Source: Acidiferrobacter sp. (GTDB lineage Bacteria; Pseudomonadota; Gammaproteobacteria; Acidiferrobacterales; Acidiferrobacteraceae). From it: 42,659 nucleotides of DNA. The DNA lies in assembly GCA_027449165.1 (NCBI GenBank), contig DAIDMD010000137.1, forward strand, positions 1 to 42,659. Reading direction: 5' to 3'. The notes beneath the pieces were generated by a model, which did not search any database, was not told where the DNA came from, and saw only the letters and a program-made list of their open reading frames with translations. Of the stretch, positions 1 to 42,659 are shown piece by piece (the first letter of the stretch is position 1; each line of letters begins with the position of its first letter). Both the position numbers and the translations under genes were made by a program.

Positions 1-453
1 CCGCTCATTTTCCGTTTCCTCGAGCAGCCCTGCGTCGCGAGGATGGTGTTCCTGTTGCAAAAGGAGGTCGTCGACCGCCTGGCGGCGCCCCCCGGGGGGC
101 GCGATTACGGGCGTTTGTCGGTGATGGTCCAGGCGCGCTGCGAGGTCGTGCCGCTCTTTACCGTCCCGGCGCAGGCCTTCACCCCACCGCCTGCGGTCGA
201 GTCGCGCCTGGTGGCGTTGCGTCCGGTGTCCTCGCAGGTCCCGGCGCCCGACGCAGCGCTATTCGCGGCCCTTGTCGCCCAGGCCTTCTCGCAGCGGCGC
301 AAGATGCTGCGCCAGTCGTTGCGGGGGTATTTCGAAGGCGATGATTGGCGGACGCTCGGGATCGATCCCACGCGCCGCGCCGAAACCCTGACGGTCGCCG
401 AGTTCGCGGCGATGGCCGCCTATGCGCGGGCTCAGCCGCCCTCGCCGCCGTAG
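1..453 (+). CDS. rsmA: RsmA/KsgA 16S rRNA dimethyladenosine transferase, C-terminal part
   Basis: This is the last 150 residues of the enzyme that dimethylates two adjacent adenines near the 3' end of 16S rRNA. The frame is open from base 1, so the start and the SAM-binding N-terminus lie outside the window. Visible family features are the [11 protein letters not shown] stretch, YGRLSVMVQ, the [19 protein letters not shown] segment and the C-terminal [14 protein letters not shown] helix of the small domain. Its last 22 bases overlap the end of the convergent queH gene on the other strand. The assignment is firm; only the truncation by the window edge limits it. Confidence 0.95.
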
Positions 454-1085
454 AAGCGCTCGCCGAAGCGGATCTTGCCGTAGCCCCGCCCGCGCCGCGC
501 GCGGTTCGTGTCGCGCAGGGAATACACGCACCCGCAGTACTCCTGCTGGTAGAAGCGCTGCTCCTTCGCGATCTCGATCATTCGCTGGCTCCCGCCGCCC
601 TTGCGCCAATTGAAGGTCCAATAGAGCAAGCCGGGGTAGCGCCGCGCCGCGCGCTCTCCGCAGGCGTTGATCTGATTCATATCCTTCCACCGCGAGATCC
701 CAAGCGAGCTCGTAAAGACCTCGAAACCGTGCTCCATGGCGTAAAGCGCCGAGCGCTCGAAGCGCATATCGAAGCACACGGTGCAGCGCGCGCCGCGCTC
801 GGGCTCGTTTTCCAGGCCCGCCACGCGGGCAAACCAGTTGTCCTTGTCGTAATCGAGATCCACGAACGGTATGCCGAGCCGCTCGGCGAAGCGTTTGTTC
901 TCCGTCTTGCGCAGCTCGTATTCCTTCAGGGGATGGATGTTGGGGTTATAGAACAGCACCTCGAGGCCGATCTCCGATCGCTGCATCTCCTGCATGACGT
1001 CGGCGGCGCAGGGCGCGCAGCACGAGTGCAGGAGTACGCGGCGACAGCCGGCGGGCGGCGTAAGGGGCGGGCGTTCGTCGGGCAT
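432..1085 (-). CDS. queH: Epoxyqueuosine reductase QueH
   Basis: QueH (DUF208 family) reduces epoxyqueuosine to queuosine in tRNA, the last step of queuosine synthesis; it is the cobalamin-independent alternative to QueG. The 217-residue protein has the family's HSCCAPC motif (residues 20-26), an RCTVCFDMR segment and a late YCGC motif, which are the cysteines expected to bind the Fe-S and metal centres. It is the last gene of the leftward mtgA-to-queH block, three bases after the plsC-like gene. Its 3' end runs 22 bases into the 3' end of rsmA, so the two convergent transcripts must overlap. No other queuosine gene is visible here. Confidence 0.93.
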
Positions 1086-1088
1086 GGG

Positions 1089-1838
1089 TCATTGTACCGC
1101 GTGCGCGGCCCTTGGGCAGACCCCCTCCGCCCGTTCGAGGGCATCGGTGGTCTCGGTGATCCAGGCCTCGGCCCGGGCATTCAGGGTCGCGGCGTCGAGG
1201 CCCTCCCCCGAGATGGGCTTGCCGATCACCACGCGCACCACGCCCGGCTCCTTGAGGAACGCCCGGCGTCCCCAGAAACAGCCGGCGTTGTGGGCCACCG
1301 GGACCACTGGGCAGCCGGCCGCAAGCGCCAGCCGGGCGCCCCCGAGCTTGAATCGCCCGTGGCGCCCGGCCGGCATCAGCGTCCCTTCCGGGAAGATGAT
1401 GATGTAGCGTCCATCGGCCAGGCGTTTGCGCCCCCCCTGGATCACCTGGTCTATCGCCTTGCGCTGTTTCTCGCGCGCGATCGCGATGGGTTGGCTCAAG
1501 GCCATTCCCCAGCCGAGCAGGGGGATCCACAGGAGCTCTCTCTTGAGGACCCAGACGTGGGGCGGAAAGATCCACTGAAACGCCAGGGTCTCCCAGGTGG
1601 ATTGGTGTTTGGCGAGGATGACGCAGGGCGTGGCGGGGATGTTCTCCCGGCCGTGGACCTCGTAGGACAGCCCGCATGTGACCTTGATCCACCACACGTT
1701 GAACCGCCCCCACTGGCTGATGACGCGGTAGCGGGGTATGGGCCGCAACCAGAAGAGCGCCAGCACGACCGGGGCCCAGACGGCGATCGATAGGACGAAC
1801 CCCGCCTGGAAGGCCACCGCGCCAAACCATTTCCTCAC
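1089..1838 (-). CDS. 1-acyl-sn-glycerol-3-phosphate acyltransferase (PlsC family)
   Basis: A membrane-bound acyltransferase of the LPLAT/AGPAT family that would acylate lysophosphatidic acid, or a related lysolipid, during phospholipid synthesis. The 249-residue protein starts with one or two hydrophobic helices (FQAGFVLSIAVWAPVVLALFW). The catalytic HX4D box appears as KHQSTWE, with glutamate in place of aspartate, a form seen in a proteobacterial subgroup. The FPEGT substrate-binding motif follows. The start overlaps the gmhB stop by four bases (ATGA), indicating translational coupling. Family assignment is strong; the exact acyl acceptor cannot be read from sequence. Confidence 0.88.
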   Translation of the reverse strand: MRKWFGAVAFQAGFVLSIAVWAPVVLALFWLRPIPRYRVISQWGRFNVWWIKVTCGLSYEVHGRENIPATPCVILAKHQSTWETLAFQWIFPPHVWVLKRELLWIPLLGWGMALSQPIAIAREKQRKAIDQVIQGGRKRLADGRYIIIFPEGTLMPAGRHGRFKLGGARLALAAGCPVVPVAHNAGCFWGRRAFLKEPGVVRVVIGKPISGEGLDAATLNARAEAWITETTDALERAEGVCPRAAHAVQ

Positions 1839-2389
1839 GGCGCGCCGCCCCCGCCTTGGGATAGCAGCGCATCGGCGAAGGCGGCGAGGTCGTCATAGAT
1901 CGGCACTCCGGCGAGCCCCTCGCCCGCGGCGACCGTCCGCGCGCCCTTTCCGGTCCGCACCAGCACCGGGAGGGCCTGCGCGGCGCGGGCCGCCTCGATG
2001 TCCCGGAGCGCATCCCCGACCGCGTAGGTGCCGCTCAGGCTCGTCTTGAAGCGCGCCGCGATGTCATGAAAGAGGCCGGGCAGGGGTTTGCGGCAGCTGC
2101 AGCCGTCGCGCGGCCCGTGCGGGCAGAAGAAGATCGCCTCGATCTCCCCGCCCCGATGATGGATCTCGTCGAGCATGCGATTGTGGATCCGGGCCAGCAT
2201 ATCGACGTTGAAGAGACCCCGGGCGATCCCCGACTGGTTGGTCGCCACGATCACCTGGATGCCGGCGTGCGTGAGCCGCGCGATCGCCTCCAGGCTCCCC
2301 GGTATGGGGCGCCATTCGTCCGGCGTCTTGATGTAGTCGTCGGAGTCCTCGTTGATGACGCCGTCGCGGTCCAGGATCACGAGGCGCAT
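1835..2389 (-). CDS. gmhB: D-glycero-D-manno-heptose 1,7-bisphosphate 7-phosphatase
   Basis: GmhB removes the 7-phosphate from heptose bisphosphate on the way to ADP-heptose for the lipopolysaccharide inner core. The 184-residue HAD phosphatase begins MRLVILDRDGVIN, with both motif-I aspartates, and continues with ATNQSGIARG and the family-specific zinc loop CPHGPRDGCSCRKP. The frame is open 51 codons further upstream, but the ATG at 2389 puts the HAD motif at the N-terminus as in the family and overlaps the previous stop as TGATG. It sits between a MazG-like gene and the acyltransferase in the leftward block. Related histidinol-phosphate phosphatases share the fold, but the zinc loop favours GmhB. 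Confidence 0.9.
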   Translation of the reverse strand: MRLVILDRDGVINEDSDDYIKTPDEWRPIPGSLEAIARLTHAGIQVIVATNQSGIARGLFNVDMLARIHNRMLDEIHHRGGEIEAIFFCPHGPRDGCSCRKPLPGLFHDIAARFKTSLSGTYAVGDALRDIEAARAAQALPVLVRTGKGARTVAAGEGLAGVPIYDDLAAFADALLSQGGGGAP

Positions 2390-2730
2390 CACGAGTCCCG
2401 GAATTCCGATACCCGGATGCGTCCACCGACCATCCGCGACGACCTCTTCATGAGGGCGTCCATCTTGTCCCAGAAGGCACGGTCCAGGGGAAAGTCCGCC
2501 GAGATCGCCGTGCCGATCAACAGGATGAGCAGATCGGCGCACTCCTCGGCCAGCGCCTCCCGGTCCTTGCCCTTGGTGACGCAGGCCGAGATCTCGCCCA
2601 GTTCCTCGGCCATCAAGGCCACCCGGTAGGCGAGTTCCTCGCCTCCATGGCTTTTCAGGTCGTGCTTGTCGTGGAAACGCTGTACGGCGTCGCGCATGGC
2701 GCTGAAGGAGTCGTGGTTCACATCGTTCAT
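2389..2730 (-). CDS. MazG-like nucleotide pyrophosphohydrolase
   Basis: A 113-residue all-alpha NTP pyrophosphatase of the MazG / phosphoribosyl-ATP pyrophosphohydrolase superfamily. The metal-binding pattern is visible as EELGE followed about 20 residues later by EECADLLILL. Such proteins usually cleave aberrant or specific NTPs to NMP and pyrophosphate; the substrate is unknown here. The ATG at 2730 overlaps the glyS stop as ATGA and is preferred to an ATG nine codons upstream inside glyS. The stop overlaps the gmhB start. The placement between a tRNA synthetase and a heptose phosphatase gives no functional hint. Confidence 0.8.
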   Translation of the reverse strand: MNDVNHDSFSAMRDAVQRFHDKHDLKSHGGEELAYRVALMAEELGEISACVTKGKDREALAEECADLLILLIGTAISADFPLDRAFWDKMDALMKRSSRMVGGRIRVSEFRDS

Positions 2731-4826
2731 CGCGGGTCCCCCGTTATCTTGAGGCACGACAGGTCGCCGACCGCCTCTAACAAGACCGCCAGCCGCGAGA
2801 GCAGGCGCAGACGGCCCTTGCGCGTGGCGGCGTCATCGCTCATGACGAGCACGTCCTCGAAGAAGGCGTCGACCGCGGGCCGCAGTTCCCCCAGCGACTC
2901 CAGGGCCCTTTCATAATCGCCGGCGCGGATCCTCTCGCCGGCCGCGGCCTCGCACCGCCCGATCTCCCGCGCCAGCCGCCGATCGGCCTCCTCGGTGCTC
3001 GCCCACGGTTCGCCGCCGTCCAGGGGCTCGCGATTTTGCCTTAGGATATTGCGGATGCGCTTGTGCGCGCCCACCAAGGCCGGCGCCGCCGGGCCCCGGG
3101 CAAAGGCATGGAGGGCGCGCGCGCGGCGGATGGTGTCGTACGCCCGGTCCAAACCGTTGGCCAGCGCTGCGGCTACGATGTCCTGCGGCAGATCGTTCTC
3201 CAGGATATTGCGCAGGCGCTCGGTCAGAAACTGCCGGATCTCGCGCGTGGTGTCGGGGGCCAGGAGCCCCTCGGGATATTGCGCGCGCGCGGCGTCGACA
3301 AGCGGCGCGATCTCGAGATCGCGGCCGTGGCGCTCCCCCAGGGCCTCCAGGAGGCGCAGGACGCCGATGGCGGCGCGCCGCAGCGCGAACGGGTCTTTAT
3401 CCCCGGTCGGGGCAAGCCCGATCCCGAAGATGCCGACCAGCGTGTCGAGCTTATCGGCGAGCGCCAGCGCGAGACCGAGGGCGCCGTCCGGCAGCGCATC
3501 GCCCGCGAAGCGCGGACGGTAATGCCCGGCGATGGCCGCGGCGACCGCCTCGTCCTCGCCGTCGCATCGCGCGTAATGCCCGCCCATGACGCCCTGGAGT
3601 TCGGGAAACTCGCCGACCATGCCGGTCAGGAGATCGGCCTTGCACAGCGCCCCGGCGCGCGCGGCCTGCCGGCCGTCCAGGACAAGCCACTCGGCCATCA
3701 CGCAAGCCAGCCTCTCCAGGCGCGCGGCCTTGTCGGCGAGGCTGCCCAGGCGTTGCTCGAAGGACACCTGCGAGAGCGCCTGGGCATAGGCCGTAAGCGG
3801 CTTTTTGCGGTCGGTGTCCCAGAAAAACCGGGCGTCGGCGAAGCGCGCGGCGAGCACCCGCTCGTTGCCCTTGCGTATCGCGCCGTCGTCTGCCGGGGCG
3901 ATGTTGGCGATCGCGATGAAGCGCGGCAAAAGCCGGCCGTCCTGCTCCAGGGGGAAATATTTCTGATGGCCTTGCATGGCCGCGATCAGCGCCTCGCGCG
4001 GCACATCGAGGAAGTCCTCGTCGAACGATCCCAGCACCGCATGCGGCCATTCCACGAGCGCGGTCACGAGATCGAGAAGTTCGGGTTCCACGATGGGCCG
4101 AGCGGCGATCGACGCCGCCAGTCGTTCGACCTGTCCCCGGATCCGGTCCCGCCGTTCGGCGAAGTCCGGTACGACCCGGCCATCGGCCTCGAGGACCGCC
4201 TCGTAGGCGCCCGCGGCCGGGATGGCCACGGTGTGCGGGGCGTGGAAGCGATGGCCGCGCGACCGCCGGGTGCTTATGAGGCCGAGCGCCGGGACGCGCA
4301 GGGCCCGGGCGCCGTGCAGGGCGACGATCCAGTGCACGGGCCGCACGAACTCGCGTTCCCCAGCGCCCCAGCGCATGCGCCGGCGCGCGGGCAGGCGTTG
4401 CAGGACGCCCTCGAGGGTATCCGCCAGGACCTCGGCCAGGCCGCGCCCGGGGCGCCGTTCGCGGTAGCCCAGGAATTCCCCGCGGTCGGTGGTGATTCGC
4501 TCCAGGGCCTCGACCTCGACGCCCAGGGAGCGCGCAAATCCGAGTGCGGCGCCGGTCGGCGAGCCGTCTTTCGCGAACGCCGCGGCGAGCGCGGGCCCCC
4601 GACGCACGATCGTCTCCGCGCCCTGACGGGAGGCGACGCCCGTGATCCGGGCGGCAATCCGCCGGGGCGCCGCGAAACTCTGCGCCGCGGCGCCGTCGGC
4701 CAACAGGCGGTTGTCGGCGAGCGCGGCGCGCAGGCCCTGGGCCAGCGCCGTTCCGAGCGCGAGGAGCTCCCCGGGGGGGAGCTCCTCGGTGCCGATCTCG
4801 AGCAGCAAGTCGTCCCACTTAGTCAT
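2727..4826 (-). CDS. glyS: Glycine--tRNA ligase beta subunit
   Basis: The beta subunit of the bacterial alpha2-beta2 glycyl-tRNA synthetase, which recognises tRNA-Gly while the alpha subunit activates glycine. The 699 residues are close to the normal length, and the ends match the family: [12 protein letters not shown] at the start, then [25 protein letters not shown] and [15 protein letters not shown], with an HD-like domain and a C-terminal anticodon-binding region ending [17 protein letters not shown]. It overlaps the 3' end of glyQ by eight bases, the usual order, and its own stop overlaps the MazG-like start. Confidence 0.97.
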
Positions 4827-5697
4827 CGGTCCGTCGCATCCGGGGGAAACCCATCGTCTCGCGTTTCCGGTAATAGGTCTCGGCCACGCCGCGCGCGAGC
4901 GCCCGCACCCGGCCTATGGTGCGGGCGCGTTCCGTGACGCTCTGCGCGTGACGGGCGTCGAGCAGATTGAAGGTGTGCGAAGCGTGCAGGACGTGGTCGT
5001 AGGCCGCAAGCGGCAGATCGGCTTCGATCAGCCGCCGGCACTCGTCCTCGAAGGCCTGAAAGCGTGCCTGGAGGGCCTCGACCGAGGCCTCCTCGAAGTT
5101 GAAGCGCGACTGCTCGACCTCGTTCTGATGGTAGAGGTCCCCGTACCGGACATCCGCGTTCCACGCCAGGTCATAAACGTTGTCGCGGCCCTGCAGATAC
5201 ATGGCGAGTCGCTCCAGGCCATAGGTGATCTCGCCCGTCACCGGCCGGCATTCGAGGCCGCCGACCTGCTGGAAGTAGGTAAACTGGCTTACCTCCATCC
5301 CGTTGAGCCAGACCTCCCAGCCGAGTCCCCAGGCCCCGAGGGTCGGCGACTCCCAGTTGTCCTCGACGAAGCGCACGTCGTTTGCCAGCAGATCGATCCC
5401 GAGCGCCTGAAGGGATTTGAGGTACAGGTCTTGAATGTCCGGGGGTGACGGTTTGAGCACGACCTGAAACTGGAAATACCGCTGCAGGCGGTTGGGGTTC
5501 TCGCCGTAGCGGCCGTCGGTCGGGCGCCGTGACGGCTGTACGTAGGCGGCCCGCAGCGGTTCCGGCCCCAGGCTTCCGAGAAAGGTCGCGGGATGGAAGG
5601 TGCCGGCGCCCACCTCGACGTCGTAGGCCTGCTCGATCACGCAGCCCTGTCTCGCCCAGTAGCGCTGCAGGGCAAAAATGAGTTCCTGGAATGTCAC
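4819..5697 (-). CDS. glyQ: Glycine--tRNA ligase alpha subunit
   Basis: The catalytic alpha subunit of glycyl-tRNA synthetase (292 residues, family length about 300). It starts [19 protein letters not shown], followed by [37 protein letters not shown] and [10 protein letters not shown], all near-invariant in GlyQ. The start overlaps the stop of mtgA by four bases, so it appears to be translated in the same leftward operon rather than from a private promoter. No T-box or other leader is possible within such an overlap. Confidence 0.97.
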
Positions 5698-6536
5698 GTC
5701 GTGGTCCTTAAAGACGGGATACGCGGACCGCCCCCGGTCGCGGCGCCGGTTGTCGCGCCACTATAATGCGTAAGCGGCGCTTTGGGCAAACGCCCGACAG
5801 TTGGACGGCTGGCCCCGAAAGGCCCGGTCCCGGGGCCCGGGACGTGGCCGGCCGCCCGCAACAGCCGCAGGATCTTGGCGGTCCGGCGGCGGAAATACCA
5901 ACTGCGCGTGGCCGGGTTCGCGCCCAAAGGGTCCGGCAGCGTCGCGGCAAGCTCCGCCGCCTGCTGGACGGTGAGGCGCGCGGCGCTCGTCTGGAAGTAA
6001 TAGTGGGCGGCGGCTTCGGCCCCATAGATCCCCCGGCCGAATTGGGCATCGTTCAGGTAGATCTCGAGGATGCGGTCCTTGGACAGGACGTGTGTGAGCG
6101 CGACCGTCAGCAGGGCCTCGTTGGCCTTGCGGAAGAACGTCCGCGACGGGTTGAGGAACAGGTTCTTCGCGGTCTGCTGGGTGATCGTGCTGGCCCCATA
6201 GACGATGCGCCCGGCATGCCAGTCGTAGCGAGCCGCCCACAGGATGGCGCCGGCGTCGAATCCATCATTGGTATAAAAGGTCGCGTCCTCCCCCAGGACC
6301 GCGGCCTCGCGCAAGGCCGGGGCCATGTCCGAGAGCGGGACCGGCCGCCAGCGCAGCGGCGGCCCCCCGTGGCGCGCCCGCTGCGCCAGGTAGGCGGCCA
6401 TGAATCGGGATCTCGGGATCGGGCCTTGCGCCAGATGAGGGACCGCGAACCAGCGGGCGGCCAGGACGGCGATGTCCAGGACCGCGGCCGCCAATGCCAG
6501 GCCGGCTAGCAGGCGCAGTAGGCGCGTTAGGCGCAT
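5694..6536 (-). CDS. mtgA: Monofunctional biosynthetic peptidoglycan transglycosylase
   Basis: MtgA polymerises lipid II into glycan strands at the periplasmic face of the inner membrane (GT51 family). The 280-residue protein has an N-terminal membrane anchor (about residues 5-30), the catalytic glutamate segment around [24 protein letters not shown], the [12 protein letters not shown] stretch and [16 protein letters not shown]. The last 45 or so residues after the GT51 domain are rich in Pro, Gly and Thr and have no recognisable fold; that tail is longer than usual. It is the first gene of the seven-gene leftward block, and the 113 bases upstream would hold the promoter for it and the divergent PP-loop gene. 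Confidence 0.94.
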
Positions 6537-6649
6537 AAATCTCCTTGGAGTGCGGGACGGGTGGCCACCGCGATATACTGTCGGCCCGCGCGAGGGGCTC
6601 GCGGCGGGGGCAACAGCATAATAGGTGGAGAGGCCGCCGCCAAGGACAT

Positions 6650-7693
6650 ATGGATCATCGCAAACACAAGGCGGTCGTGCTGCTCTCGGGCGGCCTCGAT
6701 TCGCTGCTCGCCGCGCGGCTGATGCTCGATCAGGGCATCCATGTCGAAGGGATCAATTTCTTTACGGGTTTTTGCGTCGAGGGCCACACGCACGCCGTGC
6801 GCCGCGACCGCCAGGACCGTCAGGTGCGCAACAGCGCCCTTCGGAGCGCCGAGCAGCTGGGGATCCGACTGCATATCATCGAGGTGATCGACGCCTACAA
6901 GGACGTGGTCCTGAATCCCCGGCACGGCTACGGCGCGCACCTGAACCCCTGCCTCGATTGCAAGGCCTTCATGGTTGGCCGCGCCCGGTCGTGGATGGAA
7001 GAGCATGGGTTTGATTTCATCGTCACCGGCGAGGTCCTGGGCCAACGGCCGATGTCGCAGCGGCGCGACACCTTTCCGGTGGTGGCACGCGAATCGGGGG
7101 CCTGGGACCGGCTGCTGCGGCCATTGTCCGCCAAGCTGCTGGCGCCCACTCTCCCGGAGCGCGAGGGCTGGGTGGATCGCGGGCGCCTGCTCGGCTTGAG
7201 CGGCCGCAACCGCAAACCCCAGATCGCGCTGGCGGGGGCCTACGGCTACGAGTATGCTCAGCCGGCCGGCGGGTGCTGCTTTCTCACCGACGCCAACTAC
7301 ACCCGCAAGCTGCGCGACCTGTGGGCGAGCCGCGGCGAACGGCGCTACGACTTCGACGACATCATGCTCCTGAAGATCGGCCGGCACCTGCGGCCGCACC
7401 CGTCCTTCAAGCTCATCATCGGCCGGGAGGAGGGCGAAAACCGGTTCCTGGAGGGGTATCGCAACCGCTTCGTGCATCTCTGCGCCGCCGAATACAATGG
7501 GCCCCTGGCGCTGCTCCAGGGCGATGCCGACGATGCCGGACTCGATCTGGCCTGCGCGATCACCGCGCGCTTCGGCCAGGGGCGATCGGCGGCGTCCGTG
7601 CGGGTGGCGGTGGGGCGGCCCGACGGGTCGCGTCACGAACGTGTGGTGGCGCCGCTTCCCGCGAATGCGTTGGCGGCGGACTGGTACCTTTAA
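6650..7693 (+). CDS. PP-loop ATPase with NFACT-like C-terminal domain, probable tRNA thiolation enzyme
   Basis: A 347-residue protein with an ATP-pyrophosphatase PP-loop, VVLLSGGLDS (residues 9-18), a CLDCK motif, a GGCCFLTD segment and a C-terminal region (about 220-345, containing KLIIGREEGENRFL) like the NFACT RNA-binding domain found in this family. Database names such as tRNA 2-thiouridylate methyltransferase derive from similarity to MnmA, but no methyltransferase domain is present. The paired cysteines and the TusA-like gene four bases downstream support sulfur transfer to tRNA or another acceptor. ATG 6650 is chosen because AAGGA lies at 6642-6646; the open frame extends 35 codons upstream without family sequence. 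Confidence 0.8.
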   Translation: MDHRKHKAVVLLSGGLDSLLAARLMLDQGIHVEGINFFTGFCVEGHTHAVRRDRQDRQVRNSALRSAEQLGIRLHIIEVIDAYKDVVLNPRHGYGAHLNPCLDCKAFMVGRARSWMEEHGFDFIVTGEVLGQRPMSQRRDTFPVVARESGAWDRLLRPLSAKLLAPTLPEREGWVDRGRLLGLSGRNRKPQIALAGAYGYEYAQPAGGCCFLTDANYTRKLRDLWASRGERRYDFDDIMLLKIGRHLRPHPSFKLIIGREEGENRFLEGYRNRFVHLCAAEYNGPLALLQGDADDAGLDLACAITARFGQGRSAASVRVAVGRPDGSRHERVVAPLPANALAADWYL

Positions 7694-7696
7694 ACC

Positions 7697-7918
7697 ATGG
7701 ATCTCGATGCCCGCTACCTCCTGTGCCCCATGCCGGTCATACGCGTGAGCGATGCCATGGCCCGGCTCGCGCCCGGCGACACCCTGACGGTGCGCTGCAC
7801 CGACCCTGGCGCCTTGCGCGACATACCGGCCTGGTGCCGTCTGGAGGGGCATGAGATCGTGGCGGCGCGGACCGAACCGTCGGGGGACATCGTAATCATC
7901 ATAAGGGCCGGAGGATGA
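7697..7918 (+). CDS. TusA-family sulfur carrier protein
   Basis: A 73-residue sulfurtransferase-fold protein with the hallmark CPMPVIR motif (the sulfur-carrying cysteine at residue 11) and the GDTLTVRCTDPGA segment. Proteins of this family pass persulfide sulfur to tRNA modification enzymes, molybdenum cofactor synthesis or, in sulfur oxidisers, dissimilatory sulfur pathways. It lies between a PP-loop enzyme and a cation exporter and overlaps the latter by four bases. The adjacency suggests it feeds sulfur to the PP-loop enzyme, which is inference. Short length and lack of a second domain distinguish it from YedF or rhodanese fusions. Confidence 0.88.
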   Translation: MDLDARYLLCPMPVIRVSDAMARLAPGDTLTVRCTDPGALRDIPAWCRLEGHEIVAARTEPSGDIVIIIRAGG

Positions 7919-9075
7919 CTGCCGTGGAGCGTGCATCCCGGGTCCCCGACGAGGGCGGCACCGAGCGTCAAAAGGTCGTGCTGCGGGGGCTTTTCGTCAA
8001 TGTGGCGCTGGCCGCGGCCCAGCTCGCCGCAGGTGTGTTCGGCGGGTCGGCGGCGCTGGTCGCCGACGGCTTCCATACCCTGTCGGATCTCCTGAGCGAT
8101 ACCCTCGTGCTGTTGGCCGCGCGCTTCGGGGCGCGTGTCGCCGACGAGGACCACCCCTATGGCCATGCCCGCATCGAGACCGCCGGCACCTTCGGGCTGA
8201 GTCTGGTCCTGGTCGGTACCGGGGTGGGGATCGCGCTGCACGCCGCCGATGCCCTTAGTACGCCCGCGCGGCTCGCGCATCCCGACTTGGTGGCGCTCGC
8301 CACGGCGCTCGGCGCCATCGCCGTGAAGGAGGGGCTGTTCCGCTACATGCGCCGGGCCGGGCTCCGGCTGGAATCCGACCTCCTTCATGCGAACGCCTGG
8401 CACTACCGGACCGATGTCTTCTCCTCGGCGGTCGTCGCAGTCGGCATCATGGGGAGCATGGCCGGGATCAGCGACCTCGATGCGGTCGCGGCCATCGGCG
8501 TCGCGATCCTCATCGTGCGCATGGGCGCCATGCTCGGCTGGCAGGCCCTGCGCGAGCTCGTCGATACCGGGCTCGAGGCCGAGAAGCTCGAGCGGATCCG
8601 CCGGGTGATCCTGTCGATCGACGGCGTCCGGACCCTGCACCTGCTGCGTACGCGCCGGGCCGGGGGGCTTGCCTTCGTCGACGTCCACATCCTCGTGGAC
8701 GGGGCGATCAGCGTGTCCGAGGGCCACCAGATCAGCGAGATGGTCCGCGTCGCGCTCATGCGCCACGTGGGCAATATCGCCGATGTCGTCGTGCATATCG
8801 ACTCCGAGGACGACGAACACGCCGCGATCAACGCACGATTGCCGTTGCGCGCGGAAGTCTTGAAGCGGCTTGAACATTATTTCGCGGACATCGAGGCGGT
8901 CCACGCCATAGAGTCCATCATGCTGCACTACCTGGGCGGCAAGATCGTCGTGGAGTTGCGGCTGCCGCTCGACGCGGCCCCGACCCTGGCAGCCGCCCGG
9001 GCCCTGCAGGCGCGATTCACCGATGCCGCCGCCCGCGATCCGCAAATCGCCTCCGTGGAGATCTATTTCCATTGA
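7915..9075 (+). CDS. Cation diffusion facilitator family metal exporter
   Basis: A 386-residue inner-membrane CDF transporter that would exchange divalent metal (Zn, Fe, Cd or Mn) for protons. The metal-site motifs are visible: DGFHTLSDLLSD in TM2 (HxxxD) and HANAWHYRTDVFSS in TM5 (HxxxD), with the DEDHPYGHARIE loop between TM2 and TM3. After TM6 a cytoplasmic dimerisation domain begins near residue 215. The C-terminus is about 80 residues longer than in FieF and looks like a second ferredoxin-like ZT-dimer repeat (around 300-386). It overlaps the TusA-like gene by four bases and ends just before the glnA control region. Metal specificity is unknown. Confidence 0.9.
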   Translation: MTAVERASRVPDEGGTERQKVVLRGLFVNVALAAAQLAAGVFGGSAALVADGFHTLSDLLSDTLVLLAARFGARVADEDHPYGHARIETAGTFGLSLVLVGTGVGIALHAADALSTPARLAHPDLVALATALGAIAVKEGLFRYMRRAGLRLESDLLHANAWHYRTDVFSSAVVAVGIMGSMAGISDLDAVAAIGVAILIVRMGAMLGWQALRELVDTGLEAEKLERIRRVILSIDGVRTLHLLRTRRAGGLAFVDVHILVDGAISVSEGHQISEMVRVALMRHVGNIADVVVHIDSEDDEHAAINARLPLRAEVLKRLEHYFADIEAVHAIESIMLHYLGGKIVVELRLPLDAAPTLAAARALQARFTDAAARDPQIASVEIYFH

Positions 9076-9076
9076 G

Positions 9077-9093
9077 CGCACCATTTCGGGGCG
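9077..9093 (+). promoter_or_regulatory. Putative NtrC-binding site, distal
   Basis: CGCACCATTTCGGGGCG matches TGCACCA-N3-TGGTGCA at 10 of 14 defined positions. It is centred 30 bp, about three helical turns, upstream of a better copy, like the paired sites of enterobacterial glnA. Confidence 0.5.
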
Positions 9094-9106
9094 TTACATC
9101 GGGGAA

Positions 9107-9123
9107 TGCCCCATTATGGTGCG
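9107..9123 (+). promoter_or_regulatory. Putative NtrC-binding site, proximal
   Basis: TGCCCCATTATGGTGCG matches the NtrC consensus TGCACCA-N3-TGGTGCA at 12 of 14 positions. Its centre lies about 70 bp upstream of the -12 element of the sigma-54 promoter, the normal range for an enhancer-type activator. Confidence 0.72.
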
Positions 9124-9174
9124 TTAATGCTGGGCCGCACGCCCGGAAATGGCGAGTCTCGCGCCTTTGCGTAC

Positions 9175-9190
9175 TGGCATATTTCGTGCA
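9175..9190 (+). promoter_or_regulatory. Sigma-54 (-24/-12) promoter of glnA
   Basis: TGGCATATTTCGTGCA matches TGGCAC-N5-TTGCA with the invariant GG and GC spaced exactly 10 bases apart. Transcription would start near 9200 and leave a leader of about 55 bases to the glnA ATG. With the two upstream NtrC-like sites this indicates nitrogen-limitation control. Confidence 0.8.
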
Positions 9191-9256
9191 AAATGGCCGC
9201 CTCAGGCGTACTAGCCGCCCCGGCGCCCCAAAATAATTCAGAGTCAGGAGAAACGC

Positions 9257-10663
9257 ATGTCTGCGAATGTCTTAAAAATGATCAAGGATAACGACGTTAA
9301 GTTCGTCGATTTCCGGTTTACCGACACCAAAGGGAAGGAGCAGCACGTATCGGTGCCCTCGCATACGGTCGACGAAAAGCTCTTCGAGGAAGGAAAGATG
9401 TTCGACGGCTCCTCCATCGCCGGGTGGAAGGCCATCAACGAGTCGGACATGGTGCTCATGCCCGATGCCGCCTCCGCGGTCCTTGACCCGTTCACCGAGG
9501 AATCCACCCTGCTTCTGCGCTGCGACGTGTTGGAGCCCTTGACCATGAAGGGCTACGATCGTGACCCGCGGTCGATCGCCAAGCGCGCCGAGGCCTACAT
9601 GAAGAGCACCGGCATCGCCGACACCGCCTATTTCGGTCCGGAGCCCGAGTTCTTCATCTTCGACGACGTGCGCTGGAGCGTCGACATGTCCGGATCGTCC
9701 TGCCGCATCGATTCCGAGGAGGCGAGCTGGAATACCGGCAAGGATTACGAGGGCGGCAATCTGGGCCACAGGCCCGGCGTCAAGGGGGGTTACTTCCCGG
9801 TGCCGCCGGTCGATTCCTCGCAGGATATCCGCAGCGCCATGGCGCTCGCCATGGCCGAGATGGGGCTTGTCGTCGAGGCCCATCACCACGAGGTCGCCAC
9901 CGCCAACCAGAACGAGATCGCCACCCAGTTCGCCTCGCTGGTGCGCAAGGCCGACGAACTCCAGATCCTGAAGTACTGCGTCCATAACGTCGCGCGCAAT
10001 CACGGCAAGACCGCGACGTTCATGCCCAAGCCCATCGTCGGCGACAACGGCTCGGGGATGCACTGCCACCAGTCGCTCGCCAAAGGCGGCAAGAATCTGT
10101 TCGCGGGCGACGGGTACGCGGGCTTGAGCGAGACCGCGCTCTTTTATATCGGCGGCATCATCAAGCACGCGCGCGCCCTGAACGCCATCACCAACCCGCT
10201 TACCAATAGCTACAAGCGGCTCGTGCCCGGCTTCGAGGCCCCGGTCATGCTCGCCTACTCGGCGCGCAACCGGTCGGCCTCGATCCGCATTCCGTACGTG
10301 GCGAACCCCAAGGGCCGGCGCATAGAGGTCCGTTTCCCGGATCCGGGCGCCAACCCCTATCTTGCGTTTTCGGCGATGGTGCTGGCGGGGCTTGACGGGA
10401 TCGTGAACAAGATCAACCCGGGCGACGCGGCGGATCACGACCTCTACGAGCTGAGCCCCAGGGAGGCGAAGAAGATCCCGACCGTCTGCCACTCTCTGGA
10501 TATGGCGCTCGAGGCCTTGGACAAGGACCACAAGTTCCTCACCGCAGGCGGCGTGTTCAGCGACGACTTCCTGAGCTCGTACATCGCGCTCAAGATGCAG
10601 GAGGTCACGCGGCTACGCATGACCACCCATCCCATCGAGTTCGACATGTACTACAGCATCTAA
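9257..10663 (+). CDS. glnA: Glutamine synthetase type I
   Basis: GlnA makes glutamine from glutamate, ammonia and ATP. The 468-residue length and motifs are those of the dodecameric GSI-beta class: [17 protein letters not shown] at the start, [10 protein letters not shown], the GPEPEFF metal ligands, [10 protein letters not shown] and [13 protein letters not shown]. The tyrosine in DHDLYELSP is residue 397, the same number as the adenylylated tyrosine of enterobacterial GlnA, so regulation by GlnE is likely. The ATG at 9257 has an AGGAG ribosome site at 9246-9250. It is transcribed alone: a sigma-54 promoter precedes it and an intrinsic terminator follows 20 bases after the stop. Confidence 0.98.
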
Positions 10664-10711
10664 CAGGCGGTTCGCCTGACCGGGACCCGGGCATCCCCCG
10701 GGTCTTTTTTT
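10664..10711 (+). terminator. Rho-independent terminator of glnA, preceded by a small hairpin
   Basis: An 8-bp perfect stem GACCCGGG (10684-10691) / CCCGGGTC (10697-10704) with a five-base loop is followed by seven T (10705-10711). Directly after the stop codon there is another 6-bp hairpin, CAGGCG/CGCCTG (10664-10669 and 10673-10678, loop GTT). Confidence 0.93.
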
Positions 10712-10767
10712 CGGCCGACGTTCGGGGGGCGCGATCCGCGGGGCGCAAAACGACGGGAAGTACGACG

Positions 10768-10788
10768 CGCATCCTGTAAACGGATGCG
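10768..10788 (-). terminator. Possible terminator hairpin of the FNR gene
   Basis: CGCATCC (10768-10774) and GGATGCG (10782-10788) form a 7-bp stem downstream of the leftward fnr gene. On the minus strand only a short TTTT lies further down, so it is a weak terminator or an mRNA 3'-end hairpin. Confidence 0.35.
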
Positions 10789-10812
10789 ATTCCGGCGGTC
10801 CGAGGATCGGGT

Positions 10813-11547
10813 TTAGGCCCGCACGGGCCCTTGCAGGCAGAGGTTCCTCAGGGCCTTGGTGTCGAGGATCTCGGTCTTGCGCCCTTCGGTCGCGATGAGT
10901 CCGTCGTCGCGCAGTTTCGAGAACATGCGGCTTACCGTTTCGAGCTTCAATCCAAGGTAGTTGCCGATCTCTTCGCGGGACATGGGCAGATGGATGATCG
11001 CGCCGGGCTGGCCGCGGGCCTCGAGACGGTCCGAGAGGTTCAGTAGGAAGGCCGCGACCTTGAGCTCGGCGGTCATCGTGCCCAGCACCATCATGAGGCC
11101 GTGGTCGCTCGCGATCGCGCCGCTCAGCAGCTTATGGAATTGATGCTGGAGGCGGGGGAGGTCGGACAGCAGCCCCTCTAGTCTCGCAAACGGGATCTCG
11201 CACACCTCGCTGTCCTCGAGTGCGACGGCGTTGCCGCGGTGCGCATCGGTGCTGATGGCATCGAGGCCCATGAGCTCGCCCTCCATGGGGAAGGCCGTGA
11301 TCTGCTCGAGCCCGCCTGCGCTCACCTCGTAGATCTTGAAAAACCCCGTACGTACCGCAGCCAGGGACTGCAATGGATCGCCGGCGCGAAACAGGTGCTG
11401 GCCGGCGAATACCCGGCGCCTGCGTTTGACAAGATCGTCGAGCCTCCCCAGCTCCTCGGCGTCGAGCCCCAGGGGGAGGCAGATTTCCCGTAAACTGCAG
11501 TTCGAACAGCGCTGTCTCAGGTTTGCCTCGAAGCTCGTAACCGCCAT
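10813..11547 (-). CDS. fnr: FNR-type oxygen-sensing transcription regulator
   Basis: A 244-residue Crp-family regulator with all four cysteines expected for the oxygen-labile [4Fe-4S] cluster: C14, C17 and C23 in CSNCSLREIC, plus C116 in SEVCEIPF. The spacing copies that of E. coli FNR (20, 23, 29, 122). A cyclic-nucleotide-binding-like beta roll follows, then a dimerisation helix and a winged HTH with LPMSREEIGNYLGLKLETVSRMFSKL; the E-x-x-SR recognition residues are those that read TTGAT half-sites. A perfect FNR box lies 100 bases upstream of the ATG, suggesting autoregulation. Boxes of the same type precede several other operons in the window. Anr, Btr and EtrA are other names for this type. 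Confidence 0.95.
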   Translation of the reverse strand: MAVTSFEANLRQRCSNCSLREICLPLGLDAEELGRLDDLVKRRRRVFAGQHLFRAGDPLQSLAAVRTGFFKIYEVSAGGLEQITAFPMEGELMGLDAISTDAHRGNAVALEDSEVCEIPFARLEGLLSDLPRLQHQFHKLLSGAIASDHGLMMVLGTMTAELKVAAFLLNLSDRLEARGQPGAIIHLPMSREEIGNYLGLKLETVSRMFSKLRDDGLIATEGRKTEILDTKALRNLCLQGPVRA

Positions 11548-12091
11548 GAGTCGCCTTGTCCTATCGTTGGTGCGGTTTTTCGGGCCAGCCGCGGGCCCTG
11601 CCCCTTCCAGCGCCCTTCTCGTGACGCATATAAGGATATGCTACTTTTGATTAGTATCAAGGTCTGTCGTATACGGCACGTAAGTGTACTCCGTGCCACC
11701 GGGGCAGGGAACGGCTTCACCCCTTTCGTGCTGCGATTTATGCCTTTGGGGATAGGGAAGAACCGCCCACAGGGCCTCCGCCCCCCCCTCCGCGGCGGGG
11801 CCGCGCCGCCGCCCAACCCCCGTCCAGGCTTACTTCAAGCCTTATTTGGGTGTGCCATTGCGCGGGGGCCGATTAGGGACTATCGGTGGGTGCCGCCCTC
11901 CCGGGAAATGGCGAGCGGGTGGTGCGATGCGCTGGCGCAACCGGCCTGCCGCTGCGGTAGGAACGGACACCGGCGCCCGGGATGCCCGGACCGCCGGCAC
12001 CGCGCCTTTTTCGGTGCACCGTATAGCGCCCGCTGCAGAATGCCCCGTTTAGGAAGCTCGACAGGCGGTTGGGCAGGGCCGCCCGGGATTT
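11548..12091. other. Gene-free stretch upstream of fnr and downstream of the NarK-like gene
   Basis: About 540 bases without a credible coding region. It contains the FNR box at 11647-11660. The open frames here are very rich in Pro, Arg and Gly and show no family motifs. No tRNA or clear intrinsic terminator is seen. Confidence 0.6.
11647..11660 (-). promoter_or_regulatory. FNR box upstream of fnr
   Basis: TTGATTAGTATCAA is a 10/10 match to TTGAT-N4-ATCAA. Its centre is about 106 bases upstream of the fnr ATG. If used at -41.5 it would start transcription near 11612 with a 65-base leader; it could also act by repression. No gene lies rightward within reach. Confidence 0.85.
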
Positions 12092-13429
12092 TCAGGCCGC
12101 ACCCCCGTGGAGAGCATTTCGGGTGTCCCCCTTGTCGGCCCGGATAAATCCCCAGGAAATGCCGATTGCGACCAGCGCCAAGATCACGTAGGCGAAAAAT
12201 CCGCCGGCGTAGCCGTGCAGGCCCAAGGCATCGACTACCGCACCCAGAAAGGGCGGGATGATGAACCCGCCCGTGGCGCCGAAGCCGCCCACAAACCCCG
12301 ATGCCCCGCCCACCGCCTCGGGCACGTACTTGGGCACCATCTTGAAGACCGCCGCGTTGCCAATGCCCATGCCCAGCGCTATAGCCAGCTCGCCCGCCAA
12401 GCTCCCATAGAAGCTCACGCTGAAGGTGAGCAGCAGCGCTCCTACCAGCACTCCGGTATAGGCGAGCAGCGCGGTCCGCTCGCCGCCCAAGCGCTCCGAC
12501 AGCGCCCCGCCGTAGATGCGGATCACGGCCGCGAGCAACGAAAATCCTATCCCGCCCAGGAGGCCGGCCTCGACGATGGTCATGTGATAGAGATTCACCC
12601 AATAGGTGGGAAACCATGCAGTCAGCGCCAGGAATCCACCAAAAGAGACGAAGTAGAGGACCGTGAGGCCCCAGGTGCGCGGATTCTCGGCCGCTGTGAC
12701 CACCGCCTGCCACACCGCACCCGTGGGAAACAGTTCCTCCCCGTGCCGCCCTGCGATCTCGCGGCTCTTTTCCGGGCTGACGTTTTGTCCGCGCAGCTGA
12801 AAGTAATACGCATCGCGCGCGAATATACCGTAGACCGCGGCCCCAACCAGCAAAAACAGCAGCCAGGCGAGATACGAACCCGCAAGCCCCCACGCCTTGA
12901 TGGCCAAGGGCAGCGCCAGCGTAAAGAGCCCGGGCGCGAGGTTTCCGATACCGCCGTAGGCGCCGAGCACCCTTCCCTGCTGCCGCTGCGGATACCAGTA
13001 GGACACCTGCGGGATCCCCACCGAGAACGAGGCCACTCCGCAGCCACTTAGGAAGCCGAAAAATAGCACGAGGGGATAAAGCGCCGGATCGATACTCTTG
13101 GCGGTCACCAGGATGAACACCAACCCCCACATCCCGACGAGCGAGAAGCCGTAGAGTGTCAACATCGGTAGTCGCCCGCCCACGCGGTCCACCCACGCCC
13201 CGAAGGGGATGCGAAAGAGCGAGCCGGTCAGCTGGGGGGCGGCGACCAGGAACCCGAGGGCAAGCCCGCTCAGATGCATGTGCCCCTGGAAAAATACGGC
13301 GGCGGGCCCGTAAAGCGCGACAGCGGCAAACCCGACGAAAAACCCCCACGTGCCCATGATGAGGCCCCCTCGCGGGGTCCCCTGCAAGCGGTAACCGTTC
13401 GCCTGCGATTCAGTGATAGAAGCTTGCAT
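12092..13429 (-). CDS. NarK/NasA-type nitrate/nitrite transporter (MFS, NNP family)
   Basis: A 445-residue inner-membrane protein with about 12 transmembrane helices. The family marks are GTWGFFVGFAAVALYGPAAVFF at TM1, LTGSLFRIPFGAWVDRVGGR between TM2 and TM3 and the glycine-rich GGASGFVGGFGATGGFIIPP signature of nitrate/nitrite porters in the second half. It would import nitrate or export nitrite. No nitrate reductase genes are in this window, so whether nitrate is respired or assimilated cannot be told. It is transcribed alone. The upstream 500 bases hold no convincing FNR box; only a weak 8/10 match lies 526 bases before the start. Confidence 0.85.
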   Translation of the reverse strand: MQASITESQANGYRLQGTPRGGLIMGTWGFFVGFAAVALYGPAAVFFQGHMHLSGLALGFLVAAPQLTGSLFRIPFGAWVDRVGGRLPMLTLYGFSLVGMWGLVFILVTAKSIDPALYPLVLFFGFLSGCGVASFSVGIPQVSYWYPQRQQGRVLGAYGGIGNLAPGLFTLALPLAIKAWGLAGSYLAWLLFLLVGAAVYGIFARDAYYFQLRGQNVSPEKSREIAGRHGEELFPTGAVWQAVVTAAENPRTWGLTVLYFVSFGGFLALTAWFPTYWVNLYHMTIVEAGLLGGIGFSLLAAVIRIYGGALSERLGGERTALLAYTGVLVGALLLTFSVSFYGSLAGELAIALGMGIGNAAVFKMVPKYVPEAVGGASGFVGGFGATGGFIIPPFLGAVVDALGLHGYAGGFFAYVILALVAIGISWGFIRADKGDTRNALHGGAA

Positions 13430-14655
13430 CTGGAACCTCCATCAGTGCAGTTGTCCGAACCTTTCCTTGTCTCGACCAACATACCCGCCAAATGGTCGCG
13501 CGGCCGCTGGCGTCGCAGCCCCACCTCGCCGATATAAGGTCTGTTATCCCCCTGCGCCCTCCCTGCATATCCCGGTCGCATCCGGCGTCAACCCGGCGCT
13601 ATCGCATGCCACCTGCTGCGACCTACCCTCCGGGGACCGTAACTGCGGGCACGCCCCGGTTTCGCGCCCCGCAACGGCCTCTAAGGTTCCGGAAACCCCA
13701 ACCTTTGGCACCGCTATCTCCCGTCGGGGAGATCGTCCCGCAAAAGCGTGTCCTCAGGCCTTGAATCGAAATCCTATTCCTCCCGGCCCCGCCGCCGGCC
13801 CGCACCCGATCAGCGCTGCTGCCGGACATCCGGCGATCTGGGGCCGGACCGGCGTCGGGCCCTTTGCGTTTTGGGGCACTCGACATATTCCGCAACCATT
13901 TTTCTAAAATAATGCATCGCGCTTATTGTGTACGCCTGCTATCAGCGCCCCTCTTTAACCTATATCAAACCGCAAGGCGGCCTGCCACTCCATATATACA
14001 AAATGGGTATTAAATTCAACAGGATTCCGACCACAATCCCAACAATTTATAGTATTCGTATGGTCCCCTGCGCTCAAATAGTAGGTTATGCGTGCGGCCG
14101 GCGCCACGATGCGGTCCGGACGGGCGAGCGCGACATCCATCAAGCAAGGTCGATAGCCGGCCCTTTCGGCCCATGCCCCAGGCGGCTTTGGTTGGGGTGT
14201 ATCCGTCCGCCACCGTTTCTGTTGTAAAAGGCACCATCTGAAGAATCGCGGCGGTTTGCAGGACTTCGGTTGCGCGCTTAGGCGGTTTCCGGGAACACAC
14301 CGGTCTACGGTGGGGTATTTGTCAACCGACAGCGCCGGTCTTGAAGGCGCCACGACGGTCGCCAACGAGACCTACAAGTACCAGATCATCGTCGAGCTTC
14401 CGTTGGGTGCGGACCGCCAAACCGCGGCTGGGGACTGCAACGGCTTGCCGGATTCGGGACCCAAAAAAGATTTGTGGCCCTTCCGCCTAGGGTTGGGGTA
14501 TCCGGCGCGGTCTCTTCTCTCATGGTCACTGCGCCGCCTATGCCCAATCGGGCTTGCCGTGTACGGTTGGGGCGTTGGCGGGAGCGTCGTGGCGGAAGGC
14601 CCGGAATTTGTGGCAAGCTGCGGTCGCGCGGCTTGGGTTCCGATGAGGGTGCGTC
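13430..14655. other. 1.2-kb stretch without a recognisable gene, partly AT-rich
   Basis: No open frame here shows a known family. The part from about 13890 to 14085 is markedly richer in A and T than the rest of the window, as at promoters or insertions. TTAACCTATATCAA at 13955-13968 matches the FNR consensus at 8 of 10 positions. A leftward transcript from here would give the NarK-like gene a long leader. Frames over 14256-14655 encode unremarkable, low-similarity-looking peptides and may be decayed sequence. Confidence 0.5.
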
Positions 14656-15072
14656 ATGGGCGAAACGGTATTGAGAGGGAGTTGTCTGTGCGGGTCGGCC
14701 GCCTACGAGGTTCAGGGCGAGCCTGTGCGATTTTACCATTGCCACTGTCGCCGCTGCCGTAAGGCCACGGGCACGGGACACGCAAGCAATGTGTTGGTGC
14801 AAAACGGCATCCTTCGCTGGCTTGCGGGCGAAGATCTTTTGAGGATGTTCAAGGTACCCGAGGCCAAGCGCTTTACCCGGCAGTTCTGCAGCCGCTGCGG
14901 GGGCGCCGTGCCGCGTGTTGTCGCGGAGCTCGGCGGCGTCGTCGTTCCCGCCGGGTCGGTCGACGGCGACATCCCCATCAGGCCGCAGGCGCGGATTTTT
15001 TGGGATTCGCGCGCGCCGTGGTCCTGCGGGGGCGACGACATACCGGTGTATCCGGAGTACCCCGCCCCGTAG
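14656..15072 (+). CDS. GFA (CENP-V) family zinc protein
   Basis: A 138-residue protein of the family named after glutathione-dependent formaldehyde-activating enzyme. The zinc-binding cysteines are all present: GSCLCG near the N-terminus, HCHCRRCRK in the middle and FCSRCG in the second half, with the typical ending WDSRAPW...PVYPEYP. Most members have no established substrate, and a true formaldehyde role should not be assumed. It is a single gene: 144 bases separate it from the hemerythrin gene downstream, which has its own putative regulatory motif. Confidence 0.88.
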   Translation: MGETVLRGSCLCGSAAYEVQGEPVRFYHCHCRRCRKATGTGHASNVLVQNGILRWLAGEDLLRMFKVPEAKRFTRQFCSRCGGAVPRVVAELGGVVVPAGSVDGDIPIRPQARIFWDSRAPWSCGGDDIPVYPEYPAP

Positions 15073-15143
15073 CGGGGCCGCACGCCTCGATGGCCCAGAG
15101 GGATGCGCCGAACCCGCTTGGCCCCCGGCGCTCCTGGCCGGTC

Positions 15144-15157
15144 TTGACCTAGGGCAA
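15144..15157 (+). promoter_or_regulatory. Putative Crp/FNR-family (Dnr/NnrR-like) site before the hemerythrin-NnrS operon
   Basis: TTGACCTAGGGCAA fits TTG-N8-CAA, the relaxed pattern of NO-responsive Crp/FNR proteins, and matches the FNR consensus at only 7 of 10. Placed at -41.5 it would give a start near 15192 and a 25-base leader to the GTG at 15217. Confidence 0.45.
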
Positions 15158-15216
15158 TGGCGGGCGTCGGGAGGCGAGCCGACAATGAGGGCCCTCGTAT
15201 CCCAAGGAGAGCCATC

Positions 15217-15648
15217 GTGTCGAGCACCGTATTGTCGAGTTTTCTGGCGGCCCAGCATCGCGATTTGGACCGGCTCATGGAGGATGCGGACAACGCCTGC
15301 GGCACGCCGCGGGCGCTCGCGGCGCTCGCGGCGTTTGGCGAGGCCATGGAGCACCACCTGAAGATCGAGGAGCGTGTCCTGTTTCCGGAATTCGCGCAAC
15401 GCACCGGCCCCGGGGGGCCGCTTGTCGTCATGCGCCAGGAGCACGACGCGATCCGGTCGCTCCTCGCCCAAGGGCGCGGCGCCGGAGCGGCGGAGTGCCG
15501 CGCCCTGTTCGAGACCTTGACAGTTCTCGTGTCCCAGCACCATCTGAAAGAGGAGAACGTCCTCTATCCCATGACCGATACGGTGCTTGCAGATTGCGCG
15601 GGGAGCCTGCTTGCGGCCATGAGGGAGGAGCCGGTCGTCCATGGATGA
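15217..15648 (+). CDS. Hemerythrin HHE-domain protein
   Basis: A 143-residue four-helix protein with the His/Glu ligands of a non-haem di-iron centre: AAQHRDLD, MEHHLKIEERVLFPEF, RQEHDAIRS and SQHHLKEENVLYP. Such proteins bind O2 or NO or repair damaged iron centres. The GTG start at 15217 is chosen because AAGGAGA lies at 15203-15209; the frame continues 20 codons upstream without family sequence. It is the first gene of a tight operon with a DUF2249 protein (eight-base overlap) and NnrS-like membrane proteins, which points to NO or nitrosative stress. That role is inferred from context. Confidence 0.88.
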   Translation: MSSTVLSSFLAAQHRDLDRLMEDADNACGTPRALAALAAFGEAMEHHLKIEERVLFPEFAQRTGPGGPLVVMRQEHDAIRSLLAQGRGAGAAECRALFETLTVLVSQHHLKEENVLYPMTDTVLADCAGSLLAAMREEPVVHG

Positions 15649-15883
15649 GCGCTTTGTCGATGCCAGCGACCTCGCCCCTCCGGAACCGCTTCAGGTAGCC
15701 CTGCAGGCGGCCACTGCGCTGCGCCCGGGCGAGCGCGTGCGCGTGCGCCTGCCCCGGCAACCCTATCCGTTGTTCGGGCTGCTCGCCGAACAGGGTTTTT
15801 CGTACGAATCGGTGGCTGTGCCACGGGGCGAGGACTGCGTTTATGATGTCGTCATAACGCGCGGCCCGGCCTTCGGCTCATGA
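15641..15883 (+). CDS. DUF2249 (TusA-fold) protein
   Basis: An 80-residue protein of the DUF2249 family, with the start of a TusA-like fold (DASDLAPPEPLQVALQAATALRPGERVRVRLPRQPYPLFGLLAEQGFSYE, described in pieces: a helix between two strands and a PYPLF turn). It lacks the CPxP cysteine of sulfur carriers. DUF2249 is often encoded beside or fused to hemerythrin domains, as here and again at 35932-36621. It overlaps the HHE gene upstream and the membrane protein gene downstream, so stoichiometric co-translation is likely. Its biochemical role is not established. Confidence 0.8.
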   Translation: MDERFVDASDLAPPEPLQVALQAATALRPGERVRVRLPRQPYPLFGLLAEQGFSYESVAVPRGEDCVYDVVITRGPAFGS

Positions 15884-17166
15884 ACACTCGCGGGCTTGCC
15901 TTCGACGCGGCGCCGGCCCTGATGCTGGTCCTGCGGTCGTTTCTGGTGGCCCCCTGGTTCCTGGCCGCGGCCGGCGCGGTCCTCATGGCGGCCGGACCGT
16001 CGGCCTGGGACGACCGCTATACCCCGGGCATCCTTGCCGCCACGCATCTCGTGACCATAGGATTCGTGATGCTGACCGCCACCGCCGCGATCTTTCAGCT
16101 CGTGCCCGTGGTCGCCGGCGCGGCGCTGCCCTACGCGGCCCAGGTCGCGCCCATTGTCCGCTGGGGCTTCGCCCTGGGTGCCATCGCCCTGGCCGCGGCC
16201 TTTCTCGACGGGCGGCCGCTCCTCTTCGGGTTGGCCGCGGCGCCTCTTGCGCTTGCCGCCGGCGCCTTCACGCTGTCGGCGGCCGGGGCCTTGTGGCGGC
16301 TCCCGAAGCAAAAGACCACGACGCCCATGGGCTATGCGGTCGCCATGCTCGGTATCGCGCTTACGTTCGGCCTGGCCATGGCCGCCGAACGGGCCGCCGG
16401 CGCCCCGGCGTCGGCGACGCTCATATGGGCCCACCCGCTGTGGGTGCTGACCGGCGGGATCTTCGTGTTATGGGCGGCGGTGGCGGCCCAGGTCCTGCCG
16501 ATGTTTCAGGCGACACGCCCTTGGCCCGCGCGCCTCTCACTTGGGATCGGCCCGCTCGTGTTCGGTCTCTTGCTTGCGGCGCTGGCCGCCCAGGTCTGGG
16601 CGCGCGGGACGCCCGAGGAGGCGATCGAGGCCGGTCTGGGCGCCCTCGTCGCCGCCTACGCCGCGTTCATAGGCCATCGCCTCTGGACCCGCGGCCGCAG
16701 GCGCGCCGACGCCATGACGGCCTTCTGGTACCTGGGGCTTGCGAGCCTCATGGCGGCCGGCGTGATCGGCGGTCTCCTCGCGATCGGCGTCCTGGCGGGG
16801 CCCCGATGGCCGCTTGCCTTCGGGTTCCTGGCCATCATGGGCGCGGCGGTCTCCTTGATGGATGGTATGCTCTACAAGATCGTGCCCTTTCTCGTATGGC
16901 TCCATCTTCAGCGCCGTCCGGGACATGCCCCCGTTCTCATGTCGTCGGCGATCGGCGAGCGGGCCATGAAGGGCCATGCCGCCCTGCACCTGGCGACCGT
17001 CGGCCTGGGCCTCGCGGCCATAGCATCGCCGCGCATGTTCTGGGGTGCGGCCGCGGCCTCTTGGGTTGCAGACGGGGCGCTGCTTGGCGTCAATCTCGCC
17101 GCAGCGCAGGTCTTTTATCGGCGCGCGTCGCGCGCGGCCGGCGGCATCCCCCATGCGACTTTTTGA
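15880..17166 (+). CDS. Polytopic membrane protein of the NnrS / haem-copper-like group
   Basis: A 428-residue protein with about 12 hydrophobic helices. The segment ATHLVTIGFVMLTATAAIFQ followed by LVPVVAG resembles haem-binding helices of proteins found beside nnrS. Further histidines lie in WAHPLWVLTGGIFVLWAA and in KGHAALHLATVGLG, and LYKIVPFLVWLHLQ ends the second half. It could bind haem or copper in the membrane, but no enzymatic activity is known to me. It is coupled to DUF2249 (four-base overlap) and to the NnrS gene (14-base overlap). I assign the neighbourhood family, not a function. Confidence 0.6.
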   Translation: MNTRGLAFDAAPALMLVLRSFLVAPWFLAAAGAVLMAAGPSAWDDRYTPGILAATHLVTIGFVMLTATAAIFQLVPVVAGAALPYAAQVAPIVRWGFALGAIALAAAFLDGRPLLFGLAAAPLALAAGAFTLSAAGALWRLPKQKTTTPMGYAVAMLGIALTFGLAMAAERAAGAPASATLIWAHPLWVLTGGIFVLWAAVAAQVLPMFQATRPWPARLSLGIGPLVFGLLLAALAAQVWARGTPEEAIEAGLGALVAAYAAFIGHRLWTRGRRRADAMTAFWYLGLASLMAAGVIGGLLAIGVLAGPRWPLAFGFLAIMGAAVSLMDGMLYKIVPFLVWLHLQRRPGHAPVLMSSAIGERAMKGHAALHLATVGLGLAAIASPRMFWGAAAASWVADGALLGVNLAAAQVFYRRASRAAGGIPHATF

Positions 17167-18358
17167 CGCGCCCCACATCAGCTACTTCCTGGGCGGGCTC
17201 GCGCAGGTCCTGGTCGCCCTGATCCTCTGGGCGCTGTGGCTCCTTGGGGCGTTTGCCGGGGCCTATCCCCTGCCGGCGATGCCGGTGTCCCCGGTGGCCC
17301 TGCACGGTTTCTTGATGCTCTACGGGGTCTTTCCGTTTTTCGTGTTCGGGTTCCTCACCACCACCTTTCCGCGGTGGATGCAGACCGCGCCGATCGCCCG
17401 CCGGGCCTATCGCGACGCCTTTGTCCTGCGGGCCGCGGGCTTGATCCTGGTATACGCAGGCCTCGCCCTGGGCGATGCGGCCATCGTCCTGGGGGCCGTG
17501 ATCATGGCCCTCGGGGACGCGCGGCTGGTCGCGGCGCTCACCGGGGTCTATCGCATCGCCCGCCCCGCGGCGCGGCGCGGGGTCCTGCTCTTCATTTGGA
17601 CGCTCGGAGCCGAGGTCGCGGGGCTTGCCCTCTACGCCGCCGCCTTCTGGCCCGGTTCGCCCGTCCCGCCCATAGCCGCGATCCGCGTCGGCCTCTTCGG
17701 CTTTCTCATACCCACCCTGTTTGGCGTGAGCTACCGCATGATCCCGTTTTTCTCGGCCTCGGTCCTTCCGAACTATAAGCGTCCCCCCGGAAACCCCAAG
17801 GTCCCGATGGCGGTCTTTGCGGCGACCGCCGCCCACGCGCTGCTCGCAAGCCTCGGCTGGCGCGCCGCGCTTGCCCTCGTGGATGCCGCGATCGCGGCGG
17901 CCGCCTGGTATCACCTGGCGTTCTGGTTTCGACGCGATGTCGTGCGCCACGGCCTTTTGCTGCTCTTATATGCGGGCTTTGCCTGGTTGGGCGCGGGTTT
18001 TGCCCTCTATGCCGTCGGCGATGCGGGGCTTGCTGCGGGCTACCCGGGCCTGGGACGCGGCCCCCTCCATGCCCTGGGGATCGGCTTTGCGCTGAGCCTC
18101 GTCGTCGCCATGGCCACGCGCGTGACCCGCGGCCACTCCGGCCGCCCGCTTGCCAGCGACGCCTTAAGTTGGTTCGCGCTCGCCGGGATCGAGGCCGCTG
18201 CGGTCTTGCGGATCGCCGCCGACATCCCCGCCCTGGATCGGCTCGCCCCGTATGACCTCAGCGTGTTTGCGGCCCCGGTCGCGATCGCCGCCCTGCTGCC
18301 CTGGGCGGCCCGTTATGCGGTCATGCTCGCCACCACCCGCCGAGAGCCCGCGCCATGA
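17153..18358 (+). CDS. nnrS: NnrS family membrane protein
   Basis: A 401-residue protein with about 12 transmembrane helices. NnrS proteins bind haem and copper and protect against NO-derived iron-dinitrosyl stress in several bacteria. Family marks include the N-terminal LHGFLMLYGVFPFFVFGFLTT segment, the GFLIPTLFGVSYRMIPFFSASV stretch and LHALGIGFALSLVVAMATRVTRGHSGR. The frame is open further upstream, but the ATG at 17153 gives the normal N-terminus (MRLFDAPHISYFLGG) and overlaps the previous gene by 14 bases. It is usually controlled by NO-sensing Crp/FNR proteins, which fits the motif before the operon. Confidence 0.82.
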   Translation: MRLFDAPHISYFLGGLAQVLVALILWALWLLGAFAGAYPLPAMPVSPVALHGFLMLYGVFPFFVFGFLTTTFPRWMQTAPIARRAYRDAFVLRAAGLILVYAGLALGDAAIVLGAVIMALGDARLVAALTGVYRIARPAARRGVLLFIWTLGAEVAGLALYAAAFWPGSPVPPIAAIRVGLFGFLIPTLFGVSYRMIPFFSASVLPNYKRPPGNPKVPMAVFAATAAHALLASLGWRAALALVDAAIAAAAWYHLAFWFRRDVVRHGLLLLLYAGFAWLGAGFALYAVGDAGLAAGYPGLGRGPLHALGIGFALSLVVAMATRVTRGHSGRPLASDALSWFALAGIEAAAVLRIAADIPALDRLAPYDLSVFAAPVAIAALLPWAARYAVMLATTRREPAP

Positions 18359-18840
18359 CCGCCCTGCCGCGTCTTCCGATCATGCCCCTCCTGCTGGCCG
18401 CGCATATCCTGTCGGTGGTCCTATGGATAGGCGGCATGGCCTTCGTCACCACCGTCGTCCTTCCGGCCCTGGCCCGCTTGCCGGCCGGGCAACGCATCCC
18501 GGCGTTTCTCGAGATCGAGCGGCGATTCGGGCGGCAGGCGCGCGTCTGGGTGCTCATCGCCGGCGCAAGCGGTGCCGGTCTGCTGGCGCGGCTGCACCTT
18601 GAGGGGCTCATGGGCACGGCCCACGGCCTGTGGCTCGATGCCATGATCGCCTTCTGGGGGTTATTTGCCCTGCTGCTTTTCGTCGCGGAGCCGGCGTTCC
18701 TGCACCGGCGCCTGCAAGAACGCGCATCGCGCGATGGCGAGGCGGCGCGGGTACTATTGCTGCGCGGGCACGTCGTCTTGCTGGCGCTCGCCCTCTTCGT
18801 GGTGGCCGCCGCGGTGCTGGGCGCGCAGGGCGCCGGATGA
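18355..18840 (+). CDS. Small CopD-like four-helix membrane protein
   Basis: A 161-residue protein with four predicted transmembrane helices. The first, AAHILSVVLWIGGMAFVTTVVLPAL, has the H-x7-GG pattern seen in CopD/DUF2269-type membrane proteins that may bind copper or haem. It is the last gene of the five-gene hemerythrin-NnrS operon, with a four-base overlap to nnrS, and ends eight bases before the convergent nrdG stop. No terminator fits in that gap. Role unknown; probably an accessory of the NnrS-like proteins. Confidence 0.65.
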   Translation: MTALPRLPIMPLLLAAHILSVVLWIGGMAFVTTVVLPALARLPAGQRIPAFLEIERRFGRQARVWVLIAGASGAGLLARLHLEGLMGTAHGLWLDAMIAFWGLFALLLFVAEPAFLHRRLQERASRDGEAARVLLLRGHVVLLALALFVVAAAVLGAQGAG

Positions 18841-18847
18841 GCCGGCG

Positions 18848-19534
18848 CTAGTCGGGCAGCACCACCCCCGGCATGATCGCCCGCAGTCTTGCGGCAAGCT
18901 CCGGGGTGAGCCATGGACGATAACTTCCTGCGAGTCGCGGGTCCGGACAGCCCATCGGGCGGAAGTTCCTTAACGTCACGGAGCGCGCGCCCAGGGCGGC
19001 AAGCTCGGCGACCATGGTCGTGAGATCGCGGTCGGACAGGAGCTCGGGGTGGACGGTCGTGCGCAGCTCGTGGGGCTTGCCGCTTTGCAGCAGGATCTCG
19101 ACCGACTCGCGGGCCGCCGCGCCGCTCCCGTCCCGGGTGGTGATGGCGGGATAGCGGGCAAAGGGCCCCTTGACGTCAAGGCCCACCCAGTCGATGTTGC
19201 GAAGAAGATATTGGAAGCGCCGAGGTGATACACCGGCGGTGTGGAGCGCGGTCCCGAACCCGAGCGCGCGGACCTCCGCCAGCGCCTCTCCGACGGCCTT
19301 TGCCTGGGCCAGCGGTTCCCCGCCGCTTGCGACCACCGCATCCAGAAGGCCCACGCGGGTCTCCAGGAATCGGCGCACGGACGGCCACGACAAGGCTGCC
19401 CCGGTCGTCCAGAGGTGGCTATTGTGGCAATAGGGGCAGCGCCACGGACAGCCGCCGACGAACACAACGGCGGCCTGGCGCCCGGGATAGTCCACGCTGC
19501 TCCAGGGCACGAGGCCGCCCAGGCGCAGGTTCAC
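18848..19534 (-). CDS. nrdG: Anaerobic ribonucleoside-triphosphate reductase activating protein
   Basis: A 228-residue radical SAM enzyme that installs the glycyl radical on NrdD. The cluster motif is GCPWRCPYC (C29, C33, C36), preceded by SSVDYPG, with SGGEPL after it, typical of the longer NrdG2 subgroup. The start is taken as the GTG at 19534, which overlaps the stop of the small glycyl-radical gene (GTGA); the frame runs 35 codons further up without matching the family. The order nrdD, radical subunit, nrdG with overlaps implies one transcript under the FNR-like box at 21788-21801. Confidence 0.9.
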   Translation of the reverse strand: MNLRLGGLVPWSSVDYPGRQAAVVFVGGCPWRCPYCHNSHLWTTGAALSWPSVRRFLETRVGLLDAVVASGGEPLAQAKAVGEALAEVRALGFGTALHTAGVSPRRFQYLLRNIDWVGLDVKGPFARYPAITTRDGSGAAARESVEILLQSGKPHELRTTVHPELLSDRDLTTMVAELAALGARSVTLRNFRPMGCPDPRLAGSYRPWLTPELAARLRAIMPGVVLPD

Positions 19535-19713
19535 GCCGAAAGCCGCGCCTCCACGAAGAAGGTCCGCTCGTAATGCTCGCCCTTCTTGCCTTCGTTGAAC
19601 GAGGCCACCGGCCGATGGTAGCCCATCACCCGCGTCCACACCTCGCAGACCTGCCGTTCCTCGGGGCGCAGCCCGCCGCCGGTCTCGCTTCTACCGCTTG
19701 GTATCGTATTCAT
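19531..19713 (-). CDS. Separate glycyl-radical domain of anaerobic ribonucleotide reductase
   Basis: A 60-residue protein matching only the extreme C-terminus of class III ribonucleotide reductase. CEVWTRVMGYHRPVASF aligns with the RRVCGYLGSP region of E. coli NrdD, in which the glycine of RVCGY carries the radical; here that is Gly31. FNEGKKGEHYERTFF continues the same tail. The large NrdD upstream stops before this motif. The start at 19713 follows a clear GGAGG at -5 to -9; another in-frame ATG at 19731 overlaps the nrdD stop. Its own ribosome site argues for a genuine separate subunit rather than a frameshift. It overlaps nrdG by three bases. Confidence 0.82.
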   Translation of the reverse strand: MNTIPSGRSETGGGLRPEERQVCEVWTRVMGYHRPVASFNEGKKGEHYERTFFVEARLSA

Positions 19714-19727
19714 AACGTCCTCCAGTG

Positions 19728-21728
19728 TCATTCACCCTGTGCCAGGGCCCGCCGCCGCGCCCACGCCTCTTCGTCGCAGGTCGGGCAAAAGATGTGCTCG
19801 CCCGCGAGATAGCCGTGGCGCGGGCAGATCGAAAACGTCGGCGTGATGGTGATGTAGGGAAGCCGAAAGCGCGTCAAGGCGCGACGCACGAGGTCGCGCG
19901 CGACCGAGGCGTCCGACAACCGCTCGTTCATGTAGAGGTGCAGCACCGTGCCGCCGGTATAGCGTCTCTGGAGATCCTCCTGGCGCTCGAGCGCCTCGAA
20001 CGGGTCGTCGGTGAAGCCGACCGGCAGCTGCGACGAGTTCGTGTAGTAGGGGCGCTCGGTGGTCCCGGCCTGCAGGATGCCGGGAAAGCGCTTGCGGTCG
20101 GCGCGCGCGAACCGGTAGGTAGCTCCCTCGGCCGGAGAGGCCTCGAGGTTGTAGAGGTGGCCCGTCTGTTCCTGAAAGTCGGCGATCCGCGCACGGATAT
20201 GGTCGAGCAGACGGCAGGCGAACGCGTGCCCCTCGGGCCGCGTGATATCGATCTCGCCGGCCGTGAAGTTCCGCACCATCTCGTTGATCCCATTTACCCC
20301 GATGGTCGAGAAGTGGTTGCGCAAGGTGCCCAGGTAGCGCTTCGTGTAGGGGAACAGACCCTGGTCCATGTAGGTCTGTATGGCCTTGCGCTTGATCTCG
20401 AGGCTCGTGCGCGCGAGCTCGAGCAGCTGGTCGAGATTGCGGAACAGGCCCGCCTCGTCGCCGCGGTGCAGGTATCCCAAGCGCGCGCAATTGATGGTGA
20501 CGACCCCGAGCGACCCGGTCTGCTCGGCCGACCCGAACAGGCCGTTGCCGCGCTTCAAAAGCTCAGTGAGATCGAGCTGCAGGCGGCAGCACATGGAACG
20601 GACCATGTGCGGCTTCAGGTCGGAATTCAAGAAGTTCTGGAAGTAGGGCAGACCGTATTTCGCGGTCAGGGAGAAGAGCCGTTCGACATTCTCCCCTTCC
20701 CAGTCGAAGTCTGGGGTGATGTTGTAGGTCGGGATCGGGAACGTGAATACCCGGCCCTTGGCGTCGCCGGTCTCCATGACCTCGAGATAGGCCTTGTTGA
20801 TCATGGCCATCTCGGGCGCCAGCTCGCCGTAGGTAAAGGGCATCTCCTCGCCGCCCACGACCGGCACCTGGTCGCGCAGGTCCTCGGGGCAGGTCCAGTC
20901 GAAGGTCAGGTTGGTAAACGGCGTCTGGGTGCCCCAGCGCGAGGGGATGTTGAGGTTATAGATGAGCTCCTGGATGCACTGCAGGACCTCCTCATAGCGC
21001 ATGCGATCCTTGCGCACAAAGGGCGCGAGGTAGGTGTCGAACGAGCTGAAGGCCTGCGCGCCGGCCCATTCGTTCTGCAAGGTCCCGAGGAAGTTCACGA
21101 TCTGGCCGACGGCGCTCGAGAGGTGCTTGGGCGGGCTCGCCTCGACCTTGTTTGCGACCCCGTTTAGGCCCTCGTTGAGCAGCGTGCGCAAAGACCAGCC
21201 GGCGCAATAGCCGGACAGCATGTCGAGGTCGTGGATGTGCAGCGCGCCGTCTTGGTGTGCCTCGCCCACCTCCTTCGGGTAGACGTGGTTCAGCCAGAAG
21301 TTCGCGACCATCTTGCCCGACACGCTCAGTATGAGCCCGCCCAGCGAATAACCCTGGTTAGCATTGGCCTGTACCCGCCAATCGCGGCGATCCAGGTATT
21401 CGGTGATCGCTTCCTCGACCTCGACCCGGACCTTGCCTTGTTCGCGGGTCAGCCGCCGCTTCTCGCGGTAGACGATGTAGGCGCGCGCGGTGCGCCGGTA
21501 GCCGTGGGCCAGGAGGTTGTCTTCCACGAGGTCCTGCACCGTCTCCACGTCGGGGCTCCCCGGGGGACAGCGGGTCCCGACCTCCTGGGTCATGAGCGCC
21601 GCCTCGTCGGGCCCGTACTCGCCGGTCGCAAGCCCGGCGCGCAGCAGGGCGTAGTAGATCTTACGGTCATCGAAGTGTACGACACGACCGTCGCGCTTGC
21701 GTACCTGCTCGGGATATCCGGTGCCCAT
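19728..21728 (-). CDS. nrdD: Anaerobic ribonucleoside-triphosphate reductase, large part without glycyl-radical site
   Basis: A 666-residue class III reductase chain that makes deoxynucleotides without oxygen. An ATP-cone (about residues 6-95, VRKRDGRVVHFDDRKI) leads into the barrel domain with YSLGGL, HIHDLDMLSGYCAGWSL, CPEDLRDQ and TINCARLGY. It ends with SICPRHGYLAGEHIFCPTC (C635, C648, C651), a zinc-ribbon-like segment, and stops. The RVxGY glycyl-radical segment that normally follows is encoded by the next gene. The catalytic chain is otherwise complete. Transcription probably starts near 21753, 41.5 bases from the FNR-like box centre, with a 25-base leader. Confidence 0.93.
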   Translation of the reverse strand: MGTGYPEQVRKRDGRVVHFDDRKIYYALLRAGLATGEYGPDEAALMTQEVGTRCPPGSPDVETVQDLVEDNLLAHGYRRTARAYIVYREKRRLTREQGKVRVEVEEAITEYLDRRDWRVQANANQGYSLGGLILSVSGKMVANFWLNHVYPKEVGEAHQDGALHIHDLDMLSGYCAGWSLRTLLNEGLNGVANKVEASPPKHLSSAVGQIVNFLGTLQNEWAGAQAFSSFDTYLAPFVRKDRMRYEEVLQCIQELIYNLNIPSRWGTQTPFTNLTFDWTCPEDLRDQVPVVGGEEMPFTYGELAPEMAMINKAYLEVMETGDAKGRVFTFPIPTYNITPDFDWEGENVERLFSLTAKYGLPYFQNFLNSDLKPHMVRSMCCRLQLDLTELLKRGNGLFGSAEQTGSLGVVTINCARLGYLHRGDEAGLFRNLDQLLELARTSLEIKRKAIQTYMDQGLFPYTKRYLGTLRNHFSTIGVNGINEMVRNFTAGEIDITRPEGHAFACRLLDHIRARIADFQEQTGHLYNLEASPAEGATYRFARADRKRFPGILQAGTTERPYYTNSSQLPVGFTDDPFEALERQEDLQRRYTGGTVLHLYMNERLSDASVARDLVRRALTRFRLPYITITPTFSICPRHGYLAGEHIFCPTCDEEAWARRRALAQGE

Positions 21729-21787
21729 AGGACCCTACTCCTTGTGTTTCGGGAAGCTAGGAATACAACTTCTTGCGTTTCTACCTC

Positions 21788-21801
21788 TTGACATCCGTCA
21801 A
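21788..21801. promoter_or_regulatory. FNR-like box between nrdD and the radical SAM-ubiUV operon
   Basis: TTGACATCCGTCAA is a perfect palindrome of the TTGAC variant half-site and matches TTGAT-N4-ATCAA at 8 of 10. At -41.5 it would place starts at about 21753 for nrdD and about 21836 for the rightward operon, both 20-25 bases before start codons, so it can serve both. Confidence 0.72.
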
Positions 21802-21855
21802 TTCGGCGCACCCCCCGTCTGCGTAGACTGCTGTCCCTGAATTGCGGATTCGCAG

Positions 21856-22542
21856 GTGGGGTGTGGCGTGCATGTGACGACGGCGGTGGCAAGGGGAGAC
21901 GACGCCGGGCGCCGGTCCCCTGTGGTGGCCGCCTATCGCCTGCGCGGCGCGGTCTATCTGAACCTCACCAACCGTTGTACCCTGCGGTGCCGGTTTTGCC
22001 CGAAGTTCCATGGTCTGTGGACGGTCGGGGAGGCGCGGCTGCGGCTCCGGGCGGCCGACGAGCCGTCGGTCGCAACCCTGATCGAGGCGGCGGGCGCCGA
22101 AGGGCCGTGCACCGAATACGTCTTTTGCGGGTTGGGGGAGCCTACCACCCGCTGGGCTGATCTCCTGACCGTGGCGGCGGCCTTGCGCGCTGCGGGTCGG
22201 CCGATACGCCTCAACACCGACGGCTTGGCAAGCCTCGTCCATGGCCGCGACGTCGCGCCGGAGCTCGCAGGCCTTGTAGACCACGTCTCGATCTCGCTCA
22301 ACGCCGCCGACGAGGCGACCTACGAACGCCTCTGCCGCCCGAGCCGCCCCGGGAGCTACGCGGCCATGCTGGCGTTCGCGGCGCGCTGCCGGGCCTTCGT
22401 GCCGCAAGTCACCCTGACGGCCGTCGCCGGCCTGGAGGGCGTGGACATAGACGCATGCGCGCGCATCGCGCGCGAGTTGGGTGTCGCGTTTCGGGCGCGC
22501 CCCCTGGAGTCGACCGATGGCCGTTCTTTCCGAGTTCGTTGA
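21856..22542 (+). CDS. Radical SAM protein, TatD-linked (TIGR04038-like) type
   Basis: A 228-residue radical SAM protein. The cluster motif is LNLTNRCTLRCRFC (C41, C45, C48), with the GLGEPT segment and SISLNAAD strand expected of the barrel. It is shorter than most radical SAM enzymes and has no extra cluster domain. Its resemblance is to small radical SAM proteins found beside TatD nucleases; no substrate is known. The first codon is uncertain among several in-frame GTG codons (21856, 21868, 21874). It opens a five-gene operon that contains ubiU and ubiV, behind an FNR-like box, which suggests work under low oxygen. Confidence 0.72.
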   Translation: MGCGVHVTTAVARGDDAGRRSPVVAAYRLRGAVYLNLTNRCTLRCRFCPKFHGLWTVGEARLRLRAADEPSVATLIEAAGAEGPCTEYVFCGLGEPTTRWADLLTVAAALRAAGRPIRLNTDGLASLVHGRDVAPELAGLVDHVSISLNAADEATYERLCRPSRPGSYAAMLAFAARCRAFVPQVTLTAVAGLEGVDIDACARIARELGVAFRARPLESTDGRSFRVR

Positions 22543-23449
22543 GACCTTCGGACAGCAGCAGCTCCGCGAGTTCGGGGAGCGCGTCCACAAGGTCACCGTA
22601 GATGCCGGCTTTACCTGCCCCAATCGGGACGGCCTGCGGGGGCGCGGGGGCTGCACGTTCTGCAACAATAAGTCGTTTCATCCGGCGACGGCCGCCCGCG
22701 GCATCGCCGATCAGGTGCGCGAAGGCATGCGATGCGTCTGGCGGCGGACCCGCGCGCGCAAGGTCATCGCCTATTTCCAGACCTACACGAACACCTATGC
22801 CCCCCTGCCGCAGCTTGCGGCCGCCTATGAGGAGGCCCTGGCGGTGCCGGGCGTCGTGGGGCTCAGCGTCGGGACGCGCCCCGATTGCCTGCCCGAGCCC
22901 GTGGCGGCCTTGATCGCGTCGTATCGCGACCGGGGGCTGCGGGTGTGGGTGGAGCTCGGGCTGCAATCGAGCTTCGACGAGACCCTTGCGCGCGTCAACC
23001 GCGGGCACGGCTACCGCGAGTATCGCGAGGCCATCGCCCTGTTGCGGCGCTACCGGATCCCGGTGTGCACCCATCTGATCGTGGGCCTCCCGGGGGAGGG
23101 CCGCGAGCATGCCCTGCACACGTTGGCCCGGGTCCTGTCTTTGGGCGTCTCCGGACTGAAGATCCACCCGCTGCACGTCGTGCGCGGCAGCCGCCTGGCC
23201 CATGATTTTCGGGCCGGGCGGATCGTACCGCTCGACCTTTCGACCTACGTCGGCATCGTCGCCGATCTCGTCGAACGGACCCCCCGCCATGTGGTCTTCC
23301 ATCGCCTCACCGGGACGGCCAAGGCGGCCCTGCTGCTTGCCCCCGACTGGTGTCTGGGGAAGTGGCGGGTGCTGAACGCCATCACCGCCGAATTGGCGCG
23401 GCGCGGGACTCGCCAGGGGGTGCTGGCGTGCGAGGGGGCGTCATGGTAG
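22517..23449 (+). CDS. YhcC-family radical SAM protein (TIGR01212)
   Basis: A 310-residue radical SAM protein aligning along its length with E. coli YhcC: HKVTVDAGFTCPNRDG, GRGGCTFCN (cluster cysteines C34, C46, C49), YFQTYTNTYAP, VGLSVGTRPDC, VELGLQSSFDETL, HLIVGLPGEG and GLKIHPLHVV. Its function is not established. The ATG at 22517 is chosen because the alignment begins there; it overlaps the previous gene by 26 bases. Placement directly before ubiU is notable because ubiU and ubiV carry out the oxygen-independent hydroxylations of ubiquinone synthesis. Confidence 0.87.
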   Translation: MAVLSEFVETFGQQQLREFGERVHKVTVDAGFTCPNRDGLRGRGGCTFCNNKSFHPATAARGIADQVREGMRCVWRRTRARKVIAYFQTYTNTYAPLPQLAAAYEEALAVPGVVGLSVGTRPDCLPEPVAALIASYRDRGLRVWVELGLQSSFDETLARVNRGHGYREYREAIALLRRYRIPVCTHLIVGLPGEGREHALHTLARVLSLGVSGLKIHPLHVVRGSRLAHDFRAGRIVPLDLSTYVGIVADLVERTPRHVVFHRLTGTAKAALLLAPDWCLGKWRVLNAITAELARRGTRQGVLACEGASW

Positions 23450-24450
23450 CCGTCCCCGAGCTCGTGTGTCCGGCCGGGACCCTGGCGGCCCTCGAGGCCG
23501 CAGTCGATCACGGGGCCGATGCCGTTTACGTGGGCCTGCGCAACGAGACCAACGCGCGCAACTTCCCGGGCCTCAACCTGACGGCGACCGATCTCGCGTC
23601 CGGCGTCCGCTATGCCCATGACCGCAAACGCAAGGTCTACCTGGCCCTGAACACCTATGCCCAGCCGGGGCGGGTGGCCTTGTGGCGGCAGACCGCCGAC
23701 CAGGCGGTCGCCGCCGGGGTCGACGCCATCATCGCCGCCGATCTTGCCGTTTTGCGCCATTGTGCCGAACGCCACCCCGCGGTGCCGCGCCACCTGTCGG
23801 TCCAGGGATCGGCCACCAATGCCGAGTCGCTGCGGTTTTACGCCGAGACCTTCGGGGCCGTCCGCGCCATCCTGCCGCGCGTCCTGGCCCTGAATCAGGT
23901 GCGCAAGATTGCCACGGGCGCGCCCCTGGACCTCGAGGTCTTCGCGTTCGGAGGCCTGTGCGTCATGGTCGAGGGGCGCTGCGCGCTCTCTTCCTATGCC
24001 ACCGGGGTCTCCCCCAACACCTGCGGGGCCTGTTCGCCGGCGTCCGCGGTGCGCTGGGAAGAGGAGGGCGGCCGCCGGCGCGTGCGCCTGAACGGCATCC
24101 TGATCGACGCATTCCAAAAGAACGAGAAGGCCGGCTACCCCACGATCTGCAAGGGACGCTTCAAGGTCGACAACCGCATCACCTATGCCCTCGAGGAGCC
24201 GACCAGCCTGAATGTGTTGCCGATCCTGGGCGATCTGGCGCGCGTCCCGGTGCGCGCGATCAAGATCGAGGGGCGCCAGCGCTCCCCATCCTACGTCGCG
24301 CGCGTCACCGCCATCATGCGCGCCGCCCTCGACGCCTGTGCCCGCGACCCGGAGGGCTTCACCGTCCGTCCGGAATGGGCCGAGGGCCTCAACGCCTTGT
24401 CCGAGGGCCACAAGCAGACCCTGGGCGCCTTCCATAGGCCGTGGCGATGA
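23443..24450 (+). CDS. ubiU: UbiU, oxygen-independent ubiquinone hydroxylation protein (U32 family)
   Basis: UbiU works with UbiV to hydroxylate the ubiquinone ring without oxygen. Although the family is named peptidase U32, this subgroup binds a [4Fe-4S] cluster. The four cluster cysteines are at C173, C180, C197 and C236, each offset by exactly four from C169, C176, C193 and C232 of E. coli UbiU. Other shared stretches are PELVCPAGTLAAL, TNARNFPGLNLT, HLSVQGSATN, NEKAGYPTICKGR and KIEGRQRSPSYV. The 335-residue length is normal. The ATG at 23443 overlaps the YhcC-like stop by seven bases. Confidence 0.95.
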   Translation: MVAVPELVCPAGTLAALEAAVDHGADAVYVGLRNETNARNFPGLNLTATDLASGVRYAHDRKRKVYLALNTYAQPGRVALWRQTADQAVAAGVDAIIAADLAVLRHCAERHPAVPRHLSVQGSATNAESLRFYAETFGAVRAILPRVLALNQVRKIATGAPLDLEVFAFGGLCVMVEGRCALSSYATGVSPNTCGACSPASAVRWEEEGGRRRVRLNGILIDAFQKNEKAGYPTICKGRFKVDNRITYALEEPTSLNVLPILGDLARVPVRAIKIEGRQRSPSYVARVTAIMRAALDACARDPEGFTVRPEWAEGLNALSEGHKQTLGAFHRPWR

Positions 24451-25331
24451 GGCTCGCCCTCGCCCCCATACCGTTCTTCTGGCCGGCCGACGCCCTCGCC
24501 GACTTCTACCGGATGATCGCGCAGACGGCGGTCGATATCGTCTATTTGGGCGAGACCGTCTGCTACAAGCGCCGCGGTCCTACCCTGGCCGAGTGGATGG
24601 CGATCGCCGAGGGGCTTGCCGATCACGGCAAGGAGGTGGTGCTGTCGAGCCTGGTGCTGGTCGACGGCGAGGCCGAGCTGAAGGCGACCCGCAGGCTGTG
24701 CGAGAACGGCCGTTTCCTGGTGGAGGCCAACGACATGAGCGCGGTCTCCTTATGCCGCGGCGCGCGCTTTGTCGCCGGCGCCACGCTGAACATCTATAAC
24801 GAGGACGCCCTGGGGATACTGGCCGATGCCGGCGCCGTGCGGTTCGTGGCGTCCCTGGAGTTGAGCGGTACCGCCCTCGCGACCTTGCGTGCCTCGGGTC
24901 CCGCGGACATCGGCTGCGAGGCCCTGGCCTTCGGTCGCCCGGCGCTGGCCTATTCGGCGCGCTGTTTCAGCGCGCGCAACGCCGACCGCGGCAAGGATCA
25001 GTGCGAGTGGGTCTGCGAGCGGGAACCCGAAGGGGTCCTGGTCCGGACCCAGGAGGACGACGCGTTTCTCGCCCTAAACGGTCTTCAGATCCATGCCGCG
25101 CGCCCGGTCAATTATCTGGCCGAGGTCGATGCCATGCGCGATGCGGGCGTCGACATCCTGCGCATCATGCCGGAGGTCCGCGATACGGCGCTCGTCATCG
25201 ACGCCTTTCGCGGCGTCCTCGACGGGCGTTACCCCGTCACCGAGGCCCAGGCGCGTCTCGCCCCCGTGACCGGCGGCCAGGACGCCAACGGCTATTGGCG
25301 GGGGGCAGCCGGACGCAGCCACGTCCCGTGA
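24447..25331 (+). CDS. ubiV: UbiV, oxygen-independent ubiquinone hydroxylation protein (U32 family)
   Basis: The partner of UbiU. The 294-residue protein starts LALAPIPFFWPADALADFY and YLGETVCYKRR. Cluster cysteines are C39, C173, C186 and C190, reproducing the C39 and C-x12-C-x3-C spacing of E. coli UbiV. The ATG at 24447 overlaps the ubiU stop as ATGA; a GTG two codons earlier is possible. With UbiT (30866-31300) it completes the UbiTUV set of the anaerobic route. The stop overlaps the GTG of the lipoate-ligase/DUF116 gene, so all three are likely translated in concert. Confidence 0.94.
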   Translation: MRLALAPIPFFWPADALADFYRMIAQTAVDIVYLGETVCYKRRGPTLAEWMAIAEGLADHGKEVVLSSLVLVDGEAELKATRRLCENGRFLVEANDMSAVSLCRGARFVAGATLNIYNEDALGILADAGAVRFVASLELSGTALATLRASGPADIGCEALAFGRPALAYSARCFSARNADRGKDQCEWVCEREPEGVLVRTQEDDAFLALNGLQIHAARPVNYLAEVDAMRDAGVDILRIMPEVRDTALVIDAFRGVLDGRYPVTEAQARLAPVTGGQDANGYWRGAAGRSHVP

Positions 25332-26866
25332 CCCTCGTCTGGCACGACGCCCGGTGTCTGAGGCCCGAGCAATTCCCGGCCTATGAGGAGGCGCACACGG
25401 CGAGGGCATCGCGCGGCGAGGCCGTCCTCGGTTTTGTGCGTCTCGCGCGCTGTGCGCTCGCCGGGGCCCTCGAGGACCCGCAGCGCGCGCTGCGCCTGTC
25501 GTATATCGGTGACCGCTTTCCGGTCGTAAGGCGGCTGACCGGGGGCGGGAGCCTGTCCCTCGACCCCGACACCTTGATCGTCGTGCTCGCCCTGCCCGCG
25601 GGCCGCTATGCGGCGGCCGCACCCGATAGCCTGATGGCCGCGTTCGCATCGCCGCTGCTTGCGGCCATTCGAGGATGCGGGGCCGACGTTGCGTTCGCGC
25701 CCCCCAATGATCTCGTCGCCGCCGGGCGCAAGGTGGCCAGCGCCTTCCTCACGCGCCGCGCGGGCGTGGTTCTGTTCGAGGCCGTCGTGCCGCTCTCCCT
25801 GGATGTCGAGGAGCTCTTGAAGACCCTCCGGCTCCCCCTGGAGAAGCTCTCCGAACAGGGACTCCTCGCGGCCCGCCAGCGATTTGCGCCGCTGCGGACC
25901 CTCATCCCCGGCCTGCGATCGGGGCCGTTGCGCGCCCGGATCGCCGCCGAGACGGGGCGCGCCCTGGGTCTTGAGGTCCGCCGGGAGCCGCCCCCCGCGG
26001 TCGGGCTGGCGCGCCCCGTCGGGCCGGATGACCGGCCGCCGCCCGATGTCCAGGCCTTCTTAAAGACCCCCGGCGGCATCCTGTATCTGGATGTCTGGCT
26101 CGATCGGGGATCTGTCATACGGGAGGCCCGCTTCACGGGCGGCGTGGCCTGCCTCGATCCCGGCCTCTTCCCCCGCCTGCAGGGATCCCTCGGCGCCACC
26201 GACGTCGCCCAGGCCGAGTCCACGCTTGCGAAGGCCCTGGAGGGCCCACCCCCGGACATCATCGGGGTGGCCGCTGCGGATATCGTCTACCTGGGCCATC
26301 TATGCGCGGCGCGCTTCGATGTCGGCCGCCGGCTGGGTCTTGCGGCGGCCACCCAGATCAGCACCTTCAGCCCCGACCGCGGGGCCTCGGTCGAGGCGAT
26401 CCTGGCTTCCATCGACGCGGTCCTGCTGCCCTACTGCGCCAAGCCAACCTGGTGCAAATGGCGGCACCGCGACGGCTGTCCCGAGTGCGGACAATGCGCG
26501 GTGGGCGAGGCCTACGGCCTGGCGCGCGAACGGGACCTCACGGTCATCACCATTACCAACTACGAGCATCTGCGCACGGTCCTTGCCGACCTCAAGGGGC
26601 GCGGCGCGCGCGCCTTTCTGGGCGTCTGTTGCACGGACTTTTTCCTAAAGCGCGACTACGCCTTCATAGAGGCCGGGGTCCCCGCGGTCTTTTTGGATAT
26701 CGGAGGGGATACCTGTTATACCCTCCGCCAGGAAGAGGCCGCCTATGCCGGACGTTTCGAGGCCCAGGCCTATATGGATGCGCGGCTCCTGCAGCGTCTC
26801 CTCGATTGGCGGGATCGACTGGCGGCCGCCCCTGGTCGCCGCGAACCGCCATCGTCCTGCGCATGA
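25328..26866 (+). CDS. Lipoate-protein ligase A-like protein fused to DUF116
   Basis: A 512-residue three-part protein. Residues 1-235 resemble the LplA/BPL catalytic domain: RRLTGGG at 69-74, PPNDLVAAGRKVAS with the presumed lipoyl-AMP lysine K135, and LEKLSEQGLLAARQRFAPL. Residues 245-315 (LKTPGGILYLDVWLDRG, FTGG) resemble the LplA accessory domain. Residues 340-490 are DUF116, with a cysteine cluster C370, C376, C384, C387, C390, C434, C435 and C463, which could bind metal or Fe-S. The GTG start overlaps the ubiV stop (GTGA). No lipoyl acceptor is encoded nearby. The fusion and coupling to ubiV suggest a link to anaerobic ubiquinone synthesis or to lipoylation under low oxygen; the function is unknown. 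Confidence 0.85.
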   Translation: MTLVWHDARCLRPEQFPAYEEAHTARASRGEAVLGFVRLARCALAGALEDPQRALRLSYIGDRFPVVRRLTGGGSLSLDPDTLIVVLALPAGRYAAAAPDSLMAAFASPLLAAIRGCGADVAFAPPNDLVAAGRKVASAFLTRRAGVVLFEAVVPLSLDVEELLKTLRLPLEKLSEQGLLAARQRFAPLRTLIPGLRSGPLRARIAAETGRALGLEVRREPPPAVGLARPVGPDDRPPPDVQAFLKTPGGILYLDVWLDRGSVIREARFTGGVACLDPGLFPRLQGSLGATDVAQAESTLAKALEGPPPDIIGVAAADIVYLGHLCAARFDVGRRLGLAAATQISTFSPDRGASVEAILASIDAVLLPYCAKPTWCKWRHRDGCPECGQCAVGEAYGLARERDLTVITITNYEHLRTVLADLKGRGARAFLGVCCTDFFLKRDYAFIEAGVPAVFLDIGGDTCYTLRQEEAAYAGRFEAQAYMDARLLQRLLDWRDRLAAAPGRREPPSSCA

Positions 26867-27156
26867 GGCCGTCTTCATGCGGCGTATCTCCGTGCCTGTA
26901 TCACGCAGGATCGGCCCGCTTGTTTCCGAATGCCTGGACGTGTTCTACAATTCCTTGAGGTCGGGCGCGGAGCCTTACGGCGTCTTAAGGGTTGCGCGCC
27001 TCGGATCTAGGACGTTCCGGAAACGGGAAGATCAAACTGCGATCGCTCCCAGAATGCGGGGCGGCCGGCGGGATCGCGCGGTGGACGAATCAGGGCCGGG
27101 CGACTGCGGAAACAGACAATAATCAGGATACCGGCTTGCTAAATAGGGGGATGTCC

Positions 27157-28011
27157 ATGACGTATCGATTGAGTGGGTGGCTTGCGATCTCTGCCGCGCT
27201 GTCTGGGCTGATGTTGGGCGTGGGTGCCCAGGCGCGTGTGCGCGGGGAAGGCGCGATGGTGGCCTACAACAACAACGCCAGTCTCGCGTTTGTCCAGAGT
27301 CATGTGGAGTACGGGGAGCGCCTCGCACCGCCCAACGGTCCGTATTTCGATACGGAATCGGGGTTCATAAAAGGGGGCCGCGCGACGGTGTCGGGCATGC
27401 GCAACGCCGGCGTTCGCAATGTGTATTTTCATGTCTCCTACAGCCAGGTCACCGGCAATCTGACCTATGTCGGCGGGATCAATGGGACCACCACCTCGCT
27501 CGTCGAGCCCAATAATGCCCAGATGAGCGACGTCGGCCTGCGCCTGGGCCAGGGCTTCATGGTCGCCGACGACATGATGCTGGTGCCCTACATCGGTTAT
27601 GGATTTCACCACTGGGCGCGCGGCGAGCCGGCGAGCGTGGCCGCGCCCTATAACCTTTACGAAAGCTACCGCAATCAATACGCGGCCTTCGGGATCTTAT
27701 GGCAGACAGAACTCTTCCGTCGGCTCGTGACGAGCCTGAATCTCGCCTACGGCCGCACGATTCATCCTACGATATCGGCGCCGGCCATGGGGTTCGCCGA
27801 GGGTCTGGGGCCGGAGCCCTGGCGCCGTGCCGGCGCCGACATCGATTATCTCATCGGACGCCATGAGGCGGTGTTCGTGAGCGCGACCTATACGGAGTTC
27901 CAGTACGGCGCGGGTCCCGTGGTGCCGATAGGCGGCGGATATGTCGCGCATGAGCCGTTTAGTCAGACCGAGATCACCAACTACGCCATAGGGGCGCGTT
28001 TCCTCTTCTGA
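27157..28011 (+). CDS. Outer membrane beta-barrel-like protein, unknown role
   Basis: A 284-residue protein with a signal peptide (MTYRLSGWLAISAALSGLML, cleavage probably after AQA) and an amphipathic, aromatic-rich mature part ending in GARFLF. The terminal phenylalanine is the usual signal for BAM-dependent insertion. Alternating strands such as VYFHVSYSQVTGNLTYVGG and YTEFQYGAG support a barrel of about eight to twelve strands. I do not recognise a specific family. ATG 27157 is preferred over ATG 27151 because AGGGGG at 27145-27150 gives better spacing. About 290 bases separate it from the DUF116 gene; nothing definite is seen there. It is probably a separate unit. Confidence 0.65.
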   Translation: MTYRLSGWLAISAALSGLMLGVGAQARVRGEGAMVAYNNNASLAFVQSHVEYGERLAPPNGPYFDTESGFIKGGRATVSGMRNAGVRNVYFHVSYSQVTGNLTYVGGINGTTTSLVEPNNAQMSDVGLRLGQGFMVADDMMLVPYIGYGFHHWARGEPASVAAPYNLYESYRNQYAAFGILWQTELFRRLVTSLNLAYGRTIHPTISAPAMGFAEGLGPEPWRRAGADIDYLIGRHEAVFVSATYTEFQYGAGPVVPIGGGYVAHEPFSQTEITNYAIGARFLF

Positions 28012-28268
28012 TGCCGCGCGGGTAGGGCGCGGTGGGCCTCCCGGCCGTCGCGCCCTGCCATTTCCGGGATAAGCCGCGAGGCGACGGCGTCACAGGCCGC
28101 GGGCGGACGGCAGGAAGATGCCTGCCGTTGAAGCGGCCGTAGGCGTGCTCCGACCCCCTCAGCGAAGGATGGCTAGGCCGTCTACGCTACGAGCAATAAT
28201 TAAACGGGGTTCCTGCGGGATCTTTCCTCGCAGTCCCGAGGGGGGATCCCCTGCGGGAAACGGCGGGG

Positions 28269-29549
28269 CTAGCCGCGCACCGGGTCAAGTGTCCGCAGGA
28301 GGGCCGCGAGCCGCGTTCTTTTCGCGGCGCCCGCGAGAATGTGCATACGCCCGTTTTCCCGGTAGATCATGAAGGGGATAAGGGACGTGAGGCGTACGAT
28401 AAGCCGGGTGTTGCCGATAATGGTCTGGCGAAGCGTCGGAGCGACATGCGCGAGCGGCCGTATCCCGCCCTCCCACAATCGCACGTTGAAGTGGCGTTCG
28501 TCATAGGCCAGTGCCGCGCTCGGATCGGGGGCCGTCACGATCGCCGCCGCCTTTCCCAGGGTCGATGGGCGCACCAACGCCACCGGCACCCAGCGAATAA
28601 CCACGGGGCCAGGGTTTACGGCCTGCATCTTGACCCAGAGCGCATGGCAGAACGGCTCGTCGGGGTCGAATACGATTTGGATCGCGACCGGACCCCGGGA
28701 CGCGCCTTGCCGCACGGCGGGGCTCTTGCGTAACTGGGCCCAGGCCCGCCACAGATCGGCTTGTCCCTGCGGCGTATTGGGCGGGTGGCGGAACAGTTCC
28801 GGCAACGGGCGGGTTTTGGGCGCGGCCGCGGCGACAGGATGGGTGGAGGTCCGCGCGGGAGCGGCGGCCGCGCCGGGTGTTGCGGGTGGGTTCGCGGCCG
28901 CCGCCGGCAGGCGTGCCGGGGTCGAAAGCTGTGCGAGGCTGGCTTGCTGGCGCGCGATCTGTGCGTTTTCGCGCGCCAACGCGGCATTGGCGGTCGCGAT
29001 CTCCGCCTTCACGCCGCTCGTGGCTGCCGACAGATGCGCGAGTTGGGTGTTCAGTTCCGCGAGCATCGGGGATGAGACCCTGGCCGGCGCCACGATCTTC
29101 GGGCACTGCCCGCCCAGCCAGTGTCCGCGCTCGACTGCGCGGATGACCATTGTGGTTTCGCCGATTCGCTGTGTCCGCTTCCAGGTCCCCCGATAAATGA
29201 GGTGGCGGCCATGTCCGGTAAAGCGGTCCTGCCCGTGGTCTATGGTGATGGCCCCGCCGATCCGCACCCGATCCCCCCAGGTCGCGACGGTGACCCCCGG
29301 GCGTCGCTGGACACGTATCGTCATCGGGCCGTGCGGGCCGCGGGCCACGCCGAGGTCGGCGGTCGTGTTCACCGCGGGGCCGATGTCCCGCAGACAATAG
29401 TCGCCGCGGCTCGTGAGATCCATGGCCCCGCTCATGACGGTTGTGATGGCCCAAAGGCCCGGCCGAAAGCCGTCCGCGGCCCGGACCGTTCCCGATGCCA
29501 GGAACGCGCATAGCCCGGCCACGCAATAGGCCAAGCCGGCCCCCATCAT
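28269..29549 (-). CDS. Secreted DUF3617-like / DsbG-like protein with altered active site
   Basis: A 426-residue exported protein. Residues 1-24 form a signal peptide ending VRA. Residues 28-150 (FRPGLWAITTVMSGAMD, YCLRD) resemble DUF3617. A coiled coil (about 160-208, LAELNTQLAHLSAATSG onward) and a Pro/Ala linker follow. The end (255-420) looks like a DsbC/DsbG thioredoxin fold: FDPDEPFCHALW, then a cis-Pro-like LIPFMIY (P392) and ENGR. In DsbG relatives the motif is DPxCxxC; here the first cysteine is replaced by E298 and only C301 remains. It therefore should not act as a normal oxidoreductase and may be a chaperone. The long upstream open frame lacks a signal peptide, so the start is 29549 (or 29546). 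Confidence 0.6.
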   Translation of the reverse strand: MMGAGLAYCVAGLCAFLASGTVRAADGFRPGLWAITTVMSGAMDLTSRGDYCLRDIGPAVNTTADLGVARGPHGPMTIRVQRRPGVTVATWGDRVRIGGAITIDHGQDRFTGHGRHLIYRGTWKRTQRIGETTMVIRAVERGHWLGGQCPKIVAPARVSSPMLAELNTQLAHLSAATSGVKAEIATANAALARENAQIARQQASLAQLSTPARLPAAAANPPATPGAAAAPARTSTHPVAAAAPKTRPLPELFRHPPNTPQGQADLWRAWAQLRKSPAVRQGASRGPVAIQIVFDPDEPFCHALWVKMQAVNPGPVVIRWVPVALVRPSTLGKAAAIVTAPDPSAALAYDERHFNVRLWEGGIRPLAHVAPTLRQTIIGNTRLIVRLTSLIPFMIYRENGRMHILAGAAKRTRLAALLRTLDPVRG

Positions 29550-29703
29550 GGCCCGCCCGCCTGCCGCGCTCCCGTGGCGTGCCGGAGCCCCGGCGCACCG
29601 CTTGGGTGGGATGTGGATATCCGCCGGCACCCCGCGTGCCCGGCGGCCCTTCTTCCGACCTGCGATCATAAATCGCCTCCGCGCCTCCTGTATCGGCATG
29701 GGC

Positions 29704-29746
29704 GTACCGCGTCTTCGGACGCGGTACTCGCGCCGATCTTCGGCGC
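29704..29746. repeat. Two adjacent perfect hairpins downstream of the methyltransferase gene
   Basis: GTACCGCGTC/GACGCGGTAC (29704-29713 and 29718-29727, loop TTCG) and GCGCCGA/TCGGCGC (29730-29736 and 29740-29746, loop TCT) stand three bases apart. Read leftward they come just after the methyltransferase stop and about 155 bases before the DsbG-like start. There is no T-run, so they may stabilise mRNA or attenuate rather than terminate by the intrinsic route. Confidence 0.7.
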
Positions 29747-29751
29747 CTCCT

Positions 29752-30423
29752 CTAGCCGTTTCCCCAGGCGAAGACATTCACGCGGGCCGGGGGCACGTTG
29801 CGCCATATCGTGCGGGAGTGCAGGCAGGTGATCTCCTGGGCCCAGTCGATGGCGCGGCAGCGCAGGCTGTAGGTGAACTGGATGAACGTGGCGCCCCTGG
29901 GGAGTATCGCGTCCAGGGCCGACCCGATCTGATCGACGGTGCTCTTGGGCAGGGACTTCAGGGGTAGGCTCGATACCACAGTCGACACGCGCTGCGCCCG
30001 CCAGCCGAGCAGACTGACGAGTTCGGCCGCGTCGCCCTCCAGGATCGCCACCTCCGGGAACCGTTGCCTGAGGTGTGCGGCCAGCAGCGCCGATTTTTCA
30101 ACGACTATGAGCCGCTCCGGCGCCACCCCATGGGCCAGCAGCGAGGCGGTCACGACGCCCGTCCCGGCGCCCAGCTCCACGATGTAGCCCTTGGATGCGG
30201 CCACCGCCTGTGCGGCCATGTAGTCCGCAAGGTGCCGCGAACTCGGGCAGGCCGCGCCGACGGCCTGCGGCCCCGAACAGAGGGCGCGGGCAAAAAGTCG
30301 CAGATCCGCCGGGAAAACCGCCGCGACGATCCGGGCGACCCCCTTACGCGTCGCGTCCCGCCACCAGGATGCCCTTTGTGTTCCCTCCCCCGGCCTTCCG
30401 GAGTCGGTCGTCGCGCGGTGCAT
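29752..30423 (-). CDS. SAM-dependent methyltransferase, phospholipid N-methyltransferase-like
   Basis: A 223-residue class I methyltransferase with motif I VELGAGTGVVTASLL, motif II-like IVVEKSALLAAHLRQRFP, an acidic AILEGDA and VVSSLPLKSLP. The pattern, including SSRHLADYMAAQ before motif I, is that of PmtA-type phosphatidylethanolamine N-methyltransferases and the RsmA-related group they are confused with. The likely role is methylation of phosphatidylethanolamine, but the substrate is inferred. The frame is open 45 codons further upstream; ATG 30423 follows a GGGGGGG stretch and begins before the conserved part. It precedes the DsbG-like gene on the same strand with 200 bases between. Confidence 0.7.
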   Translation of the reverse strand: MHRATTDSGRPGEGTQRASWWRDATRKGVARIVAAVFPADLRLFARALCSGPQAVGAACPSSRHLADYMAAQAVAASKGYIVELGAGTGVVTASLLAHGVAPERLIVVEKSALLAAHLRQRFPEVAILEGDAAELVSLLGWRAQRVSTVVSSLPLKSLPKSTVDQIGSALDAILPRGATFIQFTYSLRCRAIDWAQEITCLHSRTIWRNVPPARVNVFAWGNG

Positions 30424-30496
30424 AACCCCCCCCGTTCGTCCCCAATAAAAGCGGGCACGATCCGAATTTATCGCCCAAGCATATCGTGTAAACCAA

Positions 30497-30787
30497 CCCG
30501 CGACTGAAGTCGCGGGCTTTATTCTGGAGAACACAGCGATGCCGTATTCAGCGAACATGCCGGAGGTTTACTCGGAAGCCGAGGCTTCCGGCCCAACGCA
30601 TTTCCCTGTCGGGCTGCACCGGTTGCCGAATCGTGCCGGAAGGTCCACATCCTGTGCAACAGTCTCTAGACCATCGACTTGCGTCGGCAATCCCTCGTTA
30701 CTCGGTCACGTCACCAAGCCACGTGGGGGATACGGGCGACGTTTGGATTATAGCGCAATTCCGCCCGCGACTGAAGTCGGTCGCGGG
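30497..30787. mobile_element. Possible decayed transposon end or MITE-like element with repeated palindromes
   Basis: This gene-free stretch (30424-30865) contains CCCGCGACTGAAGTCGCGGG at 30497-30516 and a second copy of CCCGCGACTGAAGTCG extended by GTCGCGGG at 30764-30787, in direct orientation 267 bases apart. Each is followed by a GGAG-containing segment and an ATG (30540, 30806). A third palindrome, GGAAGCCGAGGCTTCC, sits at 30574-30589. Such GACTGAAGTC hairpins resemble subterminal hairpins of IS200/IS605-type elements. No transposase fragment is readable, so this is at most a remnant. Confidence 0.4.
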
Positions 30788-30865
30788 TCTCCTTGCGGAG
30801 GTTCTATGAACCGGCGATTGCAACGACGACGCGACAATTAGGCCGAAACGCCGCCTCGGATCCCG

Positions 30866-31300
30866 TTAGGGAAGAAGGGCGCGCAGCCGCTTTTTGTGGC
30901 GGTAGATCGCGCTCTCCAGGGCGTGCCGCAATTGCAGTGCGACGCCGGTATCGCCTTCCACGCACAATCGGCGATCGAAGAACAGTGCGTCCGCGTCCTC
31001 GGTCTGCAGGAGGAGCGCCATAAACGACCGCATCTCGCCGCGTATGCAGGTCTTCCAGGGGGTCGGCGGCGCGGGCCACAGGCGTCCATTGCGGATCACA
31101 AAGCCGATTGCAAGGTGCGGGTTGGTGATCTCGAGACGCACCCGAGTGCCCGACAGGTCATTCAAGGAACGGTCCGAGATCAGCAGGATATTGGCCATGA
31201 GCGCGCCGCCCAGGGCAATGGCCGGCGCCGGCAGCACCTTGATCCCGAGGTCCAGGGCGCGGGGCGCGGTCTGTGAGATGATGTCGGACACCAAGGTCAT
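30866..31300 (-). CDS. ubiT: UbiT, SCP2-domain lipid carrier for anaerobic ubiquinone synthesis
   Basis: A 144-residue SCP2 (sterol-carrier-like) protein aligned with E. coli UbiT (YhbT): LLLQTEDADALFFDRRLCVEGDTGVAL matches the conserved C-terminal half, described here in two overlapping parts LLLQTEDADALFF and RRLCVEGDTGVAL. UbiT binds prenylated ubiquinone intermediates. The frame opens at 31348, but the ATG at 31300 matches the homologue's start and avoids coding through the FNR box. The gene diverges from ubiD, with two FNR-like boxes between. This completes UbiT-UbiU-UbiV in one window, although ubiT is 4 kb away from ubiUV. Confidence 0.85.
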   Translation of the reverse strand: MTLVSDIISQTAPRALDLGIKVLPAPAIALGGALMANILLISDRSLNDLSGTRVRLEITNPHLAIGFVIRNGRLWPAPPTPWKTCIRGEMRSFMALLLQTEDADALFFDRRLCVEGDTGVALQLRHALESAIYRHKKRLRALLP

Positions 31301-31334
31301 GCGCGCATTGTTCGCCCTTTGCTGCATCTGCGGG

Positions 31335-31348
31335 TTGATGCGCGTCAA
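31335..31348. promoter_or_regulatory. FNR box in the ubiT-ubiD intergenic region
   Basis: TTGATGCGCGTCAA matches the FNR consensus at 9 of 10. Placed at -41.5 it would start ubiD transcription near 31383, 22 bases before the ATG at 31405. Confidence 0.72.
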
Positions 31349-31353
31349 ACGCT

Positions 31354-31367
31354 TTGCGCTGGATCAA
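31354..31367. promoter_or_regulatory. Second FNR-like site in the ubiT-ubiD region
   Basis: TTGCGCTGGATCAA matches at 8 of 10 (one perfect half-site). At -41.5 in the leftward direction it would start ubiT near 31319, 19 bases before ATG 31300. Its centre is 19 bp from the first box. Confidence 0.5.
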
Positions 31368-31404
31368 AAGGCGCGATGGTGCCGCGCCCTATGCTGCCGC
31401 CACG

Positions 31405-32868
31405 ATGTTTACCGATATGCGCCAATTCCTTGCGCACCTCGAGCGCCAGAAGCTCCTGGCGCGCGTGACTGCACCGGTTAGTGCCCATCTGGAGATCACC
31501 GAGATCTGTCGGCGGGCCATCATGGCCCAGGGGCCGGCGCTGCTGTTCGAGCACGTCGACGGCGGGACCGTGCCGGTGGTGGGGAACCTGTTTGGGACCC
31601 GCGAGCGCGTCTTGCAGGCCATGGATCTCGACGACAGCGCCGCCCTGCGTTCGCTAGGCGAGCTCCTTGGGCGCATCAAGGAGCCCCGTTGGCCGCGCGG
31701 TACCGGCGAGGCCATCCAGCATCTGCCCATCATCGGCCGCCTGTGGGCGGCCCGCGCGCGGGTCGTGGGGGAGCCGGCGCCGGTCCACGAGTGCGTCCAG
31801 GAGGGTCCGGCCGTCGATCTCGAGGCCCTGCCGATCTCGCACTGCTGGCCCGAGGATGCCGGCCGTCTCCTCACCTTCGGTCTGGTCATTACCCGGCCGG
31901 GGCGCGAGGGGCGGCACAACGTGGCGGTCTACCGCCAGCAGCTGATCGGCCGCAACCGCCTCATCATGCTCTGGCTGGCCCACCGGGGCGGCGCCGGCGA
32001 CTATGCGCGGTTTCGCGAGACTTACCCCGACGAGCCGTTTCCGGTGGCGGTGGCCATCGGCGCGGATCCGGCGCTCACCATAGCCGCGGTCGCGCCCATC
32101 CCCGATACCCTGTCCGAGTACCAGTTCGCAGGCCTTTTGCGCGGCGCCCGCACCGAGCTTGCGCGCTCGGGCAACGGATTGCTGGTGCCGGCGCGCGCCG
32201 AGATCGTATTGGAGGGCGTAATCGCCCCCGACGATACCGCCGTGGAGGGACCGTTTGGCGATCACACCGGCTACTACAATGCCCAGGACCGGTTCCCGGT
32301 CATGACCGTGACCCGCGTGACCCACCGTCATGCCCCTCTCTATCAGACCACCTACATGGGGCGCTCGCCCCATGACGAGCCCTCGGTATTGGCCGGCGCC
32401 CTGAACGAGGTCTTCGTGCCCCTGCTGCAACAACAGTTTCCCGAGATCACCGATTTCTACCTGCCCCCGGAGGCCTGCTCCTACCGGGTCGCGGTTGTGA
32501 GCATTCGCAAACGTTATCCCGGCCATGCCCGCCGCATCATGTTCGGCATATGGTCCTACCTCCGCCAGTTCACCTACACCAAGTTCGTGATCGTCACCGA
32601 CGACGACATCGATGTGCGCAACTGGTCGGAGGTGATTTGGGCCCTGGTGACCCGCGCCGATCCCGCCCGCGACGCGGTCATCCTCACGGACACGCCGATC
32701 GATTATCTGGATTTCGCGAGCCCCGAGGCCGGCCTGGGCGGCAAGATGGGCCTGGATGCCACGCTGAAGCGGCCCCCCGAGACCACCCGTCCCCCCGGCC
32801 GGCCCATCCGCCCGGATCCGCGGACCCAAGCCGCGGTCGCCGATATCTGCGCGGCCTTGGGCCTGTGA
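31405..32868 (+). CDS. ubiD: UbiD, 3-polyprenyl-4-hydroxybenzoate decarboxylase
   Basis: UbiD decarboxylates polyprenyl-hydroxybenzoate with prenylated FMN from UbiX. The 487-residue protein carries HLEITEICRRAIMAQGPALLF, WLAHRGGA, PDEPFPVAVAIGADPA, the EGPFGDHTGYYN active-site segment and VTDDDIDVRNWSEVIWA. ATG 31405 fits the homologue start; ATG 31417 is an alternative, and neither has a strong ribosome site. The frame begins earlier, inside the second FNR-like site, which is unlikely to be coding. Sitting opposite ubiT behind shared FNR boxes ties it to the anaerobic quinone pathway. Confidence 0.95.
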   Translation: MFTDMRQFLAHLERQKLLARVTAPVSAHLEITEICRRAIMAQGPALLFEHVDGGTVPVVGNLFGTRERVLQAMDLDDSAALRSLGELLGRIKEPRWPRGTGEAIQHLPIIGRLWAARARVVGEPAPVHECVQEGPAVDLEALPISHCWPEDAGRLLTFGLVITRPGREGRHNVAVYRQQLIGRNRLIMLWLAHRGGAGDYARFRETYPDEPFPVAVAIGADPALTIAAVAPIPDTLSEYQFAGLLRGARTELARSGNGLLVPARAEIVLEGVIAPDDTAVEGPFGDHTGYYNAQDRFPVMTVTRVTHRHAPLYQTTYMGRSPHDEPSVLAGALNEVFVPLLQQQFPEITDFYLPPEACSYRVAVVSIRKRYPGHARRIMFGIWSYLRQFTYTKFVIVTDDDIDVRNWSEVIWALVTRADPARDAVILTDTPIDYLDFASPEAGLGGKMGLDATLKRPPETTRPPGRPIRPDPRTQAAVADICAALGL

Positions 32869-32875
32869 GCGTATA

Positions 32876-32889
32876 TTGATAATAGTCAA
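32876..32889 (+). promoter_or_regulatory. FNR box upstream of hemN
   Basis: TTGATAATAGTCAA matches the FNR consensus at 9 of 10. The centre is 55.5 bases from the hemN ATG; at -41.5 transcription would start near 32924, leaving room for the AGGA ribosome site at 32927-32930. Confidence 0.82.
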
Positions 32890-32937
32890 GGCGCGCCTTG
32901 CCCCCGGGGCGATACCTTCGTGCTTTAGGATTATCTT

Positions 32938-34311
32938 ATGAACGCTCAGTTTGACGCATCGCTTATCGCCCGCTATGGGGAGTCGGCGCCGCGCTATACC
33001 TCGTACCCTCCGGCCACGCAATTCCATGGCCAGTTCGGGGTCGATGACCTGAGCCGGGCGCTCGCGGCCCGGCCCGCCGGTCAGGCGTGGTCGCTCTATG
33101 TGCACGTCCCGTTCTGCGAGTCGGTGTGCTATTACTGCGCGTGCAACAAGACCGTGACCAAGCACCATGAGCGCGCCAAGCCCTATGTGGGACGCGTGGC
33201 CAGGGAGCTTTCGCTGCTCTCACCTCTGCTTGGCGCACGCCCTCCGCTGGATCAGCTCCATTGGGGCGGCGGGACGCCCACCTTCCTCGACCATGACGAG
33301 ATGCATGCCCTGATGTGCGCGATCGCCGAGCGCTTCGCCCTGCGATCCGGAGACGGCGGCGAGTACTCGATCGAGATCGACCCGCGCCATGCCTCCGACG
33401 CAACGCTCGCGCTCCTGCGGGCCATCGGGTTCAATCGCTTGAGCCTCGGTGTCCAGGACTTCGACCCCCAGGTGCAGCGCGCCATCAACCGCGAGCAGTC
33501 CTTCGCGCTCGTGCGTCACGTCGCCGACGCCGCGCGCGCCCTGGGCTTCCGGTCCTTGAGCGTGGATCTGATCTACGGCCTGCCGCGGCAGACCCGCGAC
33601 AGCTTCGCGCGCACGCTCGATCGTCTGCGCGAGATCGCGCCGGACCGGGTGTCGCTCTTCAATTACGCCCATCTCCCGGAACGCTTCAAGCCGCAGCGGC
33701 GCATCAATGCCGCGGAGATCCCCGATGGCCTCACCAAGATCGCCATCCTAAGCGATACCGTCGAGACCCTGATCGGGGCCGGCTACGTCTATATCGGGTT
33801 GGACCATTTCGCCAAGGCCGACGACGAGCTCGCCCGCGCGCAACGCGAACGCACGCTCGCGCGCAATTTCCAGGGATATTCGACGCACGGCCACCTCGAT
33901 GTCCTGGGCGTGGGGGCCTCGGCGGTGAGCCGCATAGGCGAGGTCTACAGCCAGAACGCTTGGGACCTGAAGGAATACGAGGATCTTGTCGATCAAGGGA
34001 CGCTCCCCGTGCGCCGCGGGTTCGAGTTGAGCGCCGATGACATCGTGCGCCGCGAGGTCATCAACGACCTTTTGTGTCATATGGAGTGTGACATAGCGGC
34101 GGTCGAGGCCCGCCACGGCCTGCGTTTCGCGACCTATTTCGCATCCGAACTCAAGCGTCTCGAACCTTTTATCCACGATGGCCTCGTGGAGGCGGACGGC
34201 AAGACGATCGCGGTGACCGCGCGCGGCCAGATGTTGGTGCGTGCGATCTGCGCGGTCTTCGACCGCTACCTGCTCATCGCCGATCGCCGGCGATTTTCGC
34301 GCGTTGTCTAG
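32938..34311 (+). CDS. hemN: Oxygen-independent coproporphyrinogen III oxidase
   Basis: HemN converts coproporphyrinogen III to protoporphyrinogen IX by radical SAM chemistry without oxygen. The 457 residues match the family length. Motifs: RYTSYPPATQF, YVHVPFCESVCYYCACNK with cluster cysteines C60, C64, C67 (and C69), HWGGGTPTF, SIEIDPRH, SLGVQDFDP and DLIYGLPRQT, with GYVYIGLDHFAKADDEL in the second half. It has an AGGA ribosome site seven bases before the ATG and a strong FNR box upstream. A cytochrome c5 gene follows 31 bases later and may be cotranscribed. Confidence 0.97.
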   Translation: MNAQFDASLIARYGESAPRYTSYPPATQFHGQFGVDDLSRALAARPAGQAWSLYVHVPFCESVCYYCACNKTVTKHHERAKPYVGRVARELSLLSPLLGARPPLDQLHWGGGTPTFLDHDEMHALMCAIAERFALRSGDGGEYSIEIDPRHASDATLALLRAIGFNRLSLGVQDFDPQVQRAINREQSFALVRHVADAARALGFRSLSVDLIYGLPRQTRDSFARTLDRLREIAPDRVSLFNYAHLPERFKPQRRINAAEIPDGLTKIAILSDTVETLIGAGYVYIGLDHFAKADDELARAQRERTLARNFQGYSTHGHLDVLGVGASAVSRIGEVYSQNAWDLKEYEDLVDQGTLPVRRGFELSADDIVRREVINDLLCHMECDIAAVEARHGLRFATYFASELKRLEPFIHDGLVEADGKTIAVTARGQMLVRAICAVFDRYLLIADRRRFSRVV

Positions 34312-34342
34312 GAAAACTCTTGTATCCTCTGGGAATACTTTC

Positions 34343-34681
34343 ATGCCGCGTCCCGTGCGTCTCCCGATCCTGATCCTCGCGCTGTTCGCGACCGATGCAT
34401 CCGCCAAGGTCCTGACCGGCCGGCAGGTCTTCGACCAGACCTGCCACACCTGCCATTCCCGCGGGGTCGCCGGCGCGCCCAAATTCGGCGACCGCGCCGC
34501 CTGGCGAGCGCATCTCGCGAAGGGGCTCAAGGTCCTGGAGGCCCACGCCATCCACGGCTATTACGGCCACAGCTTCATGCCCCCCAAGGGCGGTAACGAG
34601 TCCTTGACCGACAGCGAGGTGCGGGCGGCGGTGCGTTACATGGTCGCGGCGGTCAGCACGCAGCGCCCCGGGGCCCCTTGA
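34343..34681 (+). CDS. Cytochrome c5-type monohaem protein
   Basis: A 112-residue periplasmic c-type cytochrome. The signal peptide is PVRLPILILALFATDASA, and the haem site is CHTCH (one haem), with a C-terminal MPPKGGNESLTDSEVRAAVRYMV in which the methionine is the probable axial ligand. The GAPKFGDRAAWRAH segment is typical of the c5 group. It would carry electrons in the periplasm. The ATG at 34343 gives a complete signal peptide; the frame is open earlier but overlaps hemN. Its stop codon lies inside the FNR box of the next gene. Confidence 0.85.
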   Translation: MPRPVRLPILILALFATDASAKVLTGRQVFDQTCHTCHSRGVAGAPKFGDRAAWRAHLAKGLKVLEAHAIHGYYGHSFMPPKGGNESLTDSEVRAAVRYMVAAVSTQRPGAP

Positions 34682-34691
34682 TCTAAGTCAA
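34678..34691 (+). promoter_or_regulatory. FNR box upstream of the nitronate monooxygenase-like gene
   Basis: TTGATCTAAGTCAA matches the FNR consensus at 9 of 10 and overlaps the stop codon of the cytochrome gene (34679-34681). Its centre is only 40.5 bases from the ATG at 34725, so a -41.5 promoter would start transcription at the start codon itself. Confidence 0.72.
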
Positions 34692-34724
34692 TGAATGGCC
34701 GGACCATCGGACTAAGCTCAATCA

Positions 34725-35921
34725 ATGACATCTGCAATCGCATCACGGTTACCGAAGCTGAGCCTGAGGGGTCGGCAGTTGTTGCCCATATTCCAGGGCG
34801 GCATGGGTGTGGCCATCTCCGCCCACAAACTTGCCTCGGCGGTGGCGCGCGAAGGTGCGGTGGGGACTATCGCGAGCGTCGACCTGCGGCATCTGCACCC
34901 GGACATCATGAGCCGCCTGCGGCGCTGCCGGGACACCAATAAGATGCTCGAGGCGAACCTCGAGGCCCTGGACCGCGAGGTGAAGGCCGCGCGCGCCGCC
35001 AGCGGCCCGGCGGGCTTCATCGCCGTCAATGTCATGCGCGCGCTCAACCACTACGCCGAATTCGTTCGTCAGGCCTGTGTGAGCGGGGCCAACGCCATCG
35101 TCATGGGGGCGGGGTTGCCGCTCGATCTCCCGGAACTCACCCAGGGCCACGACGTGGCCCTGATCCCCATCCTCTCCGAGGAGCGCGGGATCGAGGTCCT
35201 GTTGCGCAAATGGATGCGTAAGGGCCGGCTCCCGGACGCCGTCATCATCGAACACCCGGGCCATGCCGGGGGGCATCTCGGGGCGCCGCGGCTTGCCGAC
35301 GTCGAGTCCCCGCGTTTCGATTTCCGCCATGTCCTGAAAGAGGCCCTGGCGCTCTTTAAGAAGCTCGGCATCGCCGCCGAACGCATCCCGCTCATCCCGG
35401 CGGGCGGCATCGGATCGTTCCGGGCCATACGCGAGCTGCTCGACCGGGGCGCCTCTGGGGTGCAGTTGGGGACTGCGTTTGCGGTCACCGAGGAGTGCGA
35501 TGCGCATCCGAACTTCAAGAGGGTGTTGGCGGAGGCGCGACGCGAGGATATCGTCACCTTCATGAGCGCGGCGGGTCTGCCTGCGCGCGCGGTCCTGACG
35601 CCGTGGCTCAAGCGCTATCTGGCGCGCGAGACCCTTCTGAAGGCCCGGGCCAGCGATCGTTGCGGGGGGTGTGCGAGCCGCCTCGAATGCCTGAGTCACT
35701 GTGGCTTCAAGGACGGCAATCCCGAGGCCGGGCAGTTTTGTATCGAGACCCAACTGGCCGCCGCGGCCAAGGGTAATGTCGAGCAAGGACTCTTTTTTCG
35801 AGGGGGGTCGCCATTGCCCTTCGGCCGCGAGATCCGTCCGGTGCGCGATCTCCTCGAGTATCTTTTGACGGGCGTGGCGCCCGCGCTGGCGCAAGCCCCG
35901 GCCGTCTCCCTGATCGCCTGA
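34725..35921 (+). CDS. Nitronate monooxygenase (2-nitropropane dioxygenase) family protein with C-terminal cysteine cluster
   Basis: A 398-residue FMN-binding TIM-barrel protein: PIFQGGMGVAISAHKLA at the start, EHPGHAGGHLGAP (the catalytic-histidine region), PAGGIGSFRAIRELL and GASGVQLGTAFAVTEE. After the barrel, residues from about 310 hold CGGCASRLECLSHC and a further cysteine in GQFCIETQLA, so a metal or Fe-S site is possible; this long form is distinct from classical nitronate monooxygenases. The substrate is unknown; enoyl-ACP reductase FabK is a distant relative. An FNR box lies immediately upstream. A DUF2249-HHE gene follows after ten bases. Confidence 0.85.
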   Translation: MTSAIASRLPKLSLRGRQLLPIFQGGMGVAISAHKLASAVAREGAVGTIASVDLRHLHPDIMSRLRRCRDTNKMLEANLEALDREVKAARAASGPAGFIAVNVMRALNHYAEFVRQACVSGANAIVMGAGLPLDLPELTQGHDVALIPILSEERGIEVLLRKWMRKGRLPDAVIIEHPGHAGGHLGAPRLADVESPRFDFRHVLKEALALFKKLGIAAERIPLIPAGGIGSFRAIRELLDRGASGVQLGTAFAVTEECDAHPNFKRVLAEARREDIVTFMSAAGLPARAVLTPWLKRYLARETLLKARASDRCGGCASRLECLSHCGFKDGNPEAGQFCIETQLAAAAKGNVEQGLFFRGGSPLPFGREIRPVRDLLEYLLTGVAPALAQAPAVSLIA

Positions 35922-35931
35922 GGGGGGCCTA

Positions 35932-36621
35932 ATGCCGTGCTGCTACGTCCTCGATCTGCGGCTGGCGCCTCGGGGCATGCCGCCGGCCACCTACGCCTAT
36001 TCCATCCTGCGGGAGCTGGGTCCCGGTGAGACCGTCCGCATCTGGAGCCCCGAGGAGCCGGCGCTTCTGATGGCCCAGCTCCAGAATCACCTGCGCCACA
36101 CGCTCATCTGGCGGACCGTAACCGACGGCCAGGGCTACCTGATCACCCTGCACATCCGCGGCCCGGGCGAGCTCCTCCCGCTGGCCGATACCTTGCGGCG
36201 CGACCACGACGACATGGACGCGCGGCTTGTCCGGTCGCTGGCCCTGGCCGACGCCGGGCGCTGGATCGAGGCGGTCACCGAGGTCGATGGTCTCGATCGA
36301 GCCCTGCGCGCCCACATCCTGATCGAAAACGAACTCCTCGCGCCGCTCGCTGCTGACGATGCCAGAGAGCCCACTGCGCTCATGCGCCGGGAGCACGACG
36401 ACATCCTGGTCCAGCTGGATGCGATCCGGGAGGTGTGCCTGACCCCGGACGCACCGTGCGGCGACCTGAGTACATGGCTGGGGCTTCTGGCCGCGAGTCT
36501 CAACAAGCACGAGTTTCGGGAAGAGGCCTCGTTGTTCGGTGCCTGGGAGCGGGCGGCCGGCGGTGCGGACCCGGGGCTCCTGGATACGGTGCGCCGGCGG
36601 CTGTCGCCCGCCGTCTCCTGA
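35932..36621 (+). CDS. DUF2249-hemerythrin HHE fusion protein
   Basis: A 229-residue protein. Residues 1-72 resemble DUF2249 (VLDLRLAPRGMPPATYAYSI, ELGPGETVRIWSPEEPALL); residues about 85-215 are an HHE four-helix domain with RRDHDDMDARLV, RAHILIENELLAP, RREHDDILVQLD and NKHEFREEASLF as di-iron ligands. The same two domains are separate genes in reverse order at 15217-15883. A GAGGGGGG ribosome site precedes the ATG. It sits ten bases behind the nitronate monooxygenase-like gene and so is probably under the same FNR box. A role in O2, NO or iron handling is likely but inferred. Confidence 0.82.
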   Translation: MPCCYVLDLRLAPRGMPPATYAYSILRELGPGETVRIWSPEEPALLMAQLQNHLRHTLIWRTVTDGQGYLITLHIRGPGELLPLADTLRRDHDDMDARLVRSLALADAGRWIEAVTEVDGLDRALRAHILIENELLAPLAADDAREPTALMRREHDDILVQLDAIREVCLTPDAPCGDLSTWLGLLAASLNKHEFREEASLFGAWERAAGGADPGLLDTVRRRLSPAVS

Positions 36622-36649
36622 CGCCGCGGGCCCCGAAGGCCGGCGCTTC

Positions 36650-37285
36650 CTAGGTGCCGCGCGCGGGCACGAGCCCGATGTAGAACAATACCGCGCAATA
36701 TTGCGCGATGCTCCCCCCCAATACGAACAGGTGCCAGATCTCGTGGCCGAAGGGCCATCGCTCGTCAAAGATGAAGAACACGATACCGACGGTATAGAGC
36801 AGCCCGCCGGCGGCCAGCCAGACCAAGCCGGCCGGCGCCAGATGGCGCATGAGCGGCTGCAGGGCGATCAGGATCAGCCACCCCATGACGACATAGAAGA
36901 TGACCGAGAGTCGTCGGGACCGCTGCGGGATGAATTCCTGAACGATGCCGATGATCGCAAGCCCCCACAGGACCCCGAACAAGGACCACCCCCATGGCCC
37001 GCGCAGCGGCCCTAGGGCGAAGGGTGTGTAGGTCCCGGCGATCAGCAGGTAGATCGCGACGTGGTCGAGCCGCTGGAACACCGCGCGCGCCCGGCCGGTC
37101 AGGCCGTGATAGAGGCCTGACATCGTGTATAGGAACACGAGCGTCAGCCCGTAGACGCTGAAGCTCACGATCCGCCACGGATCGGCCCGCAGCGCCGCGA
37201 ATACGATCAAAACGATCGTCCCCGCGACCGCCATCAGCCCCCCGATAACGTGGCTTAGGCTGTTGAATCGTTCGGAGCGCAGCAT
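36650..37285 (-). CDS. Hemolysin III / PAQR family membrane protein
   Basis: A 211-residue protein with seven predicted transmembrane helices. Family marks are ERFNSLSHVIGG at the start, MSGLYHGLTG, RLDHVAIYLLIAGTYTPF and the closing FGHEIWHLFVLGG with its metal-site histidines. Bacterial members are called hemolysin III, but most are not toxins and may modulate membrane lipids. The ATG at 37285 has GAGGGGGA upstream and begins directly before the conserved part; an ATG ten codons earlier is possible. It is transcribed leftward on its own, convergent with the DUF2249-HHE gene. Confidence 0.88.
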   Translation of the reverse strand: MLRSERFNSLSHVIGGLMAVAGTIVLIVFAALRADPWRIVSFSVYGLTLVFLYTMSGLYHGLTGRARAVFQRLDHVAIYLLIAGTYTPFALGPLRGPWGWSLFGVLWGLAIIGIVQEFIPQRSRRLSVIFYVVMGWLILIALQPLMRHLAPAGLVWLAAGGLLYTVGIVFFIFDERWPFGHEIWHLFVLGGSIAQYCAVLFYIGLVPARGT

Positions 37286-37416
37286 CCCTATCCCCCTCGT
37301 AAGGGAGTATACCATTGGTTCGCCGGTCCCCGTATTCGCGCGCCCGCCCCGTGCGGCGTTGGCCGTTTCCCCGCTCGGGGGGCCGCCGCGGGTCTTGGTC
37401 CGGGGCGGGGGCCGCT

Positions 37417-38211
37417 TCAGCCGTGGCTGATGCGATGGGCCAGAAAGGCGGGCAGCAGGGCCCTGATCCGGACCCATCCCAGGCCGATCATCTCATGGAC
37501 GATCAGTGCCGACAGGGCGAGCGCGTGGGCATTCGGGAGATAGGCGAGGATCGTGTCCCCGCGGCGCGAAGACGTCACGAAGTCGGTGGGCGCCGGGACC
37601 ACTTTGAAGCCGGCCTCGCGAAAGAGCGCGGCCGCGCGCGGCATGTGCCAGGCCTGGGTCACGAGGAAGATGGAGTGGATCTTCTGCGGGTGCAGGATGG
37701 ACCAGGAATACGCCGCGTTTTGCGCCGTGGTCTTAGAGCTCGCCTCCACCCACTTCACCGGGGTCGCGAAGTCCCGGGTCAGGACGTGGCGCATGAGCAG
37801 CGCGGCAGGCGTCCCGCCCAGCGGGGCGCCGCCCGACACCAGTATGGGCAGGCGCGTCTCGCGAAAGAGGTGGGCGGCGTAGCGCAGGCGCACCAGGGTG
37901 TCGGTGCCGACGGTATCGCGGCGCCCGTATTCCGGGGCGTCATGGTAGCGTCCGGCGGCGAGCACGACGATGGCGCGCGGGCCTATCGGAAGCGGGCGGC
38001 TCAGGGCCGGGTCGCTCTCCCAGGCGCGCGCCAGCATCGTGCTTGCGATCGGCAGGCTCATCACGACCAGTCCGGCCCACGACAGCACCACCATCGCCGC
38101 GCCGGTCCTCGGCCGGTGCGCCGCCATGAGCACCAGGCCGGCGGCCATCACCAGCAGAAAGAGCCCGGGCGGGGTAAGGCAGGCGTTGACCAGCCCGTGC
38201 CAGACGATCAC
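37417..38211 (-). CDS. YdcF/ElyC family (DUF218) inner-membrane protein
   Basis: A 264-residue protein with two N-terminal hydrophobic helices ([19 protein letters not shown] and [18 protein letters not shown]) and a DUF218 domain: [50 protein letters not shown] and [13 protein letters not shown]. This matches ElyC/YdcF proteins, which act at the inner membrane in envelope integrity. The start is GTG at 38211, overlapping the lipA stop (GTGA); an open frame runs much further upstream on the lipA shadow. It follows lipA in one leftward transcript, though no functional link is evident. Confidence 0.87.
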
Positions 38212-39167
38212 GTCCTGACCGTCTCCCCCGCGGCCTGGCGGTCGGCGTGGTAGGAGGATCGCACGAGCGGGCCGCTTGCGACATTGCGAAAGCCCAGCCC
38301 CCGCGCCAGTTCGGCGATCTCGGCGAATTCCTCGGGGGTCACGTAACGGTCCACGGCCAGATGTGCCAGGCTCGGGCGCAGGTATTGTCCGACCGTGAGC
38401 CATTCGCAGCCGTGGGCGCGCAGATCGGCCAGTGTCTGCTCGATCTCTGCGCGGCTCTCGCCAAGGCCCACCATGAGGCCGGATTTGGTGGGGATGTCCG
38501 GATAGCGGTCCTTGAAGGCCTTGAGCAGCGCCAGGGAACCCGCGTAATCGGCGCCGGGTCGCACGGCCTTGTAGAGCCGCGGCACGGTTTCCATGTTGTG
38601 GTTGAAGATGTCCGGCGGTGCGGCGGCCAGCGCGTCCAAGGCCGCCTCCACGCGCCCCCGGAAATCCGGAACCAGGGCCTCGATGCGCACCGCGGGCGCA
38701 TGGGCGCGTATCGCGCGGACGCAGGCCGCGAAGTGCGCCCCTCCCCCGTCGCGCAGGTCGTCGCGATCCACGGAGGTGATGACCACGAAGCGCAGCCCCA
38801 TGGCCGCTATGGCCTCGGCCAGATGGCGGGGCTCGTCGGGGTCCAGGGCATCGGGCCGTCCGTGCGCCACGTCGCAAAACGGACACCGCCGCGTGCATAG
38901 GCGGCCCATGATCATAAACGTCGCGGTCCCGTGTCCGAAGCACTCGCCGATATTCGGGCAGGACGCCTCTTCGCATACGCTGTGGAGGGCGTGGTCGCGC
39001 AGGACCGTCTTCAGGCGCCCGACCTCGGGCGACAGCGGCGAGCGCACCCGCAGCCACGCGGGCTTGGGCGCGGGCCGCGCCGGCTCGTGCGCCGCCCGCA
39101 CCTTGATCTTCTCGATTCCCTTAAGGGCTCGCGAGGGGGCGGGGCGCGGATCCGATGTCTGCGTCAT
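38208..39167 (-). CDS. lipA: Lipoyl synthase
   Basis: LipA inserts two sulfur atoms into octanoyl groups on lipoyl domains. The 319-residue protein has both cluster motifs: auxiliary C65, C70 and C76 ([14 protein letters not shown]) and radical SAM C91, C95 and C98 (CTRRCPFC). Other family stretches are [35 protein letters not shown] and [13 protein letters not shown] 39167 overlaps the lipB stop (ATGA) and gives the expected N-terminus. The order ybeD-lipB-lipA is the classical one. Confidence 0.97.
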
Positions 39168-39802
39168 AATGATGGCGGTTTTCCGGGTGACGCCTGAAGC
39201 GTGTTGATGAGTTCCGTGACTACGACCGCAGCGACCTGATCCCTGTCCGCCGGCCCCCCGCAATCCGCGATCTGGGTCATGCGCAGACCCCGGTAACCGC
39301 AGGGCGCGATCGCCGCAAACGGCCCAAGATCCATGGCCACGTTCAGGGCGAGCCCATGATAGCTACGGCCGGCGCGGATGCGCAATCCCAGGGATGCGAT
39401 CTTGGCGTCCCGGACATACACGCCGGGGGCGCCGGGGCGGGTCTGCGCATCGCCTACCCCAAAGGACGCGAGCGTGCCCAAAACGGCCGATTCCAGGGCC
39501 GACACCAAGTGCCGCACCCCGATCCCGCGGCGCGCGAGGTCGATCAGGGTGTAGACGATGAGCTGGCCCGGCCCATGATAGGTCAGATCACCCCCGCGAT
39601 CGGTGTCCACGGTGGGGATGGGGCTACGCGGCGGCGGTTCCTGGGCGTTGCGTCCGCGCGTGTAGACCGGGGCGTGTTCGAGCACCCAGATCTCGTCGGG
39701 CGTGTCGGGCGAGCGCGCGTCGTTGAACGCGCGCATGGCCCGCCAGCTGTCCTGGTAATCCACCAGCCCGTCCCAGCGACGGATCGCGATGTCCTGCGTC
39801 AT
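39164..39802 (-). CDS. lipB: Octanoyl-[ACP]:protein N-octanoyltransferase
   Basis: LipB moves octanoate from acyl carrier protein to lipoyl domains. The 212-residue protein has the catalytic cysteine C168 in [12 protein letters not shown] and the paired lysine K134 in [11 protein letters not shown], with [20 protein letters not shown] in between as in the family. The frame is open well upstream across the neighbouring genes, but the ATG at 39802 overlaps the ybeD stop and matches the family N-terminus. The presence of LipB and LipA means the LplA-like fusion at 25328 is not needed for ordinary de novo lipoylation. Confidence 0.95.
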
Positions 39803-40086
39803 AGCGCCATCAGGACCTCCGGCGATGCGCTCAAGGCCTCGTAGATGGCGTCGAGCTGCGCCCGTCCGGAGGCGCGAATGGTGAGCGTCACGGCAAGATA
39901 AGCGCCGCCGCGACTCTCGCGGCTTGAGTGTGCCAATAGGTCCTCGGGCGCGATGTGCCGCGAGACCATCGCGTGCACCAGGGCCTCGAAACGCACCGAC
40001 CGCCGGCCTATGGCCTTGATGTCGATGGTGCACGGAAAGGCCAAGACCTCGGGCGCCTGGCCGTCGTGTCCGTTCGTCGCCGCCAC
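39799..40086 (-). CDS. ybeD: YbeD-like DUF493 protein
   Basis: A 95-residue alpha/beta protein of the DUF493 family: FPCTIDIKAIG at the start, SSRESRGGAYLAVTLTIRASGRAQLDAIYEAL, in which the SSRESRGG turn is typical. Its biochemical role is not firmly known; it is found next to lipB in most gammaproteobacteria. It starts directly after the stop of the aminotransferase gene and its own stop overlaps the lipB start, so the four genes dat-like, ybeD, lipB and lipA form one leftward operon. Confidence 0.9.
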   Translation of the reverse strand: MAATNGHDGQAPEVLAFPCTIDIKAIGRRSVRFEALVHAMVSRHIAPEDLLAHSSRESRGGAYLAVTLTIRASGRAQLDAIYEALSASPEVLMAL

Positions 40087-40938
40087 TTAAACCCTTTTGC
40101 CCATGCGCACTTCCTCCTTGAATATCTGGAACGCCGTGTGCAGGCGGCAGAACACCGAGCCGGGTACGCCGCTGCCCACGGGCGCGCCATCGATGCGCGT
40201 CACCGCCGCCACCTCGCGCCCGGAGCTCGTGATGAAGACCTCGTCGGCGCCCACGAGCTCGGCTCGGGACGGCGCCCGTTCCTCGACAGCGATGCCGAGT
40301 TCGGCTGCCAGTTCCAGGACCACGTCGCGGGTGATGCAGCCCAGGATCAGCCGGTCGCGTGGCGCCGTAAGCAGCCGCCCCGCGGATACCGCGAAGACAT
40401 TGCTGACGGCGCCCTCGTTCACCCGGTCGTCCCGGACCAACAGGGCCTCGTCGGCCCCGCGGCTCAAGGCCTCCTGGACCAGAAGGACGTTGGCGATGAG
40501 CGAGGTGGTCTTGATGTCGCACCGTCCCCAGCGGATGTCGTCGCAGAGGATCGCCGCCACCTCGAATCCGGCGCCAGCCGTCGGATCCCCCGGCCGCGCG
40601 TAGGCGAACACCGTGGGCGGGGCGTTTGCGGGGAAGGCGTGCTGACGGGGTGCCGAGCCGCGCGTCACCTGCAGGTACAGGCTGCCGTCGCCGGACCGGA
40701 GCGTATCGGTCAGGCGGGCCAATATCGCGGGCCAGCGGATGGCAAACTGCTGCCCGACCATGCCCACCGCCGCCATGCTGTCCGCAAGGCGCGCCAGGTG
40801 CGCCGCCTCCCGGAACGGCCGGTGGCCGTAGACCGGAATGACCTCGTAGACGCCATCTCCGAATATGAAGCCGCGGTCGAAGGCCGACACCCGCGCGCTT
40901 TCCGCAGGCATCCAGTCGCCGTTCAGATACACAAGCAT
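40087..40938 (-). CDS. D-amino-acid aminotransferase-like class IV PLP enzyme
   Basis: A 283-residue fold-type IV aminotransferase. The PLP lysine is K143 in RCDIKTTSLIAN; the start MLVYLNGDWMPAESARVSAFDRGFIFGDGVYEVIPVYG, described in pieces as FDRGFIFGDGVYEV, and the NEGAVSNVFAV and ITSSGREV segments match D-alanine aminotransferases better than branched-chain ones. It would interconvert D-alanine and D-glutamate for peptidoglycan. In related genomes dacA often lies nearby upstream; here it is absent and rlpA comes next after 231 bases. Confidence 0.85.
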   Translation of the reverse strand: MLVYLNGDWMPAESARVSAFDRGFIFGDGVYEVIPVYGHRPFREAAHLARLADSMAAVGMVGQQFAIRWPAILARLTDTLRSGDGSLYLQVTRGSAPRQHAFPANAPPTVFAYARPGDPTAGAGFEVAAILCDDIRWGRCDIKTTSLIANVLLVQEALSRGADEALLVRDDRVNEGAVSNVFAVSAGRLLTAPRDRLILGCITRDVVLELAAELGIAVEERAPSRAELVGADEVFITSSGREVAAVTRIDGAPVGSGVPGSVFCRLHTAFQIFKEEVRMGKRV

Positions 40939-41169
40939 GGGACTGGGTCCTCCCGTATCGGCGCGCTACCGTCACGGCGATTTACTCGCCTGCGCCTTTC
41001 CCCGGGCGGTCCGGGCGTCGCCCGGGAGCGACCCTGGGGCTCGCCACCCCCGCTCTGGCGCGCCTCCCTGCGGACCGCTCATCTTGGCCCCATTATAGGA
41101 GGCCGGCGGGCCGCGCGCCAGTCGACGGCCCGGCCCGCGCCTTTTACATCCCCCGGTGCCGGCCGTGGT
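40939..41169 (-). promoter_or_regulatory. Promoter and leader region of the aminotransferase-lipoate operon
   Basis: Read leftward, TATAAT at 41092-41097 is a perfect -10 box, although no good -35 stands at 16-18 bases. A start near 41085 would give a 146-base leader containing a CCCGGGCG/CGCCCGGG hairpin (about 40999-41023) before the GGGAGG ribosome site and the ATG at 40938. No known riboswitch is recognised. Confidence 0.45.
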
Positions 41170-41985
41170 TCATGGGTCGATAATGAGACCGCGGCCCATG
41201 CCGGCCCGCGACAGCCGTGCCGACATGGCCAGGGCGGCACGCCGGTCCGCCTCCGGCCCCAGGCGCACGAGATAGAGCGTCCGCCCATCTATCGTGCCGT
41301 GCACCACATGCAGGTCCCTCAATCCCTTCCGGTCGAGGCGGCGCGCCAGGCGCCGGGCATCCTGCCGTCGGGAGAAGGCGCCGGCCTGCACGAAGAAGGC
41401 CCGATGCGGCCCGAATACGTCCGACCCGCGGCGGGCGGTCAGGAGGCGCCTTCGGTTGGTCTGACCGGGCACTATGCCCTCGACCTCCACCGGCGCGGTC
41501 CCGGTGGCGAGCACGCCCAGGCGCGCGGCGGCCGCGTACGACAGATCTATGATGCGCCCCGGATAGAATGGCCCGCGGTCGTTCACGAGGACGATCACGG
41601 ACTTGTTGTTGTTGAGATTGCGCACGAGCGCATAGGACGGCAACGGCAGGACCTTGCTGGCTGCGGTCATGGCGTACATGTTGTAGGTCCCGCCGTCGGC
41701 GGTCTTTTGTCCGTTGAAGGGGATGCCGTACCAGGAGGCGATGCCGCGCTGGCGATAGCCGGCGGCGGTCTTCAGGGGATAGTAGGTGCGACCATCGACG
41801 GTGTAGGGGCTATTGCCGTAAGGGCTCAAGGCGAGCTTATGGGGCACGACGCTGCGTGCGGAAAGGTCCGCCGGATTACGATAGCCGGTGCTTGGCAAAA
41901 AGCCGCAGCCGGCCAGCATGAGCGACAGGCATAGACCGGCCGCAAGGCGCCCGCAACCGATTTCGGAACGACGACCGATACCCAT
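41170..41985 (-). CDS. rlpA: RlpA septal-ring lytic transglycosylase, lipoprotein
   Basis: RlpA is an outer-membrane lipoprotein that cleaves denuded glycan strands at the septum. The 271-residue protein has a lipobox LMLAGC (C27), the double-psi barrel domain with GIASWYGIPFNGQKTADGG and VLVNDRGPFYPGRIIDLSYAAAARLG, and a C-terminal SPOR domain (about 190-271, FFVQAGAFSRRQDARRLA). ATG 41985 gives a proper lipoprotein signal; the open frame extends 43 codons upstream without a signal. It lies 126 bases after rodA in the usual cell-shape cluster. Confidence 0.92.
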   Translation of the reverse strand: MGIGRRSEIGCGRLAAGLCLSLMLAGCGFLPSTGYRNPADLSARSVVPHKLALSPYGNSPYTVDGRTYYPLKTAAGYRQRGIASWYGIPFNGQKTADGGTYNMYAMTAASKVLPLPSYALVRNLNNNKSVIVLVNDRGPFYPGRIIDLSYAAAARLGVLATGTAPVEVEGIVPGQTNRRRLLTARRGSDVFGPHRAFFVQAGAFSRRQDARRLARRLDRKGLRDLHVVHGTIDGRTLYLVRLGPEADRRAALAMSARLSRAGMGRGLIIDP

Positions 41986-42110
41986 GGGTCGAGACCCCGT
42001 GACGTTGGCCATCCAAGAGTACAACACGGGCGGCGCCGACAAAAACCCCGGCCGCGCCCGCCGGCTGCCGGCCGCCGCCGCGTTTCGCAAGCCCGGGGCC
42101 GCGTCGCCGG

Positions 42111-42659
42111 TCAACTGACGAGACGGCGGTGGCTGTGGATGCTCATGAGGACCCCGAGCCCGGCCATGATGATGATCAGCGAGGTGCCGCCATAGCTGAG
42201 CAGCGGCAGCGGTACGCCGACCACCGGCAATATCCCGGCGACCATGCCCATGTTGATGAAGACGTCGAAGAAAAATAGGATCGACAGGGACCCGGCGAGC
42301 AGCCGCGAGTAGGTGTCCTGCGCGGAGAAGGCGATGCGCAGGCCGCGATAGACGATAAAGAGGTACAGCGAAAGCAGCGCCAGGTTGCCGAACAGCCCGA
42401 ACTCCTGGCAGAACACCGCGAACGCGAAGTCGGTCGTGCTGTCGGGCAGGAAATGCAGGTGCGCCTGACTGCTGTTTAACCAGCCTTGCCCGAAAAGGCC
42501 CCCGGAGCCGACCGCTATCATCGCCTGGATGGCATGATAGCCCGCCCCCAGGGGATCGGCCTCGGGATGGAACAGGATGTAGATCCGCTGGCGCTGGTAC
42601 TGGTGCATGTGGGCCCAGAGCACCGGGGCCGCCGCAGCCCCCAGCAGCCCGACCGAAAG
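42111..42659 (-). CDS. rodA: RodA (MrdB) SEDS glycosyltransferase, C-terminal part
   Basis: The last 182 residues of the SEDS-family peptidoglycan polymerase of the elongasome; the start lies beyond the window's right edge and the frame is open to base 42659. Visible are YHAIQAMIAVGSGGLFGQGW, FLPDSTTDFAFAVFCQEFG, a cluster of hydrophobic helices and GMVAGILPVVGVPLPLLSYGG, with the last segment diagnostic for RodA/FtsW. PLPLLSYGGTSLI fits RodA. Its neighbour rlpA supports RodA over FtsW. Confidence 0.95.
   Translation of the reverse strand, partial: LSVGLLGAAAAPVLWAHMHQYQRQRIYILFHPEADPLGAGYHAIQAMIAVGSGGLFGQGWLNSSQAHLHFLPDSTTDFAFAVFCQEFGLFGNLALLSLYLFIVYRGLRIAFSAQDTYSRLLAGSLSILFFFDVFINMGMVAGILPVVGVPLPLLSYGGTSLIIIMAGLGVLMSIHSHRRLVS

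Follow-up and report, generated by a model that had tools for sequence, protein, structure and literature searches.

The window analysed here, i.e. the whole stretch of 42,659 nucleotides of an Acidiferrobacter genome (contig DAIDMD010000137.1; source genome 77% complete, 2.08 Mb), carries an oxygen-independent ubiquinone module (UbiU and UbiV, with UbiT and UbiD nearby) that shares an FNR-type regulator with other oxygen-independent enzymes. Three additional genes share the ubiUV operon, and the best candidate among them for a ubiquinone-linked accessory is a lipoate-ligase-like protein fused to a DUF116 domain (LplA-DUF116), which may perhaps act as a redox partner. The features on which this reading relies are the following:

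10813..11547, minus strand: Fnr/Anr-type regulator (NF008365, 222.8 bits, slightly below the cut-off of 228)
11647: perfect FNR-type box TTGATTAGTATCAA, belonging to the Fnr/Anr-type regulator gene
18848..19534, minus strand: nrdG-type activase (TIGR02495, 173 bits)
19531..19713, minus strand: separate glycyl-radical piece of NrdD, 60 aa (PF13597 positions 531-562)
19728..21728, minus strand: nrdD, class III ribonucleotide reductase without glycyl-radical tail (PF13597 positions 2-530 only), divergent from the operon
21788..21801: FNR-type box TTGACATCCGTCAA, in the gap separating nrdD from the operon, its centre 61.5 bases upstream of the GTG at 21856
21856..22542 (alternative start 21922), plus strand: rSAM1, small radical SAM protein (TIGR04038), CX3CX2C at residues 41/45/48
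22517..23449, plus strand: rSAM2, radical SAM protein (TIGR01212, MnmL/YtqA)
23443..24450, plus strand: ubiU (NF047963 match and cysteine motif)
24447..25331, plus strand: ubiV (NF047965 match and cysteine motif)
25328..26866, plus strand: LplA-DUF116 fusion (PF21948 and PF01976)
30866..31300, minus strand: ubiT (SCP2 domain; anaerobic ubiquinone accessory factor; NF047962, 73.9 bits, above the cut-off of 46.9)
31335..31348: FNR-type box TTGATGCGCGTCAA, between the divergent ubiT and ubiD
31405..32868, plus strand: ubiD-family decarboxylase
32876..32889: FNR-type box TTGATAATAGTCAA, before hemN
32938..34311, plus strand: hemN, oxygen-independent coproporphyrinogen III oxidase (TIGR00538, 546 bits)

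The five operon genes run on the plus strand from 21856 (or 21922) to 26866, and the successive overlaps of 26, 7, 4 and 4 bases reported in the initial annotation were found again. The first four genes score above curated NCBIfam cut-offs and the fusion above Pfam cut-offs. Wherever contigs permit the view, family f1 preserves the order of the five genes, as do the loci fetched from f5; in f7 relatives the TIGR01212 gene is absent and the TIGR04038 gene, ubiU, ubiV and LplA-DUF116 still stand together. UbiU matches NF047963 over its full length (507.9 bits, cut-off 440) and UbiV matches NF047965 (334.7 bits, cut-off 275). The cluster motifs demonstrated in E. coli (PMC6747719), CX6CX16CX38C in UbiU and CXnCX12CX3C in UbiV, are present at C173, C180, C197 and C236 and at C39, C173, C186 and C190, respectively, so that the earlier claim of all eight cluster cysteines at E. 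coli spacing is borne out by residue positions. Judged from their sequences, UbiU and UbiV are authentic, and the organism is predicted to make ubiquinone without oxygen. Downstream of the operon lie ubiT, about 4-5.5 kb off on the opposite strand, and ubiD, 4-5 kb off.

Regulation by an FNR-type protein is indicated by position rather than by the quality of a single site. The box TTGACATCCGTCAA has two mismatches to the FNR consensus TTGATNNNNATCAA, and 17 boxes as good occur in the window against approximately 18 expected (an estimate for uniform base composition); its significance by itself was thus rejected, the match being no better than chance. It stands through conservation only: boxes with 0-2 mismatches, several of them perfect, occupy the same pre-operon position in the relatives examined from families f1, f5 and f7, which upholds the FNR-like box proposed initially. 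Boxes with 0-1 mismatch also lie upstream of fnr, ubiT/ubiD, hemN and the gene at 34779. In most Pseudomonadota, FNR sites are found ahead of ubiTUV (PMC11707229), and the conserved box agrees with this. The presence of NrdD, HemN and fnr around the operon, with a common type of box, also favours a different reading, according to which unrelated oxygen-independent replacements (UbiUV and MnmL, adjoining NrdD and HemN) are joined by FNR control only, LplA-DUF116 and TIGR04038 being unrelated to ubiquinone. We consider this a serious possibility, albeit somewhat on the improbable side, and the distribution of each additional gene bears on it.

In each of the 39 cases examined, the NrdD adjoining these loci lacks its glycyl-radical tail, which a small gene of its own encodes. 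For most NrdD carriers in the class sample described below, the profile match stops near position 530; in seven it extends to 562, and none of these (0/7) has UbiU.

Distribution was followed in a class sample of 370 genomes, with raw counts that ignore kinship; UbiU is present in 100 of them and LplA-DUF116 in 15. UbiU was found in 14 of the 15 LplA-DUF116 carriers versus 86 of the 355 other genomes (Fisher p = 6e-8), and the two genes are adjacent in 11 of the 15. Among 75 UbiU loci taken from these genomes, mostly one for each family, 7 have the fusion beside ubiU. NrdD, present in 37/370 genomes (28 of the 37 with UbiU), accompanies the fusion in 7/15 carriers. This tracking of UbiU over NrdD and the tight placement of the fusion behind ubiV lead us to favour an accessory role, in which LplA-DUF116 would be a lineage-restricted helper of UbiUV, most simply by accepting electrons; we hold this tentatively, at a little short of an even chance. 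The same two facts count against control by FNR as the sole link, since a common regulator alone explains neither the frequent place of the fusion directly behind ubiV across distant lineages nor its closer association with UbiU (14/15) than with NrdD (7/15).

A scan of named genomes extends this picture. Of the best 80 of 145 loci, 56 have ubiU or ubiV no more than 10 kb from the fusion; these belong to lineages comprising Acidiferrobacterales, Ectothiorhodospira, Thioalkalivibrio, Acidithiobacillus and several beta lineages. The common order in these 80 loci is mnmL-ubiU-ubiV-fusion, to which ubiT and nrdD are often added, and the fusion is often exactly flanked by ubiV and ubiT. By title, no locus among these best 80 of 145 falls outside Pseudomonadota except that of one metagenome-assembled genome titled Micrarchaeota, whose ubiV and nrdG make it look like a binning error. 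In the 21 genomes where a fusion copy lies away from ubiUV, UbiU is encoded elsewhere in 17 and UbiV in two more (19/21); some of these copies are at contig ends, where neighbours may be missing. A search of plasmids did not find LplA-DUF116, and the phylum-wide sample was too sparse, with 3 carriers in 397.

Other observations speak against the accessory role. The fusion is absent from approximately 86% of the UbiU genomes of the class sample, and several alpha and gamma lineages carry it on its own and far from ubiUV. Two near-complete genomes, G390 (95% complete) and G427 (98% complete), have it without UbiUV, which is also what control by FNR alone would allow. Among UbiU carriers, moreover, the fusion is slightly commoner with NrdD (7/28) than without (7/72), as a general anoxic regulon predicts likewise. 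In favour of that role, the UbiU tree requires a minimum of 10 changes in the adjacency of the fusion, compared with a mean of 40.7 for shuffled labels; adjacency is therefore inherited in blocks, yet gained or lost repeatedly. The first tree contained five rows judged to be misassigned U32 paralogs (one very distant clade); it was rebuilt with a changed picking of UbiU, in which some of the five may remain, and the minimum was 10 in both. The distance correlation of LplA-DUF116 with UbiU and UbiV (0.87-0.91) is accompanied by one of 0.89 with NrdD, and therefore does not single out UbiUV.

The other two additional genes follow different patterns. The first product, rSAM1, scores 207.7 bits against TIGR04038 (cut-off 129.7), with the cysteines of its CX3CX2C motif at C41, C45 and C48. 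The family occurs in 59 of the 370 class genomes, with UbiU in 39 of these (p = 5e-12) and no more than 4 kb from it in 20; the gene adjoins ubiU in 13/75 UbiU loci. A strict link to ubiUV was rejected, as 20 of the 59 carriers lack UbiU and the neighbours of the gene away from ubiUV are mostly unrelated between lineages, two facts that fit a bundle held together by FNR. TIGR04038 is a small radical SAM enzyme that is tied to ubiUV often, but not always.

The initial annotation had left all three additional genes without an assigned role, which does not hold for the second: rSAM2 scores 336.5 bits against TIGR01212 (cut-off 180), named tRNA-modifying MnmL/YtqA in NCBIfam. Among 12 genomes, nine have MnmL and lack an MnmC match above cut-off, MnmC without MnmL occurs in one, and two have neither, so that the two never occur together (0/12). 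In E. coli, the corresponding step belongs to MnmC(o), an FAD-dependent enzyme (PMC9976899, PMC3936742) for which we infer an oxygen requirement. Because of its tRNA family name and because it was never found with MnmC in the 12 genomes, MnmL is probably an anoxic tRNA enzyme; it would have a separate task, maturing the wobble uridine of tRNA without oxygen in place of the flavoenzyme MnmC(o). Its candidacy as a ubiquinone enzyme was rejected on the grounds of this tRNA family and a distribution complementary to that of MnmC, which likewise lend weight to a purely regulatory grouping. The mnmL gene adjoins ubiU in 42 of the 75 UbiU loci (from the class sample, mostly one per family); being present in over half of the loci sampled, this pairing suggests joint expression of anoxic quinone synthesis and tRNA wobble modification.

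All three additional genes therefore co-occur with ubiUV beyond close relatives, the opposite of what the initial annotation had named as a refutation of its reading; confinement of the coupling to close relatives was rejected, as it spans many families. The broader proposal of that annotation, that the three serve the ubiquinone pathway, survives as a strong case for LplA-DUF116 alone, MnmL being assigned to tRNA and TIGR04038 occurring without UbiU in 20 of its 59 carriers. The additional genes are dispensable for the pathway in general: most UbiU genomes are without LplA-DUF116 and TIGR04038. Escherichia coli synthesizes ubiquinone anaerobically with UbiUVT, which counts against an accessory being required.

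The fusion protein itself is well defined, with 51.2 bits against LplA-B_cat PF21948 (cut-off 27), 28.6 bits against DUF116 PF01976, near but above the gathering score of 25, and a mean pLDDT of 94.8 for its structure model. In this predicted structure, residues 1-325 adopt a two-domain lipoate-protein ligase fold (Z 27.5 over 297 residues versus 5ij6), and the catalytic lysine is present in 60 of 61 fusion members, with the GGG motif also kept. Such a complete fold, with its lysine, is what would be expected if LplA-DUF116 were an ordinary anoxic lipoate-protein ligase, acting on the lipoyl domains of housekeeping dehydrogenases or of a sulfur-oxidation carrier, with DUF116 only as a redox sensor or sulfur supplier; many of the genomes with the fusion are, going by record names, presumably sulfur oxidizers. 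We judge this explanation improbable. The fusion falls far under the lipoate-ligase family cut-offs of NCBIfam (34.9 of 280 for TIGR00545; 47.6 of 550 for LplAB), and being below every one of them it is therefore not classed as LplA; the histidine that true ligases have in the GGGxYHD motif is replaced by L, V or another residue in nearly all members. LipA and LipB are encoded within the window, ordinary LplA-like matches exist elsewhere in most related genomes, and the place behind ubiV would be left unexplained.

The DUF116 part (residues 336-500; domain model pLDDT 93.8) is predicted to be Rossmann-like. A fold search of this domain against the PDB returned generic Rossmann-like matches only, the best (Z 8.7) being a designed protein. 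Eight cysteines (C370, C376, C384, C387, C390, C434, C435 and C463) are each kept in 58-61 of the 61 members. According to an earlier prediction, DUF116 (COG1852) is a flavodoxin-like protein involved in electron transfer, and some bacteria have it fused to polyprenyl synthetase (PMC5898192). Prephenate has been reported as the source of the hydroxyl group (PMC11574389), and the literature describes the fate of electrons in UbiUV and the role of its Fe-S clusters as open.

Under the accessory reading, UbiU and UbiV would take the hydroxyl group from prephenate and would then have to hand on the freed electrons. DUF116, whose eight conserved cysteines leave space for one or two putative Fe-S clusters, would receive or relay these electrons, and the lipoate-ligase part would bind or attach an acyl or lipoyl group used in the hydroxylation step. 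In its fullest form, in which LplA-DUF116 is the redox partner for the prephenate-dependent hydroxylation of the ring by UbiUV and bears a two-cluster Fe-S domain and possibly a lipoyl or acyl group, this scheme is rather unlikely; if it were true, lineages without the fusion would rely on another electron acceptor. In any case, a protein that accompanies ubiUV across widely separated lineages and carries a cysteine-rich domain offers a concrete candidate for a part in UbiUV chemistry.

The literature search found no paper on MnmL, on TIGR04038 or on DUF116 with lipoate, and neither a structure nor a paper for cluster binding by DUF116 or its contact with UbiUV. The passages of the ubiUV literature searched do not mention radical SAM, lipoate-ligase or DUF116 neighbours. 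Compared with the ubiTUV locus of Pseudomonadota (E. coli yhbTUV; PMC6747719, PMC11707229), the present locus is alike in having ubiU directly followed by ubiV, the eight cluster cysteines, UbiT nearby and an FNR-type box ahead of the first gene. It differs in that UbiT lies 5.5 kb off on the other strand, with a TIGR04038 gene and mnmL before ubiU and LplA-DUF116 after ubiV. The TIGR04038 family is described as TatD-associated, whereas its neighbours here are nrdD and mnmL, and the MnmL/YtqA gene (TIGR01212) is distinguished by its place within an FNR-type ubiquinone operon. With LplA (5ij6, 5iby, 1x2g), the fusion shares both LplA domains, the RRxTGGG motif and the ND...K motif, but it has a C-terminal DUF116 domain, a replaced histidine in GGGxYHD and scores below the cut-offs. 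Finally, it resembles DUF116/COG1852/arCOG02078 (PMC5898192) in having a cysteine-rich domain whose core is flavodoxin- or Rossmann-like; the archaeal members are described as membrane-anchored, whereas here the domain is fused to LplA and tied to ubiUV.

The gene for mnmL, the TIGR01212 radical SAM family of tRNA modification, adjoins ubiU in 42 of the 75 UbiU loci (L145-L224, fetched from other genomes). The 75 loci come mostly from different families, and no mention of this adjacency was found in the literature searched.

LplA-DUF116, the last operon gene, has a second copy (approx. 48-50% identical) at an unlinked locus in congeners (L057-L060, L076-L078), where it neighbours large unassigned genes and one that resembles a small GTPase. 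Contig L124, labelled as Candidatus Micrarchaeota, carries ubiV, LplA-DUF116 and nrdG and was probably misbinned. Elsewhere in the window (34678-35921), an FNR-type box is followed by a gene that scores weakly as FabK-like (80/453 bits) and again adjoins hemN in relatives.

The class III ribonucleotide reductase NrdD, divergent from the operon, is split in the window:

19728-21728, minus strand: nrdD, main part without the glycyl-radical tail

19531-19713, minus strand: small ORF, glycyl-radical tail of NrdD (motif ERQxCEVWTRVMGYHRPVxSFN)

This arrangement, with the tail on its own small ORF, was found in all nrdD genes examined adjoining these loci (39/39), including, besides the window, L066, L071, L105, L112, L118, L131 and L206. 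In several plasmid records, the small ORF is left without annotation. Among the 370 genomes of the class sample, NrdD matches its profile to the end (position 562) in seven, none of which has UbiU; UbiU is present in most genomes with a shorter match. No description of a split class III NrdD was found in the papers examined, one of which reports a split enzyme of class II.
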